From: Flammeovirgaceae bacterium
GTDB lineage: Bacteria > Bacteroidota > Bacteroidia > Cytophagales > Cyclobacteriaceae
NCBI GenBank assembly: GCA_027487845.1
Contig: JAIYCV010000023.1
Span: forward strand, 62,001-126,000
Direction: 5' to 3'
Length of the DNA: 64,000 nucleotides
Below the pieces are notes generated by a model. That model had not been told where the DNA came from. It saw only the letters and a program-made list of their open reading frames with translations, and searched no databases. Positions 1 through 64,000 of this stretch are shown in pieces. The translations under genes and the position numbers were made by a program. Numbering within the stretch: position 1 is the stretch's first letter; every line of letters begins with the position of its first letter.

Positions 1-654
1 AGTATTAAGATGACAGGTGAACAAGAAAATCAAAAGGAAACAACCGATTTCCTTGGAGTAGCTGCGATGGTTGCCTTTGGTTTGATATTTATGATTTTGG
101 TTATTCAATTTAACTCAACAAGTAAGCCGCTCATTATCATGGCTGAGATTCTTTTCAGTATCATAGGGGTATTAATCGGGTTCTCCCTTTTCAAAATGGA
201 AATATCGATTGTCATGTCAGGTGTTGGTGTGTTGGCTTTGGCAGGAATTGTAGTCCGCAATGGAATTCTACTAGTTGAATTTACCGATTTATTGATTGCA
301 CAAGGGATGGAGTTGAAACCCGCAATTATTGAAGCTGCAAAAACTCGTATGACTCCAGTGTTGCTGACAGCGATGGCAGCAACGCTTGGATTGATTCCGT
401 TGGCGGTAGGTTTCAACATTAACTTCGTAACGCTGTTCTCGGAATTTAACCCTCATATTTTCTTTGGTGGCGATAACGTTGCCTTCTGGGGACCGCTTTC
501 TTGGACGATGATCTTCGGGTTGATTTTTGGTACTTTTTTAACCCTGTTTTTAGTTCCTGTTATGTACCTGTTCGTTGCTAAGATAAAAGACCGTGTATAC
601 AAGAGGAAACCAGTTCTTCATTCGTCCGACAATTCTTCGATAGTTGTAAGTTAA
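1..654 (+). CDS. RND efflux transporter (AcrB/HAE1-type), C-terminal fragment
   Basis: The frame is open from the first base of the window, so this is the 3' end of a longer gene; the ATG at 10 is internal. The visible 217 residues are the last membrane block of an inner-membrane RND pump: a run of hydrophobic helices, the family segment GIVVRNGILLVEF, and a loop with the RMTPVLLTA stretch typical of the second half of AcrB/MexB-like proteins. Such pumps are proton-driven and work with a periplasmic adaptor and a TolC-type channel, neither of which is in view. The inserted loop with NPHIFFGGDN is longer than in classical AcrB, as in many Bacteroidota homologues. Substrate cannot be predicted. 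Confidence 0.9.
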   Translation, partial: SIKMTGEQENQKETTDFLGVAAMVAFGLIFMILVIQFNSTSKPLIIMAEILFSIIGVLIGFSLFKMEISIVMSGVGVLALAGIVVRNGILLVEFTDLLIAQGMELKPAIIEAAKTRMTPVLLTAMAATLGLIPLAVGFNINFVTLFSEFNPHIFFGGDNVAFWGPLSWTMIFGLIFGTFLTLFLVPVMYLFVAKIKDRVYKRKPVLHSSDNSSIVVS

Positions 655-662
655 ACTCTATG

Positions 663-700
663 TTAATTGCCCCGCCTAAAACGGGGCAATTAATTTTCTT
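663..700 (+). terminator. Rho-independent terminator of the RND gene
   Basis: A perfect 12-bp stem (TTAATTGCCCCG / CGGGGCAATTAA) with a 7-nt loop, followed by TTTTCTT. It lies 8 bp after the stop of the efflux gene and ends just before the next start codon. Confidence 0.85.
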
Positions 701-703
701 ATT

Positions 704-1951
704 ATGAATCGTTTACTTCCTGTTTTAATTTTCACGGTTTTTTTCCTGCTTGTCGATTTATATTTATTTCAAGCGGTAATTAATGTAAGCAAGAGCTGGT
801 CAAACACATGGCGGTCGGCTACCCGCTATGGTTTTTGGATACCGACTGTCATCAGTATACTTGCTTTGTTGTGGTGGGCATTTGGAGATCCGTATCGCTA
901 CAGTGCTGGAACTCGCAACTGGATTATTACAGGATTGGTGGCCACGTACTTCTCAAAAGTGTTTGGCATTCTGTTTTTGTTTGTCGATGATTTACAACGC
1001 GGCTTTCGCTGGATTGTGAGCTTATTTTATAAAGGCTCGACACCCGATTTAACGGGAGATACGATTAGCAGGTCGGAATTTTTGTCGAAGGTAGCCTTAG
1101 CTGCAACTGCGATTCCATTTGGCACCATGACATTTGGAATTATTACCGGAGCGCATGACTATCGCGTAAAGCGAGTTACAGTTGACCTACCTAACCTCCC
1201 AAAGAGTTTTGACGGCCTAACAATAGGTCACGTATCCGATATCCACTCAGGGAGCTTTTGGAATAAAACCGCGGTTCAAGGCGGTGTTGACATGATGCTA
1301 GGTGAAAAGCCCGATGTGATTTTTTTTACCGGGGATTTGGTGAACAATGAAACATCGGAGGTAAAGGACTACATCCCGGTTTTTGAAAGGCTTAAAGCTC
1401 CACTCGGGGTTTATTCAGTAACGGGCAATCACGACTATGGTGATTATAAAACATGGGATTCGAGGGAGGCGAAAGCTAAAAATTTTCAAGACCTGATTCA
1501 TGCGCATAAATTATTAGGCTTCGATCTGTTGATGAATGAACATAAGTTTCTTCAGCAAGGAAACGATAAGATAGCCATCATAGGAAATGAGAATTGGGGC
1601 GGAGGGAGGTTTCCGAAATACGGAAAACTAGATCAAGCATATGCGGGCACGGAAGAAGCATCGGTTAAACTTTTGTTATCACATGACCCAAGTCATTGGG
1701 ATATGCAAGTACGTCCGACCCATCCAGACATTGATTTGATGTTTGCAGGCCACACCCATGGATTTCAATTCGGTGTTGAGATAGGAAATATCAAATGGAG
1801 CCCTTCGCAATATGTTTACAAGCAATGGGCCGGGCTTTATCAGGAAGGAAATCAATATCTGTACGTCAACCGTGGTTTCGGATATTTGGGCTATCCAGGT
1901 AGAATTGGCATGCCGCCCGAGTTGACAATAATTAAATTAAAGACAAGTTAA
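704..1951 (+). CDS. membrane-anchored metallophosphoesterase (YkuE/YaeI-like)
   Basis: 415 residues. Residues 5-25, 44-60 and 72-95 are membrane segments, and 128-149 is a fourth hydrophobic stretch. The calcineurin-like phosphoesterase domain starts near 170 with all its metal motifs: D179-x-H181, G210-D211, GNHD at 241-244 and GHTHG near 350. Family members are dinuclear-metal phosphoesterases; YkuE/YaeI relatives act at the membrane, some on UDP-diacylglucosamine-type lipids, but the substrate here is unknown. It stands alone behind a terminator and converges with the AraC gene, the two stop codons overlapping by 4 bp. Confidence 0.88.
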   Translation: MNRLLPVLIFTVFFLLVDLYLFQAVINVSKSWSNTWRSATRYGFWIPTVISILALLWWAFGDPYRYSAGTRNWIITGLVATYFSKVFGILFLFVDDLQRGFRWIVSLFYKGSTPDLTGDTISRSEFLSKVALAATAIPFGTMTFGIITGAHDYRVKRVTVDLPNLPKSFDGLTIGHVSDIHSGSFWNKTAVQGGVDMMLGEKPDVIFFTGDLVNNETSEVKDYIPVFERLKAPLGVYSVTGNHDYGDYKTWDSREAKAKNFQDLIHAHKLLGFDLLMNEHKFLQQGNDKIAIIGNENWGGGRFPKYGKLDQAYAGTEEASVKLLLSHDPSHWDMQVRPTHPDIDLMFAGHTHGFQFGVEIGNIKWSPSQYVYKQWAGLYQEGNQYLYVNRGFGYLGYPGRIGMPPELTIIKLKTS

Positions 1952-2820
1952 CCCGCCAATGCCAAATAACTGCTTGGCGCTTTGCCTGTAATCTTTTTAA
2001 AAACTCTGTTGAATTGAGATAGGTTTGTAAATCCTACTTTAAAACACGTCTCGCTAATTCTTATGTCTTTTACTTGTAAAAGCCTACAGGCATTGCTTAT
2101 GCGGATTTCATTTAAGAAGTGTGTGAATGTTTTTCGAGTTCTAATTTTAAAATATCGGCAAAACGCTTCTTCAGACAAATTTGCTATGGCTGCGACTTCC
2201 CTAACATACATCTTTCGATGAGACTGCGTGAAAATAAAATGGATTACGTCATTCATCCTTTTTCCTTCTATCGGATTAAATGTTTCTGCCAGTTGTGAGA
2301 TGCCCAAACTAGTTAGTTCATTTGATACAGTTAAGATCTTCAACGTTTCGAAAAAAGTAATGACTCTGTCTATCCCTTTTTGCTTTTGAAGCTGATGCAG
2401 CTCTTTTTCTAAAAGTTCTTTTGTCTTTCCTACTATCTTAAAACCTCTTTTACTTTTTTCAAGAAAATCTTTCGCCACCTTCATGTCATCCAGCTCCCAG
2501 AAGTGCTCGCCCAGATATGACCTATCAAAATAGAGCGAAATGGAATGTGCTTGAATTTTACGTTTTGATTTGTAATACGACTCATCATTTCTAAAAACGT
2601 GAGGTTGCCTGCTTCCTAAAAGATACATTTCGTTAGGTGCAAATCGACCCACGTAGTCACCAGCTACTAAGGTTCCTTCACCTTTTATAACATAGGTAAG
2701 TTGCAGCTCAGTGTGTTCATGAAGTTGGTTGTAAAAATGAGGGAGCTTATCGATCTGCACTCTCAATGCCTCCCGTGATGTCTTTGGAACATTGAATGAT
2801 ACGATCTTCATAGGCGTCAA
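1948..2820 (-). CDS. AraC-family transcriptional regulator of the hydroxyproline operon
   Basis: 290 residues. The N-terminal part has a cupin sensor pattern (HEHTELQLTYVIKGEGT, then PNEMYLLGSRQPHVF). The last 100 residues are a double helix-turn-helix AraC DNA-binding domain ending in the typical VGFTNLSQFNRVFKKITGKAPSSY region. It is divergent from the hydroxyproline catabolic operon across 122 bp, the usual arrangement for a local activator. The inducer is inferred to be hydroxyproline or a pathway intermediate; nothing in the protein alone proves that. Confidence 0.88.
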   Translation of the reverse strand: MTPMKIVSFNVPKTSREALRVQIDKLPHFYNQLHEHTELQLTYVIKGEGTLVAGDYVGRFAPNEMYLLGSRQPHVFRNDESYYKSKRKIQAHSISLYFDRSYLGEHFWELDDMKVAKDFLEKSKRGFKIVGKTKELLEKELHQLQKQKGIDRVITFFETLKILTVSNELTSLGISQLAETFNPIEGKRMNDVIHFIFTQSHRKMYVREVAAIANLSEEAFCRYFKIRTRKTFTHFLNEIRISNACRLLQVKDIRISETCFKVGFTNLSQFNRVFKKITGKAPSSYLALAG

Positions 2821-2839
2821 TATTGATGTCTTTTTGGTA

Positions 2840-2866
2840 AAAATAGATTAAATTATGTCAAAATAG
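2840..2866. promoter_or_regulatory. possible AraC operator: direct repeat AAAATAG
   Basis: Two copies of AAAATAG begin at 2840 and 2860, 20 bp apart (about two helical turns), in the divergent spacer between the AraC gene and the hydroxyproline operon. AraC-type activators often bind such direct repeats. The region is AT-rich, so chance is not excluded. Confidence 0.3.
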
Positions 2867-2942
2867 TATCGGTATTGATTAAATCTTGAATTTAAAACAA
2901 GGACTCATCAGAGTACCTTTGTCTTCACTAAAAATAGGCAGC

Positions 2943-3836
2943 ATGATACACTGGCATGGCGTTTTTCCCGCACTTACAACCAAGTTTACTTCCGATGATA
3001 AACTTGATTTTCCCTTGTTTGAAATGAACCTTCAAGCTCAGCTGTCAGCGGGCGTTCAAGGAGTTATTCTTGGCGGCACATTGGGTGAGTCCAGTGTGCT
3101 TAGCAATGAAGAAAAATTTTCGTTGGTAAAATTTGCTGTGGAGAAAGTGGCAGGGGCAATTCCTGCAGTGATGAATATTGCGGAGGGTAGCACACGTGAG
3201 GCACTGAAGCTCGCGGCTGAAGCAGAGCAGAGCGGTGCCAAAGGGCTTATGATGCTACCTCCCATGCGATACAAATCCGATCATCGCGAGACCGTGACCT
3301 ATTTCAAGACAGTGGCGAAGGCAACTAAGTTGCCAATCATGATTTATAACAATCCTGTGGATTATAAGATCGAAGTGACGTTAGAAATGTTTGATGAATT
3401 AGCCGAGTGTGAAAACATCCAAGCGATTAAGGAATCTACACGGGATGTTTCCAACGTTACTCGCCTGATCAATCGATTTGGCGAACGTTACAAGATACTG
3501 TGCGGTGTCGATACGTTAGCGTTGGAAGAATTGGTATTAGGAGCTCACGGCTGGGTAGGAGGGCTGGTCTGTGCGTTCCCAAAAGAAACCATGGCCGTGT
3601 TTAATTTAATTAAGGCTGGAAAGATGGAAGAAGCTGTAAAAATTTATCGCTGGTTCTTACCGCTGTTAGAATTAGATATTCATCCGAAATTGGTTCAATA
3701 CATCAAGTTGGCTGAGGCCGAAGTGGGATTAGGTTCTGAGTTTGTTCGGGCTCCCAGACTTACTTTAATTGGAGAAGAAAGGGAAAGAATTTTGAAAGTG
3801 ATTAGAAAAGGTATCGAGGCACGTCCGGCAATTTAA
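2943..3836 (+). CDS. DHDPS-family lyase, probable 1-pyrroline-4-hydroxy-2-carboxylate deaminase
   Basis: An ATG at 2943 gives 297 residues and the expected family start (MIHWHGVFPAL); an upstream TTG at 2886 would add 19 residues without homology-like character. Class-I aldolase features are present: GTLGES, a YNNP motif whose Tyr is near 135, and the Schiff-base Lys in AIKEST near 163. In an operon with an epimerase, D-amino-acid oxidase and semialdehyde dehydrogenase, the best fit is the deaminase that turns pyrroline-4-hydroxy-2-carboxylate into 2-oxoglutarate semialdehyde. Family members with other substrates (dihydrodipicolinate, N-acetylneuraminate, keto-deoxy sugars) look alike, so the call rests largely on context. 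Confidence 0.82.
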   Translation: MIHWHGVFPALTTKFTSDDKLDFPLFEMNLQAQLSAGVQGVILGGTLGESSVLSNEEKFSLVKFAVEKVAGAIPAVMNIAEGSTREALKLAAEAEQSGAKGLMMLPPMRYKSDHRETVTYFKTVAKATKLPIMIYNNPVDYKIEVTLEMFDELAECENIQAIKESTRDVSNVTRLINRFGERYKILCGVDTLALEELVLGAHGWVGGLVCAFPKETMAVFNLIKAGKMEEAVKIYRWFLPLLELDIHPKLVQYIKLAEAEVGLGSEFVRAPRLTLIGEERERILKVIRKGIEARPAI

Positions 3837-3847
3837 TTTCAGCAGAA

Positions 3848-5326
3848 ATGAAATTCATTGATAGCACGCTAAATGAGGTTGACGCTTCCGTTAAGCTTTC
3901 TGAAAAAGCGTTTCAAGGTTACAAGACAATTGACGCCAAAAAACGCGCAGCTTTTTTACGGGCAATTGCTGATGAAATCGAAGCGTTGGGAAATGAGCTG
4001 GTGACTACCGCTATGAGAGAAACTAACCTCCCAGAAGGGCGGATAATAGGCGAGCGCGGTAGAACTACCAGTCAATGTCGCATGTATGCCAATTTAATAG
4101 AAGAAGGCTCTTGGGTGGAGGCCAGAATTGATACTGCACTTCCAGACAGGTTGCCGTTGCCTAAACCCGATATACGGAAGATGTTGGTGCCGTTGGGGCC
4201 TGTAGTTGTTTTTGGTGCTGCTAACTTTCCACTTGCCTACTCGACAGCGGGAGGCGATACGATATCAGCATTAGCTGCTGGTTGTACAGTGATTGTGAAA
4301 GCACATCCTGCGCATCCAGAGACCTCCGCGCTCGTTGCTGGTGCAATTGAAAACGCGAGAATAAAAGAAGACATTCCAGCAAATGTCTTTATTCATCTTT
4401 ACGGTGCCGATTTTCAAGTCGGAAAAGCGTTGGTTGAACATTCGCTGGTTAAGGCTGTCGGATTTACTGGTTCTTTTGCTGGCGGCAAAGCGCTTTTTGA
4501 TCTAGCGAATAAAAGGCCTACACCGATTCCAGTGTTTGCAGAAATGAGCAGCATTAATCCAGTTGTGCTGTTGCCAAACACATTAGCATCAGACGCTGAA
4601 AACTGGGCTCAAAAATTAGCTTCATCACTTACATTAAACATAGGTCAGTTTTGCACTAGTCCAGGGTTACTGATAGGAATAAAGGATGAGCACTTAGACA
4701 AATTCATTGCCGGATTGACGAAAGCGATCGAGGATGTGTTACCGGGGGACATGCTACATAGCGGAATTTCTTCTAACTATTCAAGAAAAGCTGCGCAGAC
4801 TTTATCGCAGCCATCTGTTACCAAACTTTCTAAACCAGAACAAGAATTAGTTTCCCAACAGGGTACGCCCATCCTTGCTTCTGTTCCTGCTTCTGAGTTT
4901 TTGAAAAATCCACGGTTAGAAGAAGAAGTTTTTGGGCCATTTGCATTGATGGTTGAGTGCCGTGATAAAGATCAAATGGTAAGCGTAATAGACTATTTGC
5001 AGGGGCAACTTACCGCAACGTTAATTGGTAACGCAGATGAGCTGATCCACAACAAGGACGTCATCAATTTGATTTCCCAAAAGGCAGGGAGATTGATAGT
5101 TAATGGAGTTCCTACTGGTGTGGAGGTTTGCCCATCGATGAATCATGGAGGACCTTTTCCCGCTTCCTCAGATTCTAGATTTACGTCAGTGGGCATAGAT
5201 GCCATCAAACGATTTGTAAGGCCGCTGGCTTTTCAGAATTTTCCGCAGTCATTGCTTCCAAAGGAACTTCAGGATGAAAATCCATTGGGCATTTGGCGAT
5301 TGTTTAATAATGAATGGAGAAAATAG
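3848..5326 (+). CDS. aldehyde dehydrogenase, probable 2-oxoglutarate-semialdehyde dehydrogenase
   Basis: 492 residues, the normal length for an NAD(P)-dependent aldehyde dehydrogenase. Catalytic features: Asn126 in GAANFP, the FTGS nucleotide-binding motif at 206-209, general-base Glu232 and nucleophile Cys269 in GQFCTSPG. It resembles the KGSADH-III/AraE-like group that ends hydroxyproline, arabinose and glucarate routes by oxidising 2-oxoglutarate semialdehyde to 2-oxoglutarate. It starts 11 bp after the deaminase gene and slightly overlaps or abuts the epimerase, so all are one transcript. Hydroxyproline is favoured because the other pathway enzymes are next door. Confidence 0.87.
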   Translation: MKFIDSTLNEVDASVKLSEKAFQGYKTIDAKKRAAFLRAIADEIEALGNELVTTAMRETNLPEGRIIGERGRTTSQCRMYANLIEEGSWVEARIDTALPDRLPLPKPDIRKMLVPLGPVVVFGAANFPLAYSTAGGDTISALAAGCTVIVKAHPAHPETSALVAGAIENARIKEDIPANVFIHLYGADFQVGKALVEHSLVKAVGFTGSFAGGKALFDLANKRPTPIPVFAEMSSINPVVLLPNTLASDAENWAQKLASSLTLNIGQFCTSPGLLIGIKDEHLDKFIAGLTKAIEDVLPGDMLHSGISSNYSRKAAQTLSQPSVTKLSKPEQELVSQQGTPILASVPASEFLKNPRLEEEVFGPFALMVECRDKDQMVSVIDYLQGQLTATLIGNADELIHNKDVINLISQKAGRLIVNGVPTGVEVCPSMNHGGPFPASSDSRFTSVGIDAIKRFVRPLAFQNFPQSLLPKELQDENPLGIWRLFNNEWRK

Positions 5327-5328
5327 CC

Positions 5329-6333
5329 ATGGCTAAAAAGACATTTTTTTGCATCGATGCACATACCTGTGGCAACCCGGTTAGAGTAGTTGCTGGCGGA
5401 GGCCCCATTTTGATAGGTAAAAACATGAGCGAAAAGCGCCAACATTTTCTAAAGGAATTTGATTGGATACGCAAAGGCTTAATGTTTGAGCCACGTGGTC
5501 ACGATATGATGAGTGGCAGCATCTTGTACCCTCCTTCCGATCCTAAGAATGATATTGGAGTTCTTTTTATAGAGACCAGTGGTTGCTTACCAATGTGTGG
5601 GCATGGTACCATCGGTACTGTTACCATTGCCATAGAAGAAGGATTAGTGATACCGAAGACCCCCGGAGTTTTAAACTTGGAGGTACCTGCTGGATTAGTG
5701 AAGATTGAGTATCAGCAAGTAGGTGGAAAAGTAAAATCGGTTAAGATTCGAAATGTTAAAGCCTATCTTGATAAAGAGAATATAAAAGCTCAATGTGCGG
5801 ATCTAGGCGAACTGATATTTGATGTTGCTTATGGAGGAAATTTTTATGCAATAGTTGATACCCAACCTAACTTTTCTGGAATCGAAAATTATACAGCCGA
5901 TCAATTAGTGAGCTGGAGCCGTGAACTGCGAAAAGATATCAACCGAAAATATTCCTTTGAGCATCCCGAGAATTCAACGATTAATGGATGCAGTCATATC
6001 TTATGGGCTGGAAAAACGATTGACTCTACTTCCACTGCTCGCAACGCAGTTTTTTATGGGGATAAGGCTATTGATAGATCGCCCTGCGGCACCGGCACAT
6101 CAGCGAGACTTGCACAGTGGCATGCCAAAGGCAAGTTAAAGAAGGGCGAGGAATTTATTCACGAAAGTATAATTGGTTCTAAATTTATCGGTAGGATAGA
6201 AGAAGTAACTGACTTGGCTGGAAAGCCGGCAATTATCCCCAGCGTGGAAGGTTGGGCAAAAGTCTATGGGTACAATACAATCACAATCGATCCGGAGGAC
6301 GATCCTTATGCTTACGGATTTCAAGTTATTTAA
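5329..6333 (+). CDS. proline racemase family, 4-hydroxyproline 2-epimerase
   Basis: The ATG at 5329 is preceded by GGAGA at 5316-5320 and gives 334 residues, the usual size; an ATG at 5314 would overlap the upstream gene. Both catalytic cysteines are present: Cys90 in MCGHG and Cys253 in SPCGTGTSA. Two Cys mark racemase/epimerase activity; a Thr at the second site would suggest the trans-3-hydroxyproline dehydratase. It should convert trans-4-hydroxy-L-proline to cis-4-hydroxy-D-proline in the cytoplasm as the first step of the pathway. Plain proline racemase is possible but fits the neighbours less well. Confidence 0.88.
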   Translation: MAKKTFFCIDAHTCGNPVRVVAGGGPILIGKNMSEKRQHFLKEFDWIRKGLMFEPRGHDMMSGSILYPPSDPKNDIGVLFIETSGCLPMCGHGTIGTVTIAIEEGLVIPKTPGVLNLEVPAGLVKIEYQQVGGKVKSVKIRNVKAYLDKENIKAQCADLGELIFDVAYGGNFYAIVDTQPNFSGIENYTADQLVSWSRELRKDINRKYSFEHPENSTINGCSHILWAGKTIDSTSTARNAVFYGDKAIDRSPCGTGTSARLAQWHAKGKLKKGEEFIHESIIGSKFIGRIEEVTDLAGKPAIIPSVEGWAKVYGYNTITIDPEDDPYAYGFQVI

Positions 6334-6347
6334 TGATAGGGTGGGTA

Positions 6348-7598
6348 ATGAGTAAGACAGTAGGCATTATTGGCGGAGGTATAATTGGATTGAGTACAGC
6401 CTATTATCTTGATAAGGCCGGCCATAAAGTTACCATCCTGGATCAAGGGAATATGCAAGTAGGATGCTCAACTGGCAATGCGGGCATGATTGTGCCGAGT
6501 CATTTTATTCCCTTAGCAGCTCCTGGTATGATTGCCAAAGGAATTCGCTGGATGTTTAATTCCCAGAGTCCTTTTTATGTGCGCCCTAGGTTTAGTGGCG
6601 ATCTGATAAAGTGGGGCTATCAATTTTACAAGCATTCAACCAAGCAACATGTTGAGCATTCGATTCCTGCATTGACGGAAATTAATGCGCTGAGCAAGGC
6701 AATGTATCAGCAATGGTCAAAAGAATTGCCCTTCGATTTTGATTTCCATGAACGAGGTTTGTTGATGTTGTATAAGTCGGCTGCAATCGAAAAGGAAGAA
6801 ATTGAAACAGCTCATTTAGCTAATAAAATAGGGGTAGAGGCACACGTGCTGGATAGCAAAGCGGTTCAACAGCTTGAGCCAGATGTTAAAGTGGACGTGA
6901 GGGGAGGAATTTATTTTCCAGGAGACGCTCATCTAACACCCAGCAAGTTATTTTCTGGAATGATTTCTTACTTGAAGGGCAGAGGAGTAAATTTTGTAAC
7001 AAGCTGCGAAGTAAATGATTTTGAAGTAGCTAATGGATTGGTAAAAAGAGTATTTACTTCAAACGAAACCTTTGCTTTTGATGAGCTTGTAATTGCGACC
7101 GGCTCCTGGTCGGGAAGTGTGATGAAAAAACTACAACTTGACTTGCCTATGCAGGCAGGTAAGGGCTACAGTTTTACCATTCCTGAAGTGGAGAAAAATG
7201 TTCGGGTGCCATCTATTTTCTTGGAGGCGAGAGTGGCGGTTACTCCTATGGGAAATGATTTGCGATTTGGAGGAACAATGGAAATTGCTGGGGTTGATCA
7301 TTCAATTAATTTAAATCGGGTAAGAGGAATTGTTGCATCGATCCCCAATTACTATCCTGAAATGGACGTAAAAATGCCCGATGTAAATAAGATTTGGCAT
7401 GGCTTAAGGCCGTGCTCGCCCGATGGGTTACCTTATATTGGTAGGCTTAGAAGTTTTAATAATGTAGTGGTTTCCACAGGACATTCTATGATGGGTTTAA
7501 GCCTGGCACCAGGTACCGGAAAGTTAACTGCTGAACTAGTTGAAAGACAACGACCAAGCATGGAACTAGACCCGTTTAACGTGGAGAGATTCAACTAG
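6348..7598 (+). CDS. FAD-dependent D-amino-acid oxidoreductase (DadA-like), probable D-hydroxyproline dehydrogenase
   Basis: Start chosen at ATG 6348 (416 residues): it follows a GGGTGGG sequence and puts the FAD-binding GIIGGGIIG at the very N-terminus, as in DadA. Earlier in-frame starts run into the epimerase gene. The C-terminal part has the DAO-family segment GLRPCSPDGLPYIG and a GHSMMGLSLAPGTGKL end. The predicted reaction is oxidation of cis-4-hydroxy-D-proline to pyrroline-4-hydroxy-2-carboxylate, electrons going to FAD and then probably to the respiratory chain. Last gene of the operon; 4 bp separate it from the convergent PurF-type gene. Confidence 0.86.
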   Translation: MSKTVGIIGGGIIGLSTAYYLDKAGHKVTILDQGNMQVGCSTGNAGMIVPSHFIPLAAPGMIAKGIRWMFNSQSPFYVRPRFSGDLIKWGYQFYKHSTKQHVEHSIPALTEINALSKAMYQQWSKELPFDFDFHERGLLMLYKSAAIEKEEIETAHLANKIGVEAHVLDSKAVQQLEPDVKVDVRGGIYFPGDAHLTPSKLFSGMISYLKGRGVNFVTSCEVNDFEVANGLVKRVFTSNETFAFDELVIATGSWSGSVMKKLQLDLPMQAGKGYSFTIPEVEKNVRVPSIFLEARVAVTPMGNDLRFGGTMEIAGVDHSINLNRVRGIVASIPNYYPEMDVKMPDVNKIWHGLRPCSPDGLPYIGRLRSFNNVVVSTGHSMMGLSLAPGTGKLTAELVERQRPSMELDPFNVERFN

Positions 7599-7602
7599 CT
7601 GC

Positions 7603-9486
7603 TCAATAGGCGCGTACTAATTTGCCTTCCATATAGTTTACAAACGCCCGATTTGACACACGCTGGCCTCCTTTGGTGGGAAAGTCGCCAGAGAAATACC
7701 AATCGCCTGAATGATTAGGAATTGCTTTATGGAGATTATCAATATGCTGAAAAACTACTTTTACCTCTGCCTTCATATCGCTTGGCTTTACAATCTCAGA
7801 AATCTTATCAGAAATCTCATCATAGGTAAATTGGTCGTACAATTCTTTTACATAATTGACGGGATTCTTCTCGTTTTCAGATTGGAGGCATTTTTCATAC
7901 ACTTCCCCCAAAAGATATTCTTTGCCTTGTTCTTTAATCAATTGTATCATTGCCCTGAAGGCCACAAAGTCACCCATTCGGCTCATGTCAATTCCATAAC
8001 AATCTGGAAAACGAATTTGAGGTGCGGATGAAACTACAACAATTTTCTTAGGTGAAAGTCTATCGAGCATTTTAAGGATGCTCTTTTCGAGCGTGGTTCC
8101 TCGTACAATAGAATCATCAATTACCACAAGTGTATCTTTGCCTTTGTTTACTACTTCATAGGTTGTATCGTAAACGTGGGCTACTAACTCATCGCGGTGA
8201 TCGTCATCGGTAATAAACGTACGTAACTTCGCGTCTTTAATTACTATTTTTTCAATCCTTGGCCTGAACGATAAAAGATCTTCGAGCGAATCAGCACTTG
8301 GTTTTTTATCAATGATGATATCCTTTTGAATACTGATGAGGTAGTCTTCTATTCCCGCCATCATTCCTAAAAATGCGGTTTCCGCGGTATTAGGAATGTA
8401 GGAGAACACCGTATTTTTCAGGTCGAAATTAATGGCTTTTAAAATTTGAGGAACGAGTAATTTCCCCAGTTGTTTACGCTCACGATAAATCTCTGGATCG
8501 GTGCCTCTGGAAAAATAAACACGTTCAAAACTGCACGATTTTTTCTCGAGTTTAGGAATGACTGAATGTTGCCCGTATTCACCGCTTTTTGTAATGATTA
8601 ACGCGTGGCCCGGCTCGATTTCCTTGATCTGATTGTAGTTAATATTGAACGCTGCTTTTATAGCAGGTTTTTCTGAGGCAACCACTACCACTTCATCGTC
8701 TGCATAAAAATAAGCGGGGCGAATGCCAGCAGGATCCCTTACCACGAAAGCAGATCCGCTGCCTGTTAGTCCAGCCATGGTGTAGCCCCCGTCAAAATCT
8801 TTGCAGGCTCTTTTCAAAATCCGTTGTAGATTTATTTCGTTTTCAATAATATCTGAAATTTCCAGATTGCTGTATTGGTCTTTGTATTTTTCGAATTGGG
8901 CCTGCACTTCTTCGTCAAGAAAATGGCCGATCTTCTCCATCACAGTAACGGTGTCAACTTTTTCTTTTGGATGCTGACCTAATTCAACAAGTATATTGAA
9001 AAGCTCATCCACATTGGTCATGTTGAAGTTTCCAGCCATTACCAAGTTTCTGCTTCGCCAGTTATTTTGCCTTAAGAAGGGGTGCACATTTTCAATGCTA
9101 TTAAATCCGTGGGTGCCATACCGCAAGTGCCCGAGCCAAAGTTCTCCACTAAAAGGCACGTGTTCTTTCAACCAGTTTTCATCCTTAAACTTATCCTTTC
9201 CTGCCTTTTGCGCCTCTTTGTATCGTTTACCTATCTTTTTGAAAAGATGTGCAACCGGTTGCGGTTTCATTGACCGATACCTGGAGATATACCTAAAGCC
9301 AGGTTTTTGGTCTATCTTAATGTTAGCGATACCAGCTCCATCTTGGCCTCTATTGTGCTGCTTTTCCATTAAAATGTACATCTTGTTCATGGCGTAGGTC
9401 GAGCCATATTTCTCGATGTAATAGGAGAGGGGCTTGCGCAATCGCACTAAGGCAATTCCGCATTCGTGAAGGATAGAGTCGCTCAT
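7603..9486 (-). CDS. long PurF-type amidophosphoribosyltransferase
   Basis: 627 residues, about 120 longer than classical PurF. Class-II glutamine amidotransferase domain at the N-terminus: Cys9 in HECG, RGQDGAG at 46-52, RYGTHG near 122-127. The phosphoribosyltransferase part carries the PRPP loop VVIDDSIVRGTT at 454-465. An insertion near 365-445 accounts for much of the extra length. Cys9 rather than Cys1/2 means a propeptide would have to be removed or the N-terminus arranged differently. Such a long paralogue occurs in Bacteroidota; whether it makes phosphoribosylamine for purine synthesis or has another role cannot be told here. Single gene with a 340-bp upstream spacer. Confidence 0.85.
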   Translation of the reverse strand: MSDSILHECGIALVRLRKPLSYYIEKYGSTYAMNKMYILMEKQHNRGQDGAGIANIKIDQKPGFRYISRYRSMKPQPVAHLFKKIGKRYKEAQKAGKDKFKDENWLKEHVPFSGELWLGHLRYGTHGFNSIENVHPFLRQNNWRSRNLVMAGNFNMTNVDELFNILVELGQHPKEKVDTVTVMEKIGHFLDEEVQAQFEKYKDQYSNLEISDIIENEINLQRILKRACKDFDGGYTMAGLTGSGSAFVVRDPAGIRPAYFYADDEVVVVASEKPAIKAAFNINYNQIKEIEPGHALIITKSGEYGQHSVIPKLEKKSCSFERVYFSRGTDPEIYRERKQLGKLLVPQILKAINFDLKNTVFSYIPNTAETAFLGMMAGIEDYLISIQKDIIIDKKPSADSLEDLLSFRPRIEKIVIKDAKLRTFITDDDHRDELVAHVYDTTYEVVNKGKDTLVVIDDSIVRGTTLEKSILKMLDRLSPKKIVVVSSAPQIRFPDCYGIDMSRMGDFVAFRAMIQLIKEQGKEYLLGEVYEKCLQSENEKNPVNYVKELYDQFTYDEISDKISEIVKPSDMKAEVKVVFQHIDNLHKAIPNHSGDWYFSGDFPTKGGQRVSNRAFVNYMEGKLVRAY

Positions 9487-9826
9487 GGTGGCTTAAAAAC
9501 ACAAAACTAACCCTATTAATTCAGGGTGTCAAGAAAACTATTTCAGTGCTTTTTGTTGGAGGTAATAAATTAGCACTAAATTCACATCACAGAATATGCC
9601 TTTTGTTGAAATTACCTTTCTAAATTGCGAACATCTTTCATTTAACTGTTTACCAATTGGTATTTATCTTTCTTGGAATAGAATTAACAACTGAGTTAAT
9701 CATTGAAATAGTCCTAATCAATGGCTTTTTAGTTGCCCTTGGAGTTTTCGGGTTTAAGAATATTCGGAAGTACATAGCCGATCTTCGGGCTCAGTTAAAG
9801 CGCATTCGCGAAAAGCGAAAAGAGCT
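9487..9826. other. 340-bp spacer with no annotated gene
   Basis: It holds the promoter side of the PurF-type gene and a possible small membrane-protein frame at 9657-9830 on the plus strand, listed separately. A second tiny ATG frame at 9596-9694 (32 codons) shows no recognisable character. No RNA gene or terminator hairpin is evident. Confidence 0.6.
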
Positions 9827-9830
9827 TTAG
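9657..9830 (+). CDS. possible small membrane protein with basic tail (57 aa)
   Basis: An open frame, with TTG as the only usual start, encodes one hydrophobic helix (LIIEIVLINGFLVALGVFGF) followed by a strongly basic, helical tail (RAQLKRIREKRKEL). That ordered composition is unlike random AT-rich DNA. Against it: no ATG, no clear ribosome binding site, and its end overlaps the 3' end of the LacI gene on the other strand by 4 bp. It could be the remnant of a longer protein, since the frame stays open back to 9624. Not recognised as any family. Confidence 0.25.
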   Translation: MVFIFLGIELTTELIIEIVLINGFLVALGVFGFKNIRKYIADLRAQLKRIREKRKEL

Positions 9831-10891
9831 TAAATGCCAGAAGTTAAGTAGGATGAAAGATTTTCTTTGGTGACAATTTCTAGCGGAAATAAGTCTAGCG
9901 AAGGGGGTACTTTTTTAAAAAGAAGAAAATTAGCTAAGTGACTTACCCCAAGCGATGTTTGGCGTGTTGGGTTTTGGTTGATCAAGAATTTTATCATTCC
10001 CTTTTTAATATAGGTCAGGTTTTGCTCCAACAAATCGTAACCTATTAATCGAATATCGTTTCTGTTGTATTGCTCTAACAACCCCGCAACCAAGGCAGTT
10101 TCCTTTGAGGTGGTGACCAAAATACCGGCTACGGTGGTGTCAAACGCAATGTTTTCGACAGTTTTGTCGAGCGATGATTTTTTGGTGTGGCTTACATTTA
10201 TGGAAACAACTTCAACCGAAAACAAAACCGATTCGCAATACGCCCTAAACCCCTTTTCTTTTTCACTAAGATGGGGCGAATTATTAACATCTTCTTCTAT
10301 GTGCAAAACAACTATTTTTGTTGGCTCTTGTCGGCCCAGCAGCATTAGTTCGCCTGCTACCTTGCCACTTTCAAACAAATTTTGCCCGATAAAACTGAGC
10401 GGATGTGCTTCGTTTAAATTGGTGTTAAAGAGCACATAAGGGATGTTGTTTTCCTTCCAATATTTAAAAAACGCGCGCGCTTCGTGTAAAAAAATAGGCG
10501 CAATCAAGATACCGTCTGGTGCAGAATTCAAGGCCTCTTGCGTAGTTTTTATGAAGGAACTGCCGCTTAACTTATCAAATAGAAAAGTTCTCACTGTTAC
10601 TCCAAACTGACTCCACTCTTCCGCCCCCGAGTCTACCCCCTTTTTGCATTGTATCCAGTACGGATCGTCTTCTTGATTGGGTATGATTGCGGCCAGTGTG
10701 AATGATTTTTTTGAACTAAGAGTCCGCGCAAGCAGATTAGGTTTATAGTCGATTTCCCCAAGTACGGCATTTACTTTGCGCAGTGCCTCCTCTGACACTT
10801 TGCCTCGGTTGTGGAGCACACGATCAACAGTTCCTGTAGATACCCCCGCTTTTTTCGCAATGTCTTTTATTCTGAAGTTTTGGGTGCTCAT
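9827..10891 (-). CDS. LacI-family transcriptional regulator
   Basis: 354 residues. The LacI helix-turn-helix is at residues 7-27 (IKDIAKKAGVSTGTVDRVLH) with the hinge NLLARTLSS after it. The rest is a periplasmic-binding-protein-like sensor domain (IIPNQEDDPYWIQCKKGV, later RLIGYDLLEQN). Members with this TVDRVLHNRG variant in Bacteroidota usually control sugar use. Its start overlaps the lipocalin-like lipoprotein stop by 4 bp (ATGA), so the two are co-transcribed. No obvious target operon lies beside it. Confidence 0.87.
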   Translation of the reverse strand: MSTQNFRIKDIAKKAGVSTGTVDRVLHNRGKVSEEALRKVNAVLGEIDYKPNLLARTLSSKKSFTLAAIIPNQEDDPYWIQCKKGVDSGAEEWSQFGVTVRTFLFDKLSGSSFIKTTQEALNSAPDGILIAPIFLHEARAFFKYWKENNIPYVLFNTNLNEAHPLSFIGQNLFESGKVAGELMLLGRQEPTKIVVLHIEEDVNNSPHLSEKEKGFRAYCESVLFSVEVVSINVSHTKKSSLDKTVENIAFDTTVAGILVTTSKETALVAGLLEQYNRNDIRLIGYDLLEQNLTYIKKGMIKFLINQNPTRQTSLGVSHLANFLLFKKVPPSLDLFPLEIVTKENLSSYLTSGIY

Positions 10892-11274
10892 TTCGCGGGT
10901 TCTTCCTCTATTCTCTCTAATTCGAGGAAGATCCTTTCCTCGTCTTTGGGGTCAGTAATGGTGAGTTTGTTAGATGAAAAATTAAATTCACCCACTATCT
11001 GCAAATCGTGCTGAAGTGCTTTACCATATAGGAACAACGAAATCGTATTGTTGCTGGCTACCATTTCCCAATTGCCCCGTGCAGCTTTTCCGTCATTAAA
11101 CATGACATAACCCTCAGGATCGAAAACTAAAACGTTGGAAGGCTCCAAAACCCGGTTTTTCTTCACGTTTACAGAGACAACTTTCCACTTACCAATCAGT
11201 TTTTTAGGTCCATCGCAACTCGCGATCGCAACAGTAATTACGATTAATAAGGTAAAAGAACGGACTAGTTTCAT
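10888..11274 (-). CDS. lipocalin-like lipoprotein
   Basis: 128 residues. SPII signal with lipobox AIASC at residues 16-20, so it is a lipid-anchored envelope protein. The mature part begins KKLIGKWKVVSV and continues with alternating short strands (DPEGYVMFNDGKAARGNWEM), the pattern of the small lipocalin-like proteins abundant in Bacteroidota, where the ligand is unknown. It is the first gene of a two-gene transcript with the LacI-type regulator. Confidence 0.7.
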   Translation of the reverse strand: MKLVRSFTLLIVITVAIASCDGPKKLIGKWKVVSVNVKKNRVLEPSNVLVFDPEGYVMFNDGKAARGNWEMVASNNTISLFLYGKALQHDLQIVGEFNFSSNKLTITDPKDEERIFLELERIEEEPAK

Positions 11275-11415
11275 ATCGATTGGTTCACTTTAACAAGTTG
11301 CAGCCTTGAATCTTAAATTTAACAAATTTATAGCAGCGAATCATTAATTCAAACCTTTGCAAGACTGGTTTTCGCGCCTACACTTTTTGGCTATCTTTAG
11401 TCGACAAATCAGACT

Positions 11416-11796
11416 ATGAAGAATTTCAAAAAGTATTACCTAATTTCTGCGACCCCCGACCAAGTTTACCTCGCTCTGACTGTTCCGTCTACGCTTTTGT
11501 TGTGGACGGGCGAAGAGGCAGAAATGTCAACCGAGGTGGGCAGCGAGTTTTCTTTATGGGAAGGCAGTATTGTCGGCAAAAACCTTGAATTTGAGCCTGA
11601 TAAAAAAATAGTTCAACAGTGGTATTTTGGAGATCAGCCTGAAGACTCTATCGTAACTCTTAAACTCCACCCTCATAAGGCGGGCACTTCCGTGGAGTTG
11701 ATCCACACAAACATACCCGATGACGATTATGATAATATAGTAGAAGGCTGGAACGAAAGCTATTTTGCTTCACTCACCGAGTTTTATGAAGAATAG
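11416..11796 (+). CDS. START/SRPBCC-domain protein (AHSA1-like)
   Basis: 126 residues, a single small START-like domain: N-terminal YYLISATPDQVYLALT, then TLLLWTG, WEGSIVGKN, and a C-terminal long helix after WNESYF. AHSA1-like proteins bind hydrophobic ligands or help Hsp90-like chaperones; in bacteria most are uncharacterised. The last codons overlap the next gene, with which it is probably co-translated. Confidence 0.78.
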   Translation: MKNFKKYYLISATPDQVYLALTVPSTLLLWTGEEAEMSTEVGSEFSLWEGSIVGKNLEFEPDKKIVQQWYFGDQPEDSIVTLKLHPHKAGTSVELIHTNIPDDDYDNIVEGWNESYFASLTEFYEE

Positions 11797-12319
11797 TCCG
11801 CCTTCAAAAAAACACGAAAACACGTTTGCTTTCTTAGCTCCTTTGGCCACTATTGAAGGGAATTATGTAGAGCACGGCATATTTTTGCCAAGCGAAATAG
11901 TTGCGCAGCTCCCGGCCAAACGATTGCGTGTGAAAGGCACGATTAACGGAATCGCTTTTGCGTTAGCAATACAATACAGAAAAAGTGGCGATCGATTTTT
12001 TATGATCAACAAAAAATTGGTAAAAGAAGCTTCCCTAAAATTGGGCGCTAAAGCTCAGGTTAATTTTAGACTAGTTGACCCTGATTTGGTTGAAGTGCCA
12101 GAGGAACTGGCGGCTGTACTGGAGCAAGACGAGCGTGCAACCAGCGTATGGGCTAAGTTTCCAAACGGCCTCAAAAGAAGTTTAATTCACTACGTAACCT
12201 CAGCCAAAGGCACAGACGTGCGCATTAAGCGCTCGCTTGAACTCATGGAAAAAGCAACCTTGGGTTTACTTTATATTCAGAAGGATAAGAAGAACAAGAA
12301 AAATTCTGATAACGTATAA
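11786..12319 (+). CDS. DUF1905 / YdeI-OmpD-associated family protein
   Basis: The ATG at 11786 gives 177 residues and an 11-bp overlap with the upstream gene; a TTG at 11765 is less likely. N-terminal half: DUF1905-like beta barrel (HGIFLPSEIVAQLPAKRLRVKGTINGIAFALAIQ, with FFMINKKLVKEASLKLGAKAQVNF). C-terminal half: YdeI-type helical segment (LKRSLIHYVTSAKGTDVRIKRSLELMEKATLG) and a lysine-rich tail. Function of both domains is unknown; they commonly occur with START proteins as here. Confidence 0.75.
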   Translation: MKNSPPSKKHENTFAFLAPLATIEGNYVEHGIFLPSEIVAQLPAKRLRVKGTINGIAFALAIQYRKSGDRFFMINKKLVKEASLKLGAKAQVNFRLVDPDLVEVPEELAAVLEQDERATSVWAKFPNGLKRSLIHYVTSAKGTDVRIKRSLELMEKATLGLLYIQKDKKNKKNSDNV

Positions 12320-12377
12320 AATTCGGCTTAAAAAGGGGAACACCTGACTGCTACGTAAGCACCTGCATTTTGGAAAT

Positions 12378-12407
12378 AGGTTGGCAGATTCTGTAATCTG
12401 CCAACCT
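12378..12407. terminator. bidirectional hairpin between convergent genes
   Basis: A perfect 13-bp stem (AGGTTGGCAGATT / AATCTGCCAACCT) with loop CTGT lies between the convergent DUF1905 gene and the lipoprotein gene. The flanks have no strong T run on either strand, so termination efficiency is uncertain. Confidence 0.55.
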
Positions 12408-12449
12408 AAATTATCAAAACATATGAGAACTCAACTAGTGTTAAAACGA

Positions 12450-13106
12450 TTACTTTATATTTACAGTAAACGTTAAATCCAAGTCAGTCTCTCCTGTTTT
12501 TGAGTCTGATGTATCAGATTTAAGATTGGGCTGATGCTTCAGCAAAACTTGAAATGTTCCTGTTACAGTTGAAGTTCCTGTTGGTGTCACCGTTGTCCAA
12601 GTAGTCGTTAATCCTAAGGGTCGGTTATTTTTGTCAATTGAATTTGCTGCGCCTGTGTAATTAACAGCATCTGCTCGGTTGTCGATGTTTCCGTCTCCCG
12701 CGGGACTAGAAAACGGGTTGTTCGTCCACGCGAAAAAGAACATGTGCTCATCTCCTTCCTCCTCTACCTCTTCTGTTACTTTATAAGCAGGGTCAGTAGG
12801 TTTTGCTAGTGCATTGATCAAGTCAATTTTTAAGACATACGTTTTAGCAGGCAGCAGGTTTATCGGTCCATCTGCCTTTATGTCTTGCACGCCTTCTCCA
12901 TCAGGATCGGTGGCGGTGACAATCACAGGACTACCGCCATCATTTGGTGTAAAAGTAAGTATGGCGGTGGTAATTAATTCTGGCACATCTTCTGGCTTCG
13001 GGTCATCTTTTTTACATCCGTTGAATTGCATCGCAATTGCGAGCATAAAAGTGATCGTTAGAAGTTTTGTTAAACTTGTTTTTGTGTTTATTAAATTGTG
13101 TTTCAT
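12450..13106 (-). CDS. TonB-receptor-associated lipoprotein
   Basis: 218 residues. A long N-terminal region ends in an SPII lipobox (QFNGC, Cys31) followed by KKDDPKPED. The mature protein is beta-rich with acidic patches (EEVEEEGDEH) and internal FSSPAGDGNIDNRAD. Bacteroidota TonB receptors often have such a small surface or periplasmic lipoprotein partner in the same operon. It sits 18 bp after the receptor gene in the same direction. No named domain recognised; acidic/His residues would suit a metal ligand but that is inference. Confidence 0.72.
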   Translation of the reverse strand: MKHNLINTKTSLTKLLTITFMLAIAMQFNGCKKDDPKPEDVPELITTAILTFTPNDGGSPVIVTATDPDGEGVQDIKADGPINLLPAKTYVLKIDLINALAKPTDPAYKVTEEVEEEGDEHMFFFAWTNNPFSSPAGDGNIDNRADAVNYTGAANSIDKNNRPLGLTTTWTTVTPTGTSTVTGTFQVLLKHQPNLKSDTSDSKTGETDLDLTFTVNIK

Positions 13107-13124
13107 AAGGGTTTGTTAATTATT

Positions 13125-15539
13125 TTAGAAAATACATTTTAGAGAGAAAGTGTAATTGATGCCTATTTCATTGGCATAGTAACGAAAGCGATTAGTATAT
13201 TCTCTGTAGATGGTGTTGGTAATGTTTTCAACAGCAAAGCGAAAGTCATAACGCGTTTTTGTGTTAACTACCGAGAATCCAGTTGCTCCGTTAAGAAGAA
13301 AGTATCCGTCCGGTGCATCCATAAAATCAAAATTTGCTGAGTTTGTTGCAAACAGATCAACGCCTTGATCCTTCGCGTTGACGATTTCTCTGACCGTTAA
13401 CACGCGTGGTGCGCGATTTTGCATAGCCGTGTATTTGGGTTTCCCTTCGATATAAAAATTTTTCAACCAGAATACTTTTGGCTCATACCGAAGCGATAGA
13501 TCAAAACGATTGGAAGGAATAAAAACTAAAAAGTCATCATTGCGTTCATCGGTTGCACGCAGCAAGGATGCTTTGGGATTTATTTTTATGGTAGGCAGAA
13601 TTTGGCAGACAGCGGACAAATCTATTCCAATAAACGATGCATCAGTTTGCGTATAGCGGAAGTAAGGGTAAACCCCTCGAATATTTTGTGTCACACCCAT
13701 CGGCTTTAGAAAGATGTAATTGAAAATATAATTTAGGTATCCCGTAGCTTCCAATTGGAAGTTGCTAGATGTATATTGATACGTAGTTACCCATTTTAAC
13801 GCGTTTTCTGTTTTGAATGAAGCATCTTTTAGTGGTGTGACTTCATTAGTTACATCGTTTAATAAGAGCCCGTACTCAATTGCTGCCGCGCTTTGATGCG
13901 TGCCTACGCTGTAAAGCTCAGCCACATGGGGTGGCCGCCAAGCACTGCTTACGCTCATACTAAGAGATTGATCTTTCGCGACCGTCTTTGTTGTGCCGAT
14001 CGTTGCGCTCGGGTTGTTGAATACCAGCTGATCTTTGTAAAGCGTATTCTTGAAGTCAAAACCGCTAACGTTGTATTGCCGATAGTCGTACCTGGCTCCC
14101 AAGTCGATGATCCAATCTTTTACCTTTAGCTTTGAAATAGCAAAAACTCCTGCAGATAAGTTGCTGAAATCTGGAATAAATGGAATACGTTGCGTGCCAG
14201 GTATGTTTTCGTTGTTTTGAACCATACTACTCAATCCCCAACAAAATGTGCTGTTGTCTTTTGTTGCCAATTCAAACTCTGATTCTATGGTATGCGTGTT
14301 CAACTGTAGATTGATGGAGGGTATCTTCGATAGATCTCCTCTTCGAATGTCAAACTCTTTGCGGTTATTATTTTGAAAACCATATTGCACACGCCACTCT
14401 CCTTTTTTTGTTTGAACATGAGCATTTAGCTTTACAAGGTTATGGCTCACTTCTTGACGAGGTTCCCCGATGGTATAGCTGAAGCCAGTTGTGTATTGTG
14501 GCACATCGCGTTCCATAGCCGTAAGTAAGTCGCTGATACTGCTGATGGAAGTACCTTTTAAAATACCCAGTTCGGTGTTAAAGTGACTGAAGAAAGCATC
14601 TATGCCAACCCTTTTTTTATGGTATCCAGCTGCCGCGGAAAAGTTAAGTTCTCTCACGCCAGAATTTGTAAGATAATAAGTAGGAGTTTTGAAATCGCCA
14701 GCCCGTTTTGTTGTGCCCTGCAGTCTCCAACCCCAACCAGCGCGTTTGTTCAATCCTCCTTCGAGCGTTCCTGAAATGGTGCCTGATCGGCCATTGCTCT
14801 GCGCAATAGTTTGCAAAGAGCCTTTCAGGCCAGCTTTTTCGGGAAGTGCTGGTGGGTTAACAATGACCACCCCACCTAACGCATCGGAGCCGTATTTTAT
14901 AGCCGAGGCATCTTTTACCACAATGATATTGGAAGCAATAAATGGATCAATTTCGGGTGCATGCTCTGCTCCCCATTGTTGGCCTTCCTGACGGATTCCG
15001 TAATTTAGAATAAGCACCCGCTGGCTGTGAACGCCATGGATGACTGGTTTGAAAATGCCTGGACCTGATTGGATCGAATTTACTCCCGTGATTTCCTTTA
15101 GCACTTCTCCCAAGGTCTTACCTGCCGCCTCGGCTAGTTTCTTTTCATTCAACGCCACCGAAGTTTGAACGCCCTGCAACCGTTCAGCTTTATCCTCTAC
15201 CGTTACTTCTTTCATTATTTCGGTATCAGTTTCAAGGATGAAATTCTGCACCACATTGCCAATTACATCTACATTGAGTGTGACACTTTTATATCCAATA
15301 AAAGAGCATTTGATCGTATATTTTCCTTCACAAATTGGTTGGAAGGAAAATGCCCCATCGCTATTGGTTATTGTGCCTTTGTTTAATTCTTTAATAAATA
15401 CATCTGCAACTGGAAGCAGTTCTTTTGTTGAACTATCTTTTACAGTGCCTTTTATTGTGAAGAAACAAGGCGATTGCCCCAGCACGTGCGTGGAAGGAAA
15501 TAGAGTGATAGCTAGTAACAAGCAGATGCTTATTTTCAA
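13125..15539 (-). CDS. TonB-dependent receptor, probably for a metal or metal complex
   Basis: 804 residues. Signal peptide ends near residue 21 (HVLGQS). Residues ~27-107 are a carboxypeptidase-regulatory-like domain, ~128-226 the plug (TLGEVLKEITGVNSI... VIHGVHSQRVLILNYGIR...KYGSDALGGVV), then a 22-strand-type barrel ending in terminal Phe (LKCIF). The plug sequence GVHSQRVLILNYGIRQ and the HAPEIDPF segment resemble the ZnuD-like metal receptors rather than SusC. Together with the small His/Cys protein upstream and the lipoprotein downstream it forms a three-gene unit. The metal, and whether it is bare or chelated, is not shown. Confidence 0.85.
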   Translation of the reverse strand: MKISICLLLAITLFPSTHVLGQSPCFFTIKGTVKDSSTKELLPVADVFIKELNKGTITNSDGAFSFQPICEGKYTIKCSFIGYKSVTLNVDVIGNVVQNFILETDTEIMKEVTVEDKAERLQGVQTSVALNEKKLAEAAGKTLGEVLKEITGVNSIQSGPGIFKPVIHGVHSQRVLILNYGIRQEGQQWGAEHAPEIDPFIASNIIVVKDASAIKYGSDALGGVVIVNPPALPEKAGLKGSLQTIAQSNGRSGTISGTLEGGLNKRAGWGWRLQGTTKRAGDFKTPTYYLTNSGVRELNFSAAAGYHKKRVGIDAFFSHFNTELGILKGTSISSISDLLTAMERDVPQYTTGFSYTIGEPRQEVSHNLVKLNAHVQTKKGEWRVQYGFQNNNRKEFDIRRGDLSKIPSINLQLNTHTIESEFELATKDNSTFCWGLSSMVQNNENIPGTQRIPFIPDFSNLSAGVFAISKLKVKDWIIDLGARYDYRQYNVSGFDFKNTLYKDQLVFNNPSATIGTTKTVAKDQSLSMSVSSAWRPPHVAELYSVGTHQSAAAIEYGLLLNDVTNEVTPLKDASFKTENALKWVTTYQYTSSNFQLEATGYLNYIFNYIFLKPMGVTQNIRGVYPYFRYTQTDASFIGIDLSAVCQILPTIKINPKASLLRATDERNDDFLVFIPSNRFDLSLRYEPKVFWLKNFYIEGKPKYTAMQNRAPRVLTVREIVNAKDQGVDLFATNSANFDFMDAPDGYFLLNGATGFSVVNTKTRYDFRFAVENITNTIYREYTNRFRYYANEIGINYTFSLKCIF

Positions 15540-15647
15540 AATAATTGAGATTGAAAAAATGGTAGATAAGCTTAGCCACCTAAAGCTTGGTAGGTGAACA
15601 ACTTAATTTAGTGAGTGCAGAAAATAGCCCCAAATAATGGGTGCGTG

Positions 15648-15965
15648 TTATGGTTGAAATGGAGGTGCCCTTCCTTTTGATAGTGCTAAGCTCGCAAAGC
15701 TACTCATCACGCGAGTGGGCGCATTAGCGACAACGGCTGTTAAGTGATTAGCTAATTCAGTCGGGTTAACCAACTCTAGGTTGACTAAAACATCTATCGA
15801 GCAAATCTTGCAATGATCGCTGTGCTTTTGAACAGATTCTGTTTTCTTCGAGAGAATCTCATGAAAATTATGCCCATCATGGAACACATTAACTCCTAAC
15901 TGGCTAAACAGTAGTCCACCAATTAATAGATACGCGCCCACAAAATGAACCTTGCCTCTTTTCAA
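15648..15965 (-). CDS. small secreted/membrane His-Cys protein, DUF2946-like
   Basis: 105 residues. One N-terminal hydrophobic segment (residues 8-25) is followed by histidines (HDGHNFH) and a compact HSDHCKIC motif at about 48-55, then a conserved-looking tail SKGRAPP. Small proteins with this layout precede TonB metal receptors in Bacteroidota and are thought to bind transition metals. First gene of the unit with the receptor, 108 bp upstream of it. Function inferred from motif and position only. Confidence 0.65.
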   Translation of the reverse strand: MKRGKVHFVGAYLLIGGLLFSQLGVNVFHDGHNFHEILSKKTESVQKHSDHCKICSIDVLVNLELVNPTELANHLTAVVANAPTRVMSSFASLALSKGRAPPFQP

Positions 15966-16046
15966 TTTACTATTTTACTATACAAAGATTAACAATGTAT
16001 TTGAGCTTTACAAGTTGATATTGACTACTGGTAACTGGCTAAAACT

Positions 16047-16073
16047 CAAAAACCCGGAATAACCGGGTTTTTG
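16047..16073. terminator. Rho-independent terminator after the HU gene
   Basis: Symmetric hairpin: CAAAAACCCGG, loop AATAA, CCGGGTTTTTG. Read on the minus strand it ends the HU transcript 22 bp after its stop. The A/T flanks make it bidirectional. Confidence 0.88.
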
Positions 16074-16094
16074 TATCGACATTTTTAGTTCGAA

Positions 16095-16364
16095 TTAAAG
16101 TTTGCCTGACAGCTCTTTGCTGGCTTTGAACTTTGCCACTTTCTTCGCTTTAATTTTGATTTCAGCTCCAGTAGACGGGTTACGGCCTTTGCGCGCTGCA
16201 CGTTTAGAAACTGAGAAAGTTCCGAAACCAACCAACGTAAGGCGATCGCCCTTTTTCAAGGTTTTTGCAACACTTTCCATAAATGCATCAAGGGCAGCAT
16301 TTGCGGCAACCTTTGTGATACCAGCATCTTCTGAGATTTTAGTAATCAATTCTGCTTTTGTCAT
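16095..16364 (-). CDS. HU-family DNA-binding protein
   Basis: 89 residues, normal HU/IHF size. Typical start MTKAELITKISEDAGITKVAANAALDAF, dimer core GDRLTLVGFGTFSVSKRAARKGRNPSTGAEIKI with the RNP arm tip, and a lysine-rich C-terminus. It is a nucleoid protein bending DNA as a dimer. It has its own promoter and terminator, and sits 89 bp downstream of a SET-domain gene on the same strand. Confidence 0.95.
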   Translation of the reverse strand: MTKAELITKISEDAGITKVAANAALDAFMESVAKTLKKGDRLTLVGFGTFSVSKRAARKGRNPSTGAEIKIKAKKVAKFKASKELSGKL

Positions 16365-16395
16365 AATATTGGGGTAATGGTTTGTTTATGTTGCG

Positions 16396-16425
16396 CAAAT
16401 ATAAAGGCTTTTTGATTTTATCAAA
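16396..16425 (-). promoter_or_regulatory. Bacteroidota-type promoter of the HU gene
   Basis: On the minus strand a perfect -7 element TATATTTG (16403-16396) is preceded 18 bp upstream by TTTG (16425-16422), matching the TTTG / TAnnTTTG consensus of Bacteroidota sigma-A. Predicted start near 16390, about 26 nt before the HU ATG. Confidence 0.65.
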
Positions 16426-16453
16426 TGAATTTTGATAATAGTTTTTATTTAAA

Positions 16454-16906
16454 TCACTTGCCAGCTTGCTTTTGCGCAGATTTTGTGATCGACTTGGCAT
16501 TAATTCTTTTCACTAAAGCCCAGTATTCCTTGCCATATCCAACCAATATTTCTTCGAATTTTTTGATGCTCCGTAGTGATTCTATATAGCATCTGTCTCC
16601 TTCCGAGACCAGTTCACAGTTGTTTCTTAGACCCACAACTTTCGAAGTTCCTCTTGCATCATTGGCGTAGCGTGCAAGGGTAGTTAGATAGTTCTTCGCG
16701 TTAATTGCTTTTCTAGCCGATACTTGGAGCAAGTACATGTTTGTTCCATCCTCTTCTTCATGCCTCACATCTACCCATCTTTCAAGTTTGCCTTTATATT
16801 CAGCAATTCTAGTTCCTTTCGATATTGCAACCTTGGTGAACAAACCCTTACCCGCGTTTGGCAACATTGACTTTTTTACATACAAATACTTTTCTAATAG
16901 TGCCAT
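16454..16906 (-). CDS. SET-domain protein (putative protein-lysine methyltransferase)
   Basis: 150 residues covering one bacterial SET domain: KSMLPNAGKGLFTKVAISKGTRIAEYKG at the start, the cofactor/active-site segment ARYANDARG...GLRNNCEL that replaces the eukaryotic NHSCxPN motif, and the C-terminal VGYGKEYW with the catalytic-type tyrosine. SET enzymes transfer methyl groups from SAM to lysines. The closest gene is HU, a lysine-rich DNA-binding protein, which makes a chromatin-protein substrate plausible but unproven. A paralogue lies at 30199-30681. Confidence 0.82.
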   Translation of the reverse strand: MALLEKYLYVKKSMLPNAGKGLFTKVAISKGTRIAEYKGKLERWVDVRHEEEDGTNMYLLQVSARKAINAKNYLTTLARYANDARGTSKVVGLRNNCELVSEGDRCYIESLRSIKKFEEILVGYGKEYWALVKRINAKSITKSAQKQAGK

Positions 16907-16940
16907 TAAGGAATTTCTCGAGCGAAGGTGAAGTTATAGC

Positions 16941-18149
16941 CTACTTTTGAAGATTAGTTACAGGCGATTTTGTCACTAGCATATAGTTTTGAATTTTACT
17001 GCTCCAGTGGTAACCAAGTGAAAAAGGTAAAGGCTTTTTATTGGGCGTTTTATAAGCAGAATCTAAATCTGCCTGATAGGTATAGGCGCCAAAGTCTTTC
17101 ACAGGTTTTGTGTATTCACCAAACAATTGCACTTTAAAATCCAATCGATTCTTTAAAAAGCGATAGGGCACTCCTGTATCATCTTGAAACAAGCTTTTTG
17201 TATTTGCTAACACAAAATTCCTCATCGCAGCAAAGGTGGGGTTTGTGAGTAAATAAGAAGCCGACTTTAAAAAAGTATTGAAGGGGGCTTTTGAAGAAGC
17301 AAATTTCAAGAACTCTGGCTTTTTGAGTAGCCCTTTATCAGAAAGATCCAAATTAAAGTAAAAAAGTGTCTTTAGCTCTTTTGTCTTTATATCTCTAAAC
17401 TTGATTTGAACTGCGGGGATTCTTTTACCTAGCTCACTTTCTGATAGGTCTCTGAGCTTACCATCGGTATCTAAGCTGATAAATTTTTGCTCTAATAGCT
17501 CATGTCCAGATCGCTCTATGAAAAAATACAGCGCAGGCAAAACACCACGAACCTGCTTTAAATCACTCTGCATATGGGTTGTGATAAAGTAGCTTTTGTA
17601 GAAAATATCGCGGAGCGAATGATGCAAGCTGTCTAAAAATTTATCGCGTTCTTTATCTTTAATTTGATTTAGGTTAGGGATATCGATTATAGGCTCAAGC
17701 GCGCCTAAAATAAATTCTTTCGTGTGCGGATAAAGGTAGTGTGCGTGTAAAAAATCAGGGCCCGAAAAAGGATAGAATAGCGGAAGCGAATCGTTTACCG
17801 ATGATGAAAAAGTAGCCAACTCCCAATCTTTCATTTTACTTAGTCGATTATCATACATTTTTACCCAACCAGTGTCCACCGCTGTTTTGTATTCTTTCCA
17901 ATAAGGATCGTTTTCGAGAGCGGTAAATGAATTGTTCCCCAATTGATTTAATCCTGCAATAAACCTTCCCTGATAATCTAACAATGTGTCTTTGTAAACC
18001 AGTTGATCTTCGGTTTTCTGTGTTTCGACAGACAACGAATCTCGTTTCGTTTCAAGCGAATCGATTACGTGGGTTGCTTCTTTTTTTGTTGAACAAGAAA
18101 GAATAATTGCTGAAAAAATTAAAAGGACTAACTGATTTCTAGTTTTCAC
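16941..18149 (-). CDS. unknown lipoprotein, translationally coupled to an amino-acid permease
   Basis: Start chosen at GTG 18149 (402 residues), because it gives a clean SPII signal MKTRNQLVLLIFSAIILSC; the TTG at 18173 would put eight extra residues before it. The mature part starts with a charged coiled-coil-like stretch (SLETKRDSLSVETQKTEDQ). It continues as a mixed globular protein with YPFSGPDFLHAHYLYP and, near the end, FSLGYHWSSKIQNYML. No family is recognised beyond a Bacteroidota hypothetical protein. Its start overlaps the stop of the APC permease by 11 bp, which predicts coupled expression. Confidence 0.7.
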   Translation of the reverse strand: MKTRNQLVLLIFSAIILSCSTKKEATHVIDSLETKRDSLSVETQKTEDQLVYKDTLLDYQGRFIAGLNQLGNNSFTALENDPYWKEYKTAVDTGWVKMYDNRLSKMKDWELATFSSSVNDSLPLFYPFSGPDFLHAHYLYPHTKEFILGALEPIIDIPNLNQIKDKERDKFLDSLHHSLRDIFYKSYFITTHMQSDLKQVRGVLPALYFFIERSGHELLEQKFISLDTDGKLRDLSESELGKRIPAVQIKFRDIKTKELKTLFYFNLDLSDKGLLKKPEFLKFASSKAPFNTFLKSASYLLTNPTFAAMRNFVLANTKSLFQDDTGVPYRFLKNRLDFKVQLFGEYTKPVKDFGAYTYQADLDSAYKTPNKKPLPFSLGYHWSSKIQNYMLVTKSPVTNLQK

Positions 18150-19458
18150 GATTTTTGGTTTTTGAGGCCGCAAAATATAAAATTAATCCCGGAACAACCG
18201 TGGCAAGAGAATAGAGAATAATCTTTGGATCGTCACTAGTTACATAATAGATCATCCAACAAGTGCAAATAATAAATATAAGTGGAGGTAGTGGATATAA
18301 CGGAGTACTGAACCTGCGCTCGCTTGCCGATACTTTTTGACGCAATACAAACACGCCAATCACGGTTAACAAAGAAAAAATAGAAAGGCTGATCGAAATG
18401 TACTGAATGATTTCTTTAAACGAACTTACCAACACAAGAAATATGGCCCAGCCGGCCTGAAATAGTATAGCAATGTAGGGCATATCAAATCTATTTTTCT
18501 TAGTAAATGATTTGAAAATCGGATAGTCTTCGCCCATGGCTTCAGTAACACGCGGCCCAGCAATGGTCATCGCGCTAAGCGTTGAAAGAAGTGCAATGCT
18601 AAAGATTCCTGAAAAGAGAGTTCCCGTGTGTGAGCCGAATAATTTAATAGCCACGACATTGCCAATGTCGTTCTGTCCGTTAAGCTCATCGAACGTGGCG
18701 GAATAAAGGAACATCGCATTCAAGGCAAGGTAAACGATAGTAACGGTAAGCGTGCCAAGTATCAATGCCCTCGGTAATGTTTTAGCGGGATTGTCGAGGT
18801 TACCTGCTATGTATGCCGCAGCATTCCAGCCCGTGTAGGCATATACCACAAACACAAGTGAAATGGCAAAACCAGGACTTGCAATCAATGTCCAATCTCC
18901 CGCGCTCGGCAAGAAGGTTATGTTTGAAAGAAGATTGGGCGAAACAAAAAAAGGAGCGATGCAAAAGAACGCAATGAGTCCAAGTTTTATGGATGTCAGT
19001 ACTTTTTGCGTTTGACCGCCTGTTTTTACACCGAACCAATGGATGGAAGACACGAGCACAATGGCAGCTATTCCAACTACCTTTACGGGAATGCCGGTGA
19101 GGACTTTGGAGTATTCACCAATGGCGATAGCAACCGCTGAGATCGCCCCGGCAAATCCGACTAGCAAACTCATCCACCCACCAACAAAGCCCAATGCGGG
19201 GTGAAAGATCTTACCTAAAAACAAATACTCACCGCCCGATTTTTCTAACGTGGTAGCAATTTCGGCATACGTGAAAGCACCCGACAGCGCAACGATACCG
19301 CCTACCAGCCATAACATCAATATAACGAAGCCAGAAGGCAACGGACCCACTTGATAGCCGAGCGATGTGAACACCCCTGTTCCAATCATGTTGGCAATTA
19401 CCAAGGCGATAGCAACAGATAAGCTATATTTTTTTGTTTCTGTCATAGGGTTCATCAA
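18139..19458 (-). CDS. APC-family amino-acid permease
   Basis: 439 residues with about 12 membrane segments. The N-terminal helix motif MIGTGVFTSLGYQVG is the substrate-binding GTG(I/V)F element of APC transporters, followed by the conserved SGAFTYAEIATTLEKSGGEYLFLG region. It should import an amino acid by proton or sodium symport, or by exchange; LAT-like homologues are similar. The downstream lipoprotein overlaps it. Confidence 0.88.
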   Translation of the reverse strand: MMNPMTETKKYSLSVAIALVIANMIGTGVFTSLGYQVGPLPSGFVILMLWLVGGIVALSGAFTYAEIATTLEKSGGEYLFLGKIFHPALGFVGGWMSLLVGFAGAISAVAIAIGEYSKVLTGIPVKVVGIAAIVLVSSIHWFGVKTGGQTQKVLTSIKLGLIAFFCIAPFFVSPNLLSNITFLPSAGDWTLIASPGFAISLVFVVYAYTGWNAAAYIAGNLDNPAKTLPRALILGTLTVTIVYLALNAMFLYSATFDELNGQNDIGNVVAIKLFGSHTGTLFSGIFSIALLSTLSAMTIAGPRVTEAMGEDYPIFKSFTKKNRFDMPYIAILFQAGWAIFLVLVSSFKEIIQYISISLSIFSLLTVIGVFVLRQKVSASERRFSTPLYPLPPLIFIICTCWMIYYVTSDDPKIILYSLATVVPGLILYFAASKTKNREN

Positions 19459-19505
19459 GGTGAATCTGCCGAAGTAAGAGTTTTGACAAACTCAATCAGG
19501 CTTAA

Positions 19506-21005
19506 TTATTTTTTATCTACCACTAACCTATTTTCACGGTTAGCAATTTCCCATGCCGCATAAAATACATTTTGGGCTCGTTTGGTTAGTAAAGGAAAGT
19601 CAATCTTGCTTACTTCATCACTTGGCCGATGGTAATCTTCATGAATTCCATCAAAGTAAAAAATAATGGGGATTCCGTTTTTTGCGAAGTTCCAATGGTC
19701 AGATCTTCTGTAAATGTTGTCGGGATGATCTTCTGCGTTATAGGTATAGTCGAAAGCGAGTTTGGTATAGGTTTGATTTGTTTTTTCGCTGAGTGTATGC
19801 AATTCACTGGAAAGTTTGTCGGATCCAATTACATAAACATAATCACCTTTGTCTTTGTGCTGTGGATCTGACCGGCCAATCATATCAATATTCAAATCAA
19901 CCACCGTGTTTGCCAAAGGATATACAGGGTGTTGGACATAGTATTCAGATCCCAGCAATCCCATTTCTTCACCCGTTACAGTCATAAAAACCATACTTCT
20001 CTTGGGGCCATGGCCGTCTTTTTTGGCTTGCGCAAATACTTTTGCTAGCTCCATCACGGCAACGGTTCCTGAGCCATCATCATCTGCACCATTGTTTACT
20101 TTGTCTTCACCTGGATTCGTTCCAATGTGATCGTAATGCGCTGTGACAATTACAATTTCGTCTTTCTTTTCTGTGCCTTCCAAAAAGCCCAGTACATTTT
20201 CCACTTTAACGGAATTAGACTTGATCGTAACATTATATGAAATTTTTCCCTGCTTGATTTTCTTGAGTTGCTTTTTGGTAGAGTCGGCTGCGGCTATTTT
20301 CTTCAATTGATCGAACGTAGTGCCAATTAATTTTTCTGCGGCAACTTGGTCAATAACAAACGTTCCTTTATTAGCGCCACCTTCTGGTTTCGTTAAACTC
20401 AACCCACCCGATACAAATCCCTTCATTTCCTCAACGAATTTCTTATAATCGTCATTTGATGATTCTGCAACAATAAAAACAATGGAAGCTCCTTTTTCTC
20501 TTGCCAAATTGGCCGTTGAACGAAGTGTTCGAAATGACGTAAGATCTCTCTGCAATAGCAATACCGCCTTGCCTTTAATGTCAACTTGATTATAGTCGCT
20601 TGCAGCGCCTCTTCCAACAAATACCAAATCTGTGGCTACTTCGCCATTGCTATCAGCATTGCCCATGTAAAAAATATCTGAAAAGTTATTGAATTGTGTT
20701 GCTCCCGATTTGACATAAACTTTCGAGGGAGCGGCTGAATAAAGATCAAATGACTGGTAATAGCTTCCATTTACAGGCGGAGCTAACCCTATCTCTAAAA
20801 AATGATTGCTGATAAAAGCTCCTGCCATTTTCTGCCCGCGAGTTCCTGTTTTACGACCCTCGAGCGCATCGGAAGCAATTATTGACAAGTATTCTTTCAG
20901 TTCGGTAGCTGAAATTTGATTGCCATAAGACAAGGCTGTCGGGTTAACTTGGCCAAAAGAGGAAAATGAACTTACAATTAAGATGGCTGATATAAGTTTG
21001 CGCAT
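19506..21005 (-). CDS. secreted M28 metallopeptidase with inserted PA domain
   Basis: 499 residues. Signal peptide MRKLISAILIVSSFSSFGQ. Zinc ligands and catalytic residues of the M28 family are visible: TAHYDHIG, NGADDDGSG, TGEEMGLLGSEYY, NIDMIGR, and SDHWNF...HRPSDE at the C-terminus. A protease-associated domain (GKAVLLLQRD...KGASIVF) lies between. Expected to be a periplasmic or secreted aminopeptidase or glutamate carboxypeptidase-like exopeptidase. Single gene. Confidence 0.92.
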   Translation of the reverse strand: MRKLISAILIVSSFSSFGQVNPTALSYGNQISATELKEYLSIIASDALEGRKTGTRGQKMAGAFISNHFLEIGLAPPVNGSYYQSFDLYSAAPSKVYVKSGATQFNNFSDIFYMGNADSNGEVATDLVFVGRGAASDYNQVDIKGKAVLLLQRDLTSFRTLRSTANLAREKGASIVFIVAESSNDDYKKFVEEMKGFVSGGLSLTKPEGGANKGTFVIDQVAAEKLIGTTFDQLKKIAAADSTKKQLKKIKQGKISYNVTIKSNSVKVENVLGFLEGTEKKDEIVIVTAHYDHIGTNPGEDKVNNGADDDGSGTVAVMELAKVFAQAKKDGHGPKRSMVFMTVTGEEMGLLGSEYYVQHPVYPLANTVVDLNIDMIGRSDPQHKDKGDYVYVIGSDKLSSELHTLSEKTNQTYTKLAFDYTYNAEDHPDNIYRRSDHWNFAKNGIPIIFYFDGIHEDYHRPSDEVSKIDFPLLTKRAQNVFYAAWEIANRENRLVVDKK

Positions 21006-21059
21006 AGCTTACAAGGGAAGGTTACGATTGATTAATTCGATCAAATATAATTAGGAAAA

Positions 21060-22079
21060 TCAAAGTTCCTTACTCAAAATTGTTAGAAGGTTAAGCTGAT
21101 TTTCAGCCCTTACAAGGTTTTGTTCTGGATAGACGATGTGATAATAAACATTGCCATTCAAGTAGTCGGCTAGAAAGCGCAATGCCATAATATACGTCAT
21201 CATCAAGCCCGCAAAAGGTATGGCTTCTTTTTCCTTCTCACTTAAAACGCTATCCATTTCAGATAAATAGCCTTCGATCAAAGCGTTGTAGATCGATCTC
21301 CTGAAAGTTATCTTACTAAAGTCTTTCTCTTCTTCGCTTACCGGGCTTACAACTGTCCTCACCAGATCACCCAAATCATAAATAAAATAGCCAGGCATAA
21401 GGGTATCCAAGTCAATAACACAGAATGATTCTTGCGTAGCACTTGAAAACAGGATGTTGTTGATTTTGGTGTCGTTGTGCGTAATCCTGATTTGGAGCGC
21501 ATTTGAATTGATCAGCATATTATATTGATCGACCAAATAAGCGAAAGAATTTGCCGATTCGATTGCCTCTTTTGCAGCTTTCTTTGCTTCGCTAGATGCT
21601 TTCTTCAACGCCATTTGAAATTGAAAATATCTCCAATTAAGATCATGAAATTTTTCTATTGTTGGCTCAAACAAAGAGGTATCTATGCTTCTTAAGTTCT
21701 TTGTAAGTTCCGCAAATCCCTTGGCACCATTATACGCTTGAGCCTCGTTGTTCACTTCGTTCAAGGTAGTCGTCCCGTCCATGTATGGGAACAGCCTCCA
21801 CGGAAAGCCCTCGGCATCATAAACCATTTCTTGCTCATCAGTAGTTTTAATCGGTGATAAGAAACGGTATTCTGGGAAATGGAGTTTTAAATAGTCGGAA
21901 GCGATTCGTAAGTTTTGGGCAATTACCTCAGGTTTAGTAAAGACCAGTTTATTGACTCGCTGTAGTATGAAATTCTTATCGCCTTTTAAAAAAAATGTTT
22001 GATGGATGTGCCCTGTTCCAATGGATTCAATAATATGGTTAGATGACGTTAATCCAAAAGAAGCAAGAATAGCATTCAT
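21060..22079 (-). CDS. NahK-like sugar 1-kinase (aminoglycoside phosphotransferase fold)
   Basis: 339 residues. The N-terminal IGTGHIHQTFFL...FILQRVNKLVFTKPE resembles N-acetylhexosamine 1-kinase more than drug-modifying enzymes. The kinase catalytic loop is RITHNDTKINNILF (HND with Asn) and the metal-binding IDLDTLMPGYFIYDLGD. Such enzymes phosphorylate the anomeric hydroxyl of a hexose or HexNAc. The next upstream gene on the same strand (33 bp) is a nucleotidyltransferase, so the pair would make an NDP-sugar from a free sugar. Confidence 0.78.
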   Translation of the reverse strand: MNAILASFGLTSSNHIIESIGTGHIHQTFFLKGDKNFILQRVNKLVFTKPEVIAQNLRIASDYLKLHFPEYRFLSPIKTTDEQEMVYDAEGFPWRLFPYMDGTTTLNEVNNEAQAYNGAKGFAELTKNLRSIDTSLFEPTIEKFHDLNWRYFQFQMALKKASSEAKKAAKEAIESANSFAYLVDQYNMLINSNALQIRITHNDTKINNILFSSATQESFCVIDLDTLMPGYFIYDLGDLVRTVVSPVSEEEKDFSKITFRRSIYNALIEGYLSEMDSVLSEKEKEAIPFAGLMMTYIMALRFLADYLNGNVYYHIVYPEQNLVRAENQLNLLTILSKEL

Positions 22080-22112
22080 TTATTTAATAGTAACCGAACC
22101 AAAAACACCCAC

Positions 22113-23024
22113 TTATTTCCAGAGATTCGATGGATAAACGCCCTGATTGACAAGCTCTTTTATTTGGCCAGAAACTAACTCTTTGTCCTCTTTGTAAGTT
22201 ACTCCAAACCAAGTTTTCCCACCTCCTAGAATGTTGATCTTTCCTAAATCTCTTTTGATAATCTCGTTGGTAAGAAGTGCGATGTAAAACTCAGCGGTAG
22301 GGTTATTATTGTTTTTCTCTACAAATTCATGAAACATCTTTTCGGCTACATCAAATGCGCCAGACTGAAATCCCCAGCAGTTCATAGATACCGGCAATTC
22401 CCCGCTCAGTTCTCGGTCACCACTGTCCTCTTTTGAAACGATACGACCATTTTCAAGCACTATTTTTGTTAGCTCGTTCATGGTTTTAAGGTAGCCCTGT
22501 GCATCTCTCTCTTCGGCCACGCCACGCGATACACTTCCGTGATCGGAAAGTACGTTCTTTAATGTGTAGCCCACCATAGCGTGATGATTTGCTGGAGCTT
22601 CTTTCAAAAATGCTGCTAATGATTCGAATGCCTCCTTGCCATAAAAGTCATCGGCATTGATCACAGCAAAAGGGCCATCGATTACTGGTTTGCCGCAGAG
22701 CATGGCGTGGGTTGTGCCCCACGGTTTCTTTCGATTGACAGGTGTGAATTGTGGAGGCACGAATCGTTCTAAGGATTGAACCTCAAAAAACACTTCCGCT
22801 TTTCCATTCAGCTTGGGAAGAAACATTTCTTCTACCGTCTCTTTAATCTCATCTCTAACAATAAAGACGATTTTTCCAAACCCAGCTCTTATGGCATCAA
22901 AGAGCGAATACTCCATAATGGTTTCTCCATTTGGGCCGAAACCGTCAATTTGTTTGATACCACCATAGCGGCTGCCCATGCCTGCAGCCATCACCAAAAG
23001 AGTAAGTTTTTTATCTTGATTCAT
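22113..23024 (-). CDS. sugar-1-phosphate nucleotidyltransferase
   Basis: 303 residues. The N-terminus carries the pyrophosphorylase signature MAAGMGSRYGGIKQ (residues 12-25) and the metal-binding INADDFYG near 125. A C-terminal segment TWFGVTYKEDKELV ends the fold. It transfers UMP or another NMP to a sugar 1-phosphate. It precedes the NahK-like kinase in the same transcript, and the divergent operon carries a sugar porter, so a scavenged hexose or aminosugar is the likely substrate. Confidence 0.85.
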   Translation of the reverse strand: MNQDKKLTLLVMAAGMGSRYGGIKQIDGFGPNGETIMEYSLFDAIRAGFGKIVFIVRDEIKETVEEMFLPKLNGKAEVFFEVQSLERFVPPQFTPVNRKKPWGTTHAMLCGKPVIDGPFAVINADDFYGKEAFESLAAFLKEAPANHHAMVGYTLKNVLSDHGSVSRGVAEERDAQGYLKTMNELTKIVLENGRIVSKEDSGDRELSGELPVSMNCWGFQSGAFDVAEKMFHEFVEKNNNNPTAEFYIALLTNEIIKRDLGKINILGGGKTWFGVTYKEDKELVSGQIKELVNQGVYPSNLWK

Positions 23025-23140
23025 TGATCTTAATTAAATTTCACCTATTATCGTAACCTTTTTTGCAGAACAAAAATATGGTATTAAGTTCATACCTAGA
23101 TTCAATTTAGTTTTATTTATTAACCCAACCCGTTTTTAAA

Positions 23141-24418
23141 ATGACCTCCACCGCAAACACCTCTCAGTATCAAACAGGTAAGAGTTACATACAGTCAATC
23201 ACAATCATAGGGATTTTGTTTTTTATTTTTGGATTTGTAACCTGGATTAATGGAACTCTTATTCCTTATCTAAAAATTGCCTGTGAATTAGAGAGCGATT
23301 TTCAGTCTTTCTTGGTAGCCACTGCTTTTTTTATCGCCTATACGGTGATGGCAATTCCTTCTTCCATGGTACTTCGGAAGACAGGTTATAAAAAAGGAAT
23401 GGCTATTGGATTGCTGATTATGGCCGTTGGTGCTTTTATTTTTATACCAGCAGCCAGCACTCGAAATTTTAACTTATTCTTGGTAGGCCTTTTCATCATA
23501 GGCACCGGGTTGGCGTTACTTCAAACAGCTTCTAATCCATATGCATCTAAGATTGGCCCTATCGAAAGTGCAGCTTCCAGAATCAGTATTTTGGGCATTA
23601 GCAACAAAATAGCAGGAATATTAGCAGGGCTCATTTTTGGATACATTACTCTCAACGATGCAGATGCGCTTGAGGCTAGTCTAAAAACCATGGATGCCGC
23701 CACAAAAGCTGCAACACTGGACGAGTTAGCGAGCCGGGTAATTGTTCCTTATATCATAATTACTGCCGTATTGATTGTTCTGGCCATTGCCATCATGTTC
23801 TCCTCTTTACCTGATATCAATGACTCAGGCGAAGAAGAAGGTTCGTCTTCTACCGATAAGAGCAGCGCGTTTGCATTTCCTCACCTTATGTTGGGGGTAC
23901 TTGCGCTATTCCTTTATGTAGGCGTTGAAGTCATGGCGGGCGACACGATCATCAGCTATGGCAAATCGTTAGGGATAGAACTTTCAACGGCCAGATTTTT
24001 TACTCAATGGACCTTGGCAGGGATGCTTGTTGGCTATATTATCGGAATAGCGACTATTCCGAAATATCTATCTCAATCTACAGCATTAAAAATTTGCGCA
24101 AGCTTGGGTGTGCTTTTTACCCTGCTTGCCTTAGTTACCACGGGCTACACTTCGGTAGCTTGCATTGCATTACTTGGCTTAGCCAACTCATTGATGTGGC
24201 CTGCCATTTTTCCGTTGGCAATTGACGGTTTAGGGAAATACACGAAAATAGGATCTGCGCTTTTAATTATGGCAATTTCTGGAGGTGCTATCTTGCCGTT
24301 GGTCTACGCTAAGGTCTCGGAAGTATTAAATTCTCAGCAGGCGTATGGAATCATGATTCCTTGTTATTTATTCATATTCTATTACGCAACCAGTGGTTAT
24401 AAAGCCGGGAGAAAATGA
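23141..24418 (+). CDS. sugar MFS transporter (FucP/GluP, FHS family)
   Basis: 425 residues, about 12 membrane helices. Family marks: FIFGFVTWINGTLIPYLK in helix 1, SSMVLRKTGYKKGMAIGL, and GTGLALLQTASNPYASKIGP. Proton-driven symport of glucose, galactose, fucose or N-acetylglucosamine is typical. The downstream lactonase overlaps it by 4 bp (ATGA), and the divergent kinase/nucleotidyltransferase pair suggests a common sugar. Confidence 0.88.
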   Translation: MTSTANTSQYQTGKSYIQSITIIGILFFIFGFVTWINGTLIPYLKIACELESDFQSFLVATAFFIAYTVMAIPSSMVLRKTGYKKGMAIGLLIMAVGAFIFIPAASTRNFNLFLVGLFIIGTGLALLQTASNPYASKIGPIESAASRISILGISNKIAGILAGLIFGYITLNDADALEASLKTMDAATKAATLDELASRVIVPYIIITAVLIVLAIAIMFSSLPDINDSGEEEGSSSTDKSSAFAFPHLMLGVLALFLYVGVEVMAGDTIISYGKSLGIELSTARFFTQWTLAGMLVGYIIGIATIPKYLSQSTALKICASLGVLFTLLALVTTGYTSVACIALLGLANSLMWPAIFPLAIDGLGKYTKIGSALLIMAISGGAILPLVYAKVSEVLNSQQAYGIMIPCYLFIFYYATSGYKAGRK

Positions 24419-25290
24419 GGTGTAAAATCGCTTTAGTAGTATTCATCTTTTCAACTTCAGTTTCTGCACAGTCGCTATTTCAGGTTTCTGATTTTACAGC
24501 GGAGAATCTCTTTTCCACTAACATAGAAGGCCCCAATTATAGAAACGGAAAATTGTATGTCGTCAATTTTAGTAAGGACGGCACCGTGGGTATAGTTAAC
24601 GACAAAGGCGAGGTTTCTCTTTTGGTTGAACTACCTCAAGGAAGTATTGCCAATGCTATTCAATTTAATTCGCTGGGCGAAATGTTGCTGGCCGATTTCA
24701 AGGCACATAACATTTTGAAAGTGAATATGAACACAAAGCAAGTTTCGGTTTTTTGTCACAACGATTTGTTTAATCAACCCAATGATATTTGTATTAACAG
24801 CAGAGATCAACTTTTTGCATCCGACCCAAATTGGAAAGAAGGAACGGGGAAACTTTGGCGTATTGATAAGGACGGCAAGTCAGTTTTATTGAAAGAAAAT
24901 TTAGGAACTACAAACGGCATCGAACTTAGCCCTGATGAGAAAATACTTTACGTAAATGAAAGCGTTCAAAAGAAGATTTGGACTTTCGAAGTTACCGATA
25001 ATGGTGAACTTTTAAATCAACAGCTATTTTATGAATTTGTTGATTTTGGTTTAGATGGCATGAAATGCGATGTAAAAGGCAATCTGTATGTGACGCGGTA
25101 CGGAAAAGGTTCTGTGGTTATTTTATCCCCAAAAGGAAAACTAATCAAGGAGATTTTTACCAAAGGAAAAAATACCAGCAATGTTGCTTTTGGTGGTGCT
25201 GATGGAAAAACTGTTTTTGTGACGCTTCAGGATAGAAAAGGAGTTGAGATGTTTAAAGCGGAAACCAAGGGGAAAGTTCTTAAGCAATAA
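24415..25290 (+). CDS. periplasmic SMP-30/gluconolactonase-like beta-propeller
   Basis: 291 residues. Signal peptide ends in VSAQS near residue 19. The six-bladed propeller keeps likely metal ligands: Glu in NIEGPNY, Asn in GTTNGIELSPD and Asp in GLDGMKCD. SMP-30 enzymes hydrolyse sugar lactones. Translationally coupled to the MFS gene, so a lactone from the transported sugar is a reasonable substrate. Convergent with, and 11 bp overlapping, the VanZ-NRK gene. Confidence 0.78.
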   Translation: MRCKIALVVFIFSTSVSAQSLFQVSDFTAENLFSTNIEGPNYRNGKLYVVNFSKDGTVGIVNDKGEVSLLVELPQGSIANAIQFNSLGEMLLADFKAHNILKVNMNTKQVSVFCHNDLFNQPNDICINSRDQLFASDPNWKEGTGKLWRIDKDGKSVLLKENLGTTNGIELSPDEKILYVNESVQKKIWTFEVTDNGELLNQQLFYEFVDFGLDGMKCDVKGNLYVTRYGKGSVVILSPKGKLIKEIFTKGKNTSNVAFGGADGKTVFVTLQDRKGVEMFKAETKGKVLKQ

Positions 25291-26182
25291 ATTTATCGAT
25301 TATGATTTTTACTTGCTTCTCCCTTTCTTGATAAATGCCCCGAACAATGGTATAAGGCAGTGTTCTTTTTTCAAGTTCTGACTTAAACAACTCAAACATT
25401 TTGGTTCGATCAGCATAGCTTCCCAGATCGCGCATTCCATCGGCTACCCAAGGCGTATCAACATCAAAAAGAAGATAATGATCGTAGTTAACTTGTTTCT
25501 CCAGTTCAAAAAGAATGGATGGAATTGTTTTTAGATAGTGCTGACTGTAAATCTGAGTAGTGAGTACATCTGTATCGCAAAACAAAATTCTATTTGCGTC
25601 TTTCGCCTTTTCAATCACTCTTTGGGTTTGCGCTTTACCAATCGAAATTATATCATTTACCGAGAACGAATTCGAATCTATCATTTCTCGGGCCACTTCA
25701 GGCACGAACTGCGTTTTGTAAACATCGGCAAAATGTTTTGCCAGCGTTGATTTACCAGTGCTTTCCGGTCCGTAAAAACAAATCTTTTTTACTCCAAATT
25801 TGTGATAATAGTATCGAATAAAATACCAACCCGCCAGGCAACCAATTCCGTCTGAAGCTATGTCCTTAAGGTCAAATGAACGATTGGGGATGAAATAATA
25901 TTGGACTATTTCCATCAGCACCCCATATAAAAAGCAATTCATTGCTATGCTGACGAAAATGAAAAATCGTTTCTTCCTTTGCATCGAATGAAAAAAGAAA
26001 GGCAGGCTTAAAAAGATGGCTAGCACTGCAAAAAGAATTACATGAATCCACTTGTCTAAGAAAATAACATTAAACCAGGTTCGCTCTGGTAATGCTTTTC
26101 CGGGCAAGCAAAATAGAATGGTAGCGAATAATAGCCAACCAATAGCTGGCCAAAATGATTTAACCTTAATGGGCAGGAGCAT
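25280..26182 (-). CDS. VanZ-like membrane domain fused to nicotinamide riboside kinase (NadR-type)
   Basis: 300 residues in one uninterrupted frame. Residues 1-128 are four membrane segments with the VanZ signature (DKWIHVILFAVLA, then EIVQYYFIPNRSFDLKDIASDGIGCLAGW). Residues 132-300 are the NadR-like P-loop kinase: Walker A GPESTGKST at 138-146, EVAREMI, DTDVLTT, and the LLFDVDTPWVADGMR segment. The kinase should phosphorylate nicotinamide riboside to NMN. It overlaps pnuC by 17 bp. There is no start codon at the domain junction (GTA, not GTG/ATG), so the kinase is made as a fusion. Confidence 0.87.
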   Translation of the reverse strand: MLLPIKVKSFWPAIGWLLFATILFCLPGKALPERTWFNVIFLDKWIHVILFAVLAIFLSLPFFFHSMQRKKRFFIFVSIAMNCFLYGVLMEIVQYYFIPNRSFDLKDIASDGIGCLAGWYFIRYYYHKFGVKKICFYGPESTGKSTLAKHFADVYKTQFVPEVAREMIDSNSFSVNDIISIGKAQTQRVIEKAKDANRILFCDTDVLTTQIYSQHYLKTIPSILFELEKQVNYDHYLLFDVDTPWVADGMRDLGSYADRTKMFELFKSELEKRTLPYTIVRGIYQEREKQVKIIIDKFIA

Positions 26183-26840
26183 TTTTTTTTATTTTCTGAT
26201 ATTCATTGTTCCAATTCCAAAGTCCGTAGCCTGCAATGAAACAAAAGATAAAATAGAGAATACTATAGAATTTAATATCGCGGATGAAGTACAAATAGGT
26301 GGCAATAGCGTCCACCAAAATCCAGACAGCCCAGCATTCCACTTTTTTTTGCACCATTAGGTAAGTTGCCGCTATGCTCAGTACCATCACTAAAGAATCT
26401 AGGTAAGGTGCTGCACTAGGTTTACTAAAAAGTGCTGGAAGTAAATGATGAAGATCTGAAGCCAGTAAGCCAAGCAATGCGGAAGAACTAATTGTAAGAC
26501 AAAATAGCCATACCCACGTTTTTGCTTTAAGCCAGCTTACTTTAAGTTGTTTCTGTTTGTCTTCTTCGCCTTGTTTTGGGTTTGCCCACCTCCACCAGCC
26601 CAAAAGGTTTGTCACAAAAAAGAATACCTGAAGGAACATATCAGGATAAAGTTGTACTTGATAAAAAAAGAAAAAAGATAAAATAACGTTTATAATACCA
26701 ATCGGCCAGCTCCAAATATTAGCCATCGATGATAAGATTACCGCTAGAATGCCTGAAACCCATCCGATAAACTCTAAATAGCTGAGCGGATAGTTGAGAA
26801 TAGTGATAAAAATGGAGTCTTTGTCGAGCCAGTGAAGCAT
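26166..26840 (-). CDS. pnuC: nicotinamide riboside transporter PnuC
   Basis: 224 residues with about seven membrane helices. PnuC marks include GWVSGILAVILSSMANIWSWPIGIINVILS and the TNLLGWWRW motif lining the substrate site. PnuC allows facilitated diffusion of nicotinamide riboside, trapped by phosphorylation; the next gene supplies the kinase domain and overlaps by 17 bp. Confidence 0.92.
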   Translation of the reverse strand: MLHWLDKDSIFITILNYPLSYLEFIGWVSGILAVILSSMANIWSWPIGIINVILSFFFFYQVQLYPDMFLQVFFFVTNLLGWWRWANPKQGEEDKQKQLKVSWLKAKTWVWLFCLTISSSALLGLLASDLHHLLPALFSKPSAAPYLDSLVMVLSIAATYLMVQKKVECWAVWILVDAIATYLYFIRDIKFYSILYFIFCFIAGYGLWNWNNEYQKIKKNAPAH

Positions 26841-27036
26841 GCTAGTAATGATTCAAAAGTACAAGAATTTTTTGACGGATTAGCTACTGGTTCTTGATTA
26901 CGGGTGATTTTGAAAGGCGGCAATTCAAAATTTGATGCCAATAGTCCTTCTATGTATCTCAAATCCATAAAAATTTTGTAACCTTTCTTCTACCTTCTGG
27001 TAACTAACACAAAACCGACAAAAAAGCAACAAGTAC

Positions 27037-27579
27037 ATGACTGATGAAAGTTTAATGGAAGCCGTGAAGCATGGCAACTTGCAGCAGGTGTCGGTGTTGT
27101 TTGAGCGGCACCACAAAGCCATTTTTAATTTTTTGGCTAAGATGGCGATGGACAGAGAGTTGGCGGAGGACTTAACGCAAAATGTATTTCTTAGACTAAT
27201 AAAGTATAGAAACAGTTACCAGGAAGGCAAACGGTTTCAGTCGTGGTTGTATCAAGTAGCGCGAAATGTTTTTTCTGATCATTATCAACTCAATAAAAAA
27301 ATGTATTCAAAAGGTATGGATGTTGAGAAATTGAAAGATACGCTGGCGGATACGAATGAATTTCACGATCAAACGGAGCGTGAGGTGCTGCTGCATCAGT
27401 CGCTTGCATTGCTTGCGCACGAAGATAGGGAGTTGCTGGTGCTTACGCGATTTGAGCAGATGAAGTACGAGGACGTGGCAGCCGTTATGGAAACAACGGT
27501 TGCCAATATAAAAGTGAAAGTACACCGAGCCATCGGCAGGCTGCGCCAACATTATTTTGAACTAGAGAAAACAAATTAA
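27037..27579 (+). CDS. ECF-type RNA polymerase sigma factor
   Basis: 180 residues. Region 2: FNFLAKMAMDRELAEDLTQNVFLRLIKYR...RFQSWLYQVARNVFSDHY. Region 4: LLVLTRFEQMKYEDVAAVMETTVANIKVKVHRAIGRLRQ. There is no region 3, as in ECF factors. The next gene encodes a membrane protein that should be its anti-sigma factor, followed by DUF4097 proteins as probable targets. Confidence 0.93.
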   Translation: MTDESLMEAVKHGNLQQVSVLFERHHKAIFNFLAKMAMDRELAEDLTQNVFLRLIKYRNSYQEGKRFQSWLYQVARNVFSDHYQLNKKMYSKGMDVEKLKDTLADTNEFHDQTEREVLLHQSLALLAHEDRELLVLTRFEQMKYEDVAAVMETTVANIKVKVHRAIGRLRQHYFELEKTN

Positions 27580-27610
27580 AAAAATCCTTTGCTTTCCGCA
27601 GGTGGCGGAC

Positions 27611-27617
27611 AGGAGGT
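27611..27617 (+). promoter_or_regulatory. strong Shine-Dalgarno sequence AGGAGGT
   Basis: A full AGGAGGT lies 7 bp before the ATG at 27625 and decides the start of the anti-sigma gene over the upstream TTG. Such a strong SD is unusual in Bacteroidota, where most starts here have none. It sits in a G-rich stretch (27598-27620). Confidence 0.6.
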
Positions 27618-27624
27618 AAGGTGT

Positions 27625-28398
27625 ATGGAAAAAGAAAAACTAGAAAGCTTATTGATTGACTATTTAGATAATATACTTTCAAAAGAAGCCAAGGAGAAAG
27701 TTGATGGCATGTTAGCAGAAAATGAAGAAGCAAGAAAACTTCTGCAAGAGTTAAATGTGATAATAGGTGCATTGGATAATTCCCAACCTCTTCAACCCTC
27801 GGCTTCTATGCAACGGAGATTTGAGGAATCGTTGGCAAATGAAGTTGTGCTTGAAAGGAAAAGCAAGCAAATTTTTAGGATTCCTTCGATGTATCGAGTG
27901 GCGGCTACTGTTGGGCTTATTTTAGTGAGCGTTGGAATAGCCTACTGGATCAATAAGCATCGCCAACAGGCTGATGAATTGAGTCAGATGAAAACCGAGA
28001 TGGAGGCCACTAAAAAAATGCTGATGGCGATGCTTGATAATATGCAGTCCGCTAGCCAACGAGTGCAGGGTGCCACTATTGCGTATACGATTGGTAAAGC
28101 AGATGATGAAATTGTCAATGCCCTAGCTAAGGCATTGAACGAAGACAAGAACACAAATGTAAGGCTCGCAGCGTTAGAAGCACTGGCAAAGTTTTATCAA
28201 GAAGAGAATGTTCGGCAACTGCTGATTAAGTCTTTGTCTATCCAGAATGATGAAGTGGTGCAGATCGCCTTAATACAGGTGTTGGTGCAGATGAAGGAGA
28301 AGGGGATAGTAAAAGAACTAGAAAAGATTACCAGAGATACCGAAGTGCTAAAGGCAGTAAAGGACGAGGCCTTTACTGGGATATTGAAACTTTCATGA
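27625..28398 (+). CDS. HEAT-repeat anti-sigma factor, membrane-anchored
   Basis: 257 residues from the ATG that follows the AGGAGGT site. Residues 1-50 form a small helical cytoplasmic domain of anti-sigma type (LIDYLDNILSKEAKEKVDGMLAENEEAR). Residues 91-110 are a single membrane helix. A coiled coil runs from about 112 to 150, and from ~165 to the end are HEAT-like repeats (NTNVRLAALEALAKFYQEENVRQLL...NDEVVQIALIQVLVQMKEKGIV). The layout suggests it holds the sigma factor at the membrane and senses an envelope signal with the HEAT domain. Confidence 0.8.
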   Translation: MEKEKLESLLIDYLDNILSKEAKEKVDGMLAENEEARKLLQELNVIIGALDNSQPLQPSASMQRRFEESLANEVVLERKSKQIFRIPSMYRVAATVGLILVSVGIAYWINKHRQQADELSQMKTEMEATKKMLMAMLDNMQSASQRVQGATIAYTIGKADDEIVNALAKALNEDKNTNVRLAALEALAKFYQEENVRQLLIKSLSIQNDEVVQIALIQVLVQMKEKGIVKELEKITRDTEVLKAVKDEAFTGILKLS

Positions 28399-28440
28399 AA
28401 GGAGTTATAGATAGAAGTTAAAAAATTTAAAAAAAACAAA

Positions 28441-29199
28441 ATGAAAACGAAATTATTGATGGTTATCGGATTTTTGGTGGCAACATTTGTCAATGGGCAG
28501 GATTATAAGATTGCCAAGTCAGCAGGTCGCTTAGAAGTATATATTGGCAACGTTGAAATTGAGGGATATGCTGGAAATGAGATTCTTTTTGCTACCAAAG
28601 ATCATGATAGAGATGAAGATGATCGGGCAAGAGGGTTGCGATCTATTAACAGCAGTGGGCTGGAAGACAATACAGGACTTGGTATAAATGTAACAACTAA
28701 AGGCGATGTAATTGAGGTGCGGCAATTAAAGAAAATGAACTCGCCCGAAATTCGAATAAAAGTACCCAAAGGCGTAACCGTTTATTATGAGCACCAGTCA
28801 CAATACGGTGGGGAGGTAAAATTCAGAAATGTAGAGGGCGAGATAGAAGTGTCTACCCACTATAACAACCTGGAGTTCGAAAATATTACCGGGCCGGTAA
28901 CCGCAAAAGCAATCTATGGAAGTATAGATGCAACATTTACCGACAACGTTAAAGGCCCTGTCTCCCTTATCTCGGTGTATGGTCATGTAGATGTGACGAT
29001 ACCGGTGAGCACGAAAGCAAATCTAAAATTGAATACTTCTTATGGAGAAATTTTTGTAGCTCCTGATTTTAAGATTGAAATGGAAAAGCAGGGAGAACTA
29101 GTTTCATATGGAGATAAAATCAGCGGTAAAATTAATGGCGGTGGTATGACTATCGACTTAGGTGCCAACTATAGCAAGATATACTTACGAAAAAAGTAA
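28441..29199 (+). CDS. DUF4097 beta-helix envelope protein (first copy)
   Basis: 252 residues. Signal peptide MKTKLLMVIGFLVATFVNGQ. The mature protein is short repeating strands typical of DUF4097 (GEIEVSTHYNNLEFENITGPVTAKAIYGSIDATF...VYGHVDVTIP), a predicted right-handed or single-stranded beta structure. Function unknown; commonly co-encoded with ECF/anti-sigma pairs in Bacteroidota. 42 bp after the anti-sigma gene, same operon. Confidence 0.8.
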   Translation: MKTKLLMVIGFLVATFVNGQDYKIAKSAGRLEVYIGNVEIEGYAGNEILFATKDHDRDEDDRARGLRSINSSGLEDNTGLGINVTTKGDVIEVRQLKKMNSPEIRIKVPKGVTVYYEHQSQYGGEVKFRNVEGEIEVSTHYNNLEFENITGPVTAKAIYGSIDATFTDNVKGPVSLISVYGHVDVTIPVSTKANLKLNTSYGEIFVAPDFKIEMEKQGELVSYGDKISGKINGGGMTIDLGANYSKIYLRKK

Positions 29200-29256
29200 G
29201 GGTGGGAGTTGATATTGCAACATCCTATCAAGTTTGTTTGAAACCATTCTATCAAA

Positions 29257-29300
29257 AGCCTCCAAGCTCTTTGATCTGCATAAAAAAGATCTTGGAGGCT
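29257..29300 (+). terminator. stem-loop between the two DUF4097 genes
   Basis: A perfect 10-bp stem AGCCTCCAAG (29257-29266) / CTTGGAGGCT (29291-29300), extendable inward by five pairs after one mismatch. No T run follows, so it may act as a processing or partial-termination element rather than a full terminator. Confidence 0.4.
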
Positions 29301-29314
29301 AATACGATTAGGAG

Positions 29315-29367
29315 GTCTCACGTCTCAATACTAATGTCTCACTACTAACGTCTTACTACTCACTACC
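29315..29367 (+). repeat. degenerate 7/14-bp tandem repeat before a start codon
   Basis: Three 14-bp units (for example GTCTCACTACTAAC) starting at 29322, 29336 and 29350, each made of two heptamers, preceded by one extra heptamer. It ends 10 bp before the second DUF4097 start. One of several period-7 arrays in the window. Confidence 0.75.
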
Positions 29368-29377
29368 AATTAAACAC

Positions 29378-30121
29378 ATGAAATCACTATCCGTTATCCT
29401 ACCATTTATTATAGCAACATTCAACGTACATGCTCAAACAAGAATTGAAAAAAGCTTGGTGGTAAAGCCCGATCAAAAAATCATCATGCATTTTGATTAT
29501 CCTAAATTAATAAAAGTTACTACCTGGGAAAGTAACGAAATACTGGTGCAAGCCTCTGTAAGTATTAATAACGGAGAGAATGACGAGTCATTCGAATTGA
29601 GCGTTGCCTCTGAGGGCAAAAGAATTTCAGTATCAAACACAATCAAAGATTTCGATCGGCTACCCAGAAGAATAACAGTTGTCGAAAATGGTCAAAAATT
29701 GTCGTTTAAAAGTAAAGCGGAATACAAAGCGTATGCAAAAGGTAAACCTAGCCAGTATGAAATGTATTCTGAAAACGTAGACATGGAAATTGAACTTTCT
29801 ATCAAAGTGCCCGCCAATACAGAAACGCACATTGAATCAATTTATGGAATGGTGGAAGTGACTGGTTTCAATGGGGCGCTTACGGTGAATGCAACCTATG
29901 GAGGCACAGACGTTTCCATTCAACAGGAATCGGTTGGTCAGCTAACAGCGTCTACAAATTATGGCGAAATCTTTTCAAACCTGACTAGTAAGTTTGACAA
30001 CAGTCAAGTGTATGAGGAAAACTTCCATACGGAGGTTTCCACAAAATTGGGCAAGGGGCCAACCTATAAGTTAGAGTCGCAATACGGAAATGTCTATTTA
30101 AGGCGTGCAACTTCCAACTGA
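29378..30121 (+). CDS. DUF4097 beta-helix envelope protein (second copy)
   Basis: 247 residues. Signal peptide ending HVHAQ. Repeating strand pattern as in the upstream gene: IESIYGMVEVTGFNGALTVNATYGGTDVSI...STNYGEIFSNL...LESQYGNVYLRR, with almost the same C-terminal ending (YGNVYLRR versus YSKIYLRK). A diverged paralogue; the 178-bp spacer contains a stem-loop and a heptamer array, so it may be expressed at a different level from the first copy. Confidence 0.78.
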   Translation: MKSLSVILPFIIATFNVHAQTRIEKSLVVKPDQKIIMHFDYPKLIKVTTWESNEILVQASVSINNGENDESFELSVASEGKRISVSNTIKDFDRLPRRITVVENGQKLSFKSKAEYKAYAKGKPSQYEMYSENVDMEIELSIKVPANTETHIESIYGMVEVTGFNGALTVNATYGGTDVSIQQESVGQLTASTNYGEIFSNLTSKFDNSQVYEENFHTEVSTKLGKGPTYKLESQYGNVYLRRATSN

Positions 30122-30198
30122 GTTAAAAATTTTACCAACACATAGTTTAACACTCTCTACTTTTTTGCACCTTTGAGGTTTTTAGATGATAAAAACCT

Positions 30199-30681
30199 AT
30201 GGCCTTACTTGAAAAGCAGCTCTATGTAAAAAACTCCACGTTGCCGGGTGTAGGCAAAGGACTGTTTACAAAGAAATTCATCCCTAAAGGAACTCGCATA
30301 GTTGAATACCAAGGTGAAGTACTCACTTGGAAAGAGGTGGGGAAAATGGCAGACGACAGAAATGGATATGTTTTCTATTTTACAGCGAAATATGTATTAG
30401 ATGCTTGGAATTATAAAAAGGCACATGCCCGTTACATTAATGATGCCAGGGGAATAACTCGTATTGAGGGCATCACAAACAACACGGAATTTGTAATTGT
30501 GGGCAAACGTTGTTTTGTTGAGGCAACCAAAGACATACCAGCTTTCGCTGAACTGTTTGTGGGCTACGGTGCTGAGTATTGGCAGGCAATTCGCTACAAC
30601 ATTAAGCTGGCGGAATCAAACAAGAAGAAAGAGGAAAAGAAGAAGTTAAAAGAGATTTCGAAAAAAAAAGGGGGGAAATAA
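30199..30681 (+). CDS. second SET-domain protein
   Basis: 160 residues, clearly paralogous to the protein at 16454-16906: it starts MALLEKQLYVKNSTLPGVGKGLFTKKFIPKGTRI, carries ARYINDARG...GITNNTEF, and ends VGYGAEYWQAI, plus a lysine-rich tail (KKKEEKKKLKEISKKKGGK). The tail may bind nucleic acid or be an automethylation target; both ideas are inference. It converges with a lipoprotein gene with no spacer. Confidence 0.82.
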   Translation: MALLEKQLYVKNSTLPGVGKGLFTKKFIPKGTRIVEYQGEVLTWKEVGKMADDRNGYVFYFTAKYVLDAWNYKKAHARYINDARGITRIEGITNNTEFVIVGKRCFVEATKDIPAFAELFVGYGAEYWQAIRYNIKLAESNKKKEEKKKLKEISKKKGGK

Positions 30682-31128
30682 TTACTGCTTTTCTTTCTCA
30701 GCTTTGGCCTTTTCAATCACTTCTAGTGTAATTTCTTTTACTTTTTTAATGCGAAGCATCTCGTTCTCCAAGTATTCCCTCGCTTTCTCGTGGTCTACCG
30801 AATCGGCAATAGGATTGAAGTTATGCATCCAATCCATCATAGAACTGCTCGCTGAATCCAACTGAGCAATCACTTTTTCTACTTCTGCTTTTTTATCTTC
30901 TGCGAGGTTTTTGGTGCTATCCAATTTTGCCTGTAACCCCTTTTTTAATCGATACAGGTCTTCCATCTTAGGCATCACTTCATCGTGTATACTCATTACC
31001 TCATTATATAGAGCCTGGTTGGGATCATCGCTGTTGGCGCTGCCGCTATCTCCGTGTTTGTGTTCTTTATTGCATGATATGAGCGCTAACAACCCGAGGA
31101 TAATCGCAGATTTAAAATAGTGTTTCAT
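30682..31128 (-). CDS. small helical lipoprotein
   Basis: 148 residues. SPII signal with lipobox ALISC (Cys19), followed by an HKHGD stretch. The mature part is almost all charged helix with heptad character (MPKMEDLYRLKKGLQAKLDSTKNLAEDKKAEVEKVIAQLDSA) around a conserved-looking MMDWMHNF. Similar proteins are annotated as viral A-type-inclusion-like in Bacteroidota without a known role. Its promoter region is shared, divergently, with the Phe/Tyr operon leader. Confidence 0.7.
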   Translation of the reverse strand: MKHYFKSAIILGLLALISCNKEHKHGDSGSANSDDPNQALYNEVMSIHDEVMPKMEDLYRLKKGLQAKLDSTKNLAEDKKAEVEKVIAQLDSASSSMMDWMHNFNPIADSVDHEKAREYLENEMLRIKKVKEITLEVIEKAKAEKEKQ

Positions 31129-31236
31129 AGTTCATATGTTTGAAGTAAAGGTATTGCTTTTATCGGCAATGAACAATTGAGAGGCCCTTCAATTCAACTA
31201 ACACTAGTTAGTGATTTTAAAGATTTTTTAAAAACT

Positions 31237-31269
31237 TTTGAGTAATAGTTGCGCAACAAAATATTTTCA
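31237..31269 (+). promoter_or_regulatory. candidate promoter of the Phe/Tyr operon leader
   Basis: TTTG at 31237-31240 and TATTTTCA at 31262-31269 resemble the Bacteroidota -33/-7 elements with a 21-bp spacer (two mismatches in the -7). The predicted start near 31276 would leave a short leader before the leader-peptide ATG at 31296. Confidence 0.4.
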
Positions 31270-31295
31270 TCTTTCTTAGAGCCATTATTAAAGAC

Positions 31296-31367
31296 ATGAC
31301 CAACAGCCGTTTTTATTTTTATTATTTTTTTGGGTCTCCAGCGGGACTTGAACGAGCGGTTTGTTGA
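31296..31367 (+). CDS. Phe/Tyr-rich attenuation leader peptide (pheL-like)
   Basis: A 23-codon frame, ATG at 31296 and TGA at 31365-31367. Residues 6-12 are FYFYYFF: seven consecutive control codons (four Phe, three Tyr) in a peptide of the size of enterobacterial PheL. It lies in a leader that codes for nothing else, 76 bp before pheA. A ribosome stalled on these codons when charged tRNA-Phe or tRNA-Tyr is scarce would mask 31334-31340 and free the anti-terminator strand at 31342-31349. Too short for ordinary ORF calling. Ribosome binding site is weak (TTAAAG). Confidence 0.8.
   Translation: MTNSRFYFYYFFGSPAGLERAVC
31334..31347 (+). promoter_or_regulatory. attenuator pause hairpin (1:2 pairing)
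   Basis: GTCTC (31334-31338) can pair with GGGAC (31343-31347) around a CAGC loop, with one G-U pair. It begins two bases after the last Phe codon. When the leader ribosome does not stall, this hairpin would sequester most of the anti-terminator strand. Confidence 0.55.
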
Positions 31368-31401
31368 AAAGATAAAAAAGCAAAAAACTCAGAAAGTCCC
31401 G
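31342..31401 (+). promoter_or_regulatory. anti-terminator pairing of the Phe/Tyr attenuator
   Basis: CGGGACTT at 31342-31349 is complementary over all 8 bases to AAGTCCCG at 31394-31401, the 5' arm of the terminator, and is identical to the terminator's own 3' arm at 31410-31417. The two arms therefore compete for the same partner, the defining feature of an attenuator. Confidence 0.7.
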
Positions 31402-31420
31402 ACCAAAGTCGGGACTTTTT
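31394..31420 (+). terminator. attenuator terminator upstream of pheA
   Basis: Perfect 10-bp stem AAGTCCCGAC / GTCGGGACTT, loop CAAA, then TTTTT overlapping the stem end. No gene ends upstream of it on this strand (the neighbour at 30682-31128 is divergent), so its only possible job is to stop transcription entering pheA, 24 bp further on. Confidence 0.88.
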
Positions 31421-31443
31421 GTTTGTTAGCACTTGAGTGAATT

Positions 31444-32286
31444 ATGGGAAAGAAGAAAAAATTAAGAATTGCCATACAAGGAATAGCCGCCAGCTTTCAT
31501 GAAGTTGCTGCACTCACGTATTTTGACAGTGCAATTGAAACGGTGGAATGCCTCACGTTTCATAAACTGTGTGAAACGCTGTTGCATGACCAAGCCGACT
31601 TTGCTGTAATGGCCATCGAGAACTCTATTGCTGGCAGTATTCTGCCTAATTATTTCTTACTACAAGAGTATCATTTCAGCATTGTGGGTGAGGTGTACTT
31701 GCCAATTCACATGAACTTGCTCACACTGCCTGGCGTAAAGTTGGAGGAAATTAAAACAATTGAATCGCACCCCATGGCCATCCGCCAATGCGCTGATTTT
31801 TTGAATCGCTTAGATGGCGTTGAAATCCGCGAAAGCGATGACACCGCTTTTTCAGCGAAACGGGTGCAGGAACTAAAACTAAAGAATACCGCTGCCATCG
31901 CAAGTGAACTTGCAGCAAAACGATTTGGCTTACAGGTGTTAGAAAAGCGAATTGAAACCAATAAAAAGAATTTCACCCGCTTTTTGATTTTATCCAAGAA
32001 AGAGAAAAAGGACTCAGGAACTAACAAGGCATCGCTATGCTTTGAAGTGGCCAACGAGGTAGGAAGTTTGGCAGAAGCCTTGATGACGTTGAAAGCGAAC
32101 AGTATAAATTTATCTAAGATTCAAAGTATTCCCATCATCGGCAAGCCAAGCCAGTACAGCATTCATATTGACGTAGAGTGGAAAAGAAAGAAGGACTATG
32201 ATAATGCCATGCGGCTCGTGTTGAGGCAAGTGCGAAACTTGAATGTATTAGGTGAATATAAAAAGGCGAAAATTGAATATAGATGA
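31444..32286 (+). CDS. pheA: prephenate dehydratase
   Basis: 280 residues, monofunctional. N-terminal periplasmic-binding-like catalytic domain (IQGIAASFHEVAA, FAVMAIENSIAGSI with the family's ENS, IESHPMAIRQC, then the TRFLIL motif FTRFLILSKK with its catalytic Thr). C-terminal ACT domain (LCFEVANEVGSLAEAL...NLSKIQSIPI) for phenylalanine feedback. Converts prephenate to phenylpyruvate. First structural gene of the Phe/Tyr operon, directly behind the attenuator. Confidence 0.93.
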   Translation: MGKKKKLRIAIQGIAASFHEVAALTYFDSAIETVECLTFHKLCETLLHDQADFAVMAIENSIAGSILPNYFLLQEYHFSIVGEVYLPIHMNLLTLPGVKLEEIKTIESHPMAIRQCADFLNRLDGVEIRESDDTAFSAKRVQELKLKNTAAIASELAAKRFGLQVLEKRIETNKKNFTRFLILSKKEKKDSGTNKASLCFEVANEVGSLAEALMTLKANSINLSKIQSIPIIGKPSQYSIHIDVEWKRKKDYDNAMRLVLRQVRNLNVLGEYKKAKIEYR

Positions 32287-32287
32287 T

Positions 32288-32329
32288 TTCAAGTTCAATT
32301 TTAAATCTGGAATTTTAAATTTTGAATAC
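32288..32329 (+). repeat. degenerate heptamer array between pheA and the aminotransferase
   Basis: Six successive 7-mers with loose consensus TnAATTT (for example TCAATTT, TAAATTT) fill the 47-bp spacer up to five bases before the ATG. AT-rich, so individually weaker than the other arrays. Confidence 0.5.
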
Positions 32330-32333
32330 TGTA

Positions 32334-33494
32334 ATGATAACTACCGCAAAAAGAATAGAGTCTGTTGAAGAATATTACTTCTCAAAAAAACTAACCGAAG
32401 TACGAGGGCTCGATACACCTGACTTTCGGGTGATTAACCTGGGCATTGGTAGCCCCGACTTATCTCCCTCAGATAATACAATAGAAGCATTGGTAGTTTC
32501 AACGAAAAATGCCGCCAATCATGGCTATCAAAATTACAAAGGCATACCCGCACTGCGCAAAGCTATTGCTGATTTTTACAAGAGAACGTATTCGGTGTCG
32601 TTAGATGTGGAGGCAAGCATACTTCCGTTGATGGGATCGAAGGAAGGGATTATGCACATCGCTTTGGCTTTCGTTAATGAAGGTGACGAAGTGTTGATCC
32701 CTGATCCAGGTTATCCGACCTATTCGTCAGTGGCAAGGCTAGTGGGTGCAACAATTAAGACCTATGCAATGAGTGAAGCGCTTGATTGGGGTGTGGACAT
32801 CGAAGAACTAAAAAGGCGAGACCTATCAAAAGTTAAAATCATGTGGGTCAATTTTCCGCACATGCCTACCGGAAGAATCGCATCGCGTGAGGAGCTAAAG
32901 GAGTTGGTTGACTTGGCGAGAAAGAATCAGTTTCTTATTGTAAATGATAATCCGTACAGTATGGTATTGAATGACTCTCCTATGAGTATTCTATCTATTG
33001 AAGGTGCAGATGAAGTGGCGCTTGAATTGAACTCATTGAGCAAATCGCATAATATGGCTGGCTGGCGAATTGGCTGGGTAGCCGGCAAGAAGGAGTTTAT
33101 CGATGCGATTTTAAAAGTGAAGAGCAACATGGATTCTGGAATGTTTCTTGGCTTGCAACAAGCGGCTGTAGAAGCCTTACAAAACGGAGAATCTTGGTTC
33201 AATGAATTGAATAAAACATACTTGGAAAGGAGGGAAGTTGCCCGAGAAATTTTGAATGAACTTGGCTGCTCCTATGCTAGCAAACAATCAGGATTGTTTG
33301 TTTGGGCAAAGGCTCCCGCATCCGTTGCTGATGTAGAAAAATGGATTGACGAAATTTTGTATGGTACAAAAGTGTTCATCACACCGGGGTTTATTTTTGG
33401 TGAAACAGGCAGAAGATTTATTCGTATTTCTCTTTGTTGCACAGTAGAGAAATTGAATGAAGCGTTAGAACGAATCAAGAAATTTAGAAAGTGA
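32334..33494 (+). CDS. class I/II aminotransferase of the Phe/Tyr operon
   Basis: The ATG at 32334 gives 386 residues; a TTG 12 bp upstream lies in the heptamer array and is unlikely. PLP fold type I: GIGSPDLSPS, GYQNYKGIPALRKAI, NFPHMPTGRIA, active-site Lys in LNSLSKSHNMAGWRIGW, and the C-terminal RRFIRISLC with the substrate Arg. Expected to transaminate phenylpyruvate and 4-hydroxyphenylpyruvate, given its place between pheA and tyrA; LL-diaminopimelate-type aminotransferases look similar. Confidence 0.87.
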   Translation: MITTAKRIESVEEYYFSKKLTEVRGLDTPDFRVINLGIGSPDLSPSDNTIEALVVSTKNAANHGYQNYKGIPALRKAIADFYKRTYSVSLDVEASILPLMGSKEGIMHIALAFVNEGDEVLIPDPGYPTYSSVARLVGATIKTYAMSEALDWGVDIEELKRRDLSKVKIMWVNFPHMPTGRIASREELKELVDLARKNQFLIVNDNPYSMVLNDSPMSILSIEGADEVALELNSLSKSHNMAGWRIGWVAGKKEFIDAILKVKSNMDSGMFLGLQQAAVEALQNGESWFNELNKTYLERREVAREILNELGCSYASKQSGLFVWAKAPASVADVEKWIDEILYGTKVFITPGFIFGETGRRFIRISLCCTVEKLNEALERIKKFRK

Positions 33495-33501
33495 TTGCCA
33501 G

Positions 33502-33543
33502 GTCTTATGTCTTGCTACTTATAACTTATGTCTTCGCACTAAA
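33502..33543 (+). repeat. heptamer array directly before tyrA
   Basis: Six 7-mers, consensus GTCTTAT, with positions 3 and 4 (C, T) invariant and position 5 T in five of six. It fills almost the whole 49-bp spacer and abuts the tyrA ATG. Confidence 0.8.
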
Positions 33544-34431
33544 ATGAAAGTAACAATTATCGGTTTAGGTTTGATTGGCGGTTCGATGGCGTTGGATTTG
33601 CGCAAAGCAGGTATTGCTAGTTTTATTGCTGGTATTGACCTGAATCCTGCGCATGCCGCGAAGGCTATTGATCTTAAGTTGGTGGATTCTATTGAATCTG
33701 AAAACGTGGCGTTATCTACGTCTGATATTATTATCACGGCCATTCCTGTGAGCGCGTTGGTGGGCTTGCTGCCTTCTATTTTGGATATGGTTCAAAAGAA
33801 GGCCTTAGTTATTGATGCAGGCTCTACTAAAACACAGATTTGCCGTGCTTTAGCGAATCATCCGAACCGTTCCCAATTTGTAGCAGCCCATCCGTTAGCG
33901 GGTACCGAAAACTCGGGGCCTGAGGCGGCACTTTCGGGTTTATTTAGAGGTAAAACCAACATTATCTGCGAAAGCGAAAAGTCTTCAGACGAGTCTCTAA
34001 AATTGGCGCACACAGTATTTGATGCGTTGGGATTAAAGACCATTTACATGGAAGCAGAAGAACACGATAAGCACGTGGCATACGTTTCTCATCTGTCGCA
34101 CGTAAGTTCTTTTCTGTTGGGGCAAACGGTTCTTGATATCGAGAAGGATGAAAAAAATATCTTTGACCTAGCAAGTTCTGGGTTTGCTTCGACAGTACGT
34201 TTGGCAAAGAGTTCGCCAGATATGTGGACTCCTATCTTCGAGCAAAATGCAGAGTATCTGGGGCAGGCATTAATGGAATACATCATGCATCTACAAAAAT
34301 TTCATTATTTATTAATGAAGAAAGATACCAAAGAACTTCACAAGATCATGTCAAGGGCAAATGAAATCAGGCGTGTGCTTGACGGAATTGAACTGAAGAA
34401 TTTAAAACCAGAATTGATAAACAATAAGTAA
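33544..34431 (+). CDS. tyrA: prephenate dehydrogenase
   Basis: 295 residues. NAD-binding Rossmann start VTIIGLGLIGGSMALDLRK, then DAGSTKTQIC, AAHPLAGTENSGPEAA with the active-site His, and the helical dimer domain containing HDKHVAYVSHLSHVSSFLLG. Oxidatively decarboxylates prephenate to 4-hydroxyphenylpyruvate. No ACT domain is present, so tyrosine control may rest on the attenuator and on the DAHP synthase. Confidence 0.92.
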   Translation: MKVTIIGLGLIGGSMALDLRKAGIASFIAGIDLNPAHAAKAIDLKLVDSIESENVALSTSDIIITAIPVSALVGLLPSILDMVQKKALVIDAGSTKTQICRALANHPNRSQFVAAHPLAGTENSGPEAALSGLFRGKTNIICESEKSSDESLKLAHTVFDALGLKTIYMEAEEHDKHVAYVSHLSHVSSFLLGQTVLDIEKDEKNIFDLASSGFASTVRLAKSSPDMWTPIFEQNAEYLGQALMEYIMHLQKFHYLLMKKDTKELHKIMSRANEIRRVLDGIELKNLKPELINNK

Positions 34432-34463
34432 CGAACAAAAAACAACGATTAACTAACTATTAC
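34429..34463 (+). repeat. degenerate heptamer array between tyrA and the DAHP synthase gene
   Basis: Five 7-mers, loose consensus YAACGAW (TAACGAA, CAACGAT, TAACTAA), starting within the tyrA stop codon and ending two bases before the next ATG. Confidence 0.5.
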
Positions 34464-34464
34464 C

Positions 34465-35568
34465 ATGAGCAAGAACACGTTAGAACTAAAACCTATCTCA
34501 AGTTGGATAAAAGCAAAAAGGCCATTGATTATTAGTGGACCTTGCAGTGCCGAAACGGAAGAACAGACCATCGCTACAGCGAAACAATTGGCGGCCACAG
34601 GAAAAGTAGATGCATTGCGTGCGGGTATTTGGAAGCCACGCACACGGCCTGGTCAATATGAAGGGGCAGGTGATATTGGATTGCAATGGCTGATGCAAGC
34701 AAAGAAGGAAACGGGTCTTCCCGTAACCACCGAAGTAGCGAATGCAACGCATGTGGAAGCCGCATTGAAAGCAGGTGTCGACATTCTTTGGGTAGGAGCC
34801 AGGACCACTGTGAATCCGTTTTCAGTTCAAGAAGTGGCCGATGCGTTGAAAGGAGTTGATATCCCAGTAATGGTAAAGAATCCCGTAAATCCTGATCTTG
34901 AACTTTGGATAGGAGCGTTAGAACGTTTAAATCGGGCGGGCATTACGAAGCTTGCGGCAATCCATCGCGGCTTCTCATCGTTTGAGAAAGGACCCTTCAG
35001 AAATCTACCGATGTGGGACATGGCAATTGAACTGAAAACCAAATTCCCCGAGTTGGACATCATTTGCGACCCAAGCCATATTGCTGGTAACCGCGAATTG
35101 ATTGCCATGATTTCTCAAAAAGCCCTTGACTTAGACATGGCTGGTCTAATGATTGAGAGTCATATAAATCCAGATGCTGCGTGGAGCGATGCAAAACAAC
35201 AAGTGACACCCGCCAACTTAGCGAAGATCGTAGATGGGCTTGTGGTAAGATCGGTTTCTTCTGATAACAAAATATTCAAAGACACCTTGAGCGTGTTGCG
35301 CGAGCAAATTGACCAATTGGACGATGACATCATGACCAAGATGGCAGCTCGTATGAAAATATCCGAAAAGATTGGTTCATACAAAAAGGAAAACAACGTT
35401 ACTATTCTTCAGGTAAATCGTTGGGAAGAAATCATTCAAACACGCGTAGCAATGGCCAAAGCCATGGGCATCGATGAAGGATTTATGCGGGATTTATTGC
35501 GCTTAATGCACCATGAATCCATTCAAGTGCAAACAAAAATTATGAACAAAGTTGAAGCTAGAGTTTAG
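34465..35568 (+). CDS. bifunctional 3-deoxy-7-phosphoheptulonate synthase / chorismate mutase
   Basis: 367 residues. Residues ~1-260 are a KDO8P-type (AroAI-beta) DAHP synthase: GPCSAETEEQ, GIWKPRTRPG, TEVANATHVE, GARTTVNPF, MVKNPVNPDLELW, AIHRGFSSF and DPSHIAGNRE. Residues ~272-360 are an AroQ chorismate mutase (LREQIDQLDDDIMTKMAARMKISEKIGSYK). It combines the first step of the shikimate pathway with the branch step to prephenate, the substrate of pheA and tyrA upstream; the mutase domain probably also works as the feedback sensor. Confidence 0.94.
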   Translation: MSKNTLELKPISSWIKAKRPLIISGPCSAETEEQTIATAKQLAATGKVDALRAGIWKPRTRPGQYEGAGDIGLQWLMQAKKETGLPVTTEVANATHVEAALKAGVDILWVGARTTVNPFSVQEVADALKGVDIPVMVKNPVNPDLELWIGALERLNRAGITKLAAIHRGFSSFEKGPFRNLPMWDMAIELKTKFPELDIICDPSHIAGNRELIAMISQKALDLDMAGLMIESHINPDAAWSDAKQQVTPANLAKIVDGLVVRSVSSDNKIFKDTLSVLREQIDQLDDDIMTKMAARMKISEKIGSYKKENNVTILQVNRWEEIIQTRVAMAKAMGIDEGFMRDLLRLMHHESIQVQTKIMNKVEARV

Positions 35569-35581
35569 CACCATTAGACCG

Positions 35582-35609
35582 TGGTGTATGGTCGTTGGTC
35601 GTTGGTGTT
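35582..35609 (+). repeat. heptamer array overlapping the M15 peptidase start
   Basis: Four 7-mers TGGTNKW (TGGTCGT twice in a row at 35589 and 35596) run across the ATG at 35588 and encode residues 1-7 of the signal peptide. Confidence 0.7.
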
Positions 35610-36316
35610 TGCTTTTGTTTTTTCTTTCTATGATATCTGATCTTCGGGCTCAGCGGGTAGATAAAAACTACCTGCTGGGCCGTTTCAATCCAGAGACGGA
35701 TGGTCGTTTTGAAAAAATACCAGCTGAATATTCTCCAGGTTCTGCAAATGGTGGCTATCTGAGAAAAGAAGTGTTGCAAGCTTTTGCTAAGATGCGTCAA
35801 GCTGCAAAAAACGATGGCGTTACGTTAACCATCGTTTCGGCTACGCGGAATTTCCAGCGACAGAAAAGTATTTGGGAAAGTAAATGGACAGGCAAAACAT
35901 TGGTGGAGGGGCAAGACGTATCGCGAATAAATGATTCAGCAGCACGAGCAAAAATAATTCTTCGTTTTAGTGCCATGCCCGGAACCTCCCGCCACCATTG
36001 GGGTACCGACATGGATTTAAACGACCTCGAAGATGCTTACTTCCAAACCCAGGAAGGAAAGAAAGTTTACGCTTGGCTAATTGCCAATGCACCTAGATTT
36101 GGATTCTGCCAGCCCTATACTTCTAAACTTAACTCTAATAGAACAGGCTATGAGGAGGAAAAATGGCATTGGTCTTATTTGCCCTTGTCCTCTGAATTAT
36201 TGAAGCAGTACGTACAGTCCGTTGATGCGAACGATTTAAATGGCTTTAAGGGAAGTACAACCGCTGAGGCAATTGAAGTCATCAAGAGGTATGTTGCTGG
36301 CGTTAGTTGTAAATGA
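35588..36316 (+). CDS. M15-family D-alanyl-D-alanine carboxypeptidase (VanY/DacB-like)
   Basis: Start at ATG 35588 (242 residues) gives a signal peptide cleaved after LRAQ; the TTG at 35552 would run into the upstream gene. Zinc-peptidase motifs: SRHHWGTDMDL (His and Asp ligands) near 148-158 and EKWHWSYLP (catalytic Glu-x-x-His) near 194-202. It trims the terminal D-Ala from peptidoglycan stem peptides in the periplasm. It is 19 bp behind the DAHP synthase gene, so it is probably carried on the Phe/Tyr transcript although unrelated in function. Confidence 0.87.
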   Translation: MVVGRWCLLLFFLSMISDLRAQRVDKNYLLGRFNPETDGRFEKIPAEYSPGSANGGYLRKEVLQAFAKMRQAAKNDGVTLTIVSATRNFQRQKSIWESKWTGKTLVEGQDVSRINDSAARAKIILRFSAMPGTSRHHWGTDMDLNDLEDAYFQTQEGKKVYAWLIANAPRFGFCQPYTSKLNSNRTGYEEEKWHWSYLPLSSELLKQYVQSVDANDLNGFKGSTTAEAIEVIKRYVAGVSCK

Positions 36317-36355
36317 TGAAACCCAATAGGGTAATTTGCAACCTTTTTTTGCTGG

Positions 36356-36817
36356 CTAGTTGGTTTTTTCTTCCCTTAGCTTTAACGATGCTGAGTTAAT
36401 GCAATAGCGAAGGCCACTTGGCTTAGGTCCATCTGGAAAAACATGACCTAAATGCGAGTCGCACGAATTGCACAGCACCTCCACGCGCACCATTCCATAG
36501 CTTGAGTCTTTGTGATATTGAATTGCATTTTCATCCACTGGTTGAGTAAAGCTTGGCCATCCCGTTCCCGATTCAAATTTGACACGCGAGTCAAATAATA
36601 GAGTGCCGCAACAAATGCATTCATAAAGCCCGGGGTCGTGTGCTTCGCAGTATTCTCCGGTAAAGGCTCGTTCGGTTGCCTTTAATCGGGTAATATTGAA
36701 TTGCCCTGGTGTTAATTGTTTTTTCCATTCTTCTTCGCTTTTTTCCACGCGTTTTGTCGGTATCGGATTTCCTTTTTCAGCAAAGCGCAGTACGTCAGCC
36801 CATTTCAAAATATTCAT
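36356..36817 (-). CDS. msrB: peptide-methionine (R)-S-oxide reductase
   Basis: 153 residues, cytoplasmic (no signal). Two CxxC zinc pairs ([10 protein letters not shown] and [10 protein letters not shown]), the substrate-site segment [11 protein letters not shown], and catalytic Cys139 in [10 protein letters not shown]. Reduces methionine-R-sulfoxide in proteins using thioredoxin. Same strand as the TauE/SafE gene 27 bp upstream, possibly co-transcribed. Confidence 0.95.
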
Positions 36818-36844
36818 ATTTTTTCTGTTTAGTATTAAACACGA

Positions 36845-37597
36845 TTACGAGTACCAAAGTTTTACTGCCATTGCAAGGAGGGTGACAATCATGATTCTTT
36901 TTATCCATTGTTCGCCCGCTTTCACTGACCACCGGCTTGCATACCAGCCACCCAACCCATGCCCAATCGCCAGAATCAGACCTTCCTTCCACATGATCTT
37001 CCCCTGAAAGGCAAAAACAATCACTGATACACTTGTGTAAACGATCGCAGCAAAAACTTTCACATAATTACTCTTCACGAGGCTTAGGTTATTAACTATG
37101 CTTAGCACCGCAATGACGAGAAAACCTACGCCCGCTTGAATAAAACCACCGTACATGCCGATAAAGAAAAATAAAATGGATCCGATCCACTGACTTTTGC
37201 GAGTAAGTCGTTCTTCTCCTTTTGATTTGAATGGATCGTAAATAATTAAGCCAACTGCCAGTAACATGACGCCAACAAATATTTTATTGAACACAGCGTC
37301 CGTAATAGATGAAGCCAAATAAGAGCCGAGAAGTCCCCCGCCAAGTGAGGCCATTCCCAAATAAAGGCTATACGGCCAAGGCAATGCGATGCCTTTACTT
37401 TTAAAGCCGCCAACCGCAAATAGATTTTGGGAGACCAAAGCCACCCTGCTCGTTGCATTTGCCACCGTGATGGGCAGCCCCATAAAAGTGAGGATGGGAA
37501 CGGAAAAAAGTGAACCGCCTCCTCCCACCGTATTTAAAAAGGCCGCAATGAAGCCAACTAAGATTAGAATAGGGTATTGAAGCCAAGGTTGCATCAC
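36845..37597 (-). CDS. TauE/SafE-family anion exporter (first copy)
   Basis: 250 residues with about eight membrane helices. N-terminal repeat VGFIAAFLNTVGGGGSLFSVPILTFMGLP and the second-half counterpart FIGMYGGFIQAGVGFLVIAVLS are the duplicated TauE/SafE motifs. These proteins move sulfite, sulfoacetate or other small organic anions. 4-bp overlap with the upstream SDR gene. A second, distant copy is at 59957-60754 in the sulfur cluster. Confidence 0.87.
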   Translation of the reverse strand: MMQPWLQYPILILVGFIAAFLNTVGGGGSLFSVPILTFMGLPITVANATSRVALVSQNLFAVGGFKSKGIALPWPYSLYLGMASLGGGLLGSYLASSITDAVFNKIFVGVMLLAVGLIIYDPFKSKGEERLTRKSQWIGSILFFFIGMYGGFIQAGVGFLVIAVLSIVNNLSLVKSNYVKVFAAIVYTSVSVIVFAFQGKIMWKEGLILAIGHGLGGWYASRWSVKAGEQWIKRIMIVTLLAMAVKLWYS

Positions 37598-38403
37598 CTT
37601 ACTTTAACTTTGCGCACCACGTTAGAAAAAATGGAAGGAAAAAATCGTTTTAGATAGACGCCAGCTATTTCTTTTGCACCGCCAATGTAGGCCTCTTCTT
37701 TTTTTATTTGAATCGCCCGTATTATTTTGGAGGCGCATTTTTTTGGTGACATGCCTTTCTCGGTTGTTTTATCCATTTCATTCAATGCCTTGCCGTCTCC
37801 CGTCAGTGCGTTCAGTGTTACGTTGGTGTGAATCCAACCGGGGCAAATAAGGGTGACGAAAATATTTTTTTGTTCGCTCCATAATTCGGCTCTGAGCGAA
37901 TCATAAAATCCATGCAACGCATGCTTTGCCGCGGCATAGCCCGAGCGATAAGGGGTTCCAATTAAGCCCATTACACTGCTCACTGTTACAAAATGACCTG
38001 ACTTTCTTTTTAAAAAGTGTGGTAGTAAGGCTTTTGTCAAGGCTACGGAACCAAAATAATCTACTTCCATAATTTTCCTATCCACGTCAATAGAAGTTTC
38101 TTTGGCCAGACTTCGTTGACTAATACCTCCATTGTTTATTAGAATATCAACATGGCCAAAAAGTTGAATCGCAGCCTCAGTGCAAAGATTTAGCGTGGTG
38201 GCTTGTGATAGATCCAACGGAAGTATTCGAATGTTTGGTTGTACTAGAATATTGCAATTGCCTTTTACGCGTTCCAATTCGTCTTTCCTTCTCGAAGACA
38301 ATATCAAGCGGGCCCCTTGCTCCGCTAATTTGTACGTCAACGCCTCACCTATACCTGATGATGCGCCAGTTATCCATATTACTTTGCCAGAAATGCTTTC
38401 CAT
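37594..38403 (-). CDS. short-chain dehydrogenase/reductase
   Basis: 269 residues. TGASSGIGEAL at 12-22 (NAD(P) binding), NNGGIS, catalytic Ser in TVSSVMG and the YAAAKHAL catalytic pair. The C-terminal extension (KKEEAYIGGAKEIAGVYLKRFFPSIF) is that of the DHRS7-like membrane-associated subgroup. Substrate unknown. Overlaps the TauE/SafE gene by 4 bp. Confidence 0.88.
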   Translation of the reverse strand: MESISGKVIWITGASSGIGEALTYKLAEQGARLILSSRRKDELERVKGNCNILVQPNIRILPLDLSQATTLNLCTEAAIQLFGHVDILINNGGISQRSLAKETSIDVDRKIMEVDYFGSVALTKALLPHFLKRKSGHFVTVSSVMGLIGTPYRSGYAAAKHALHGFYDSLRAELWSEQKNIFVTLICPGWIHTNVTLNALTGDGKALNEMDKTTEKGMSPKKCASKIIRAIQIKKEEAYIGGAKEIAGVYLKRFFPSIFSNVVRKVKVR

Positions 38404-38421
38404 AGTTAAGATAGTTAAAGT

Positions 38422-38931
38422 CTACTGGGTTAGCGTTTCATATACTGCAAAATCAAATTCATAGGCATGTCTTGCATCAAGGATAGAATGTTTAACACGT
38501 GATATTTCAATCCATTCCTTTTTATTGAAATAGGGAAAGAAGACGTCACCCTCAATGACCGCTTTTATTTCTGTTAGGTAGAGTCTGTTCGCGATGCCAA
38601 GAGTATGCTTATAAATTTCGGAGCCTCCAATTACAAACACTTCTTTTTCGCCAGCACTTTTTGCTGCTGAAATCGCATCATCGATTGAATTGAGTACGGT
38701 ACAGCCGGGAGCTATAAAATTTAACTGCCGGGTTACAACAAAATTAGTTCTATTGGGCAGCGGTCTAAATTTTTCTGGGATTGAATCATAATTTTTTCTA
38801 CCCATAATTACATGGTGCCCTTTCGTTGTCTGCATGAAGTATTTCATGTCATCAGGCAATGACCAAGGCAGATCATTATTTTTTCCAATTACATTATTTT
38901 CAGAAAGAGCAGCTATCAGCGAAATAATCAT
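38422..38931 (-). CDS. folA: dihydrofolate reductase
   Basis: 169 residues. [27 protein letters not shown] with the active-site Asp, then [15 protein letters not shown] and [16 protein letters not shown]-dependent reduction of dihydrofolate. It follows fmt on the same strand across a 71-bp spacer that holds a heptamer array; folate and formyl-Met functions fit together. Confidence 0.95.
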
Positions 38932-38970
38932 TGTGGTTCGTAAAATGGTTTATCGTTGTTGGTAATGTTT

Positions 38971-38998
38971 TCGTAATTCGCAATTAAAAATTCGTAAT
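38971..38998 (-). repeat. heptamer array between fmt and folA
   Basis: Four 7-mers with core TCGTAAT (plus-strand reading; first and fourth identical) immediately after the fmt stop codon and 40 bp before the folA start. Confidence 0.6.
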
Positions 38999-39002
38999 TG
39001 AA

Positions 39003-39926
39003 TTACAATTTGTTTCCCCTTAAATATTCTTCCACTTTCATTCGCTTCTTTCCTTCGGGTTGAAATTCTTCTATCGCAATCCAACCATCAATCGTCCGCA
39101 TCCAAAGATAAGTTTTGTTGTCTGTTTTAGTAGATCCGATTGCACTACCTTTTTGCTTGTCACCTTTTACAATCGATACTTTGTGGATCTTGAAGCTTTT
39201 ATTTTCAATACTTGTCCATGCCGATGGATAAGGGCTTAGGCCGCGAACAAAATTCCTTACGTTCTCCGAGGAGGTGTTCCAATTTATTTCACACGTTTCT
39301 TTGGTGATTTTTGGCGCATGCTTTATCGCCACGCTTTCATTTTGCGGTTCTGAAGGATAGTTGTTAGTTTTTATCGCATTCACGGTTTTTAGAACCAATG
39401 CGGCACCTTTTACCATTAATCGTTCATACAACGAGCCCACGTCATCATCTTCATGAATCGGCTCCTGGTCTTGGAAAATGATCGTTCCGGTATCGATGGC
39501 ATGTTTCAAAAAAAAGGTAGTCACTCCCGTTTCGTTTTCACCATTAATAATGGCCCAATTAATAGGCGCAGCGCCTCTGTATTGCGGAAGAAGTGAGCCG
39601 TGTAAATTAAATGAACCCAGCCTAGGCATGGACCAAACTACTTCGGGCAACATTCGAAAAGCTACCACTATTTGGAGGTTTGCCTGATAAGATCGAAGTT
39701 CATCTATAAATTCCGGAGCCTTAAGGTTGATGGGTTGTAAAACTGGAATATTATTTTTTAGCGCGCATTCTTTTACCGGTGAAATACCCAGTTTTTGCCC
39801 TCTTCCTTGCGGTTTGTCGGCAGCAGTAACCACGGCCACAACATTGAACTTGTTGGCAATTAATATCTCCAGACTAGGCACAGCAAATTCAGGCGTGCCC
39901 ATGAAAACAATTTTTAATTCATTCAT
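39003..39926 (-). CDS. fmt: methionyl-tRNA formyltransferase
   Basis: 307 residues. Formyltransferase motifs: VFMGTPEFAVPSLE, HGSLLPQYRGAAPINWAIINGE with catalytic residues, and the C-terminal OB-like tRNA-binding part (WTSIENKSFKIHKVSI). Formylates initiator Met-tRNA. Divergent from the HtrA gene with 62 bp between. Confidence 0.96.
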   Translation of the reverse strand: MNELKIVFMGTPEFAVPSLEILIANKFNVVAVVTAADKPQGRGQKLGISPVKECALKNNIPVLQPINLKAPEFIDELRSYQANLQIVVAFRMLPEVVWSMPRLGSFNLHGSLLPQYRGAAPINWAIINGENETGVTTFFLKHAIDTGTIIFQDQEPIHEDDDVGSLYERLMVKGAALVLKTVNAIKTNNYPSEPQNESVAIKHAPKITKETCEINWNTSSENVRNFVRGLSPYPSAWTSIENKSFKIHKVSIVKGDKQKGSAIGSTKTDNKTYLWMRTIDGWIAIEEFQPEGKKRMKVEEYLRGNKL

Positions 39927-39988
39927 TTACCAATCCCTTCGATAATTTCGACAATATTAGCACTAACTTTCTTATAAATAGTCAGTCT

Positions 39989-41416
39989 ATGAAGCGGTTA
40001 TTGTTGGTGTTGGCAATCATTACATCGGCCTTTGTTGGGGCGATAATGGGTATTTTGTATGCGGTAAGGTATATTGATCTGGGCGGCAGCTATACTTCCA
40101 TTCAACAGAGGCAGAAATCGCAATCAGTTAGTTTTCGAGCTGATTCGATTTCTGTGCCTAAATCGGGATTTGAACAGGCTGCTAAATTAGTTACACCTGC
40201 CGTGGTCCATATTAGAAGTATTTACGGCCCTGGCAACTTCGGCATTAATCCTTTGGAAAATTTTAATAATCCACATGGGCAATCTACCGGATCAGGGGTA
40301 ATTGTATCCGATGATGGATTTATCGTCACCAACAATCATGTAATTGAGGATGCCAATACCATTGAGATTGTGATGAACAACAACCAGCGTTTTTTCGCCA
40401 AGCTAGTAGGTCGCGACCCCACTACTGATTTGGCTTTGTTAAAAATCAAAGCAAAGAATTTACCTTTTGTAAACTATGGAGATTCCGATCAAGTTTTTCC
40501 CGGGGAATGGGTGCTCGCCATAGGCAATCCCTTCGATCTTAACTCCACGGTAACAGCAGGGATCATTAGCGCCAGAGCGCGAAACATAGGTATTTTGCAA
40601 GCCAAGAATGGCTTACAAGTCGAGTCGTTTTTACAAACCGATGCCGCTGTTAATCCCGGGAATAGTGGAGGTGCATTGATCAACCTAAAAGGGGAGCTAA
40701 TTGGAATTAATTCAGCTATCGCCACAGCAACGGGGAGCTATTCTGGGTATTCGTTTGCCATACCCATTAATCTTGCAAAAAAAATTATTGATGACTTGCT
40801 AGAGTTTGGGCAGGTACAACGCGGATTGTTGGGTGTGCGCATTGGCGATGTTACCGCTGAGCTGGCCGAAGAGTTGAAGCTCGATGTGGTGCAGGGCGTT
40901 TACATAAGCTCGGTCAACAAAGGAAGTGCAGCAGAGGATGCGGGCATTTTGCAAGGAGATGTTATCACCGCCATTAACAATCATGAAGTTAGCAACGTCT
41001 CTGAAATGCAAGAATGGGTGGCACGCAATCGCCCAGGCCAAGTGGTAGATGTTGCGTTGAGACGAGATAAAACAGCCAAACGCCTAAAGGTGAAGCTAAA
41101 AGATTTTGAAGGCAATAGTGATTCTCGAAAAAAAGAGGTCAGCTATGAATTAGGTGGCGCCTTGTTTGAGGAAATTAACCGCAACGAGTTAAATGGCCTC
41201 AATTTAGATCATGGCGTGTTGGTCAAAAAAATTGAAGATGGTGTCTGGCAAAAAGCGGGGGTCCATGAGGGCTTCATTGTCACTTTCGTGGATAAGGTGC
41301 CGGTAGAATCCATCGAGGATCTAAACCGCATTTTGGAAAGCAAACACGGAGCTATTTTGGTCGAGGGCATCTATCCGGATGGAAAGCGGGCTACTTTTGG
41401 ATTTGATTGGGAGTAA
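39989..41416 (+). CDS. HtrA/DegP-type serine protease with N-terminal anchor
   Basis: 475 residues. Residues 3-27 form an uncleaved-looking membrane anchor or signal peptide. Catalytic triad His117 (TNNHVIE), Asp147 (TTDLAL) and Ser226 (NPGNSGGAL). Two PDZ domains follow: ~270-365 (RGLLGVRIG...GSAAEDAGILQGDVI) and ~380-475 (GVLVKKIEDGVWQKAGVHEGF). Periplasmic quality-control protease and chaperone. Confidence 0.95.
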   Translation: MKRLLLVLAIITSAFVGAIMGILYAVRYIDLGGSYTSIQQRQKSQSVSFRADSISVPKSGFEQAAKLVTPAVVHIRSIYGPGNFGINPLENFNNPHGQSTGSGVIVSDDGFIVTNNHVIEDANTIEIVMNNNQRFFAKLVGRDPTTDLALLKIKAKNLPFVNYGDSDQVFPGEWVLAIGNPFDLNSTVTAGIISARARNIGILQAKNGLQVESFLQTDAAVNPGNSGGALINLKGELIGINSAIATATGSYSGYSFAIPINLAKKIIDDLLEFGQVQRGLLGVRIGDVTAELAEELKLDVVQGVYISSVNKGSAAEDAGILQGDVITAINNHEVSNVSEMQEWVARNRPGQVVDVALRRDKTAKRLKVKLKDFEGNSDSRKKEVSYELGGALFEEINRNELNGLNLDHGVLVKKIEDGVWQKAGVHEGFIVTFVDKVPVESIEDLNRILESKHGAILVEGIYPDGKRATFGFDWE

Positions 41417-41447
41417 GTGATTAGTAGCTTTACGTGGAAACTTAAAA

Positions 41448-41482
41448 GTCTAATGTCTTACGTCTATTGTCTAATATCTATT
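41448..41482 (+). repeat. heptamer array directly before the ALDH7 gene
   Basis: Five 7-mers, consensus GTCTAAT, TCT invariant at positions 2-4 in all five, ending two bases before the ATG at 41485. Same core (GTCT) as the arrays at 29315 and 33502. Confidence 0.82.
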
Positions 41483-41484
41483 GA

Positions 41485-43029
41485 ATGAAAAACTTCGGAA
41501 TAAAAGAGGCACTTGCCGACTTGGGAATTAAAAACTCAAACCCTGGATCTTCCACTGGCATTGCGTGGTTTAAAACATCGGGTCAATCGATCGAGTCGTT
41601 TTCTCCTGTAGACGGGAAACTAATCGGCAAGGTGCAGTCGTGTGACGAAGCTACGTTTATAAAAATAGTTGATCAAGCGCAACTTGCGTTTAAAGAATGG
41701 AGAAAAATTCCCGCTCCTAAACGAGGAGAGGTGGTAAGGCAAATTGGGGAGGCGTTGAGAACCAAAAAGCAATCGCTGGCCAAGTTGGTATCCTACGAAA
41801 TGGGTAAGTCTTTTCAAGAAGGGCTTGGCGAGGTCCAAGAAATGATCGATATCTGTGATTTCGCTGTCGGACTTTCCCGTCAGTTGCACGGGTTAACCAT
41901 GCACTCCGAAAGGCCAAATCACAGAATGTATGAACAATATCATCCTATCGGGATTGTAGGAATTATTAGCGCTTTCAATTTTCCGGTCGCAGTTTGGTCA
42001 TGGAATACCATGCTGGCCTGGGTTTGTGGCGATGTGTGTATCTGGAAGCCATCGGAGAAAACACCGCTTTGTAGCATCGCTTGCCAGCAAATAATTGCTT
42101 CCGTATTTGAAAAGAACAATGTGCCCGAAGGCGTATCGTGTGTTGTAAATGGAGATTACAAAATTGGGAATTTATTGGCCGGCAATCATGACGTGCAACT
42201 GATTTCAGCCACCGGTTCCACCCGAATGGGAAAGGCAGTAGCCCAAACCGTTGGTGCACGCCTCGGAAGGGTGCTGCTAGAACTAGGAGGCAACAATGCA
42301 ATTATTATCAGCGATCAAGCTAATATTGACATGTCTATTATCGGTGCTGTTTTTGGCGCGGTTGGTACCGCGGGGCAGCGATGCACCACCACCCGAAGAT
42401 TGATTGTTCATGAAAAAGTATATGATATTGTGAAAGAGAGACTGGTGAAAGCGTACGGTCAACTTAAGATAGGCAATCCGCTAGATGAACAAAACCATGT
42501 GGGCCCGCTCATTGATACGCTGGCCGTAAAATCATACACAGCTGCGTTGAGAAAAGTAAAAGACGAAGGCGGAAATATAGTTGTGAAGGGGGGAATGCTT
42601 TCTGGGCCAGGTTATGAATCTGGCTGTTATGTGAAACCAGCCATCGTGGAAGTTGAAAATCACTATGAAATGGTGCAACAAGAAACGTTTGCACCTATTC
42701 TTTACCTCCTTCGTTACTCCACGTTAGAAGACGCGATAGAAATTCAAAACGGTGTTAAACAAGGGCTTAGTTCCTCAATCATGACCACCAATATGTTGGA
42801 GATGGAGCAATTTTTGTCTCACGCTGGTTCTGACTGTGGAATCGCTAACGTAAACATTGGTACTTCTGGGGCCGAAATTGGCGGTGCTTTTGGCGGAGAG
42901 AAAGAAACAGGTGGAGGTCGTGAATCGGGTTCTGATGCTTGGAAAGTGTACATGCGAAGGCAAACTAACACAATTAATTACGGTACTAATTTGCCCTTGG
43001 CGCAAGGCATTAAATTTGAAATTGGTTAA
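41485..43029 (+). CDS. aldehyde dehydrogenase, ALDH7/antiquitin family
   Basis: 514 residues. ALDH7-specific features: FKEWRKIPAPKRGEVVRQIGEALR, the NPxx-type substrate segment ISAFNFPVAVWSWN, FTGS-equivalent SATGSTRMG, general base in LELGGNNA, and catalytic Cys in GTAGQRCTTTRR. The C-terminus has NIGTSGAEIGGAFGGEKETGGGRESGSDAWK. Oxidises 2-aminoadipate-6-semialdehyde (lysine catabolism) in characterised members; the lysine partner enzymes are not in this window. Confidence 0.9.
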   Translation: MKNFGIKEALADLGIKNSNPGSSTGIAWFKTSGQSIESFSPVDGKLIGKVQSCDEATFIKIVDQAQLAFKEWRKIPAPKRGEVVRQIGEALRTKKQSLAKLVSYEMGKSFQEGLGEVQEMIDICDFAVGLSRQLHGLTMHSERPNHRMYEQYHPIGIVGIISAFNFPVAVWSWNTMLAWVCGDVCIWKPSEKTPLCSIACQQIIASVFEKNNVPEGVSCVVNGDYKIGNLLAGNHDVQLISATGSTRMGKAVAQTVGARLGRVLLELGGNNAIIISDQANIDMSIIGAVFGAVGTAGQRCTTTRRLIVHEKVYDIVKERLVKAYGQLKIGNPLDEQNHVGPLIDTLAVKSYTAALRKVKDEGGNIVVKGGMLSGPGYESGCYVKPAIVEVENHYEMVQQETFAPILYLLRYSTLEDAIEIQNGVKQGLSSSIMTTNMLEMEQFLSHAGSDCGIANVNIGTSGAEIGGAFGGEKETGGGRESGSDAWKVYMRRQTNTINYGTNLPLAQGIKFEIG

Positions 43030-43086
43030 CAACACCCCTTGTAAGGTATCGTTCAATCCCTTAACTTTATAACTCAACTTACTATC

Positions 43087-43494
43087 ATGTCTGGAAAGAA
43101 ATATAAAACCGTTATGCTGATTGATGATAATGAGATTGACAATCTTATTAATCAGAAAATGATTGAAGCTGCGGCTATTGCGGATAATATCTACACACAC
43201 ACTGGGGCAAAGAGTGCCTTAGAATTTCTTAGAAATGTAGAGCATCTTCCACTTGCAGAATCGGTATTACCAGACATAATTTTTTTGGACATCGATATGC
43301 CGTTAATGGATGGCTTTCAATTTTTGGATGAATTTGAAAAAATGAGTAACGCAATTAAGAAGAAGTCTAAGATCGTGATGCTCACCTCCTCTATAAACCC
43401 GCAAGATTTTAATCGTTCTAAAAAATATCTTAACGTAAAGCTATATCTCAATAAGCCTCTTTCTCACGAAAGTATCACTAAACTTGACCTGTAA
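43087..43494 (+). CDS. single-domain response regulator
   Basis: 135 residues, one CheY-like receiver and no output domain. Acidic pocket in MLIDDNEIDN, phospho-acceptor Asp68 (IIFLDIDMPLMDG), MLTSS and the conserved Lys in LNKPLS. No histidine kinase is nearby, so the partner is unknown. Its stop is 5 bp from the convergent gene. Confidence 0.92.
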   Translation: MSGKKYKTVMLIDDNEIDNLINQKMIEAAAIADNIYTHTGAKSALEFLRNVEHLPLAESVLPDIIFLDIDMPLMDGFQFLDEFEKMSNAIKKKSKIVMLTSSINPQDFNRSKKYLNVKLYLNKPLSHESITKLDL

Positions 43495-43499
43495 GATTT

Positions 43500-44957
43500 T
43501 TATTCGGGCGAATCAATTGCCGCCAACGAGTCAATGAATTTATCATCCAGTTTGATAAGTCGAGTGGGTGCAAAATAGTTAAGTTCAATTAGTTTCAACC
43601 GAGGTATTACAGCCGAAATTTTCTTTTCTTTCTCTTTTTTAGATTCGCTCGTGGCTATTTTCAGCATTTTCAAAAATAACAATACGTTTTCGCAATCGTC
43701 TTTACCTAGCAATCGTAACTGCCTCTGGATGCTATTGGTAAGTTGGGTAAATAGTTCGAAATCACGCAATAAGCAATATTGCAATGCCAACAAGGTTTTA
43801 ATTTCAATTTGAACGTAAGGATATTTTTTCAGACCCATATCGTTCAGTAAATTATTTATCAATTTAGCAGCCACATCGTATTTGCCGACATAATAATTAC
43901 TCAAGGCCTTGTAGGTAACATAGACCACATTGTTCGGCAGACTTAACGGATCTTGTTCAAAATCTTCAAACATGCTTTCATTTTCCTGCTGCATTTCGGG
44001 CTCACTAGCAAGCCGAATGTGCCTTTCTACCTTTGAGATTAGAAATTGCGAAGTGAAGGCGTATTGAGAATAGTTTACCAACAGACTGGAGGCCGCATCA
44101 TTTACTTCTTCATAAAATTTCTCCGCTTGGCGATATACTTTATAGTGATTGTAATATTCAAGCTTTAAAAATTCAAACACCAAATTGATGTGGTAGTATA
44201 ATGGATCCAATTTGTAGGTATCAAATATCTTTTGAACTCGCTCAAAAATATCCTCCATTGATTCGCCCTCTTGTTGAAGATTATCTTCCTTTTCAACAAA
44301 AAGCCTGTGAAAAACTACCATAATGCTCTGATAGACATACAATCTATGCGATTCGTAGAGCCGCGCTACGTTTTGCATTTCCCTTACCATTAGGGTGAGG
44401 CCAAGTTTTTCGCTCTCATCAGCGGAAAGAAAATAAACACCGTATTTTTTGGAATATTCCGCCAACAAATCCTCCGCCTTGTCTACGGCAAGCATATAGG
44501 CAACATGCCGATTGTAAAGTTGAGAATAGTGAAAAAATTCAGGAGAGTTTACATGTAGCTTCTTCAATGACTTATACACAATAGTCAGTTCGTTTGCTAA
44601 ATCGGACTCAGTCAATTCTTTTTCAAGTTTTTTGAGTGTGGCAATAGAGATGGTTCTATTTTGAGAAAATAACACTTCATTTAAGTTTGCCACCTTTCGT
44701 AACAAATCGGTACGCGGGCTCTCCATTTGCTGAAGCAAATGCTCCTCAATTTTTTGATTTAAGCGCGATCTTAAAGTATAATACGCATTTGCATTTACGC
44801 CCAGTTCAACAATTATTTTACTATCAGAGAGTTGCCTCTCTCTCAAAGACTTTAATAGATAAGCTGACTTTTCGGCATTACTATCTAATAATGAATCATA
44901 AATTACCTTAAAGTCTTTCTCCGATAGTTGTTTAATTATGTTTTTTAGTTTTGCCAT
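43500..44957 (-). CDS. large helical protein of unknown function
   Basis: Start placed at ATG 44957 (485 residues); the longer frame back to 45056 gives an N-terminus that looks like read-through of the promoter region. Almost wholly alpha-helical, TPR-like without clear repeats, e.g. LRERQLSDSKIIVELGVNANAYYTLRSRLNQKIEEHLL at the start and RQAEKFYEEVND in the middle. No enzyme motif, signal or membrane segment. Conserved-looking only at the N-terminus. Probably a cytoplasmic scaffold; the adjacent stand-alone response regulator may be related but the genes converge. Confidence 0.68.
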   Translation of the reverse strand: MAKLKNIIKQLSEKDFKVIYDSLLDSNAEKSAYLLKSLRERQLSDSKIIVELGVNANAYYTLRSRLNQKIEEHLLQQMESPRTDLLRKVANLNEVLFSQNRTISIATLKKLEKELTESDLANELTIVYKSLKKLHVNSPEFFHYSQLYNRHVAYMLAVDKAEDLLAEYSKKYGVYFLSADESEKLGLTLMVREMQNVARLYESHRLYVYQSIMVVFHRLFVEKEDNLQQEGESMEDIFERVQKIFDTYKLDPLYYHINLVFEFLKLEYYNHYKVYRQAEKFYEEVNDAASSLLVNYSQYAFTSQFLISKVERHIRLASEPEMQQENESMFEDFEQDPLSLPNNVVYVTYKALSNYYVGKYDVAAKLINNLLNDMGLKKYPYVQIEIKTLLALQYCLLRDFELFTQLTNSIQRQLRLLGKDDCENVLLFLKMLKIATSESKKEKEKKISAVIPRLKLIELNYFAPTRLIKLDDKFIDSLAAIDSPE

Positions 44958-45112
44958 TTCATGCCAGTAGATTAGAAAATTACGTAAAAATATGCAAATA
45001 CCAATCATGTTTTTTGCATCTACAACAAATATAAAGAAAGGATTGATTGCTGTCATTTTAACCGATTCAAACCAGTTGGCGATTTTTTTGAGGCCGGTTC
45101 AAAAAATAGCAA

Positions 45113-46051
45113 ATGGATCCTTTCTCTCAGATGATTATTGACGCGGTCAACAAAGTAAAAAGTGCTGTAGTCAAAATAGATGTTTACAAAAATTCACAAG
45201 GAAAACTAAAGCCAGCTGGTTCGGGCTCTGGCTTTATATTTAGTTCAGATGGTTTATTGTTCACAAATAACCACGTAGTACAAGGAGCAGATAAAATGAT
45301 GGTTTCGTTGCTCAATGAAAATGAAATAGAAGCGTCCCTTGTCGGAAAGGACCCAGACACCGACCTAGCGATATTGAAAATTGAAAGTCATGGGTATGGC
45401 ATTGCCAAACTAGGGGACGCCAGCCAGCTGCAAATTGGTCAGTTTTTGATCGCCATCGGAAATCCCTTGGGCTACCAACACACCGTGACCACAGGAGTTG
45501 TAAGTGCCTTGGGGCGAACCATGCGAACCCAATCAGGAATGTTAGTAGACAATGTAATCCAGTCGGATGCAGCCTTGAATCCGGGAAACTCAGGCGGCCC
45601 AATGATTACCACCGAGGGTGACGTGATTGGTGTAAATACAGCCATTATCAGCGGGGCTCAAGGGATTAGTTTTTCCGTTGACATAAACACTGCCAAGATT
45701 ATTGCTGCCCAATTAATCAAGGACGGCAAGGTGTTTAAGGCCTACCTAGGATTTCAATTGCAAGAGGTAGTTATCAACCCAAAGGTAAAGAGACATCATC
45801 ATATCCAGAATGAAAAGGGTTTGTTTGTAACCGCCATTGAACCTAACTCGCCAGCTGCCAGATCTCAAATTAAAGAGGGCGACATTATTATTTCATTTAA
45901 CAACAAACCTGTAAACTCATTAAACCAACTTTTTAAGGAACTTACTATGAAGGACATACTATCCATGGTTGATGTGACATTGGTAAGGCATACCGAATTA
46001 TTGACCTTGGCGATTTTTCCAGTTCAAAAGGCAACAGACGCAAAAAAGTAG
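45113..46051 (+). CDS. S1C serine protease without signal peptide (HtrA-like, one PDZ)
   Basis: 312 residues. Triad His54 (TNNHVVQ), Asp84 (DTDLAIL), Ser160 (NPGNSGGPM); one PDZ domain ~210-300 (AYLGFQLQEV...SPAARSQIKEGDIIISFNNKPV). It starts MDPFSQMIIDAVNKV with no hydrophobic segment, unlike the HtrA at 39989, so it should act in the cytoplasm or leave by a non-Sec route. Possibly truncated relative to a secreted ancestor, but the domain itself is complete. Confidence 0.9.
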   Translation: MDPFSQMIIDAVNKVKSAVVKIDVYKNSQGKLKPAGSGSGFIFSSDGLLFTNNHVVQGADKMMVSLLNENEIEASLVGKDPDTDLAILKIESHGYGIAKLGDASQLQIGQFLIAIGNPLGYQHTVTTGVVSALGRTMRTQSGMLVDNVIQSDAALNPGNSGGPMITTEGDVIGVNTAIISGAQGISFSVDINTAKIIAAQLIKDGKVFKAYLGFQLQEVVINPKVKRHHHIQNEKGLFVTAIEPNSPAARSQIKEGDIIISFNNKPVNSLNQLFKELTMKDILSMVDVTLVRHTELLTLAIFPVQKATDAKK

Positions 46052-46104
46052 TGGGTAAGAGGAAATGGATTTCTATTTTTGGGTATAATTAAACACGATC
46101 TCTC

Positions 46105-48276
46105 ATGAAGAAGCTTATTTTCTTGTTTTCGATAATTTCTGTACTGCTTAATGCACAACCATTAAAATGGGCGCAAGATGGCAATTCGTATTTCCAAATT
46201 GAGAAAGGCGAAGTAATTCAAATCATGCTGCCTTCCAATGAGCGAAAAACACTTCTTTCGAAGTCCGATTTAACACCCCAAGGTGGAAATACCCTTGCCG
46301 TAAGGAGTTTTTCAATAACCCCAGATGGAAGCCAAATTTTGATTTACACCAATACAGTAAAAGTATGGAGGTTGGATACAAAAGGTGATTATTGGGTTTA
46401 TAACAGAAAGACTAAATCATTAGCTAAGTTAGGTCGCAGTCTGCCTGCCTCTTCACTTATGTTTGCCAAAATTTCGCCCGATGGATTGAATGCCGCCTAT
46501 GTGAGCGGAAATAACCTTTACGTTGAAAGCTTGCTAAACGGGTCGATAAAACAACTTACAAAAGATGGAACAAGAAAGTTAATTTATGGAACGTTCGACT
46601 GGGCGTACGAAGAGGAATTTGCTTGTCGCGATGGTTTTCAATGGAGTCCCGATAGCAAGCATATTTCGTTTTGGAGTATTGATGCGAATCAGATTCGTGA
46701 CTTTTATATGATTAACAATACCGATTCTGTTTATTCCCAAGTTATTCCAGTGGAGTATCCTACCATCGGCCAAACGCCATCGCCAGCTAAGATTGGGGTG
46801 GTAGACATCACCTCTGAAAAAACTAATTGGTTACGCTTTCTAGGTGACCCGCGCCAACATTACTTGCCCCGAATGGAATGGTTAACCGCCTCGGAGTTGT
46901 TTGTACAGCAATTAAATCGGAAACAGAATGAAAGTAAAATCTTTTCTTGTAATCCGGAAACGGGTGAATCAAAGGTTGTTTTCAGCGAGCGCGATGATGC
47001 ATGGATTGATATTTATACACCTTGGGAAAATGTATATGGCTTAGAGTTTAGGCATAAACTAACTTTTATCAATGGCGGCAAGGAGTTCCTCTGGCTAAGT
47101 GAAAAAGATGGATGGCGCCACCTCTATCGAATTTCGAAAGATGGGTCAAAGGAAACACTTATCACCAAAGGCGATTTCGATCTAATGGACATACGGTTGG
47201 TAGATGAGAAAAACAATTATGTTTATTTTCTGGCATCGCCAACCAACGCCACGCAGAAGTATCTGTACAAAACCAAGCTCGATGGAAAAGGCAAGTTAGA
47301 GATGGTTACTCCTTCTGATATTTCAGGAACGCACGACTATTCAATTTCTCCCAACGGAAAATTTGCTCAACATCGCTTTTCCAATAGCTCTACAAAACCC
47401 ATCAGCGAACTTATCGACCTCACTACCAACAAAGCCTTAACGGAGGCCGAGAGTTTGAAGAATCAACTAGCGGCAGCGCAGGACGAAAAGAAGGTCGAGT
47501 TCTTTAAAGTAAAAACCGAAGAAGGGATTGAAATGGATGCCTGGATGGTAAAGCCCACCAATTTTGACGCATCAAAAAAGTATCCAATTGTATTTTACGT
47601 CTACACTGAACCTTGGGGTGCCAACGTGCACGATCAGTATGGCGTTGCCGATAATTATTTGTACAATGGTGATATGAGACAGGACGGCTACCTCTACGTA
47701 TCGATTGATAATAGGGGAACGCCAGCACCAAAAGGCCGAGCTTGGAGGAAGTCTGTTCATAAGAAGATCGGGATTGTAAATATTCGCGATCAGGCATTGG
47801 CCGCGAAAGAAATTCTGAAATTCGCGTATGTAGATGCGGAAAGAACAGCGGTGTGGGGCTGGAGTGGGGGAGGCTCCGCCACACTCAATTTGATGTTTCA
47901 GTTTCCTGAGATTTACAAGACCGGTATAGCGGTGGCCGCTGTTGCCAATCAACTCACCTACGACAATATTTATCAAGAGCGATACATGGGCTTGCCACAG
48001 GAAAATTTGGCCGACATTATTGCGGGCTCGCCCATTACCTACGCCAAAAACTTGAAAGGCAATTTACTCTACATTCATGGAACGGGTGACGACAATGTTC
48101 ATTACGCTAATGCCGAAATGTTGGTGAATGAATTGATTAAGCACAATAAGCAATTTCAATTTATGCCCTACCCCAACCGCACACATGGCATAAGTGAGGG
48201 GGAAGGAACATCTGAGCATCTGTCAACTTTATACACCGAGTACCTCAGAAAGAATTGCCCTCCGGGTGGAAGGTGA
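46105..48276 (+). CDS. S9B dipeptidyl-peptidase IV-like protease
   Basis: 723 residues. Signal peptide ends LLNAQ near residue 18. N-terminal eight-bladed DPP-IV propeller with the substrate-binding double Glu (DWAYEEEF) near 170. C-terminal alpha/beta hydrolase: nucleophile Ser587 in WGWSGGGS, Asp662 in HGTGDDNVH, His694 in RTHGI. Periplasmic cleavage of X-Pro dipeptides from peptide N-termini. Confidence 0.94.
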   Translation: MKKLIFLFSIISVLLNAQPLKWAQDGNSYFQIEKGEVIQIMLPSNERKTLLSKSDLTPQGGNTLAVRSFSITPDGSQILIYTNTVKVWRLDTKGDYWVYNRKTKSLAKLGRSLPASSLMFAKISPDGLNAAYVSGNNLYVESLLNGSIKQLTKDGTRKLIYGTFDWAYEEEFACRDGFQWSPDSKHISFWSIDANQIRDFYMINNTDSVYSQVIPVEYPTIGQTPSPAKIGVVDITSEKTNWLRFLGDPRQHYLPRMEWLTASELFVQQLNRKQNESKIFSCNPETGESKVVFSERDDAWIDIYTPWENVYGLEFRHKLTFINGGKEFLWLSEKDGWRHLYRISKDGSKETLITKGDFDLMDIRLVDEKNNYVYFLASPTNATQKYLYKTKLDGKGKLEMVTPSDISGTHDYSISPNGKFAQHRFSNSSTKPISELIDLTTNKALTEAESLKNQLAAAQDEKKVEFFKVKTEEGIEMDAWMVKPTNFDASKKYPIVFYVYTEPWGANVHDQYGVADNYLYNGDMRQDGYLYVSIDNRGTPAPKGRAWRKSVHKKIGIVNIRDQALAAKEILKFAYVDAERTAVWGWSGGGSATLNLMFQFPEIYKTGIAVAAVANQLTYDNIYQERYMGLPQENLADIIAGSPITYAKNLKGNLLYIHGTGDDNVHYANAEMLVNELIKHNKQFQFMPYPNRTHGISEGEGTSEHLSTLYTEYLRKNCPPGGR

Positions 48277-48294
48277 TTTGGTTACGTGTAAGGT

Positions 48295-49113
48295 ATGAAC
48301 ATTCCCATCCCGACAGTTCACCTTTTTCAGACCCTCGACCAAAAGCTTATTGAGTTATTGAGAGTTTTAACTGATGACGATTGGGCTAAACCAACCCTTG
48401 CAAAACAATGGTTTGTAAAAGACATAGCCGCACATTTGCTGGATGGTAATTTGAGAACACTTTCTATGCTCCGTGATAGGTATTTTGGAGTGCGGCAAAA
48501 TGAATCAGAGGCCATTGTGCCATACCTGAACCGGCTCAATGCCGAATGGGTAACGAGTTTCAAAAGGATAAGTCCTGCCGTTTTGGTTGATATGCTGGAA
48601 AGTTCAGGGAAAGAATATTATCACTACTTGAGTGGGCTCGATCCGTTTGCTATTTCAGTATTCTCAGTAGGGTGGGCAGGAGAGCAAGAATCCAAAAACT
48701 GGTTTCACATCGCTCGCGAATACACAGAAAAATGGCATCATCAGCAACAAATAAGAGAAGCAGTAGGGGTTGATGGCATAATGAATCCAGAATTATTCTC
48801 GCCTGTTATTAAAACGTTTATGATGGCATTACCTTATACCTATCGCGATGTGGCCGCTGTGGAGGGAACAATACTCGAGACAATTATAACTGGCGAAAGT
48901 GGTGGGAAATGGGCCATTCAATATTCGAATAAAGTCTGGTCGTTTACTTCCGTGGAGCGTAAGCCATCATCAATAGTTGAAATAAATCAACAAGATGCTT
49001 GGAAGCTTTTCACCAAGGGAATTAGTTTGAATGAAGCAGAGAAAAGGATATCAATTAAGGGAGACACTTCTTTGGGAAAGCAAATTTTGAATATGGTGTC
49101 GGTGATGGCTTAG
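48295..49113 (+). CDS. DinB/maleylpyruvate-isomerase-like metalloprotein
   Basis: 272 residues. Four-helix-bundle N-terminal domain with the three-histidine pattern of DinB/MDMPI proteins: DIAAHLLDG near 45, and KWHHQQQIREAVG near 160. C-terminal half is a smaller alpha/beta (SCP2-like) domain. Family members are thiol-dependent (mycothiol or bacillithiol) S-transferases or isomerases; the reaction here is unknown. 18 bp downstream of the DPP-IV gene. Confidence 0.75.
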   Translation: MNIPIPTVHLFQTLDQKLIELLRVLTDDDWAKPTLAKQWFVKDIAAHLLDGNLRTLSMLRDRYFGVRQNESEAIVPYLNRLNAEWVTSFKRISPAVLVDMLESSGKEYYHYLSGLDPFAISVFSVGWAGEQESKNWFHIAREYTEKWHHQQQIREAVGVDGIMNPELFSPVIKTFMMALPYTYRDVAAVEGTILETIITGESGGKWAIQYSNKVWSFTSVERKPSSIVEINQQDAWKLFTKGISLNEAEKRISIKGDTSLGKQILNMVSVMA

Positions 49114-49115
49114 AA

Positions 49116-49144
49116 AAAAAGCTAACCAATTCGGTTAGCTTTTT
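49116..49144. terminator. bidirectional terminator
   Basis: Stem AGCTAACC / GGTTAGCT with loop AATTC, flanked by A and T runs on both sides. It ends the DinB-like gene on the plus strand and the tRNA-Ala transcript on the minus strand. Confidence 0.9.
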
Positions 49145-49147
49145 ACG

Positions 49148-49221
49148 TGGAGAATATCGGAGTCGAACCGATGACCTCTTCCATGCCATGGAAGCGCTCT
49201 AGCCAGCTGAGCTAATCCCCC
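49148..49221 (-). tRNA. tRNA-Ala (anticodon GGC)
   Basis: 74 nt, full cloverleaf: acceptor GGGGGAT/ATTCTCC with G-U pairs, D stem GCTC/GAGC, anticodon stem CTTCC/GGAAG around loop ATGGCAT (anticodon GGC, reads GCC/GCU alanine codons), T stem ATCGG/CCGAT with loop TTCGACT. Discriminator A; CCA is not encoded. Confidence 0.95.
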
Positions 49222-49248
49222 GAGGGCTGCAAAGATATTTTTTAATTG

Positions 49249-50004
49249 CTATCCACGCAACGTTTTTGCTTTTTCTGCCAATTGCCTCATTCGCTTTATT
49301 CTTTCGGGGTCGGCAGTACGAAGCTGAAACTCGCTTTTTCCTTCTTCGCCCATCGCACTTATTTTTTCGTTGCGATAAATCATTTCGCTTTCGCGGAAAG
49401 CAGTAGCAGAGAAATGTATTTCCTTTGCCGCGGTTTTGGATACTATTGCCTCTACCGTTTTTTCATTCACACCCGAACCAGGCATAATGGCAATTCGGCC
49501 GTTGGCTTTTTTGATCAATTCTGCAATCAAATCAACACCCTCAAGAGCGGTTAATCTGTGACCCGAGGTGAGGATGCGATCGAAGCCTACTGCAATACAG
49601 TCTTCGAGGGCTTCAAAAGGATCGCGTGTCATATCAAACGCACGATGACAGGTAACTTTCAAAGGCCTAGCGAGACCAATCAACTCCTTACACCTTTTTT
49701 TGTCTAATGTTCCATCTGGATTTAAGATTCCAAACACAAACCCATCTACGCTTAGCTTTTGTAGCTGATACATGTCTTTTTTCATGACATGAAATTCATT
49801 GTGCGAGTAGCAGAAATCGCCACCCCTTGGGCGAAGCATGGCAAAAACATCGATGGTGAGATTTTTTCTGATTACATCTACCATGCCCATAGTGGGGGTT
49901 GTTCCGCCCTCGGCAGGGTTGTCGCACAATTCAATTCTGTTAGCACCTCCTTCTTGCGCTTTAAGGGCAGCTTCTATGGTGTAGACTACAATCTCGATGG
50001 TCAT
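49249..50004 (-). CDS. cutC: CutC family protein
   Basis: 251 residues, TIM-barrel. Typical CutC marks: GANRIELCDNPAEGGTTPTMG, AMLRPRGGDFCY, GFVFGILNPDGTLD, CHRAFDMTRDP, ILTSG and IMPGSGVN. Historically linked to copper tolerance, though the biochemical role is unsettled. Starts 3 bp after the toxin stop, so it may share the toxin-antitoxin transcript. Confidence 0.92.
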   Translation of the reverse strand: MTIEIVVYTIEAALKAQEGGANRIELCDNPAEGGTTPTMGMVDVIRKNLTIDVFAMLRPRGGDFCYSHNEFHVMKKDMYQLQKLSVDGFVFGILNPDGTLDKKRCKELIGLARPLKVTCHRAFDMTRDPFEALEDCIAVGFDRILTSGHRLTALEGVDLIAELIKKANGRIAIMPGSGVNEKTVEAIVSKTAAKEIHFSATAFRESEMIYRNEKISAMGEEGKSEFQLRTADPERIKRMRQLAEKAKTLRG

Positions 50005-50007
50005 CTG

Positions 50008-50274
50008 TTAAGGAAAAATTTTGTAGATGTCTTTTCTATGTTTTACCCTCGCAAGTTGGATGGTGCCTTCATCAATAAAGATACCAACGCGATAGTCCCT
50101 AACTCTAATTCTGTATGCATTCTTGTAACCTTTGAGTTTTTTTAATTTTGGGATATCCAAAAAGTCTGCTGTTTCTTCAAGTTTTTCAATTAATGCGATA
50201 AGAGAATGTTTTGTTGGTGCATGTTTCAAGTCATCTAGGTCTTTTTCGAATTTCGATAAGAACTCAACCTTCAT
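50008..50274 (-). CDS. RelE/ParE-family toxin
   Basis: 88 residues. RelE/ParE fold pattern: VEFLSKFEKDLDDL...LIALIEKLEE..., then KKLKGYKNAYRIRVRDYRVGIFID and the C-terminal VKHRKDIYKIFP. HRKDIY near the end is the usual RelE-type ribosome-dependent mRNase feature. Overlaps its antitoxin gene by 1 bp. Whether it cleaves mRNA or targets gyrase is not decided by sequence alone. Confidence 0.85.
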   Translation of the reverse strand: MKVEFLSKFEKDLDDLKHAPTKHSLIALIEKLEETADFLDIPKLKKLKGYKNAYRIRVRDYRVGIFIDEGTIQLARVKHRKDIYKIFP

Positions 50275-50471
50275 TATGGTTTTAATTTTTTAAAAATGGC
50301 TTCCTTCGAAACCTTTTTTGTCCGGTCAGCTTCTTTCATCAATTTAATCATACCTAGGTCTTCAATTTCCTCCTTGGAAAGTGATCTAGTCGATATGTTC
50401 AATTTTGCGAGCAATTCATTAACAAAATCGAATTCTTTTTTACTTCTCGGTGAAATAACTAATGGCTTCAT
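50274..50471 (-). CDS. antitoxin of the RelE/ParE pair
   Basis: 65 residues, charged and helical (NELLAKLNISTRSLSKEEIEDLGMIKLMKEADRTKKVSKEAIFKKLKP). Small antitoxin upstream of and overlapping the toxin, the canonical order. The N-terminal MKPLVISPRSKKEFDFV is typical of Bacteroidota antitoxins in this family. Confidence 0.78.
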   Translation of the reverse strand: MKPLVISPRSKKEFDFVNELLAKLNISTRSLSKEEIEDLGMIKLMKEADRTKKVSKEAIFKKLKP

Positions 50472-50518
50472 AGAATTTGTTTGGTTAAAAATACTAAATT
50501 CAATTAAAGAAGATAGCC

Positions 50519-51484
50519 TTAATAATAACTCTTCGCCTCAAATAATTTATTCGGCACTTCTTCTGTGTACAATGCATAGGTAAACCCCTTCTGCAAAGCA
50601 AAAGCCCCATGTTCGCCATTTTTGTTAATCGCCAAAAAGCCAACTTGCATCTCTTTCGATTTTTGAGGTTGGTTTTTTACAATGCGCTCCACCGCTTTCT
50701 TACACGCAGCGAATGGTGAATTGCCTTGGCGCATTAACTCAACAACAAGGTGCGAGCCAACAATGCGTATCACTTCCTCGCCTACTCCAGTTGAAGTGGC
50801 CGCGCCAACTTCATTGTCAACGAAAAGCCCCGCGCCAATAATGGGCGAATCACCTACTCGTCCGTGTATTTTAAAAGCCATGCCGCTGGTGGTACACGCG
50901 CCCGAAAGGTTTCCGCTTTTATCCATCGCCAACATACCAATAGTATCATGGTTTTCGATGTTTGCCACCGGTTTGTATTCCGCTTTTTTTAACCACTCCT
51001 TCCACGTTTTTTCCGATTCGGGGGTAAGTAAATTTTCTTTTTTAAACCCGTTGGCTAATGCAAATTGCAATGCGCCATCTCCCACAAGCATCACGTGTGG
51101 AGTTTTTTCCATCACTTTTCGGGCAACAGATATGGGGTGCACAATGTGCTCCAAGCAAGCCACGGAGCCAATGTTAGCATGTTCATCCATAATGCAAGCG
51201 TCTAGCGTAACGCGGCCATCGCGGTCGGGCAAGCCACCAAGTCCCACGGAGGTTTCTGTAGGATCGCCTTCTGGCACTTGAACACCGGTTTCAACCGCAT
51301 CCAGTGCGCGCCCTCCCTTGGAAAGCACCGTCCAAGCGGCTGCATTGGAAGGCACACCGAAATTCCACGTAGAAATGATGAGTGGCTTATTCACAGCAGT
51401 TGTTTTTCCGAAAATCTCTGGTATAAAGGTAAATGGAGTTAGCAATGCTCCGGCTTTTAAAAATCTTCTTCGTGTAGTTTTCAT
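50519..51484 (-). CDS. N-terminal-nucleophile asparaginase (glycosylasparaginase type)
   Basis: 321 residues. N-terminal TTRRRFLKAG is a twin-arginine-like signal, so it is likely exported folded. The autoproteolysis site is HDTIGMLAMD, with Thr as the nucleophile of the mature beta subunit; SGACTTSGMAFKIHGRVGDSPIIGAGLF is the conserved core. Cleaves N4-GlcNAc-asparagine or beta-aspartyl peptides. Confidence 0.9.
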   Translation of the reverse strand: MKTTRRRFLKAGALLTPFTFIPEIFGKTTAVNKPLIISTWNFGVPSNAAAWTVLSKGGRALDAVETGVQVPEGDPTETSVGLGGLPDRDGRVTLDACIMDEHANIGSVACLEHIVHPISVARKVMEKTPHVMLVGDGALQFALANGFKKENLLTPESEKTWKEWLKKAEYKPVANIENHDTIGMLAMDKSGNLSGACTTSGMAFKIHGRVGDSPIIGAGLFVDNEVGAATSTGVGEEVIRIVGSHLVVELMRQGNSPFAACKKAVERIVKNQPQKSKEMQVGFLAINKNGEHGAFALQKGFTYALYTEEVPNKLFEAKSYY

Positions 51485-51553
51485 GTTTAGTCTTTTTTCA
51501 AATGGCTATCCCAATAGGTATTTTATTTATTTCTTTAAGCTTCTTTTTTTAAT

Positions 51554-51670
51554 TTAAGACCTATTAAAGGTCACGTGATCAAAATCATTATCTGTGGTAT
51601 GTAATTCAATGTCAATACTTTTTCGAATATGATTTTGAAGGATAACGTTGGTGTCCAATAATGCGATCAT
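51554..51670 (-). pseudogene. VapC-like PIN toxin with internal deletion
   Basis: A 38-codon frame joins the start of a PIN domain (MIALLDTNVIL, containing the first catalytic Asp) to its C-terminal end (IELHTTDNDFDHV, with the last acidic residues). About 85-90 residues of the usual ~130 are missing, but the frame is kept. The central catalytic residues are lost, so it cannot be an active RNase. It follows its antitoxin by 3 bp. Confidence 0.75.
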
Positions 51671-51673
51671 GAT

Positions 51674-51880
51674 CTATTGCTTCAAAATGATTTTCATTTC
51701 TTCCCACTCTTGATCGGTAAACTCAATTTTTGGCACTTTTATGGGTTTGTCATTTTCTATTAGCTTGTTGAAGGCCTCTATACCTCCCGCGGCATTAATT
51801 TGCGTTGAACCATAGATATTCAATTCCTGACCTTTTTTTAAATCGCTTTTAGCTTTTTTTTTAGTTTTTTCAGGATTCAT
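51674..51880 (-). CDS. antitoxin left next to the deleted VapC
   Basis: 68 residues, lysine-rich N-terminus (MNPEKTKKKAKSDLKKG), then IYGSTQINAAGGIEAFNKLIENDKPIKVPKIEFTDQEWEEM. Position and size are those of a VapB-like antitoxin, with the PIN remnant 3 bp downstream. The frame is intact although the toxin is broken. Confidence 0.65.
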   Translation of the reverse strand: MNPEKTKKKAKSDLKKGQELNIYGSTQINAAGGIEAFNKLIENDKPIKVPKIEFTDQEWEEMKIILKQ

Positions 51881-51929
51881 AACCTCAATTTTAAAGTCTT
51901 AACTCGTTGAATATAAAAAATTGAATTAA

Positions 51930-52439
51930 CTATTCTCTAATAATCCTTCTTGCTAACTTAAATCGCTTAAAAAAATAATCGGAAAAAAGATTGGTCTCCA
52001 CTACTCCCAACGAGGTAGAGGCATGTATAAATTTGATGTTATCTTTTGCTTTTAACTCTGTTACGATGCCCACGTGGGTGATTTCGCGCTTCTTTTTTCC
52101 GGTGGCGAAAAACAGTAAGTCACCAGGCTGTAGTTCTTTTACTTTCACTTTTTCTCCCAAAATAGCCTGAGCATCTGCTGTTCTTGGCAGGGTAATGTCT
52201 GCTGCTTTAAATGCATTTAAGGTCAAGCCAGAGCAATCTAACCCCGATCGGGTGGTGCCGCCCCACAGGTAAGGAGTTCCAGTATAGCTTCTCGCAGTCT
52301 TTATCACTTCATCTACTGTTTTATCCCTTAACTTGGCCTTTCGGGAAGCACAACTGGAAAGAAAAACGATAGACAAGCACAAAAGGGAGATTTTGTAAAT
52401 CAGTAAATATGTATTTTTGCCCTTAGTCTTAAACATCAT
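51930..52439 (-). CDS. NlpC/P60 lipoprotein peptidase
   Basis: 169 residues. SPII lipobox near FLSSCAS. NlpC/P60 catalytic triad: Cys in LDCSGLTLNAF, His in THVGIVTEL, and a third polar residue in FIHASTSLG. A cell-wall endopeptidase cutting gamma-D-Glu-diaminopimelate bonds. Divergent from the GlcD gene. Confidence 0.92.
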   Translation of the reverse strand: MMFKTKGKNTYLLIYKISLLCLSIVFLSSCASRKAKLRDKTVDEVIKTARSYTGTPYLWGGTTRSGLDCSGLTLNAFKAADITLPRTADAQAILGEKVKVKELQPGDLLFFATGKKKREITHVGIVTELKAKDNIKFIHASTSLGVVETNLFSDYFFKRFKLARRIIRE

Positions 52440-52462
52440 TTCGATTTCAAAGTTAATACATC

Positions 52463-53905
52463 ATGGCATACGAAAAAGAAACTTTAGTGATTGATTCGCC
52501 AGGCATAAAGGAGGCGATTTTGGATCAATTCAAATCTGTTGTGGGCGAAGATAACATGATGTTGGATGAAGAAAGACGGTACGATTATTCTCACGATAAA
52601 ACAGAAGATTATTCTTTCATGCCCGATGTGGTGTTGAAGCCCGCTAACACAGATGAGGTGAGCGAGCTTTTGAAAATTTGTAATCACTACAAGCTGCCTA
52701 CCACGCCTCGTGGAGCAGGTACTGGCCTCAGTGGTGGCGCTATTCCAGTCAAAAAGGGAGTAGTAATTTCAATGGAACGGTTCAATAAAATATTGGATAT
52801 AGATGAATTGAATTTGCAAGCAACAGTAGAACCAGGCGTGATCACCGAAGTATTTCAAAATGCGGTGAAAGAGAAGGGGCTATTCTATCCGCCAGACCCT
52901 GCCAGCGGAGGCTCTTGCTTTTTAGGAGGCAACTTGGCCAATAACTCGGGCGGCCCGAAGGCCGTGAAATATGGCGTTACCCGCGACTATGTTTTGAATA
53001 TGCAAGTGGTTTTGCCTACAGGCGAAATTATTTGGACTGCCGCCAACGTACTGAAAAACTCAACTGGATATAACTTAACCCAGCTCATGTGTGGTAGTGA
53101 AGGCACGTTGGGCATTATTACAAAAATTGTTTTCAAGCTACGCGGCTACCCAAAAAAGAACGTGTTGATGATGATTCCCTTCAGCACCAACGAGGAAGCT
53201 TGCAAGGCCATAGCCGCCATCTATGTCGATGGAATTACCCCCAGTGGCATGGAGTTTTTTGAGAAAGAAGCAGCGGCCAAAACGTTTGAATATTGCGAAA
53301 AAGTATTGAACAGCCCTGTTACCACGAAACTCGTAGAGGGTATGAACGCCTACTTACTTTGTGAGCTAGACGGTAACGATGAAGAAGTGTTAATGAGAGA
53401 CGCAGAGCGCGTGATGGGCGTAGTAGAAAAATTTGAAAGTGGTGAGATTCTATTTGCAGAAACAGCAGCACAAAAAGCCGAGTTGTGGAAGATTCGTAAG
53501 AATATTTCACCTGCCGTAAATTGGTACACACTCACCAAGTCGGACGATGTAGTGGTGCCGCGAGCCAATCTTCCCAAACTAATCAACGGAATAAAAGAAA
53601 TAGGCAAACGCTATAATTTCAATACTGTTTGTTTTGGCCATTTAGGCGATGGCAACCTTCACGTAAATATTCTGAAAGAAAATTTGGATGAAGAATATTG
53701 GAATACCAAAGTAAACGAAGGTATCGGAGAAATTTTTAAGCTGACGGTGAGCCTTGGAGGAACGCTGTCTGGCGAGCATGGTATAGGTATAGCAAAAAGA
53801 CCCTATATGGCGTTGGCGTTGAGTGAGATCAATTTGAATTTGATGCGTGGTATTAAAAAAGTGTTTGATCCGAATGGGATATTGAATCCTGGGAAGATTT
53901 TTTGA
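52463..53905 (+). CDS. FAD-linked oxidase, GlcD/lactate-dehydrogenase type
   Basis: 480 residues. N-terminal PCMH-type FAD domain (VLKPANTDEVSELLKICN, TPRGAGTGLSGGAIP, LGGNLANNSGGPKAVKYG) and FAD-oxidase C-terminal domain (FGHLGDGNLHVNIL, GTLSGEHGIGIAKRP, DPNGILNPGKIF). Oxidises a 2-hydroxyacid such as glycolate or D-lactate. The GlcE/GlcF partners are absent nearby, so it may act alone. Confidence 0.9.
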   Translation: MAYEKETLVIDSPGIKEAILDQFKSVVGEDNMMLDEERRYDYSHDKTEDYSFMPDVVLKPANTDEVSELLKICNHYKLPTTPRGAGTGLSGGAIPVKKGVVISMERFNKILDIDELNLQATVEPGVITEVFQNAVKEKGLFYPPDPASGGSCFLGGNLANNSGGPKAVKYGVTRDYVLNMQVVLPTGEIIWTAANVLKNSTGYNLTQLMCGSEGTLGIITKIVFKLRGYPKKNVLMMIPFSTNEEACKAIAAIYVDGITPSGMEFFEKEAAAKTFEYCEKVLNSPVTTKLVEGMNAYLLCELDGNDEEVLMRDAERVMGVVEKFESGEILFAETAAQKAELWKIRKNISPAVNWYTLTKSDDVVVPRANLPKLINGIKEIGKRYNFNTVCFGHLGDGNLHVNILKENLDEEYWNTKVNEGIGEIFKLTVSLGGTLSGEHGIGIAKRPYMALALSEINLNLMRGIKKVFDPNGILNPGKIF

Positions 53906-53953
53906 ATTGGTTATTACGAAATTACATCCCTTTCTAATCTCAAGATGAGATAA

Positions 53954-54478
53954 TTGAAACCCTACCAACTAAAACCCATCAAGGTGCCTCGCTTCAACGA
54001 GGAAGCTGGTTTCTACACCACAGCCGATCGGTCGAAATTGATGGGTAAGATCAAAAGTAAAAATACCCAGCCTGAGCTATTACTTAGAAAAGAACTGTGG
54101 AAGCGCGGGTATCGATATCGTATCAATGTGAAGAGACTTCCCGGGAAACCGGATATTGTAATCAGTAAATTCAAACTGGCCATTTTTGTGGATGGTGAAT
54201 TTTGGCATGGCTACCAATGGGACGAGAAAAAAGAAAAACTAAAATCGAACAGAGGTTTTTGGATACCGAAAATTGAGCGCAACATGCAGCGCGATAATGA
54301 AGTAAATGAGCAACTGGCAAAGTTGGGCTGGTTCGTAATCCGATTTTGGGAGCAGAAAATTGTAAAAGAGCTAAATATGTGTGTACTTATCGTTGAAGCT
54401 TTTGCCCACACCCCGTTTCATTTGCGCAATAATTTTGATGCGATGGATGATTTCGACAATTTTGGTTTAAACTATTAA
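53954..54478 (+). CDS. vsr: Vsr-family endonuclease lacking zinc-site cysteines
   Basis: 174 residues from a TTG; no ATG is available before MGKIKSKNTQPE. The catalytic set matching E. coli Vsr is kept: Asp67 (GKPDIVI), His85 (EFWHG) and Asp114 (NMQRD). The zinc ligands of E. coli Vsr are all replaced (GEFWHGYQW instead of HGCFWHHHHC, and WEQ instead of WEC). No cytosine methyltransferase gene adjoins it, so it is an orphan. It may repair deaminated methylcytosine or have turned to another DNA structure. Confidence 0.82.
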   Translation: MKPYQLKPIKVPRFNEEAGFYTTADRSKLMGKIKSKNTQPELLLRKELWKRGYRYRINVKRLPGKPDIVISKFKLAIFVDGEFWHGYQWDEKKEKLKSNRGFWIPKIERNMQRDNEVNEQLAKLGWFVIRFWEQKIVKELNMCVLIVEAFAHTPFHLRNNFDAMDDFDNFGLNY

Positions 54479-54485
54479 ACTGACT

Positions 54486-55151
54486 ATGAAGAAAATAAGC
54501 ATTCTACTGATAACCATTGCCAGCGCATCTGGTTCATTCGCCCAAAAATCAAACACCAAAAGTCTATTTGATGGAAAAACACTTACGGGCTGGCATTTCT
54601 TTAAAGGAAAAGAAAACAACTCATGGGAAGTAAAAGATGGAGTTTTGCATTGCAAGCCTTTCGATGGGGCAGAGAAGCGCGCAGATCTTATTACCGATGA
54701 GCAATTCGAGAACTTTGAATTGACCATCGAGTGGAAGATATCCCCGCAAGGAAATAGTGGTATTATTTACCGAGCTACCGAAGAGTTCAACGAGCCTTAT
54801 TTAAGTGGCCCCGAATATCAAGTGTTGGACGATGTGGGCTACCCAGGTAAAATAGAAGATTGGCAAAAAACTGCGTCAAACTATGGTATGTATGTATCTG
54901 CGGTAGCACCAAAATCGGTAGGAGAGTGGAACCTTACCAAGATTATTGTGAACGGTAATAAGGTAGAACATTGGTTAAACGGAAAAAAGGCAGTTTCGTA
55001 TGAGTTCGGTTCGGAAGATTGGAACAAAAGGAAAGCAGCCAGTAAATGGAACGAAGCCAAAGGCTATGGCAAAGCTAAGAAGGGAGGCATAGATCTTCAA
55101 GATCATGGTGGCGAGGTCTGGTATAAAAATATTAGCATAAAAACCCTTTAA
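54486..55151 (+). CDS. DUF1080 (3-keto-disaccharide hydrolase-like) secreted protein
   Basis: 221 residues. Signal peptide ends GSFAQ near residue 20. DUF1080 core: SLFDGKTLTGWHFFKG, WEVKDGVLHC, FELTIEWKISPQGNSGIIYR, and GPEYQVLDD. Beta-jellyroll glycoside-hydrolase-like fold found in Bacteroidota and Planctomycetes; acts on 3-keto-glycosides in a few studied cases. 7 bp after the Vsr gene. Confidence 0.85.
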   Translation: MKKISILLITIASASGSFAQKSNTKSLFDGKTLTGWHFFKGKENNSWEVKDGVLHCKPFDGAEKRADLITDEQFENFELTIEWKISPQGNSGIIYRATEEFNEPYLSGPEYQVLDDVGYPGKIEDWQKTASNYGMYVSAVAPKSVGEWNLTKIIVNGNKVEHWLNGKKAVSYEFGSEDWNKRKAASKWNEAKGYGKAKKGGIDLQDHGGEVWYKNISIKTL

Positions 55152-55156
55152 TAGAA

Positions 55157-55723
55157 ATGGTTGAAATTAAGCGGACGGAGACTTTTTCTGAGTTAGAGGG
55201 AATCAAGGAACTTCAGCGCAAAAATCTTAAACACCTAATCAGTAAGGAGGAGGCAGATTCTCAGGGTTTTGTCACTGCAGAATATTCAATGGATTTTTTT
55301 AAAGCCATGCATGATGCCGCCCCAGCTATAATTGCAAAATCGGGGGACTTGGTTGCAGGGTATGCGCTGGTGGCCACAAAATCTGTTAGGCATCATCACG
55401 ATTTGCTGGCCGACTTATTTAATTCTATCGATAGGTTGAGTTTTCATGGGAAATTGCTTGCAGATGTAAATTACGTGGTAGTTGGCCAGTTGTGTGTAGC
55501 GAAGGAATACCGGGGGCAAGGGTTGGTACAACGGATGTACAACCACTATCGGGATTGTTTGTCAGCTGAGTATGATTATTTGGTTACTGACGTAGCGCGC
55601 GATAATCCCCGATCATTAAAGGCACACACGACAACGGGCTTCCAGGTAGTCGATGTGCTTACTTACGGAGGCGTCAGTTGGGATATTGTCCTTTGGGATT
55701 GGAGAAATAAAAAAGGCAGCTAA
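55157..55723 (+). CDS. GNAT-family N-acetyltransferase
   Basis: 188 residues. The acetyl-CoA signature is VVGQLCVAKEYRGQGLVQRMYNHYRD (RGQGL loop), with a preceding beta strand AGYALVATKS and C-terminal DNPRSLKAHTTTGF. Transfers an acetyl group to an unknown amine. 5 bp after the DUF1080 gene. Confidence 0.85.
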   Translation: MVEIKRTETFSELEGIKELQRKNLKHLISKEEADSQGFVTAEYSMDFFKAMHDAAPAIIAKSGDLVAGYALVATKSVRHHHDLLADLFNSIDRLSFHGKLLADVNYVVVGQLCVAKEYRGQGLVQRMYNHYRDCLSAEYDYLVTDVARDNPRSLKAHTTTGFQVVDVLTYGGVSWDIVLWDWRNKKGS

Positions 55724-55732
55724 TTTCCCGAT

Positions 55733-56451
55733 ATGCAAATTGTCGCGACACTGTCGCGACAATTGAGTTGGTCGCATTTTAGAGAATTAATCCCACTCAA
55801 AAACCAAGAAGCAAAACAGTGTATCGGCCACACAAGGGTTAGGTATAAGAGAATTACGCACACAAATCAGTACCAAAACATTTGGAAGAAGTAGCATAGC
55901 CAATTTACAAAATACTAGTGACCACCCTGCCACTTACAACACATTTAAAGACTCATACTTGTTGGATTCCTTAGGGCTGCAAAGCAGCTATTTAAAAAAA
56001 GGATTTATAGGCCGCTATTTTACGAGAGTTAGAAGCTTTTATCTTAGAATTGGGCAAAGGCTTTGCCTTTGTGGAACGCCAAAAGCGGATGATCATAGAT
56101 GGCGAAGATTTTTCACTTAAACCTTCTATTTTACCACCGCAATTTAAAGCGATTGGTAGCCATAGAATTAAAGTTGGGCAAGTTTGAAGCCGAGCATAAA
56201 AGGCAAATGTAATTGTATCTAAAATGGCTGGATAAGTACGAAAATAAAGAAAATTGCCACCTGTCGGCTTAATACTGTGTGCCGAAAGCAAGAGGGAGCA
56301 AATAGAATTATTGGAAATGCACAAAGACGGTATAATGGTAGCCGAATACTGGACAGAACTACCACCGAAAAAACAATTAGAGCAAAAAATACACAGCCTT
56401 TTAATTGAAGGTAAAGAAAGGATAGAACGATTAAAACAAATAGGAATGTAA
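55733..56451 (+). pseudogene. DUF1016 (YhcG-type PDDEXK nuclease) pseudogene
   Basis: Fragments of one protein appear in order but in different frames: SRQLSWSHFRELIPLKNQEAKQ from the ATG at 55733, GIRELRTQIS after a frameshift near 55830, YLLDSLGLQSSY, then (after a TAG at an original Glu codon near 56010) AAILRELEAFILELGKGFAFVERQKRMIIDGEDF, LKRLVAIELKLGKFEAEHK, a TAA near 56211, and an intact C-terminal part GLILCAESKREQIELLEM to the stop at 56451. At least four lesions. The family is a nuclease often tied to restriction-modification or mobile elements. Confidence 0.85.
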
Positions 56452-56848
56452 ATAAGTCACGATTCAGTTATCGAGGAAATCTCAGCAACTGCCAGTTTAA
56501 AGAAAAGCAATAACATAAATCCCATTTCGATGGGGACGAAATCCCCCAATTCGGAAAAGACAATCTTTGGTTTTTGTAAGGATTGATTCTGAAACTAGCT
56601 TTCTTGAAAAGAATTGGTTTTGTAAATTTGCACTTCTTTCAACACCCCCTCAATGATTTCCTTGCGTTGGGTGTAAAACTTAGCCTCATGCAAGTTGAAT
56701 AGTATTGGCTTAGACTCCTTTTGCAACTTAATAAGATTCGATTTTGTTTTCTCTGTGTGACTTTGGTCACCGCCTGGTGCAAAAGCCCAAACTAGCTTTG
56801 AGCAAAGTTTAGAATAGTTAAGTCTAATTTAATAATAAAGATCCCGTT
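56452..56848. other. 397-bp spacer: decayed DNA, then operator and promoter
   Basis: The left part shows no gene. On the minus strand a frame without start codon is open over 56595-56828 (contains KPILFNLHEAKFYTQRKEIIEGVLKEVQ), possibly another protein remnant; I do not recognise it. The right part carries the GTGAC-N4-GTCAC operator and -7 element of the methyltransferase operon, listed separately. Confidence 0.6.
56757..56800 (+). promoter_or_regulatory. Crp/Fnr-type operator and promoter of the methyltransferase-thioredoxin operon
   Basis: Inverted repeat GTGAC TTTG GTCAC at 56757-56770 and a perfect -7 element TAGCTTTG at 56793-56800. The operator centre would lie about 42 bp before the predicted start near 56806, the class-II activator position. 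The same arrangement recurs at 59895 and 63247. Confidence 0.75.
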
Positions 56849-57448
56849 ATGACAAGTAGCTTCTGGAATGAAAGATACAGCGAACAAGAGTTTGTTTATG
56901 GAACTGAGCCTAATACGTTTTTAAAAGAAAAATTAGCTACACTCACCGCAGGTAAAATACTTTTCCCCTGCGAAGGCGAAGGACGAAATGCCGTTTTTGC
57001 TGCTCAACAAGGTTGGCAAGTAAACGCATTTGATCAAAGCGAAGAAGGTTTTAAGAAAGCGCAGCAACTGGCCAACCAAAATAATGTTGAAGTGCACTAT
57101 CAAGTGGCCGATGCGTTGGCAGTGGAATATCCCAAAGAATCGTTTGATGTAATAGCGCTCATCTATGCTCATTTTCCCAGTGCAATAAGACAAGATGTTC
57201 ACCAAAAAATGGTTTCCTGGTTAAAGCTTGAAGGCTACATTATTTTAGAAGCTTTCAATCCAGCCCAGCTTAAAAATTCTTCTGGCGGCCCCAAGGATAC
57301 ATCCATGTTACTTACACAGGAAATCCTTGAAGAAAATTTTAAAGGATTGACCATTGAAGCGTTGTTCTATGAAACAATAATTCTTCATGAAGGCAAATTT
57401 CATCAAGGTGAAGCTGAGGTAGTAAGATTTGTAGGAAGGAAAAAATAG
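56849..57448 (+). CDS. class I SAM-dependent methyltransferase
   Basis: 199 residues. SAM-binding motif I is ILFPCEGEGRNAVFAAQQGWQVNAFDQSEEG, an FPCEGEGRNA variant seen in TehB/thiol-methyltransferase-like proteins, followed by FDVIALIYAHFP and LEGYIILEAFNPAQL. The start YSEQEFVYGTEPN is also TehB-like. In a sulfur-gene operon a small thiol, sulfide or chalcogen oxyanion acceptor is plausible. First gene of a four-gene operon with the Crp-type operator upstream. Confidence 0.85.
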   Translation: MTSSFWNERYSEQEFVYGTEPNTFLKEKLATLTAGKILFPCEGEGRNAVFAAQQGWQVNAFDQSEEGFKKAQQLANQNNVEVHYQVADALAVEYPKESFDVIALIYAHFPSAIRQDVHQKMVSWLKLEGYIILEAFNPAQLKNSSGGPKDTSMLLTQEILEENFKGLTIEALFYETIILHEGKFHQGEAEVVRFVGRKK

Positions 57449-57465
57449 CTAAAAAAGAGAGAGAA

Positions 57466-57708
57466 ATGAAGACTAGAATTTTAACTAACTGGACTTTTAT
57501 ACGGGTGCTCTATTTACTTATGGGCTGTTACATCATCTTTCAATCCGCAATCCATGAGCAATGGCTGGGCATAGCGTTAGGTGGCTATTTTGCATCCATG
57601 GGCTTATTTGCTTTTGGTTGTGCTTCAGGAAGTTGCTTTACTGCCATACCTCCAAAACAAAAAGTAGAAACCGACATTCAAGAGGTGCAATACGAAGAAG
57701 TAAAATAA
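57466..57708 (+). CDS. small two-helix membrane protein, DUF2892/YgaP-like
   Basis: 80 residues. Two membrane segments (about 11-27 and 33-50) and two Cys in [10 protein letters not shown], followed by a charged cytoplasmic tail. This matches the DUF2892 membrane domain that in E. coli YgaP is joined to a rhodanese; here a rhodanese is encoded two genes downstream. Role in sulfane-sulfur handling inferred from that. Confidence 0.65.
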
Positions 57709-57715
57709 AAATAAC

Positions 57716-58018
57716 ATGGCAACAACATTCGCAGAGCTGATAAAAAGTGATACACCCACCTTAGTAGATTTTTCTGCTGAGTGGTGTGGTCCTTGTAAAA
57801 TGATGAAACCCATTTTGGACGAACTCAAAACGAGTGTTGGCGATAAAGCAACTATTATCAAAATAGATGTTGATAAAAATCCAAGCGTGGCTTCATCCTA
57901 TAGAATCCAAGGGGTTCCTACGCTAATACTTTTTAAGAAAGGTGAAATAAAGTGGCGGCAATCTGGCGTTGTGCTTGCCAAGAATCTCGAACAAATAATT
58001 AATCAACATTCAACGTAA
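57716..58018 (+). CDS. thioredoxin
   Basis: 100 residues, cytoplasmic. Active site WCGPCK near residues 23-28, cis-Pro in [12 protein letters not shown]. Reduces disulfides or persulfides. Shares its last base with the first of the rhodanese-thioredoxin gene (stop/start overlap TAATG). Confidence 0.95.
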
Positions 58019-58725
58019 TGAGAAACCTATTTTCAATTACCCTGGTTGCCCTTCTAATCAGTAGCTGTACAAATCGATCAACAGAGACTTCAAATACTGT
58101 TCTTTCTCCTTCAGCGTTTGCCGAAAAAATAAAGGCAATTCCTTCACCAACCATAATTGACGTGCGCACCCCAGCAGAATTTGCGAAGGGTCATGTAAAG
58201 AATGCTTTGAATTATGATTGGAATGGGATTGAATTTGATGCACAAATAGTAAACTTGGACAAATCAAAACCAGTTTTTATTTATTGCTTGAGTGGCGGAA
58301 GAAGTTCCGCTGCTGCAGACAAAATGAGAACAGTCGGTTTCAAAGAAGTGTATGAAATGCAAGGTGGATTGATGAAATGGAGAGCCGCTAATCTACCGGA
58401 AACTAAAGGTGCGGAGGCACCGCCAGATGGTTTAAGTAAACAACAGTTTGATGCGTTGCTTGAAACCAACAAATTAGTGCTTATTGATTTTTATGCCCAC
58501 TGGTGTGCGCCTTGTAAAAAAATGAAGCCATACATAGATGAAATCTCGAAGGAAATGGCCGATAAGGTAGTTGTAATCAGTATAAATACAGACGAGAACC
58601 AGGCTTTATGTAAGGAATTGAACATTGATGCCATACCTGTGCTGCAAATTTATAAAGCAAAATCTCTGGTTTGGTCAAATACTGGCTTTATAGAGAAAGA
58701 AGTGGTCGTAAAACAATTACAATAG
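58018..58725 (+). CDS. lipoprotein fusing a rhodanese and a thioredoxin domain
   Basis: 235 residues. SPII lipobox LLISSC (Cys17). Residues ~28-125 are a rhodanese with active-site Cys in YCLSGGRSS; ~140-235 a thioredoxin with WCAPCK. The fused, membrane-tethered, periplasmic pair could pass sulfane sulfur from a donor to thioredoxin-bound persulfide, while the neighbouring cytoplasmic thioredoxin does the inner side. Last gene of the operon. Confidence 0.9.
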   Translation: MRNLFSITLVALLISSCTNRSTETSNTVLSPSAFAEKIKAIPSPTIIDVRTPAEFAKGHVKNALNYDWNGIEFDAQIVNLDKSKPVFIYCLSGGRSSAAADKMRTVGFKEVYEMQGGLMKWRAANLPETKGAEAPPDGLSKQQFDALLETNKLVLIDFYAHWCAPCKKMKPYIDEISKEMADKVVVISINTDENQALCKELNIDAIPVLQIYKAKSLVWSNTGFIEKEVVVKQLQ

Positions 58726-58763
58726 GTTTAAGAATTAGGGCTTGGCTTTTGTAACTTTGAAGT

Positions 58764-59393
58764 ATGAGCGCATTGCAACTAAATTCAATTTTTCCTCAAT
58801 TCGATACGGAACTTATTTCTCACTTGGAAACCATAGGTCAGGTAACAGAATTTAAGGAAGGTGAGATCCTTATGAGGTCAGGCCAATATTTCAAGAATTC
58901 ACTTTTAATTTTAGAGGGCAGGGTAAAACTATACAGGGAGGGCGATGATGGTGAAGAGTTTTTTCTGTATTACTTGGAGAGAGGTGGTGCATGTGCCTTA
59001 TCCATGATTTGCGCAGCTAAAAATGAGACGAGTGCCATCAAAGCAAGAGCAATAACGAATGTGAAGGCCTTAGCCGTTCCTATTCTTCATATGGATGCCC
59101 TCATGAAGGAACATAAGCAATGGTATTATTTTGTATTGGAAACCAACCGCTCCCGCTTTAGCGAATTATTAGAGGTTATTGACCATGTTGTATTCCACTC
59201 GATGGATGAAAAACTCGAATTTTATCTGAAACGCCAATTCGATTCATTAGGCTCTAAAATTTCCATTACCCATCATGAAATCGCAGATGATTTGAATTCA
59301 TCGCGCGAAGTGATTTCACGACTCTTAAAAAAGCTTGAATCTCAAAAGCGAATTTCTATTTCCAGGAATGAAATTACTCGCTTAAATTTTTGA
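58764..59393 (+). CDS. Crp/Fnr-family regulator of the sulfur/respiration cluster
   Basis: 209 residues. Cyclic-nucleotide-binding-like beta roll (residues ~15-115) and winged HTH with recognition helix SSREVISRLLKKLE; the Arg-Glu pair matches that by which CRP reads GTGA half-sites. Cys77 and Cys83 in GGACALSMIC lie in the sensor domain; there is no Fnr-type N-terminal cysteine cluster, so an iron-sulfur oxygen sensor is unlikely and a thiol or persulfide sensor is possible. A TAACTTTG -7 element ends 4 bp before the ATG, suggesting a leaderless or nearly leaderless mRNA. Confidence 0.88.
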   Translation: MSALQLNSIFPQFDTELISHLETIGQVTEFKEGEILMRSGQYFKNSLLILEGRVKLYREGDDGEEFFLYYLERGGACALSMICAAKNETSAIKARAITNVKALAVPILHMDALMKEHKQWYYFVLETNRSRFSELLEVIDHVVFHSMDEKLEFYLKRQFDSLGSKISITHHEIADDLNSSREVISRLLKKLESQKRISISRNEITRLNF

Positions 59394-59760
59394 TGGTAAA
59401 TCTTAGTCTTTTATATCGCTCATGGTCTTGATAACCTTTATAGGGAACCCAGTAAGAAGACCCATAGTTTTCGCTGCTCCTCGAAAAAGTATTGTCGCTC
59501 ACAAGCCAAATAACATCAATTTGATTTTTATGCTGCTTCATGGTGTCTTGCCATATCCTCCGCGCACTGGTATCAAAACCCGTCATTTTTGCGCAATTAT
59601 AAATTATTGAAACTTTAGTGTTGTTGACTTTCATCTTTTCGTTCCAGCGTTCTATGGCATTGGAAGCAATTGCTTCAGAAAGATGGCTGGGAAAATCAAA
59701 CTGAAGATACTCTTTATTGTTCTTCGCAATAAAATTAATGCTTACGATGTTTTCTTGCAT
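59374..59760 (-). CDS. STAS/SpoIIAA-like protein of unknown role
   Basis: 128 residues, no signal or membrane part. Alternating strand-helix pattern (YLQFDFPSHLSEAIASNAIERWNEKM, VSIIYNCAKMTGFDTSARRIW, IDVIWLVSDN) like small STAS/SpoIIAA-like proteins. Convergent with the Crp/Fnr gene, overlapping it by 20 bp, and divergent from the TauE/SafE gene, so the palindromic operator at 59895 could also act on it. Confidence 0.55.
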   Translation of the reverse strand: MQENIVSINFIAKNNKEYLQFDFPSHLSEAIASNAIERWNEKMKVNNTKVSIIYNCAKMTGFDTSARRIWQDTMKQHKNQIDVIWLVSDNTFSRSSENYGSSYWVPYKGYQDHERYKRLRFTIKNLSE

Positions 59761-59894
59761 ATGAGGTGAAATTTAGGTGAAGTACAGCTTGGGAGAAGCT
59801 TAAATCTTTGCGCTGACTAAATTAATGAATTTTAATCACATTTTTCTTCCGACACGTTTCTAGTAACATAAGCCTAACATTTTTTTAATTGTAT

Positions 59895-59939
59895 GTGACT
59901 GCAGTCACTCAAGTCACGCAGGTTTAATTACCAACTTTG
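59895..59939 (+). promoter_or_regulatory. Crp/Fnr-type operator and promoter of the TauE-cydAB operon
   Basis: Perfect 14-bp palindrome GTGACTGCAGTCAC at 59895-59908; near-consensus -7 element CAACTTTG at 59932-59939, 37 bp after the operator start. Predicted transcription start near 59945 leaves a 12-nt leader before the ATG at 59957. Confidence 0.75.
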
Positions 59940-59956
59940 CAGTGAATTAATCGGAA

Positions 59957-60754
59957 ATGGATAATTTTTTTGGCTATGCGGTCTCTGCCCTAATTGGGGT
60001 GTCTTTAGGTCTTATTGGCGGAGGGGGTTCAATAATCGCTGTTCCAATGCTCGTCTACTTATTTCACATCGAGCCTGTTTTTGCCACAGCCTATTCACTT
60101 GTTATTGTCGGTTCTACTTCTTTAGTGGGCAGCATTCGTAGTTCATTAAATAAAATAGTCGATTTCAAAACTGCTATCTTGTTTTCAATCCCATCGCTGG
60201 TTGCAGTTTATTTGACCAGACATTTTTTCCTGCCGCACATACCTCCGATAATTTTCTCAGCAGGGGCATTTCTCCTTACAAAAGACACTTTGCTCATGAT
60301 CTTCTTTTCCGTTCTCATGATCATCGCTTCTTTCAAAATGATTACGAGCAAGACTACAGAAGTTGAAGAAGGTTCCGAAATTCAATTAGACTACTTAAAG
60401 ATGTCAATTCAAGCGATTATATTGGGCGTAGTTACGGGCATCATTGGAGCAGGTGGTGGATTTTTGATTATACCCGCCTTGGTTTTATTTGCTGGCCTCG
60501 GAATGAAAAAGGCAATTGGCACCTCCTTGGTCATCATTACTATCAATTCTTTGTCAGGTTTTTTGGGTGACCTAGGAACAGGTATTCAATTAAATTATCC
60601 GTTGGTAGCCATAATCTCTGGTTTTGCTATCGCGGGTGTTTTTATTGGAACTTATCTATCAAAGTTTATTGATGGTAGTAATTTGAAAAAAGGGTTCGGT
60701 TGGTTTGCACTTGCAATGGCATTGGTAATTCTTTCAAAAGAGATTTTGTGTTAG
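59957..60754 (+). CDS. TauE/SafE-family exporter (second copy), sulfite/thiosulfate candidate
   Basis: 265 residues, about eight helices with both family repeats: ALIGVSLGLIGGGGSIIAVPMLVYL at the N-terminus and AIILGVVTGIIGAGGGFLIIPALVL in the second half. Homologues next to persulfide dioxygenases export sulfite made in the cytoplasm. Behind the shared operator and 60 bp ahead of cydA. Confidence 0.88.
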   Translation: MDNFFGYAVSALIGVSLGLIGGGGSIIAVPMLVYLFHIEPVFATAYSLVIVGSTSLVGSIRSSLNKIVDFKTAILFSIPSLVAVYLTRHFFLPHIPPIIFSAGAFLLTKDTLLMIFFSVLMIIASFKMITSKTTEVEEGSEIQLDYLKMSIQAIILGVVTGIIGAGGGFLIIPALVLFAGLGMKKAIGTSLVIITINSLSGFLGDLGTGIQLNYPLVAIISGFAIAGVFIGTYLSKFIDGSNLKKGFGWFALAMALVILSKEILC

Positions 60755-60814
60755 AAGTCATTAAATTGTTCGCAAATAAACATAAGAAGTAGAGTAGTTA
60801 TAAAATCAGAAATT

Positions 60815-62182
60815 ATGGATGTTGAAATACTCAGTAGAATTCAATTTGCCTTCACGGTTAGCTTTCATTACATCTATCCGCCACTCAGCATTGGCTTGGG
60901 TGTAATTCTGGTGGCAATGGAAGGAGCGTACTTAAAAACGGGTGATAAGATTTACGAAAAGATGACTCGTTTTTGGATAAAAATATTTGCCCTCATTTTC
61001 GGCATAGGAGTAGCCACGGGCATTGTAATGGAATTTGAGTTTGGAACTAACTGGGCAACGTATTCACGATACGTAGGCGATATTTTTGGAAGCGCATTAG
61101 CTGCCGAAGGAATTTTTGCTTTCGCGCTAGAAAGTGGATTTTTAGGCTTGTTAATTTTTGGTTGGAACAAAGTATCTCCAAAGGTTCATTTCTTTGCCAC
61201 CATCATGGTCGCATTAGGCTCTATGTTTTCAGCAATATGGATTGTGGTGGCTAACTCATGGCAGCAAACTCCAGCAGGCTATCACATAGTAGGTGAAGGC
61301 ATGAAAGCCAGAGCAGAAATTACTGATTTTTGGGCAATGGTGTTCAATCCATCTTCAGTAGATCGGCTATCGCACGTAATTATTGGCGCTTTTTTAGCAG
61401 GGTCATTTTTGGTGTTAAGCGTTCACGCATATTATTTGTTAAAGAATAGACATGTTGAGCTCTCGCAAAAAGCATTCAAAATAGCATTAGTGGTAGCCTC
61501 TATCTCAGGTCTGCTGCAATTATTTACAGGGCATCACTCGGCAAATGGTGTGGCCATAAATCAACCGGCAAAGCTAGCAGCCTTTGAGGGGCATTATGAT
61601 AGTTTGAAAGCTGCCGATATGTATTTAGTTGGATATGTAAACCAAAAAGAGCAAACTGTTACAGGTGTTAAAATCTCTGGAGGCCTTAGTTTTTTGATTC
61701 ATAATAATTTTACCACTCCCGTTAAAGGGTTGAATGCTTTCGCGGAAAACAACAGACCGAAACAGGTGAATGCGGTTTTTCAAACCTATCATTTAATGGT
61801 CGCAATTGGGGTTACCCTTATCGGCCTAACACTGTTCGCGATGTTTCTTTGGTGGAGGGGTAAATTGTTTAGCTACAAATGGCTACTTACCATATTTTCT
61901 TTTTCAGTTGTGTTGCCACAATTGGCAAATCAGTTAGGGTGGTTTTCCGCAGAAATGGGAAGACAACCGTGGGTAGTGTATGGACTTCTCAGAACCAGCG
62001 ATGCTTTATCAAAATCCGTTAAGGCTAATCAGGTGATGTTTTCATTATTCCTTTTTACCTTCATTTATGCAACGCTTTTTGCTCTGTTTATTTATTTGCT
62101 AAACAAGAAAATCCAACATGGTTTTGAGGAACATGAAGCGATACCTGAGCATTCAAAACGCAACAATCCACTCCTAAATTAA
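60815..62182 (+). CDS. cydA: cytochrome bd quinol oxidase subunit I
   Basis: 455 residues, about nine membrane helices. Haem ligands: His18 (SFHYIYPP) for b595, His in [15 protein letters not shown] (b558) and the GRQPW motif in [13 protein letters not shown] with Met as the second b558 ligand. Short Q loop, as in the CIO type. Oxidises menaquinol or ubiquinol and reduces O2 without cyanide or sulfide sensitivity. Next to tauE and cydB. Confidence 0.96.
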
Positions 62183-62186
62183 TTCT

Positions 62187-63221
62187 ATGCAAACATTGTT
62201 AGGTATCGATTATCCCACCCTTTGGTTTTTGGTTGTAGGTGCTGTATTTACTGGCTACGCAATTTTAGATGGCTTTGACTTAGGCTCAGGTGCGTTGCAC
62301 TTGTTCTTTAAAAAGGAGGAAAGTAGAAGGATAGCACTTAACGCCATTGGTCCCGTTTGGGATGGCAATGAAGTGTGGTTGGTTATTGGCGGGGGCGCAT
62401 TGTTTGCGGGCTTTCCAGAAGTATACGCAACAATTTTTTCAGCATTTTATATTCCCTTCATGCTATTCTTAACAGTACTTATTTTTAGAGCCATTGCAAT
62501 AGAGTTCAGGAGTAAAGAGCCTATGCTTTGGTGGCGAAAAATGTGGGATATCATTTATTCACTTTCGAGTATTTTAATTGCTGTATTGCTTGGAGTCGTT
62601 TTAGGTAATGTTATGCAAGGTATTCCGATCGACAAAGACTTCGAGTATCAAGGCGGATTTTTCAATCTGTTAAACCCCTATTCAATTATAACAGGAATTA
62701 CTACCCTTGCACTTTTTATGATGCACGGAGCTACGTATTTAATAATGAAAACAGAAAACAGGTTACATACAAAGCTTAAAATATTGGCCAAGAATACAAG
62801 TCGCTTTTTTGTTATTTCGTATGTCACACTTACCATGGCCACGTTGATTTACTTGCCTCAAACGGCTGACAAGTTTCGCTCTTACCCAGCGCTATTTCTA
62901 GTTCCTTTATTTACCATTTTAACAATCATCAATACCAGAAGATTACTAGAAAAGGGCGTGTACTTTAAAGCCTTTTTATCCTCAGCGTTAACCTCCGCAT
63001 TGTTACTGATAACGGTAACAATAAACTTATATCCCAATATTGTAATATCTACAATTGATCCAGCATTTAATATCACGGTTTACAACGGAGCTTCTTCACA
63101 AAAATCACTTGGCATAATGCTAACAATAGCTGCCATTGGAGTTCCGCTGGTTGCTGCATACACAACGTTTGTCTTTTGGACATTTAGAGGAAAAGTAAAA
63201 ATGGACGACACCAGCTATTAA
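62187..63221 (+). CDS. cydB: cytochrome bd quinol oxidase subunit II
   Basis: 344 residues, eight helices. Typical start DYPTLWFLVVGAVFTGYAILDGFDLGSGALH and GPVWDGNEVWLV, both CydB hallmarks. Assembles with CydA; 4 bp downstream. No CydX-like small ORF is seen after it. Confidence 0.95.
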   Translation: MQTLLGIDYPTLWFLVVGAVFTGYAILDGFDLGSGALHLFFKKEESRRIALNAIGPVWDGNEVWLVIGGGALFAGFPEVYATIFSAFYIPFMLFLTVLIFRAIAIEFRSKEPMLWWRKMWDIIYSLSSILIAVLLGVVLGNVMQGIPIDKDFEYQGGFFNLLNPYSIITGITTLALFMMHGATYLIMKTENRLHTKLKILAKNTSRFFVISYVTLTMATLIYLPQTADKFRSYPALFLVPLFTILTIINTRRLLEKGVYFKAFLSSALTSALLLITVTINLYPNIVISTIDPAFNITVYNGASSQKSLGIMLTIAAIGVPLVAAYTTFVFWTFRGKVKMDDTSY

Positions 63222-63246
63222 TCAGAAACTTTAAATAGTTTACTCC

Positions 63247-63290
63247 GTGACAGAAGTCACCAACAAACATGATAACGCGCCCTACTTTTG
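63247..63290 (+). promoter_or_regulatory. Crp/Fnr-type operator and promoter of the persulfide-dioxygenase-like gene
   Basis: Inverted repeat GTGAC AGAA GTCAC at 63247-63260; perfect -7 element TACTTTTG at 63283-63290, 36 bp after the operator start. Predicted start near 63296, 35 nt before the ATG. Confidence 0.75.
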
Positions 63291-63330
63291 TAATCTCAAA
63301 TAGACGAGAAAATTCAAAAAGATTACAGCT

Positions 63331-64000
63331 ATGACAATTGAACAAATTTATACCGGATGTTTAGCGCAAGGCGCTTACTATATCCGTTCTGGAAATGAAG
63401 CCGTCATTATTGATCCGCTTCGTGAAGTGGATTCTTACATAGAAAGGGCTCGAAACGATGGTGCTACCATTAAGTATATTTTAGAAACTCATTTTCACGC
63501 TGATTTCGTTTCGGGCCATTTGGATCTTGCAGCTAAAACAGGGGCAACAATAGTATTTGGACCAACGGCTGCTCCAAAATTTAAAGCTCATATAGCGATT
63601 GATGGTGAGGAATTGAAAGTGGGCAACGTTACATTCAAAGTATTGCACACACCTGGGCATACCATGGAATCAACTACCTACCTCTTGAAAGATGAAGATG
63701 GAAATGATGTAGCCATATTTACAGGTGATACCCTTTTCTTAGGTGATGTAGGGCGTCCTGATCTGGCTCAAAAAGCAGCACACCTAACGAAAGAACAATT
63801 AGCGGGTCTTTTATTTGATTCGCTACATTCAAAAATAATTCCGTTAGCCGATAGTATCACGGTTTATCCCGCGCACGGTGCCGGTTCTGCTTGTGGCAAA
63901 AATATGAGCAAAGACACCGTTGACACATTAGGACATCAAAAGCAAACGAATTATGCATTGCGGGCAAGCATGTCACGCGAAGAATTTGTTAATGAAGTTA
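63331..64000 (+). CDS. MBL-fold persulfide dioxygenase-like protein (CstB/ETHE1 type), 3' end outside the window
   Basis: The first 223 residues are visible; the frame is still open at the window edge. Metal motif THFHADFVSGH (His54, His56, Asp58; Phe replaces the second-last His of the classical HxHxDH) as in sulfur-type MBL proteins, then HTPGHTMES, FTGDTLFLGDVGRPDL and YPAHGAGSACG. The family oxidises glutathione or protein persulfide to sulfite; full-length members have one or two C-terminal rhodanese domains, expected downstream. It fits the thioredoxin, rhodanese and TauE genes upstream. Confidence 0.9.
   Translation, partial: MTIEQIYTGCLAQGAYYIRSGNEAVIIDPLREVDSYIERARNDGATIKYILETHFHADFVSGHLDLAAKTGATIVFGPTAAPKFKAHIAIDGEELKVGNVTFKVLHTPGHTMESTTYLLKDEDGNDVAIFTGDTLFLGDVGRPDLAQKAAHLTKEQLAGLLFDSLHSKIIPLADSITVYPAHGAGSACGKNMSKDTVDTLGHQKQTNYALRASMSREEFVNEV

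Follow-up and report, generated by a model that had tools for sequence, protein, structure and literature searches.

What controls the aromatic amino acid operon that opens with pheA in this Flammeovirgaceae bacterium? In the window, by which we mean the whole 64,000-nt stretch of DNA that was analyzed, a reading made from the sequence alone had proposed a complete ribosome-mediated attenuator in front of pheA. Our analysis points to the same answer: with a probability of roughly 0.93, the pheA/aminotransferase/tyrA/DAHP synthase-chorismate mutase operon is controlled by a ribosome-mediated attenuator that would sense charged tRNA-Phe and tRNA-Tyr. The coordinates of the features are collected in Table 1.

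Table 1. Leader elements and operon genes in the window, with the related leaders located farther upstream in other genomes
Feature	Position	Strand	Basis or remark
Promoter candidates, weak: TTTG 31237-31240 + N21 + TATTTTCA 31262-31269, or CATCTTTC 31268-31275	31237..31275	+	Consensus letters, relatives
Leader peptide ORF MTNSRFYFYYFFGSPAGLERAVC	31296..31367	+	Window sequence and ORF list; 23 codons
Control codons TTT TAT TTT TAT TAT TTT TTT (FYFYYFF)	31311..31331	+	Window sequence; both TTT/TTC and both TAT/TAC used in relatives
Possible 1:2 protector hairpin, 31329-31338 with 31343-31352	31329..31352	+	-8.4 kcal/mol alone; no covariation support
Region 2, antiterminator strand CGGGACTT, within the leader ORF	31342..31349	+	Sequence; covariation with region 3
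Region 3, terminator 5′ arm; 31394-31401 also pairs with region 2	31390..31403	+	Fold, covariation
Region 4, terminator 3′ arm and T-rich tail	31408..31424	+	Terminator -22.2 kcal/mol; covariation
pheA, prephenate dehydratase, standalone type	31444..32286	+	PF00800, E 8e-57
Class I/II aminotransferase	32322..33494	+	PF00155, E 9.1e-70
tyrA, prephenate dehydrogenase	33544..34431	+	PF02153 and PF20463
DAHP synthase-chorismate mutase fusion	34465..35568	+	PF00793 and PF01817
Sister leaders (L070, L072-L076, L078-L085, L208, L210, L212-L215)	~4 kb upstream of pheA		Family genomes

A Phe/Tyr leader and its alternative structures

Pfam assignments bore out the operon content described by the sequence-only reading, namely, pheA, tyrA, and a shared DAHP synthase-chorismate mutase. 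The nearest gene upstream of the leader (30682-31128) lies on the opposite strand, and therefore the terminator has no evident customer other than the pheA operon, in agreement with the earlier claim that it serves no other gene. The sequence and the ORF list likewise confirmed the 23-codon leader ORF and its seven consecutive Phe/Tyr codons, every one of which is TTT or TAT in the window. Among 1,750 short ORFs of the window (8 to 45 aa, distinct stops, both strands), this was the single case of seven consecutive F/Y residues. A detector that requires an aromatic-run short ORF together with a terminator and a strand able to pair with the terminator 5′ arm matched the plus strand of the window once, at the Phe/Tyr leader, and the minus strand not at all. 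The promoter had been called weakly, and for the window this caution was justified: the best candidate carries 8 of 10 consensus letters and its box is degenerate. By eye, CATCTTTC could be lined up with the TATCTTTG of relatives, which L002-L004 carry 17 to 18 nt before the leader AUG.

Three features expected of an attenuator of this type were found. The first, a short ORF in the leader whose run encodes the product amino acids (FYFYYFF), has counterparts in relatives. An intrinsic terminator, recognized by sequence, fold, and covariation, separates the leader from the first gene; its 14-bp stem (31390-31403 with 31408-31421) encloses a CAAA loop, is followed by T-rich sequence, and ends 22 nt before the pheA start. 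Finally, a mutually exclusive antiterminator pairing (2:3) is provided by the 8-base competing strand that had been pointed out at 31342-31349; CGGGACTT indeed occurs there and is repeated at 31410-31417 in the terminator 3′ arm.

The 151-nt leader folded at -43.4 kcal/mol (z = -4.05), and none of 200 shuffles folded as well. When folded from region 2 to region 3, with the polymerase just past region 3, the RNA adopted the 2:3 pairing (-19.8 kcal/mol), and with region 4 added it switched to 3:4 (-25.6 kcal/mol); in these predicted folds, this change is the kinetic switch of classical attenuation. The earlier reading had also placed a 5-bp hairpin at 31334-31347. These pairs are present; however, the predicted helix is longer (10 bp) and gained no support from covariation. 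In the segment 31296-31404, which includes region 1 and in which region 4 is not yet made, 2:3 still prevailed over 1:2 (-22.6 kcal/mol), so that, if the leader is not translated, termination would depend on kinetics. The mechanism does not strictly require the 1:2 hairpin because passage of a ribosome over region 2 is enough. The fold also showed the antiterminator extended by GAG:CTC, which did not appear clearly in the alignment columns.

We infer that the leader is translated, that the ribosome stalls, that transcription terminates in the cell, and which way the response runs. When Phe and Tyr are plentiful, the ribosome would cross the FYFYYFF run and move over region 2; with region 2 covered, region 3 would pair with region 4 and transcription would stop at about position 31420. 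When either amino acid is short, the ribosome would stall in the run and leave region 2 free to pair with region 3 before region 4 is made, and the RNA polymerase would read into pheA. In the window, 10 nt separate the end of the run from region 2, and stalling on the last codons would therefore place the ribosome over part of region 2.

Taken alone, the complementarity of the window leader is modest evidence. Its competing strand is moderately unlikely by itself, as 67 of 2,000 interval shuffles bind the terminator arm equally well, and it is the comparison with relatives that settles the matter.

Distribution of the leader among relatives

We sought PheA in 98 genomes of the family and found it in 92. 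In 35 of these, the detector matched upstream of pheA and on its strand, directly before the gene in 17 and at 3.6 to 4.8 kb upstream, before DAHP synthase, in 18, while the reverse strand of the same stretches gave no match in 273 kb. A second set of named loci (the best 80 of 563 relatives) yielded 34 matches, each at most 253 nt from pheA, compared with one match in 1.218 Mb of control sequence. The two sets overlap partly, with two leader peptides identical in both. These counts were obtained with the second version of the detector; the first (30/92 and 33/80) missed terminators with a stem extending into the T tract. All three genus genomes examined (G000, G017, and G094) contained counterparts of the leader, and the matching named loci include, by their titles, Chryseosolibacter, Parachryseolinea, Prevotellaceae, Flavobacterium, Flavicella, a Kapaibacterium, and a Thermochlorobacteriaceae genome. 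Many of the matching named loci are metagenome bins, and one that is labelled Acidobacteria may be a binning error. A tandem pair of aromatic leaders, both with terminators, was observed before pheA in L086 (G037).

The distribution followed the type of PheA. All 35 family matches fell within the 49 genomes with a standalone-type PheA and none among the 43 with other types, the split being our own cut at E 2.1e-42 or better. Open frames of 332 to 451 aa were found for 39 of these 43, and 4 were shorter (G038, G054, G055, and G057); the five N termini inspected by eye begin with a chorismate mutase-like part. In total, the detector was silent in 57 of the 92 family genomes, including the 43 of the other PheA type, and in 46 of the 80 named loci, among them 9 of the 10 titled Prolixibacteraceae. 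Four genomes (G006, G008, G052, and G089) have an apparently single pheA and no leader by the detector, and four others of the standalone type (G068, G035, G078, and G073) carry leader and terminator with a competing strand shorter than 6 nt. The upstream sequence was short for G056 (61 nt), G069 (327 nt), G060 (582 nt), and G003 (1,500 nt), and for G039 and G097 it extended over 2.6 kb, so that a leader 4 kb upstream would be missed.

A covariance model, R1, built from six leaders and limited to the terminator helix, scored at least 40 bits in 16 of 30 pheA loci (six of them its training rows) and at most 21.8 bits in everything else. In the window's own genome, the model gave 77.6 bits at the pheA leader and 30.7 bits at the next best site. 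Across the 98 genomes, at least 75 had a match at E 0.05 among the matches listed; R1 matches alone were not counted as leaders because the weak ones include bare terminators (L057, L059, L061, and L063).

Complementarity and covariation of the competing strands

To examine the competing strand, 75 unique leaders were called in 176 stretches with complementarity not demanded. As the sequence-only reading had anticipated for a comparison across relatives, the Phe/Tyr run was kept, and 69 of the 75 leaders carried a competing strand of at least 6 nt. The mean duplex energy with the leader's own terminator arm was -14.2 kcal/mol, compared with -10.2 kcal/mol (sd 0.3) for permuted arms, and none of 10,000 permutations was as good; 62 of the 75 leaders had z scores under -2 relative to dinucleotide shuffles. 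The leader's own arm is not a unique partner: a median of 11 of the 74 arms from other leaders bind equally well, because many arms have one core in common.

Covariation was examined on 45 rows that remained from 52 loci given to R1 after 7 loci with no match at 1e-4 had been dropped. The alignment (A7) was guided by R1; with plain MAFFT (A1 and A2), the terminator arms came out of register. For the terminator helix (3:4), the covariation score was 0.340 compared with 0.177 in shuffles, none of 500 of which reached it; 99.0% of cells were paired, double changes occurred in 10 of 11 pairs across the 45 leaders, and every measure stood above all shuffles. For the antiterminator helix (2:3), the score was 0.194 compared with 0.144, again reached by 0 of 500 shuffles, with 89.4% of cells paired. 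Five of its pairs showed double changes, a number reached by 11 of 500 shuffles, and further pair types were not above shuffles (89/500 reached the observed number). Related rows can beat shuffles without structure; slid controls dropped to 60% and 69% or lower. A joint change is seen in L017, which has TCCGAGATC in region 2 and AAAAGGGTCTCGGA in the terminator arm. In the 1:2 hairpin, by contrast, 63.7% of cells were paired compared with 61.6% in shuffles, and double changes were no more frequent than in shuffled rows. The covarying stems that had been expected were thus found for the antiterminator and the terminator, but not for the 1:2 hairpin. Together, sequence and comparison document the coded run, the predicted alternative pairings and their covariation, and the place of the leaders before aromatic operons.

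Control codons and operon content

The amino acid composition of the 75 leaders is given by the search, because they were picked for Phe/Tyr. Their codon use is not: TTT occurred 270 times, TTC 92, TAT 135, and TAC 133, and this free mix of T and C at the third base points to selection at the protein level rather than to a T tract.

The runs also appear to follow the genes behind them. The order pheA, aminotransferase, tyrA, DAHP synthase was found in 24 of the 34 named operons with a leader. The Tyr share of the run was 0.45 with tyrA (n = 29) and 0.30 without it (n = 5; P = 0.006, uncorrected for kinship), L200 having been left out since its contig ends early. Before operons without pheA, G030 (L221 and L067) carries the Tyr-only leader RYYYYYC ahead of aminotransferase-tyrA, a leader that R1 picked up at 35.5 bits and the detector did not, and G077 carries NFYFYYYF ahead of aminotransferase-tyrA-DAHP synthase; in L176, where pheA alone was found, the run is RFWFFFF. 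These cases hint that the leader codons may track operon content. We also considered Trp as a third sensed amino acid and set it aside as too sparsely represented (4 W among 36 run interruptions, W anywhere in 14 of the 75 leaders).

Other operons of the window's genome are preceded by similar arrays. The hisG leader (L222) is MNRKNSLHHHHLLSNLVGETML, with HHHH; the trpE leader (L223) is MKAFSFIAWWWHRSVFDR, with WWW; and MIVSNNDKFNLSTSSVVISVIILRKPGQ (L226), with VVISVIIL, precedes an operon of a class IV aminotransferase gene, ilvE judging by its position, and ilvD. Each of these His, Trp, and Ile/Val leaders has a strong terminator and, as judged from folds only, a predicted antiterminator. 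In the family, a WW-type leader with a terminator was found before 28 of 30 trpE loci and a corresponding His leader before only 9 of 30 hisG loci, with none on the reverse strand in either case; these scans did not demand a competing strand and covered 30 loci each from the 41 trpE-bearing and 39 hisG-bearing genomes. A Thr/Ile-rich short ORF, MLKSISIINTKTFIAEQTICITTISITG, was also observed in the window's genome (L229, 1977-2063), 81 nt before thrA and with no terminator by the detector. The arrays suggest that this genome uses attenuation much as enterobacteria do, with Phe/Tyr leaders alongside His, Trp, and Ile/Val leaders.

These observations bear on the rival explanations. The leader ORF might be incidental and the terminator constitutive, controlled by a protein in a TRAP-like manner, or part of a riboswitch, with no sensing by the ribosome. 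The terminator is indeed the strongest and best-conserved part of the element, and leader translation is only predicted. Nevertheless, an incidental ORF would hardly keep its Phe/Tyr run with both synonymous codons, nor would runs suit the operon elsewhere (YYYYY, HHHH, and WWW). Moreover, riboswitches and T-boxes were absent from the 20 Rfam matches listed for the leader (E up to 5), in which every cis-regulatory family (Phe_leader at 41 bits, rimP, Thr_leader, rnk_pseudo, and Rev39) was below threshold; the T-box gave no Rfam match in the whole window at the gathering threshold or in 31130-31600 at E up to 5. We consider this explanation improbable.

Still less probable is that the leader peptide acts in trans, or that the leader boosts pheA translation by reinitiation, with attenuation being secondary. 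Precedents can be found in excerpts of published work, which report a trans-acting leader peptide, peTrpL (PMC7298713), and propose reinitiation from leader genes with a distance peak in Bacteroidetes (PMC4833913). However, the peptides vary greatly from one relative to another except in the run and in the stretch coding for region 2, and 76 nt, with the terminator among them, separate the leader stop from pheA, whereas the Bacteroidetes peak is given as 11 to 14 bp in the excerpted text (PMC4833913). That the terminator merely ends upstream transcription and the aromatic ORF is a chance product of a T-rich stretch, in which all seven codons happen to be TTT or TAT, is the least credible explanation. 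The closest gene upstream lies on the opposite strand, 35 of 92 family genomes and 34 of 80 named loci show the array again with mixed codons and a covarying competing strand, and the controls are nearly empty. Attenuation by a ribosome reading the Phe/Tyr run thus accounts best for the window leader.

Sister leaders at a distance from pheA

In longer operons in which pheA comes late, the leader is found about 4 kb upstream as MLIAAFAYFTFFYFYFRPQGRIGAAYCLVKN and its kin, with a competing strand of its own, GAATCGG. The gene that follows was identified as DAHP synthase-chorismate mutase by Pfam in the one case tested, L054, and by frame likeness in others. A perfect -7 box, TAnnTTTG, was present in 20/20 of these sister leaders, which are close relatives and not 20 independent cases, compared with 4.4% of shuffles and with 11 of the remaining 55 leaders. 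In 19 of the 20, TTTG stands 17 to 23 nt upstream of the -7 box, and the distance from the end of the box to the AUG was exactly 4 nt in 19 and 5 nt in the other. The TAnnTTTG box has been placed at -12 to -5 (PMC9723704, in the text available), and with a spacing of 4 nt, the sister transcripts should therefore begin at the AUG. The promoter spacing thus suggests that the sister leader mRNAs are leaderless, as is described for the trpL leader mRNA of Sinorhizobium in the excerpted text of PMC7298713.

We regard it as slightly better than an even chance that attenuation is general in the family, covering aromatic, Trp, His, and Ile/Val operons, and that the transcripts of the sister class start exactly at the leader AUG. 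If so, general attenuation would require kinetically coupled transcription and translation at the leaders of bacteria that do not depend on Shine-Dalgarno sequences, and in the AUG-start sister transcripts ribosome and polymerase would race from the first base.

Comparison with known systems

The window leader scored 41 bits against Rfam family RF01859 (Phe_leader), whose gathering threshold is 55, and the element is therefore not filed under that family. The model aligns end to end with the window leader, with many of its pairs unformed. The four other loci searched in the window's genome had no Rfam match at E 0.01, so that annotation based on Rfam would miss them together with the window leader. 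The only Rfam match at the gathering threshold in the window was a tRNA gene (49148-49221, minus strand).

Other cis-regulatory elements have been described in the phylum. A comparative survey of attenuation by Lopatovskaya et al. in 2010 may already list Bacteroidota cases. The Bacteroid-trp RNA presumably precedes trp genes, as its name implies. Table 1 of PMC2864571, in the part of that paper available, counts this RNA (RF01692) among the likely cis-regulatory RNAs of Bacteroidetes; the RNA concerns another amino acid and gave no match in the trpE locus of the window's genome at E 0.01 or better. Leader-like sORFs were noted in Bacteroides thetaiotaomicron (excerpt of PMC7366714). Closest to the present case, excerpts of PMC9723704 describe strong clues for leader-peptide attenuation before amino acid operons of Flavobacterium psychrophilum and, in Flavobacteriaceae, a 5′ element conserved before pheA, for which the excerpted text specifies neither peptide nor structure. 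This is the same gene in the same phylum, and our Flavobacterium and Flavicella loci (L196 and L204) carry aromatic leaders. The suggestion that a textbook case in Bacteroidota would be noteworthy hence needs correction, as clues to attenuation there are already in print in the excerpted text (PMC9723704). What is added here is the peptide, the covarying structure, the spread, the codon-operon hint, the use at several operons, and the likely leaderless sister class; within the open-licence PMC literature, to which the search was confined, with subscription journals outside its scope, these points were not found.

Collectively, the attenuator is ordinary in mechanism and of moderate interest for its phylum, its breadth, and the question of coupling: the mechanism is textbook, its use in Bacteroidota is little described, and polymerase-ribosome coupling in this phylum becomes testable at such natural reporters. 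Comparative sequence evidence now lends good support to leader-peptide attenuation as the probable control of a Bacteroidota aromatic operon.

The likeness to the enterobacterial pheL-pheA attenuator, drawn from the outset, held for the leader peptide, the competing strand, and the terminator, but not to the extent of reaching the Rfam Phe_leader threshold. Both systems have a leader ORF with aromatic codons, competing 2:3 and 3:4 pairings, and a terminator just before pheA. PheL of Escherichia coli is Phe rich and contains no Tyr, whereas the window leader mixes Phe and Tyr codons, has region 2 inside the ORF, and precedes an operon that also carries tyrA and DAHP synthase. One leader that senses several products of its pathway is known from the E. 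coli ilvGMEDA (Ile/Val/Leu) and thr (Thr/Ile) attenuators. Mixed control codons are thus common to these systems and the window leader, which differs in its set, Phe/Tyr, and in its phylum, and here the mixture would give a single switch for both branches of the pathway.
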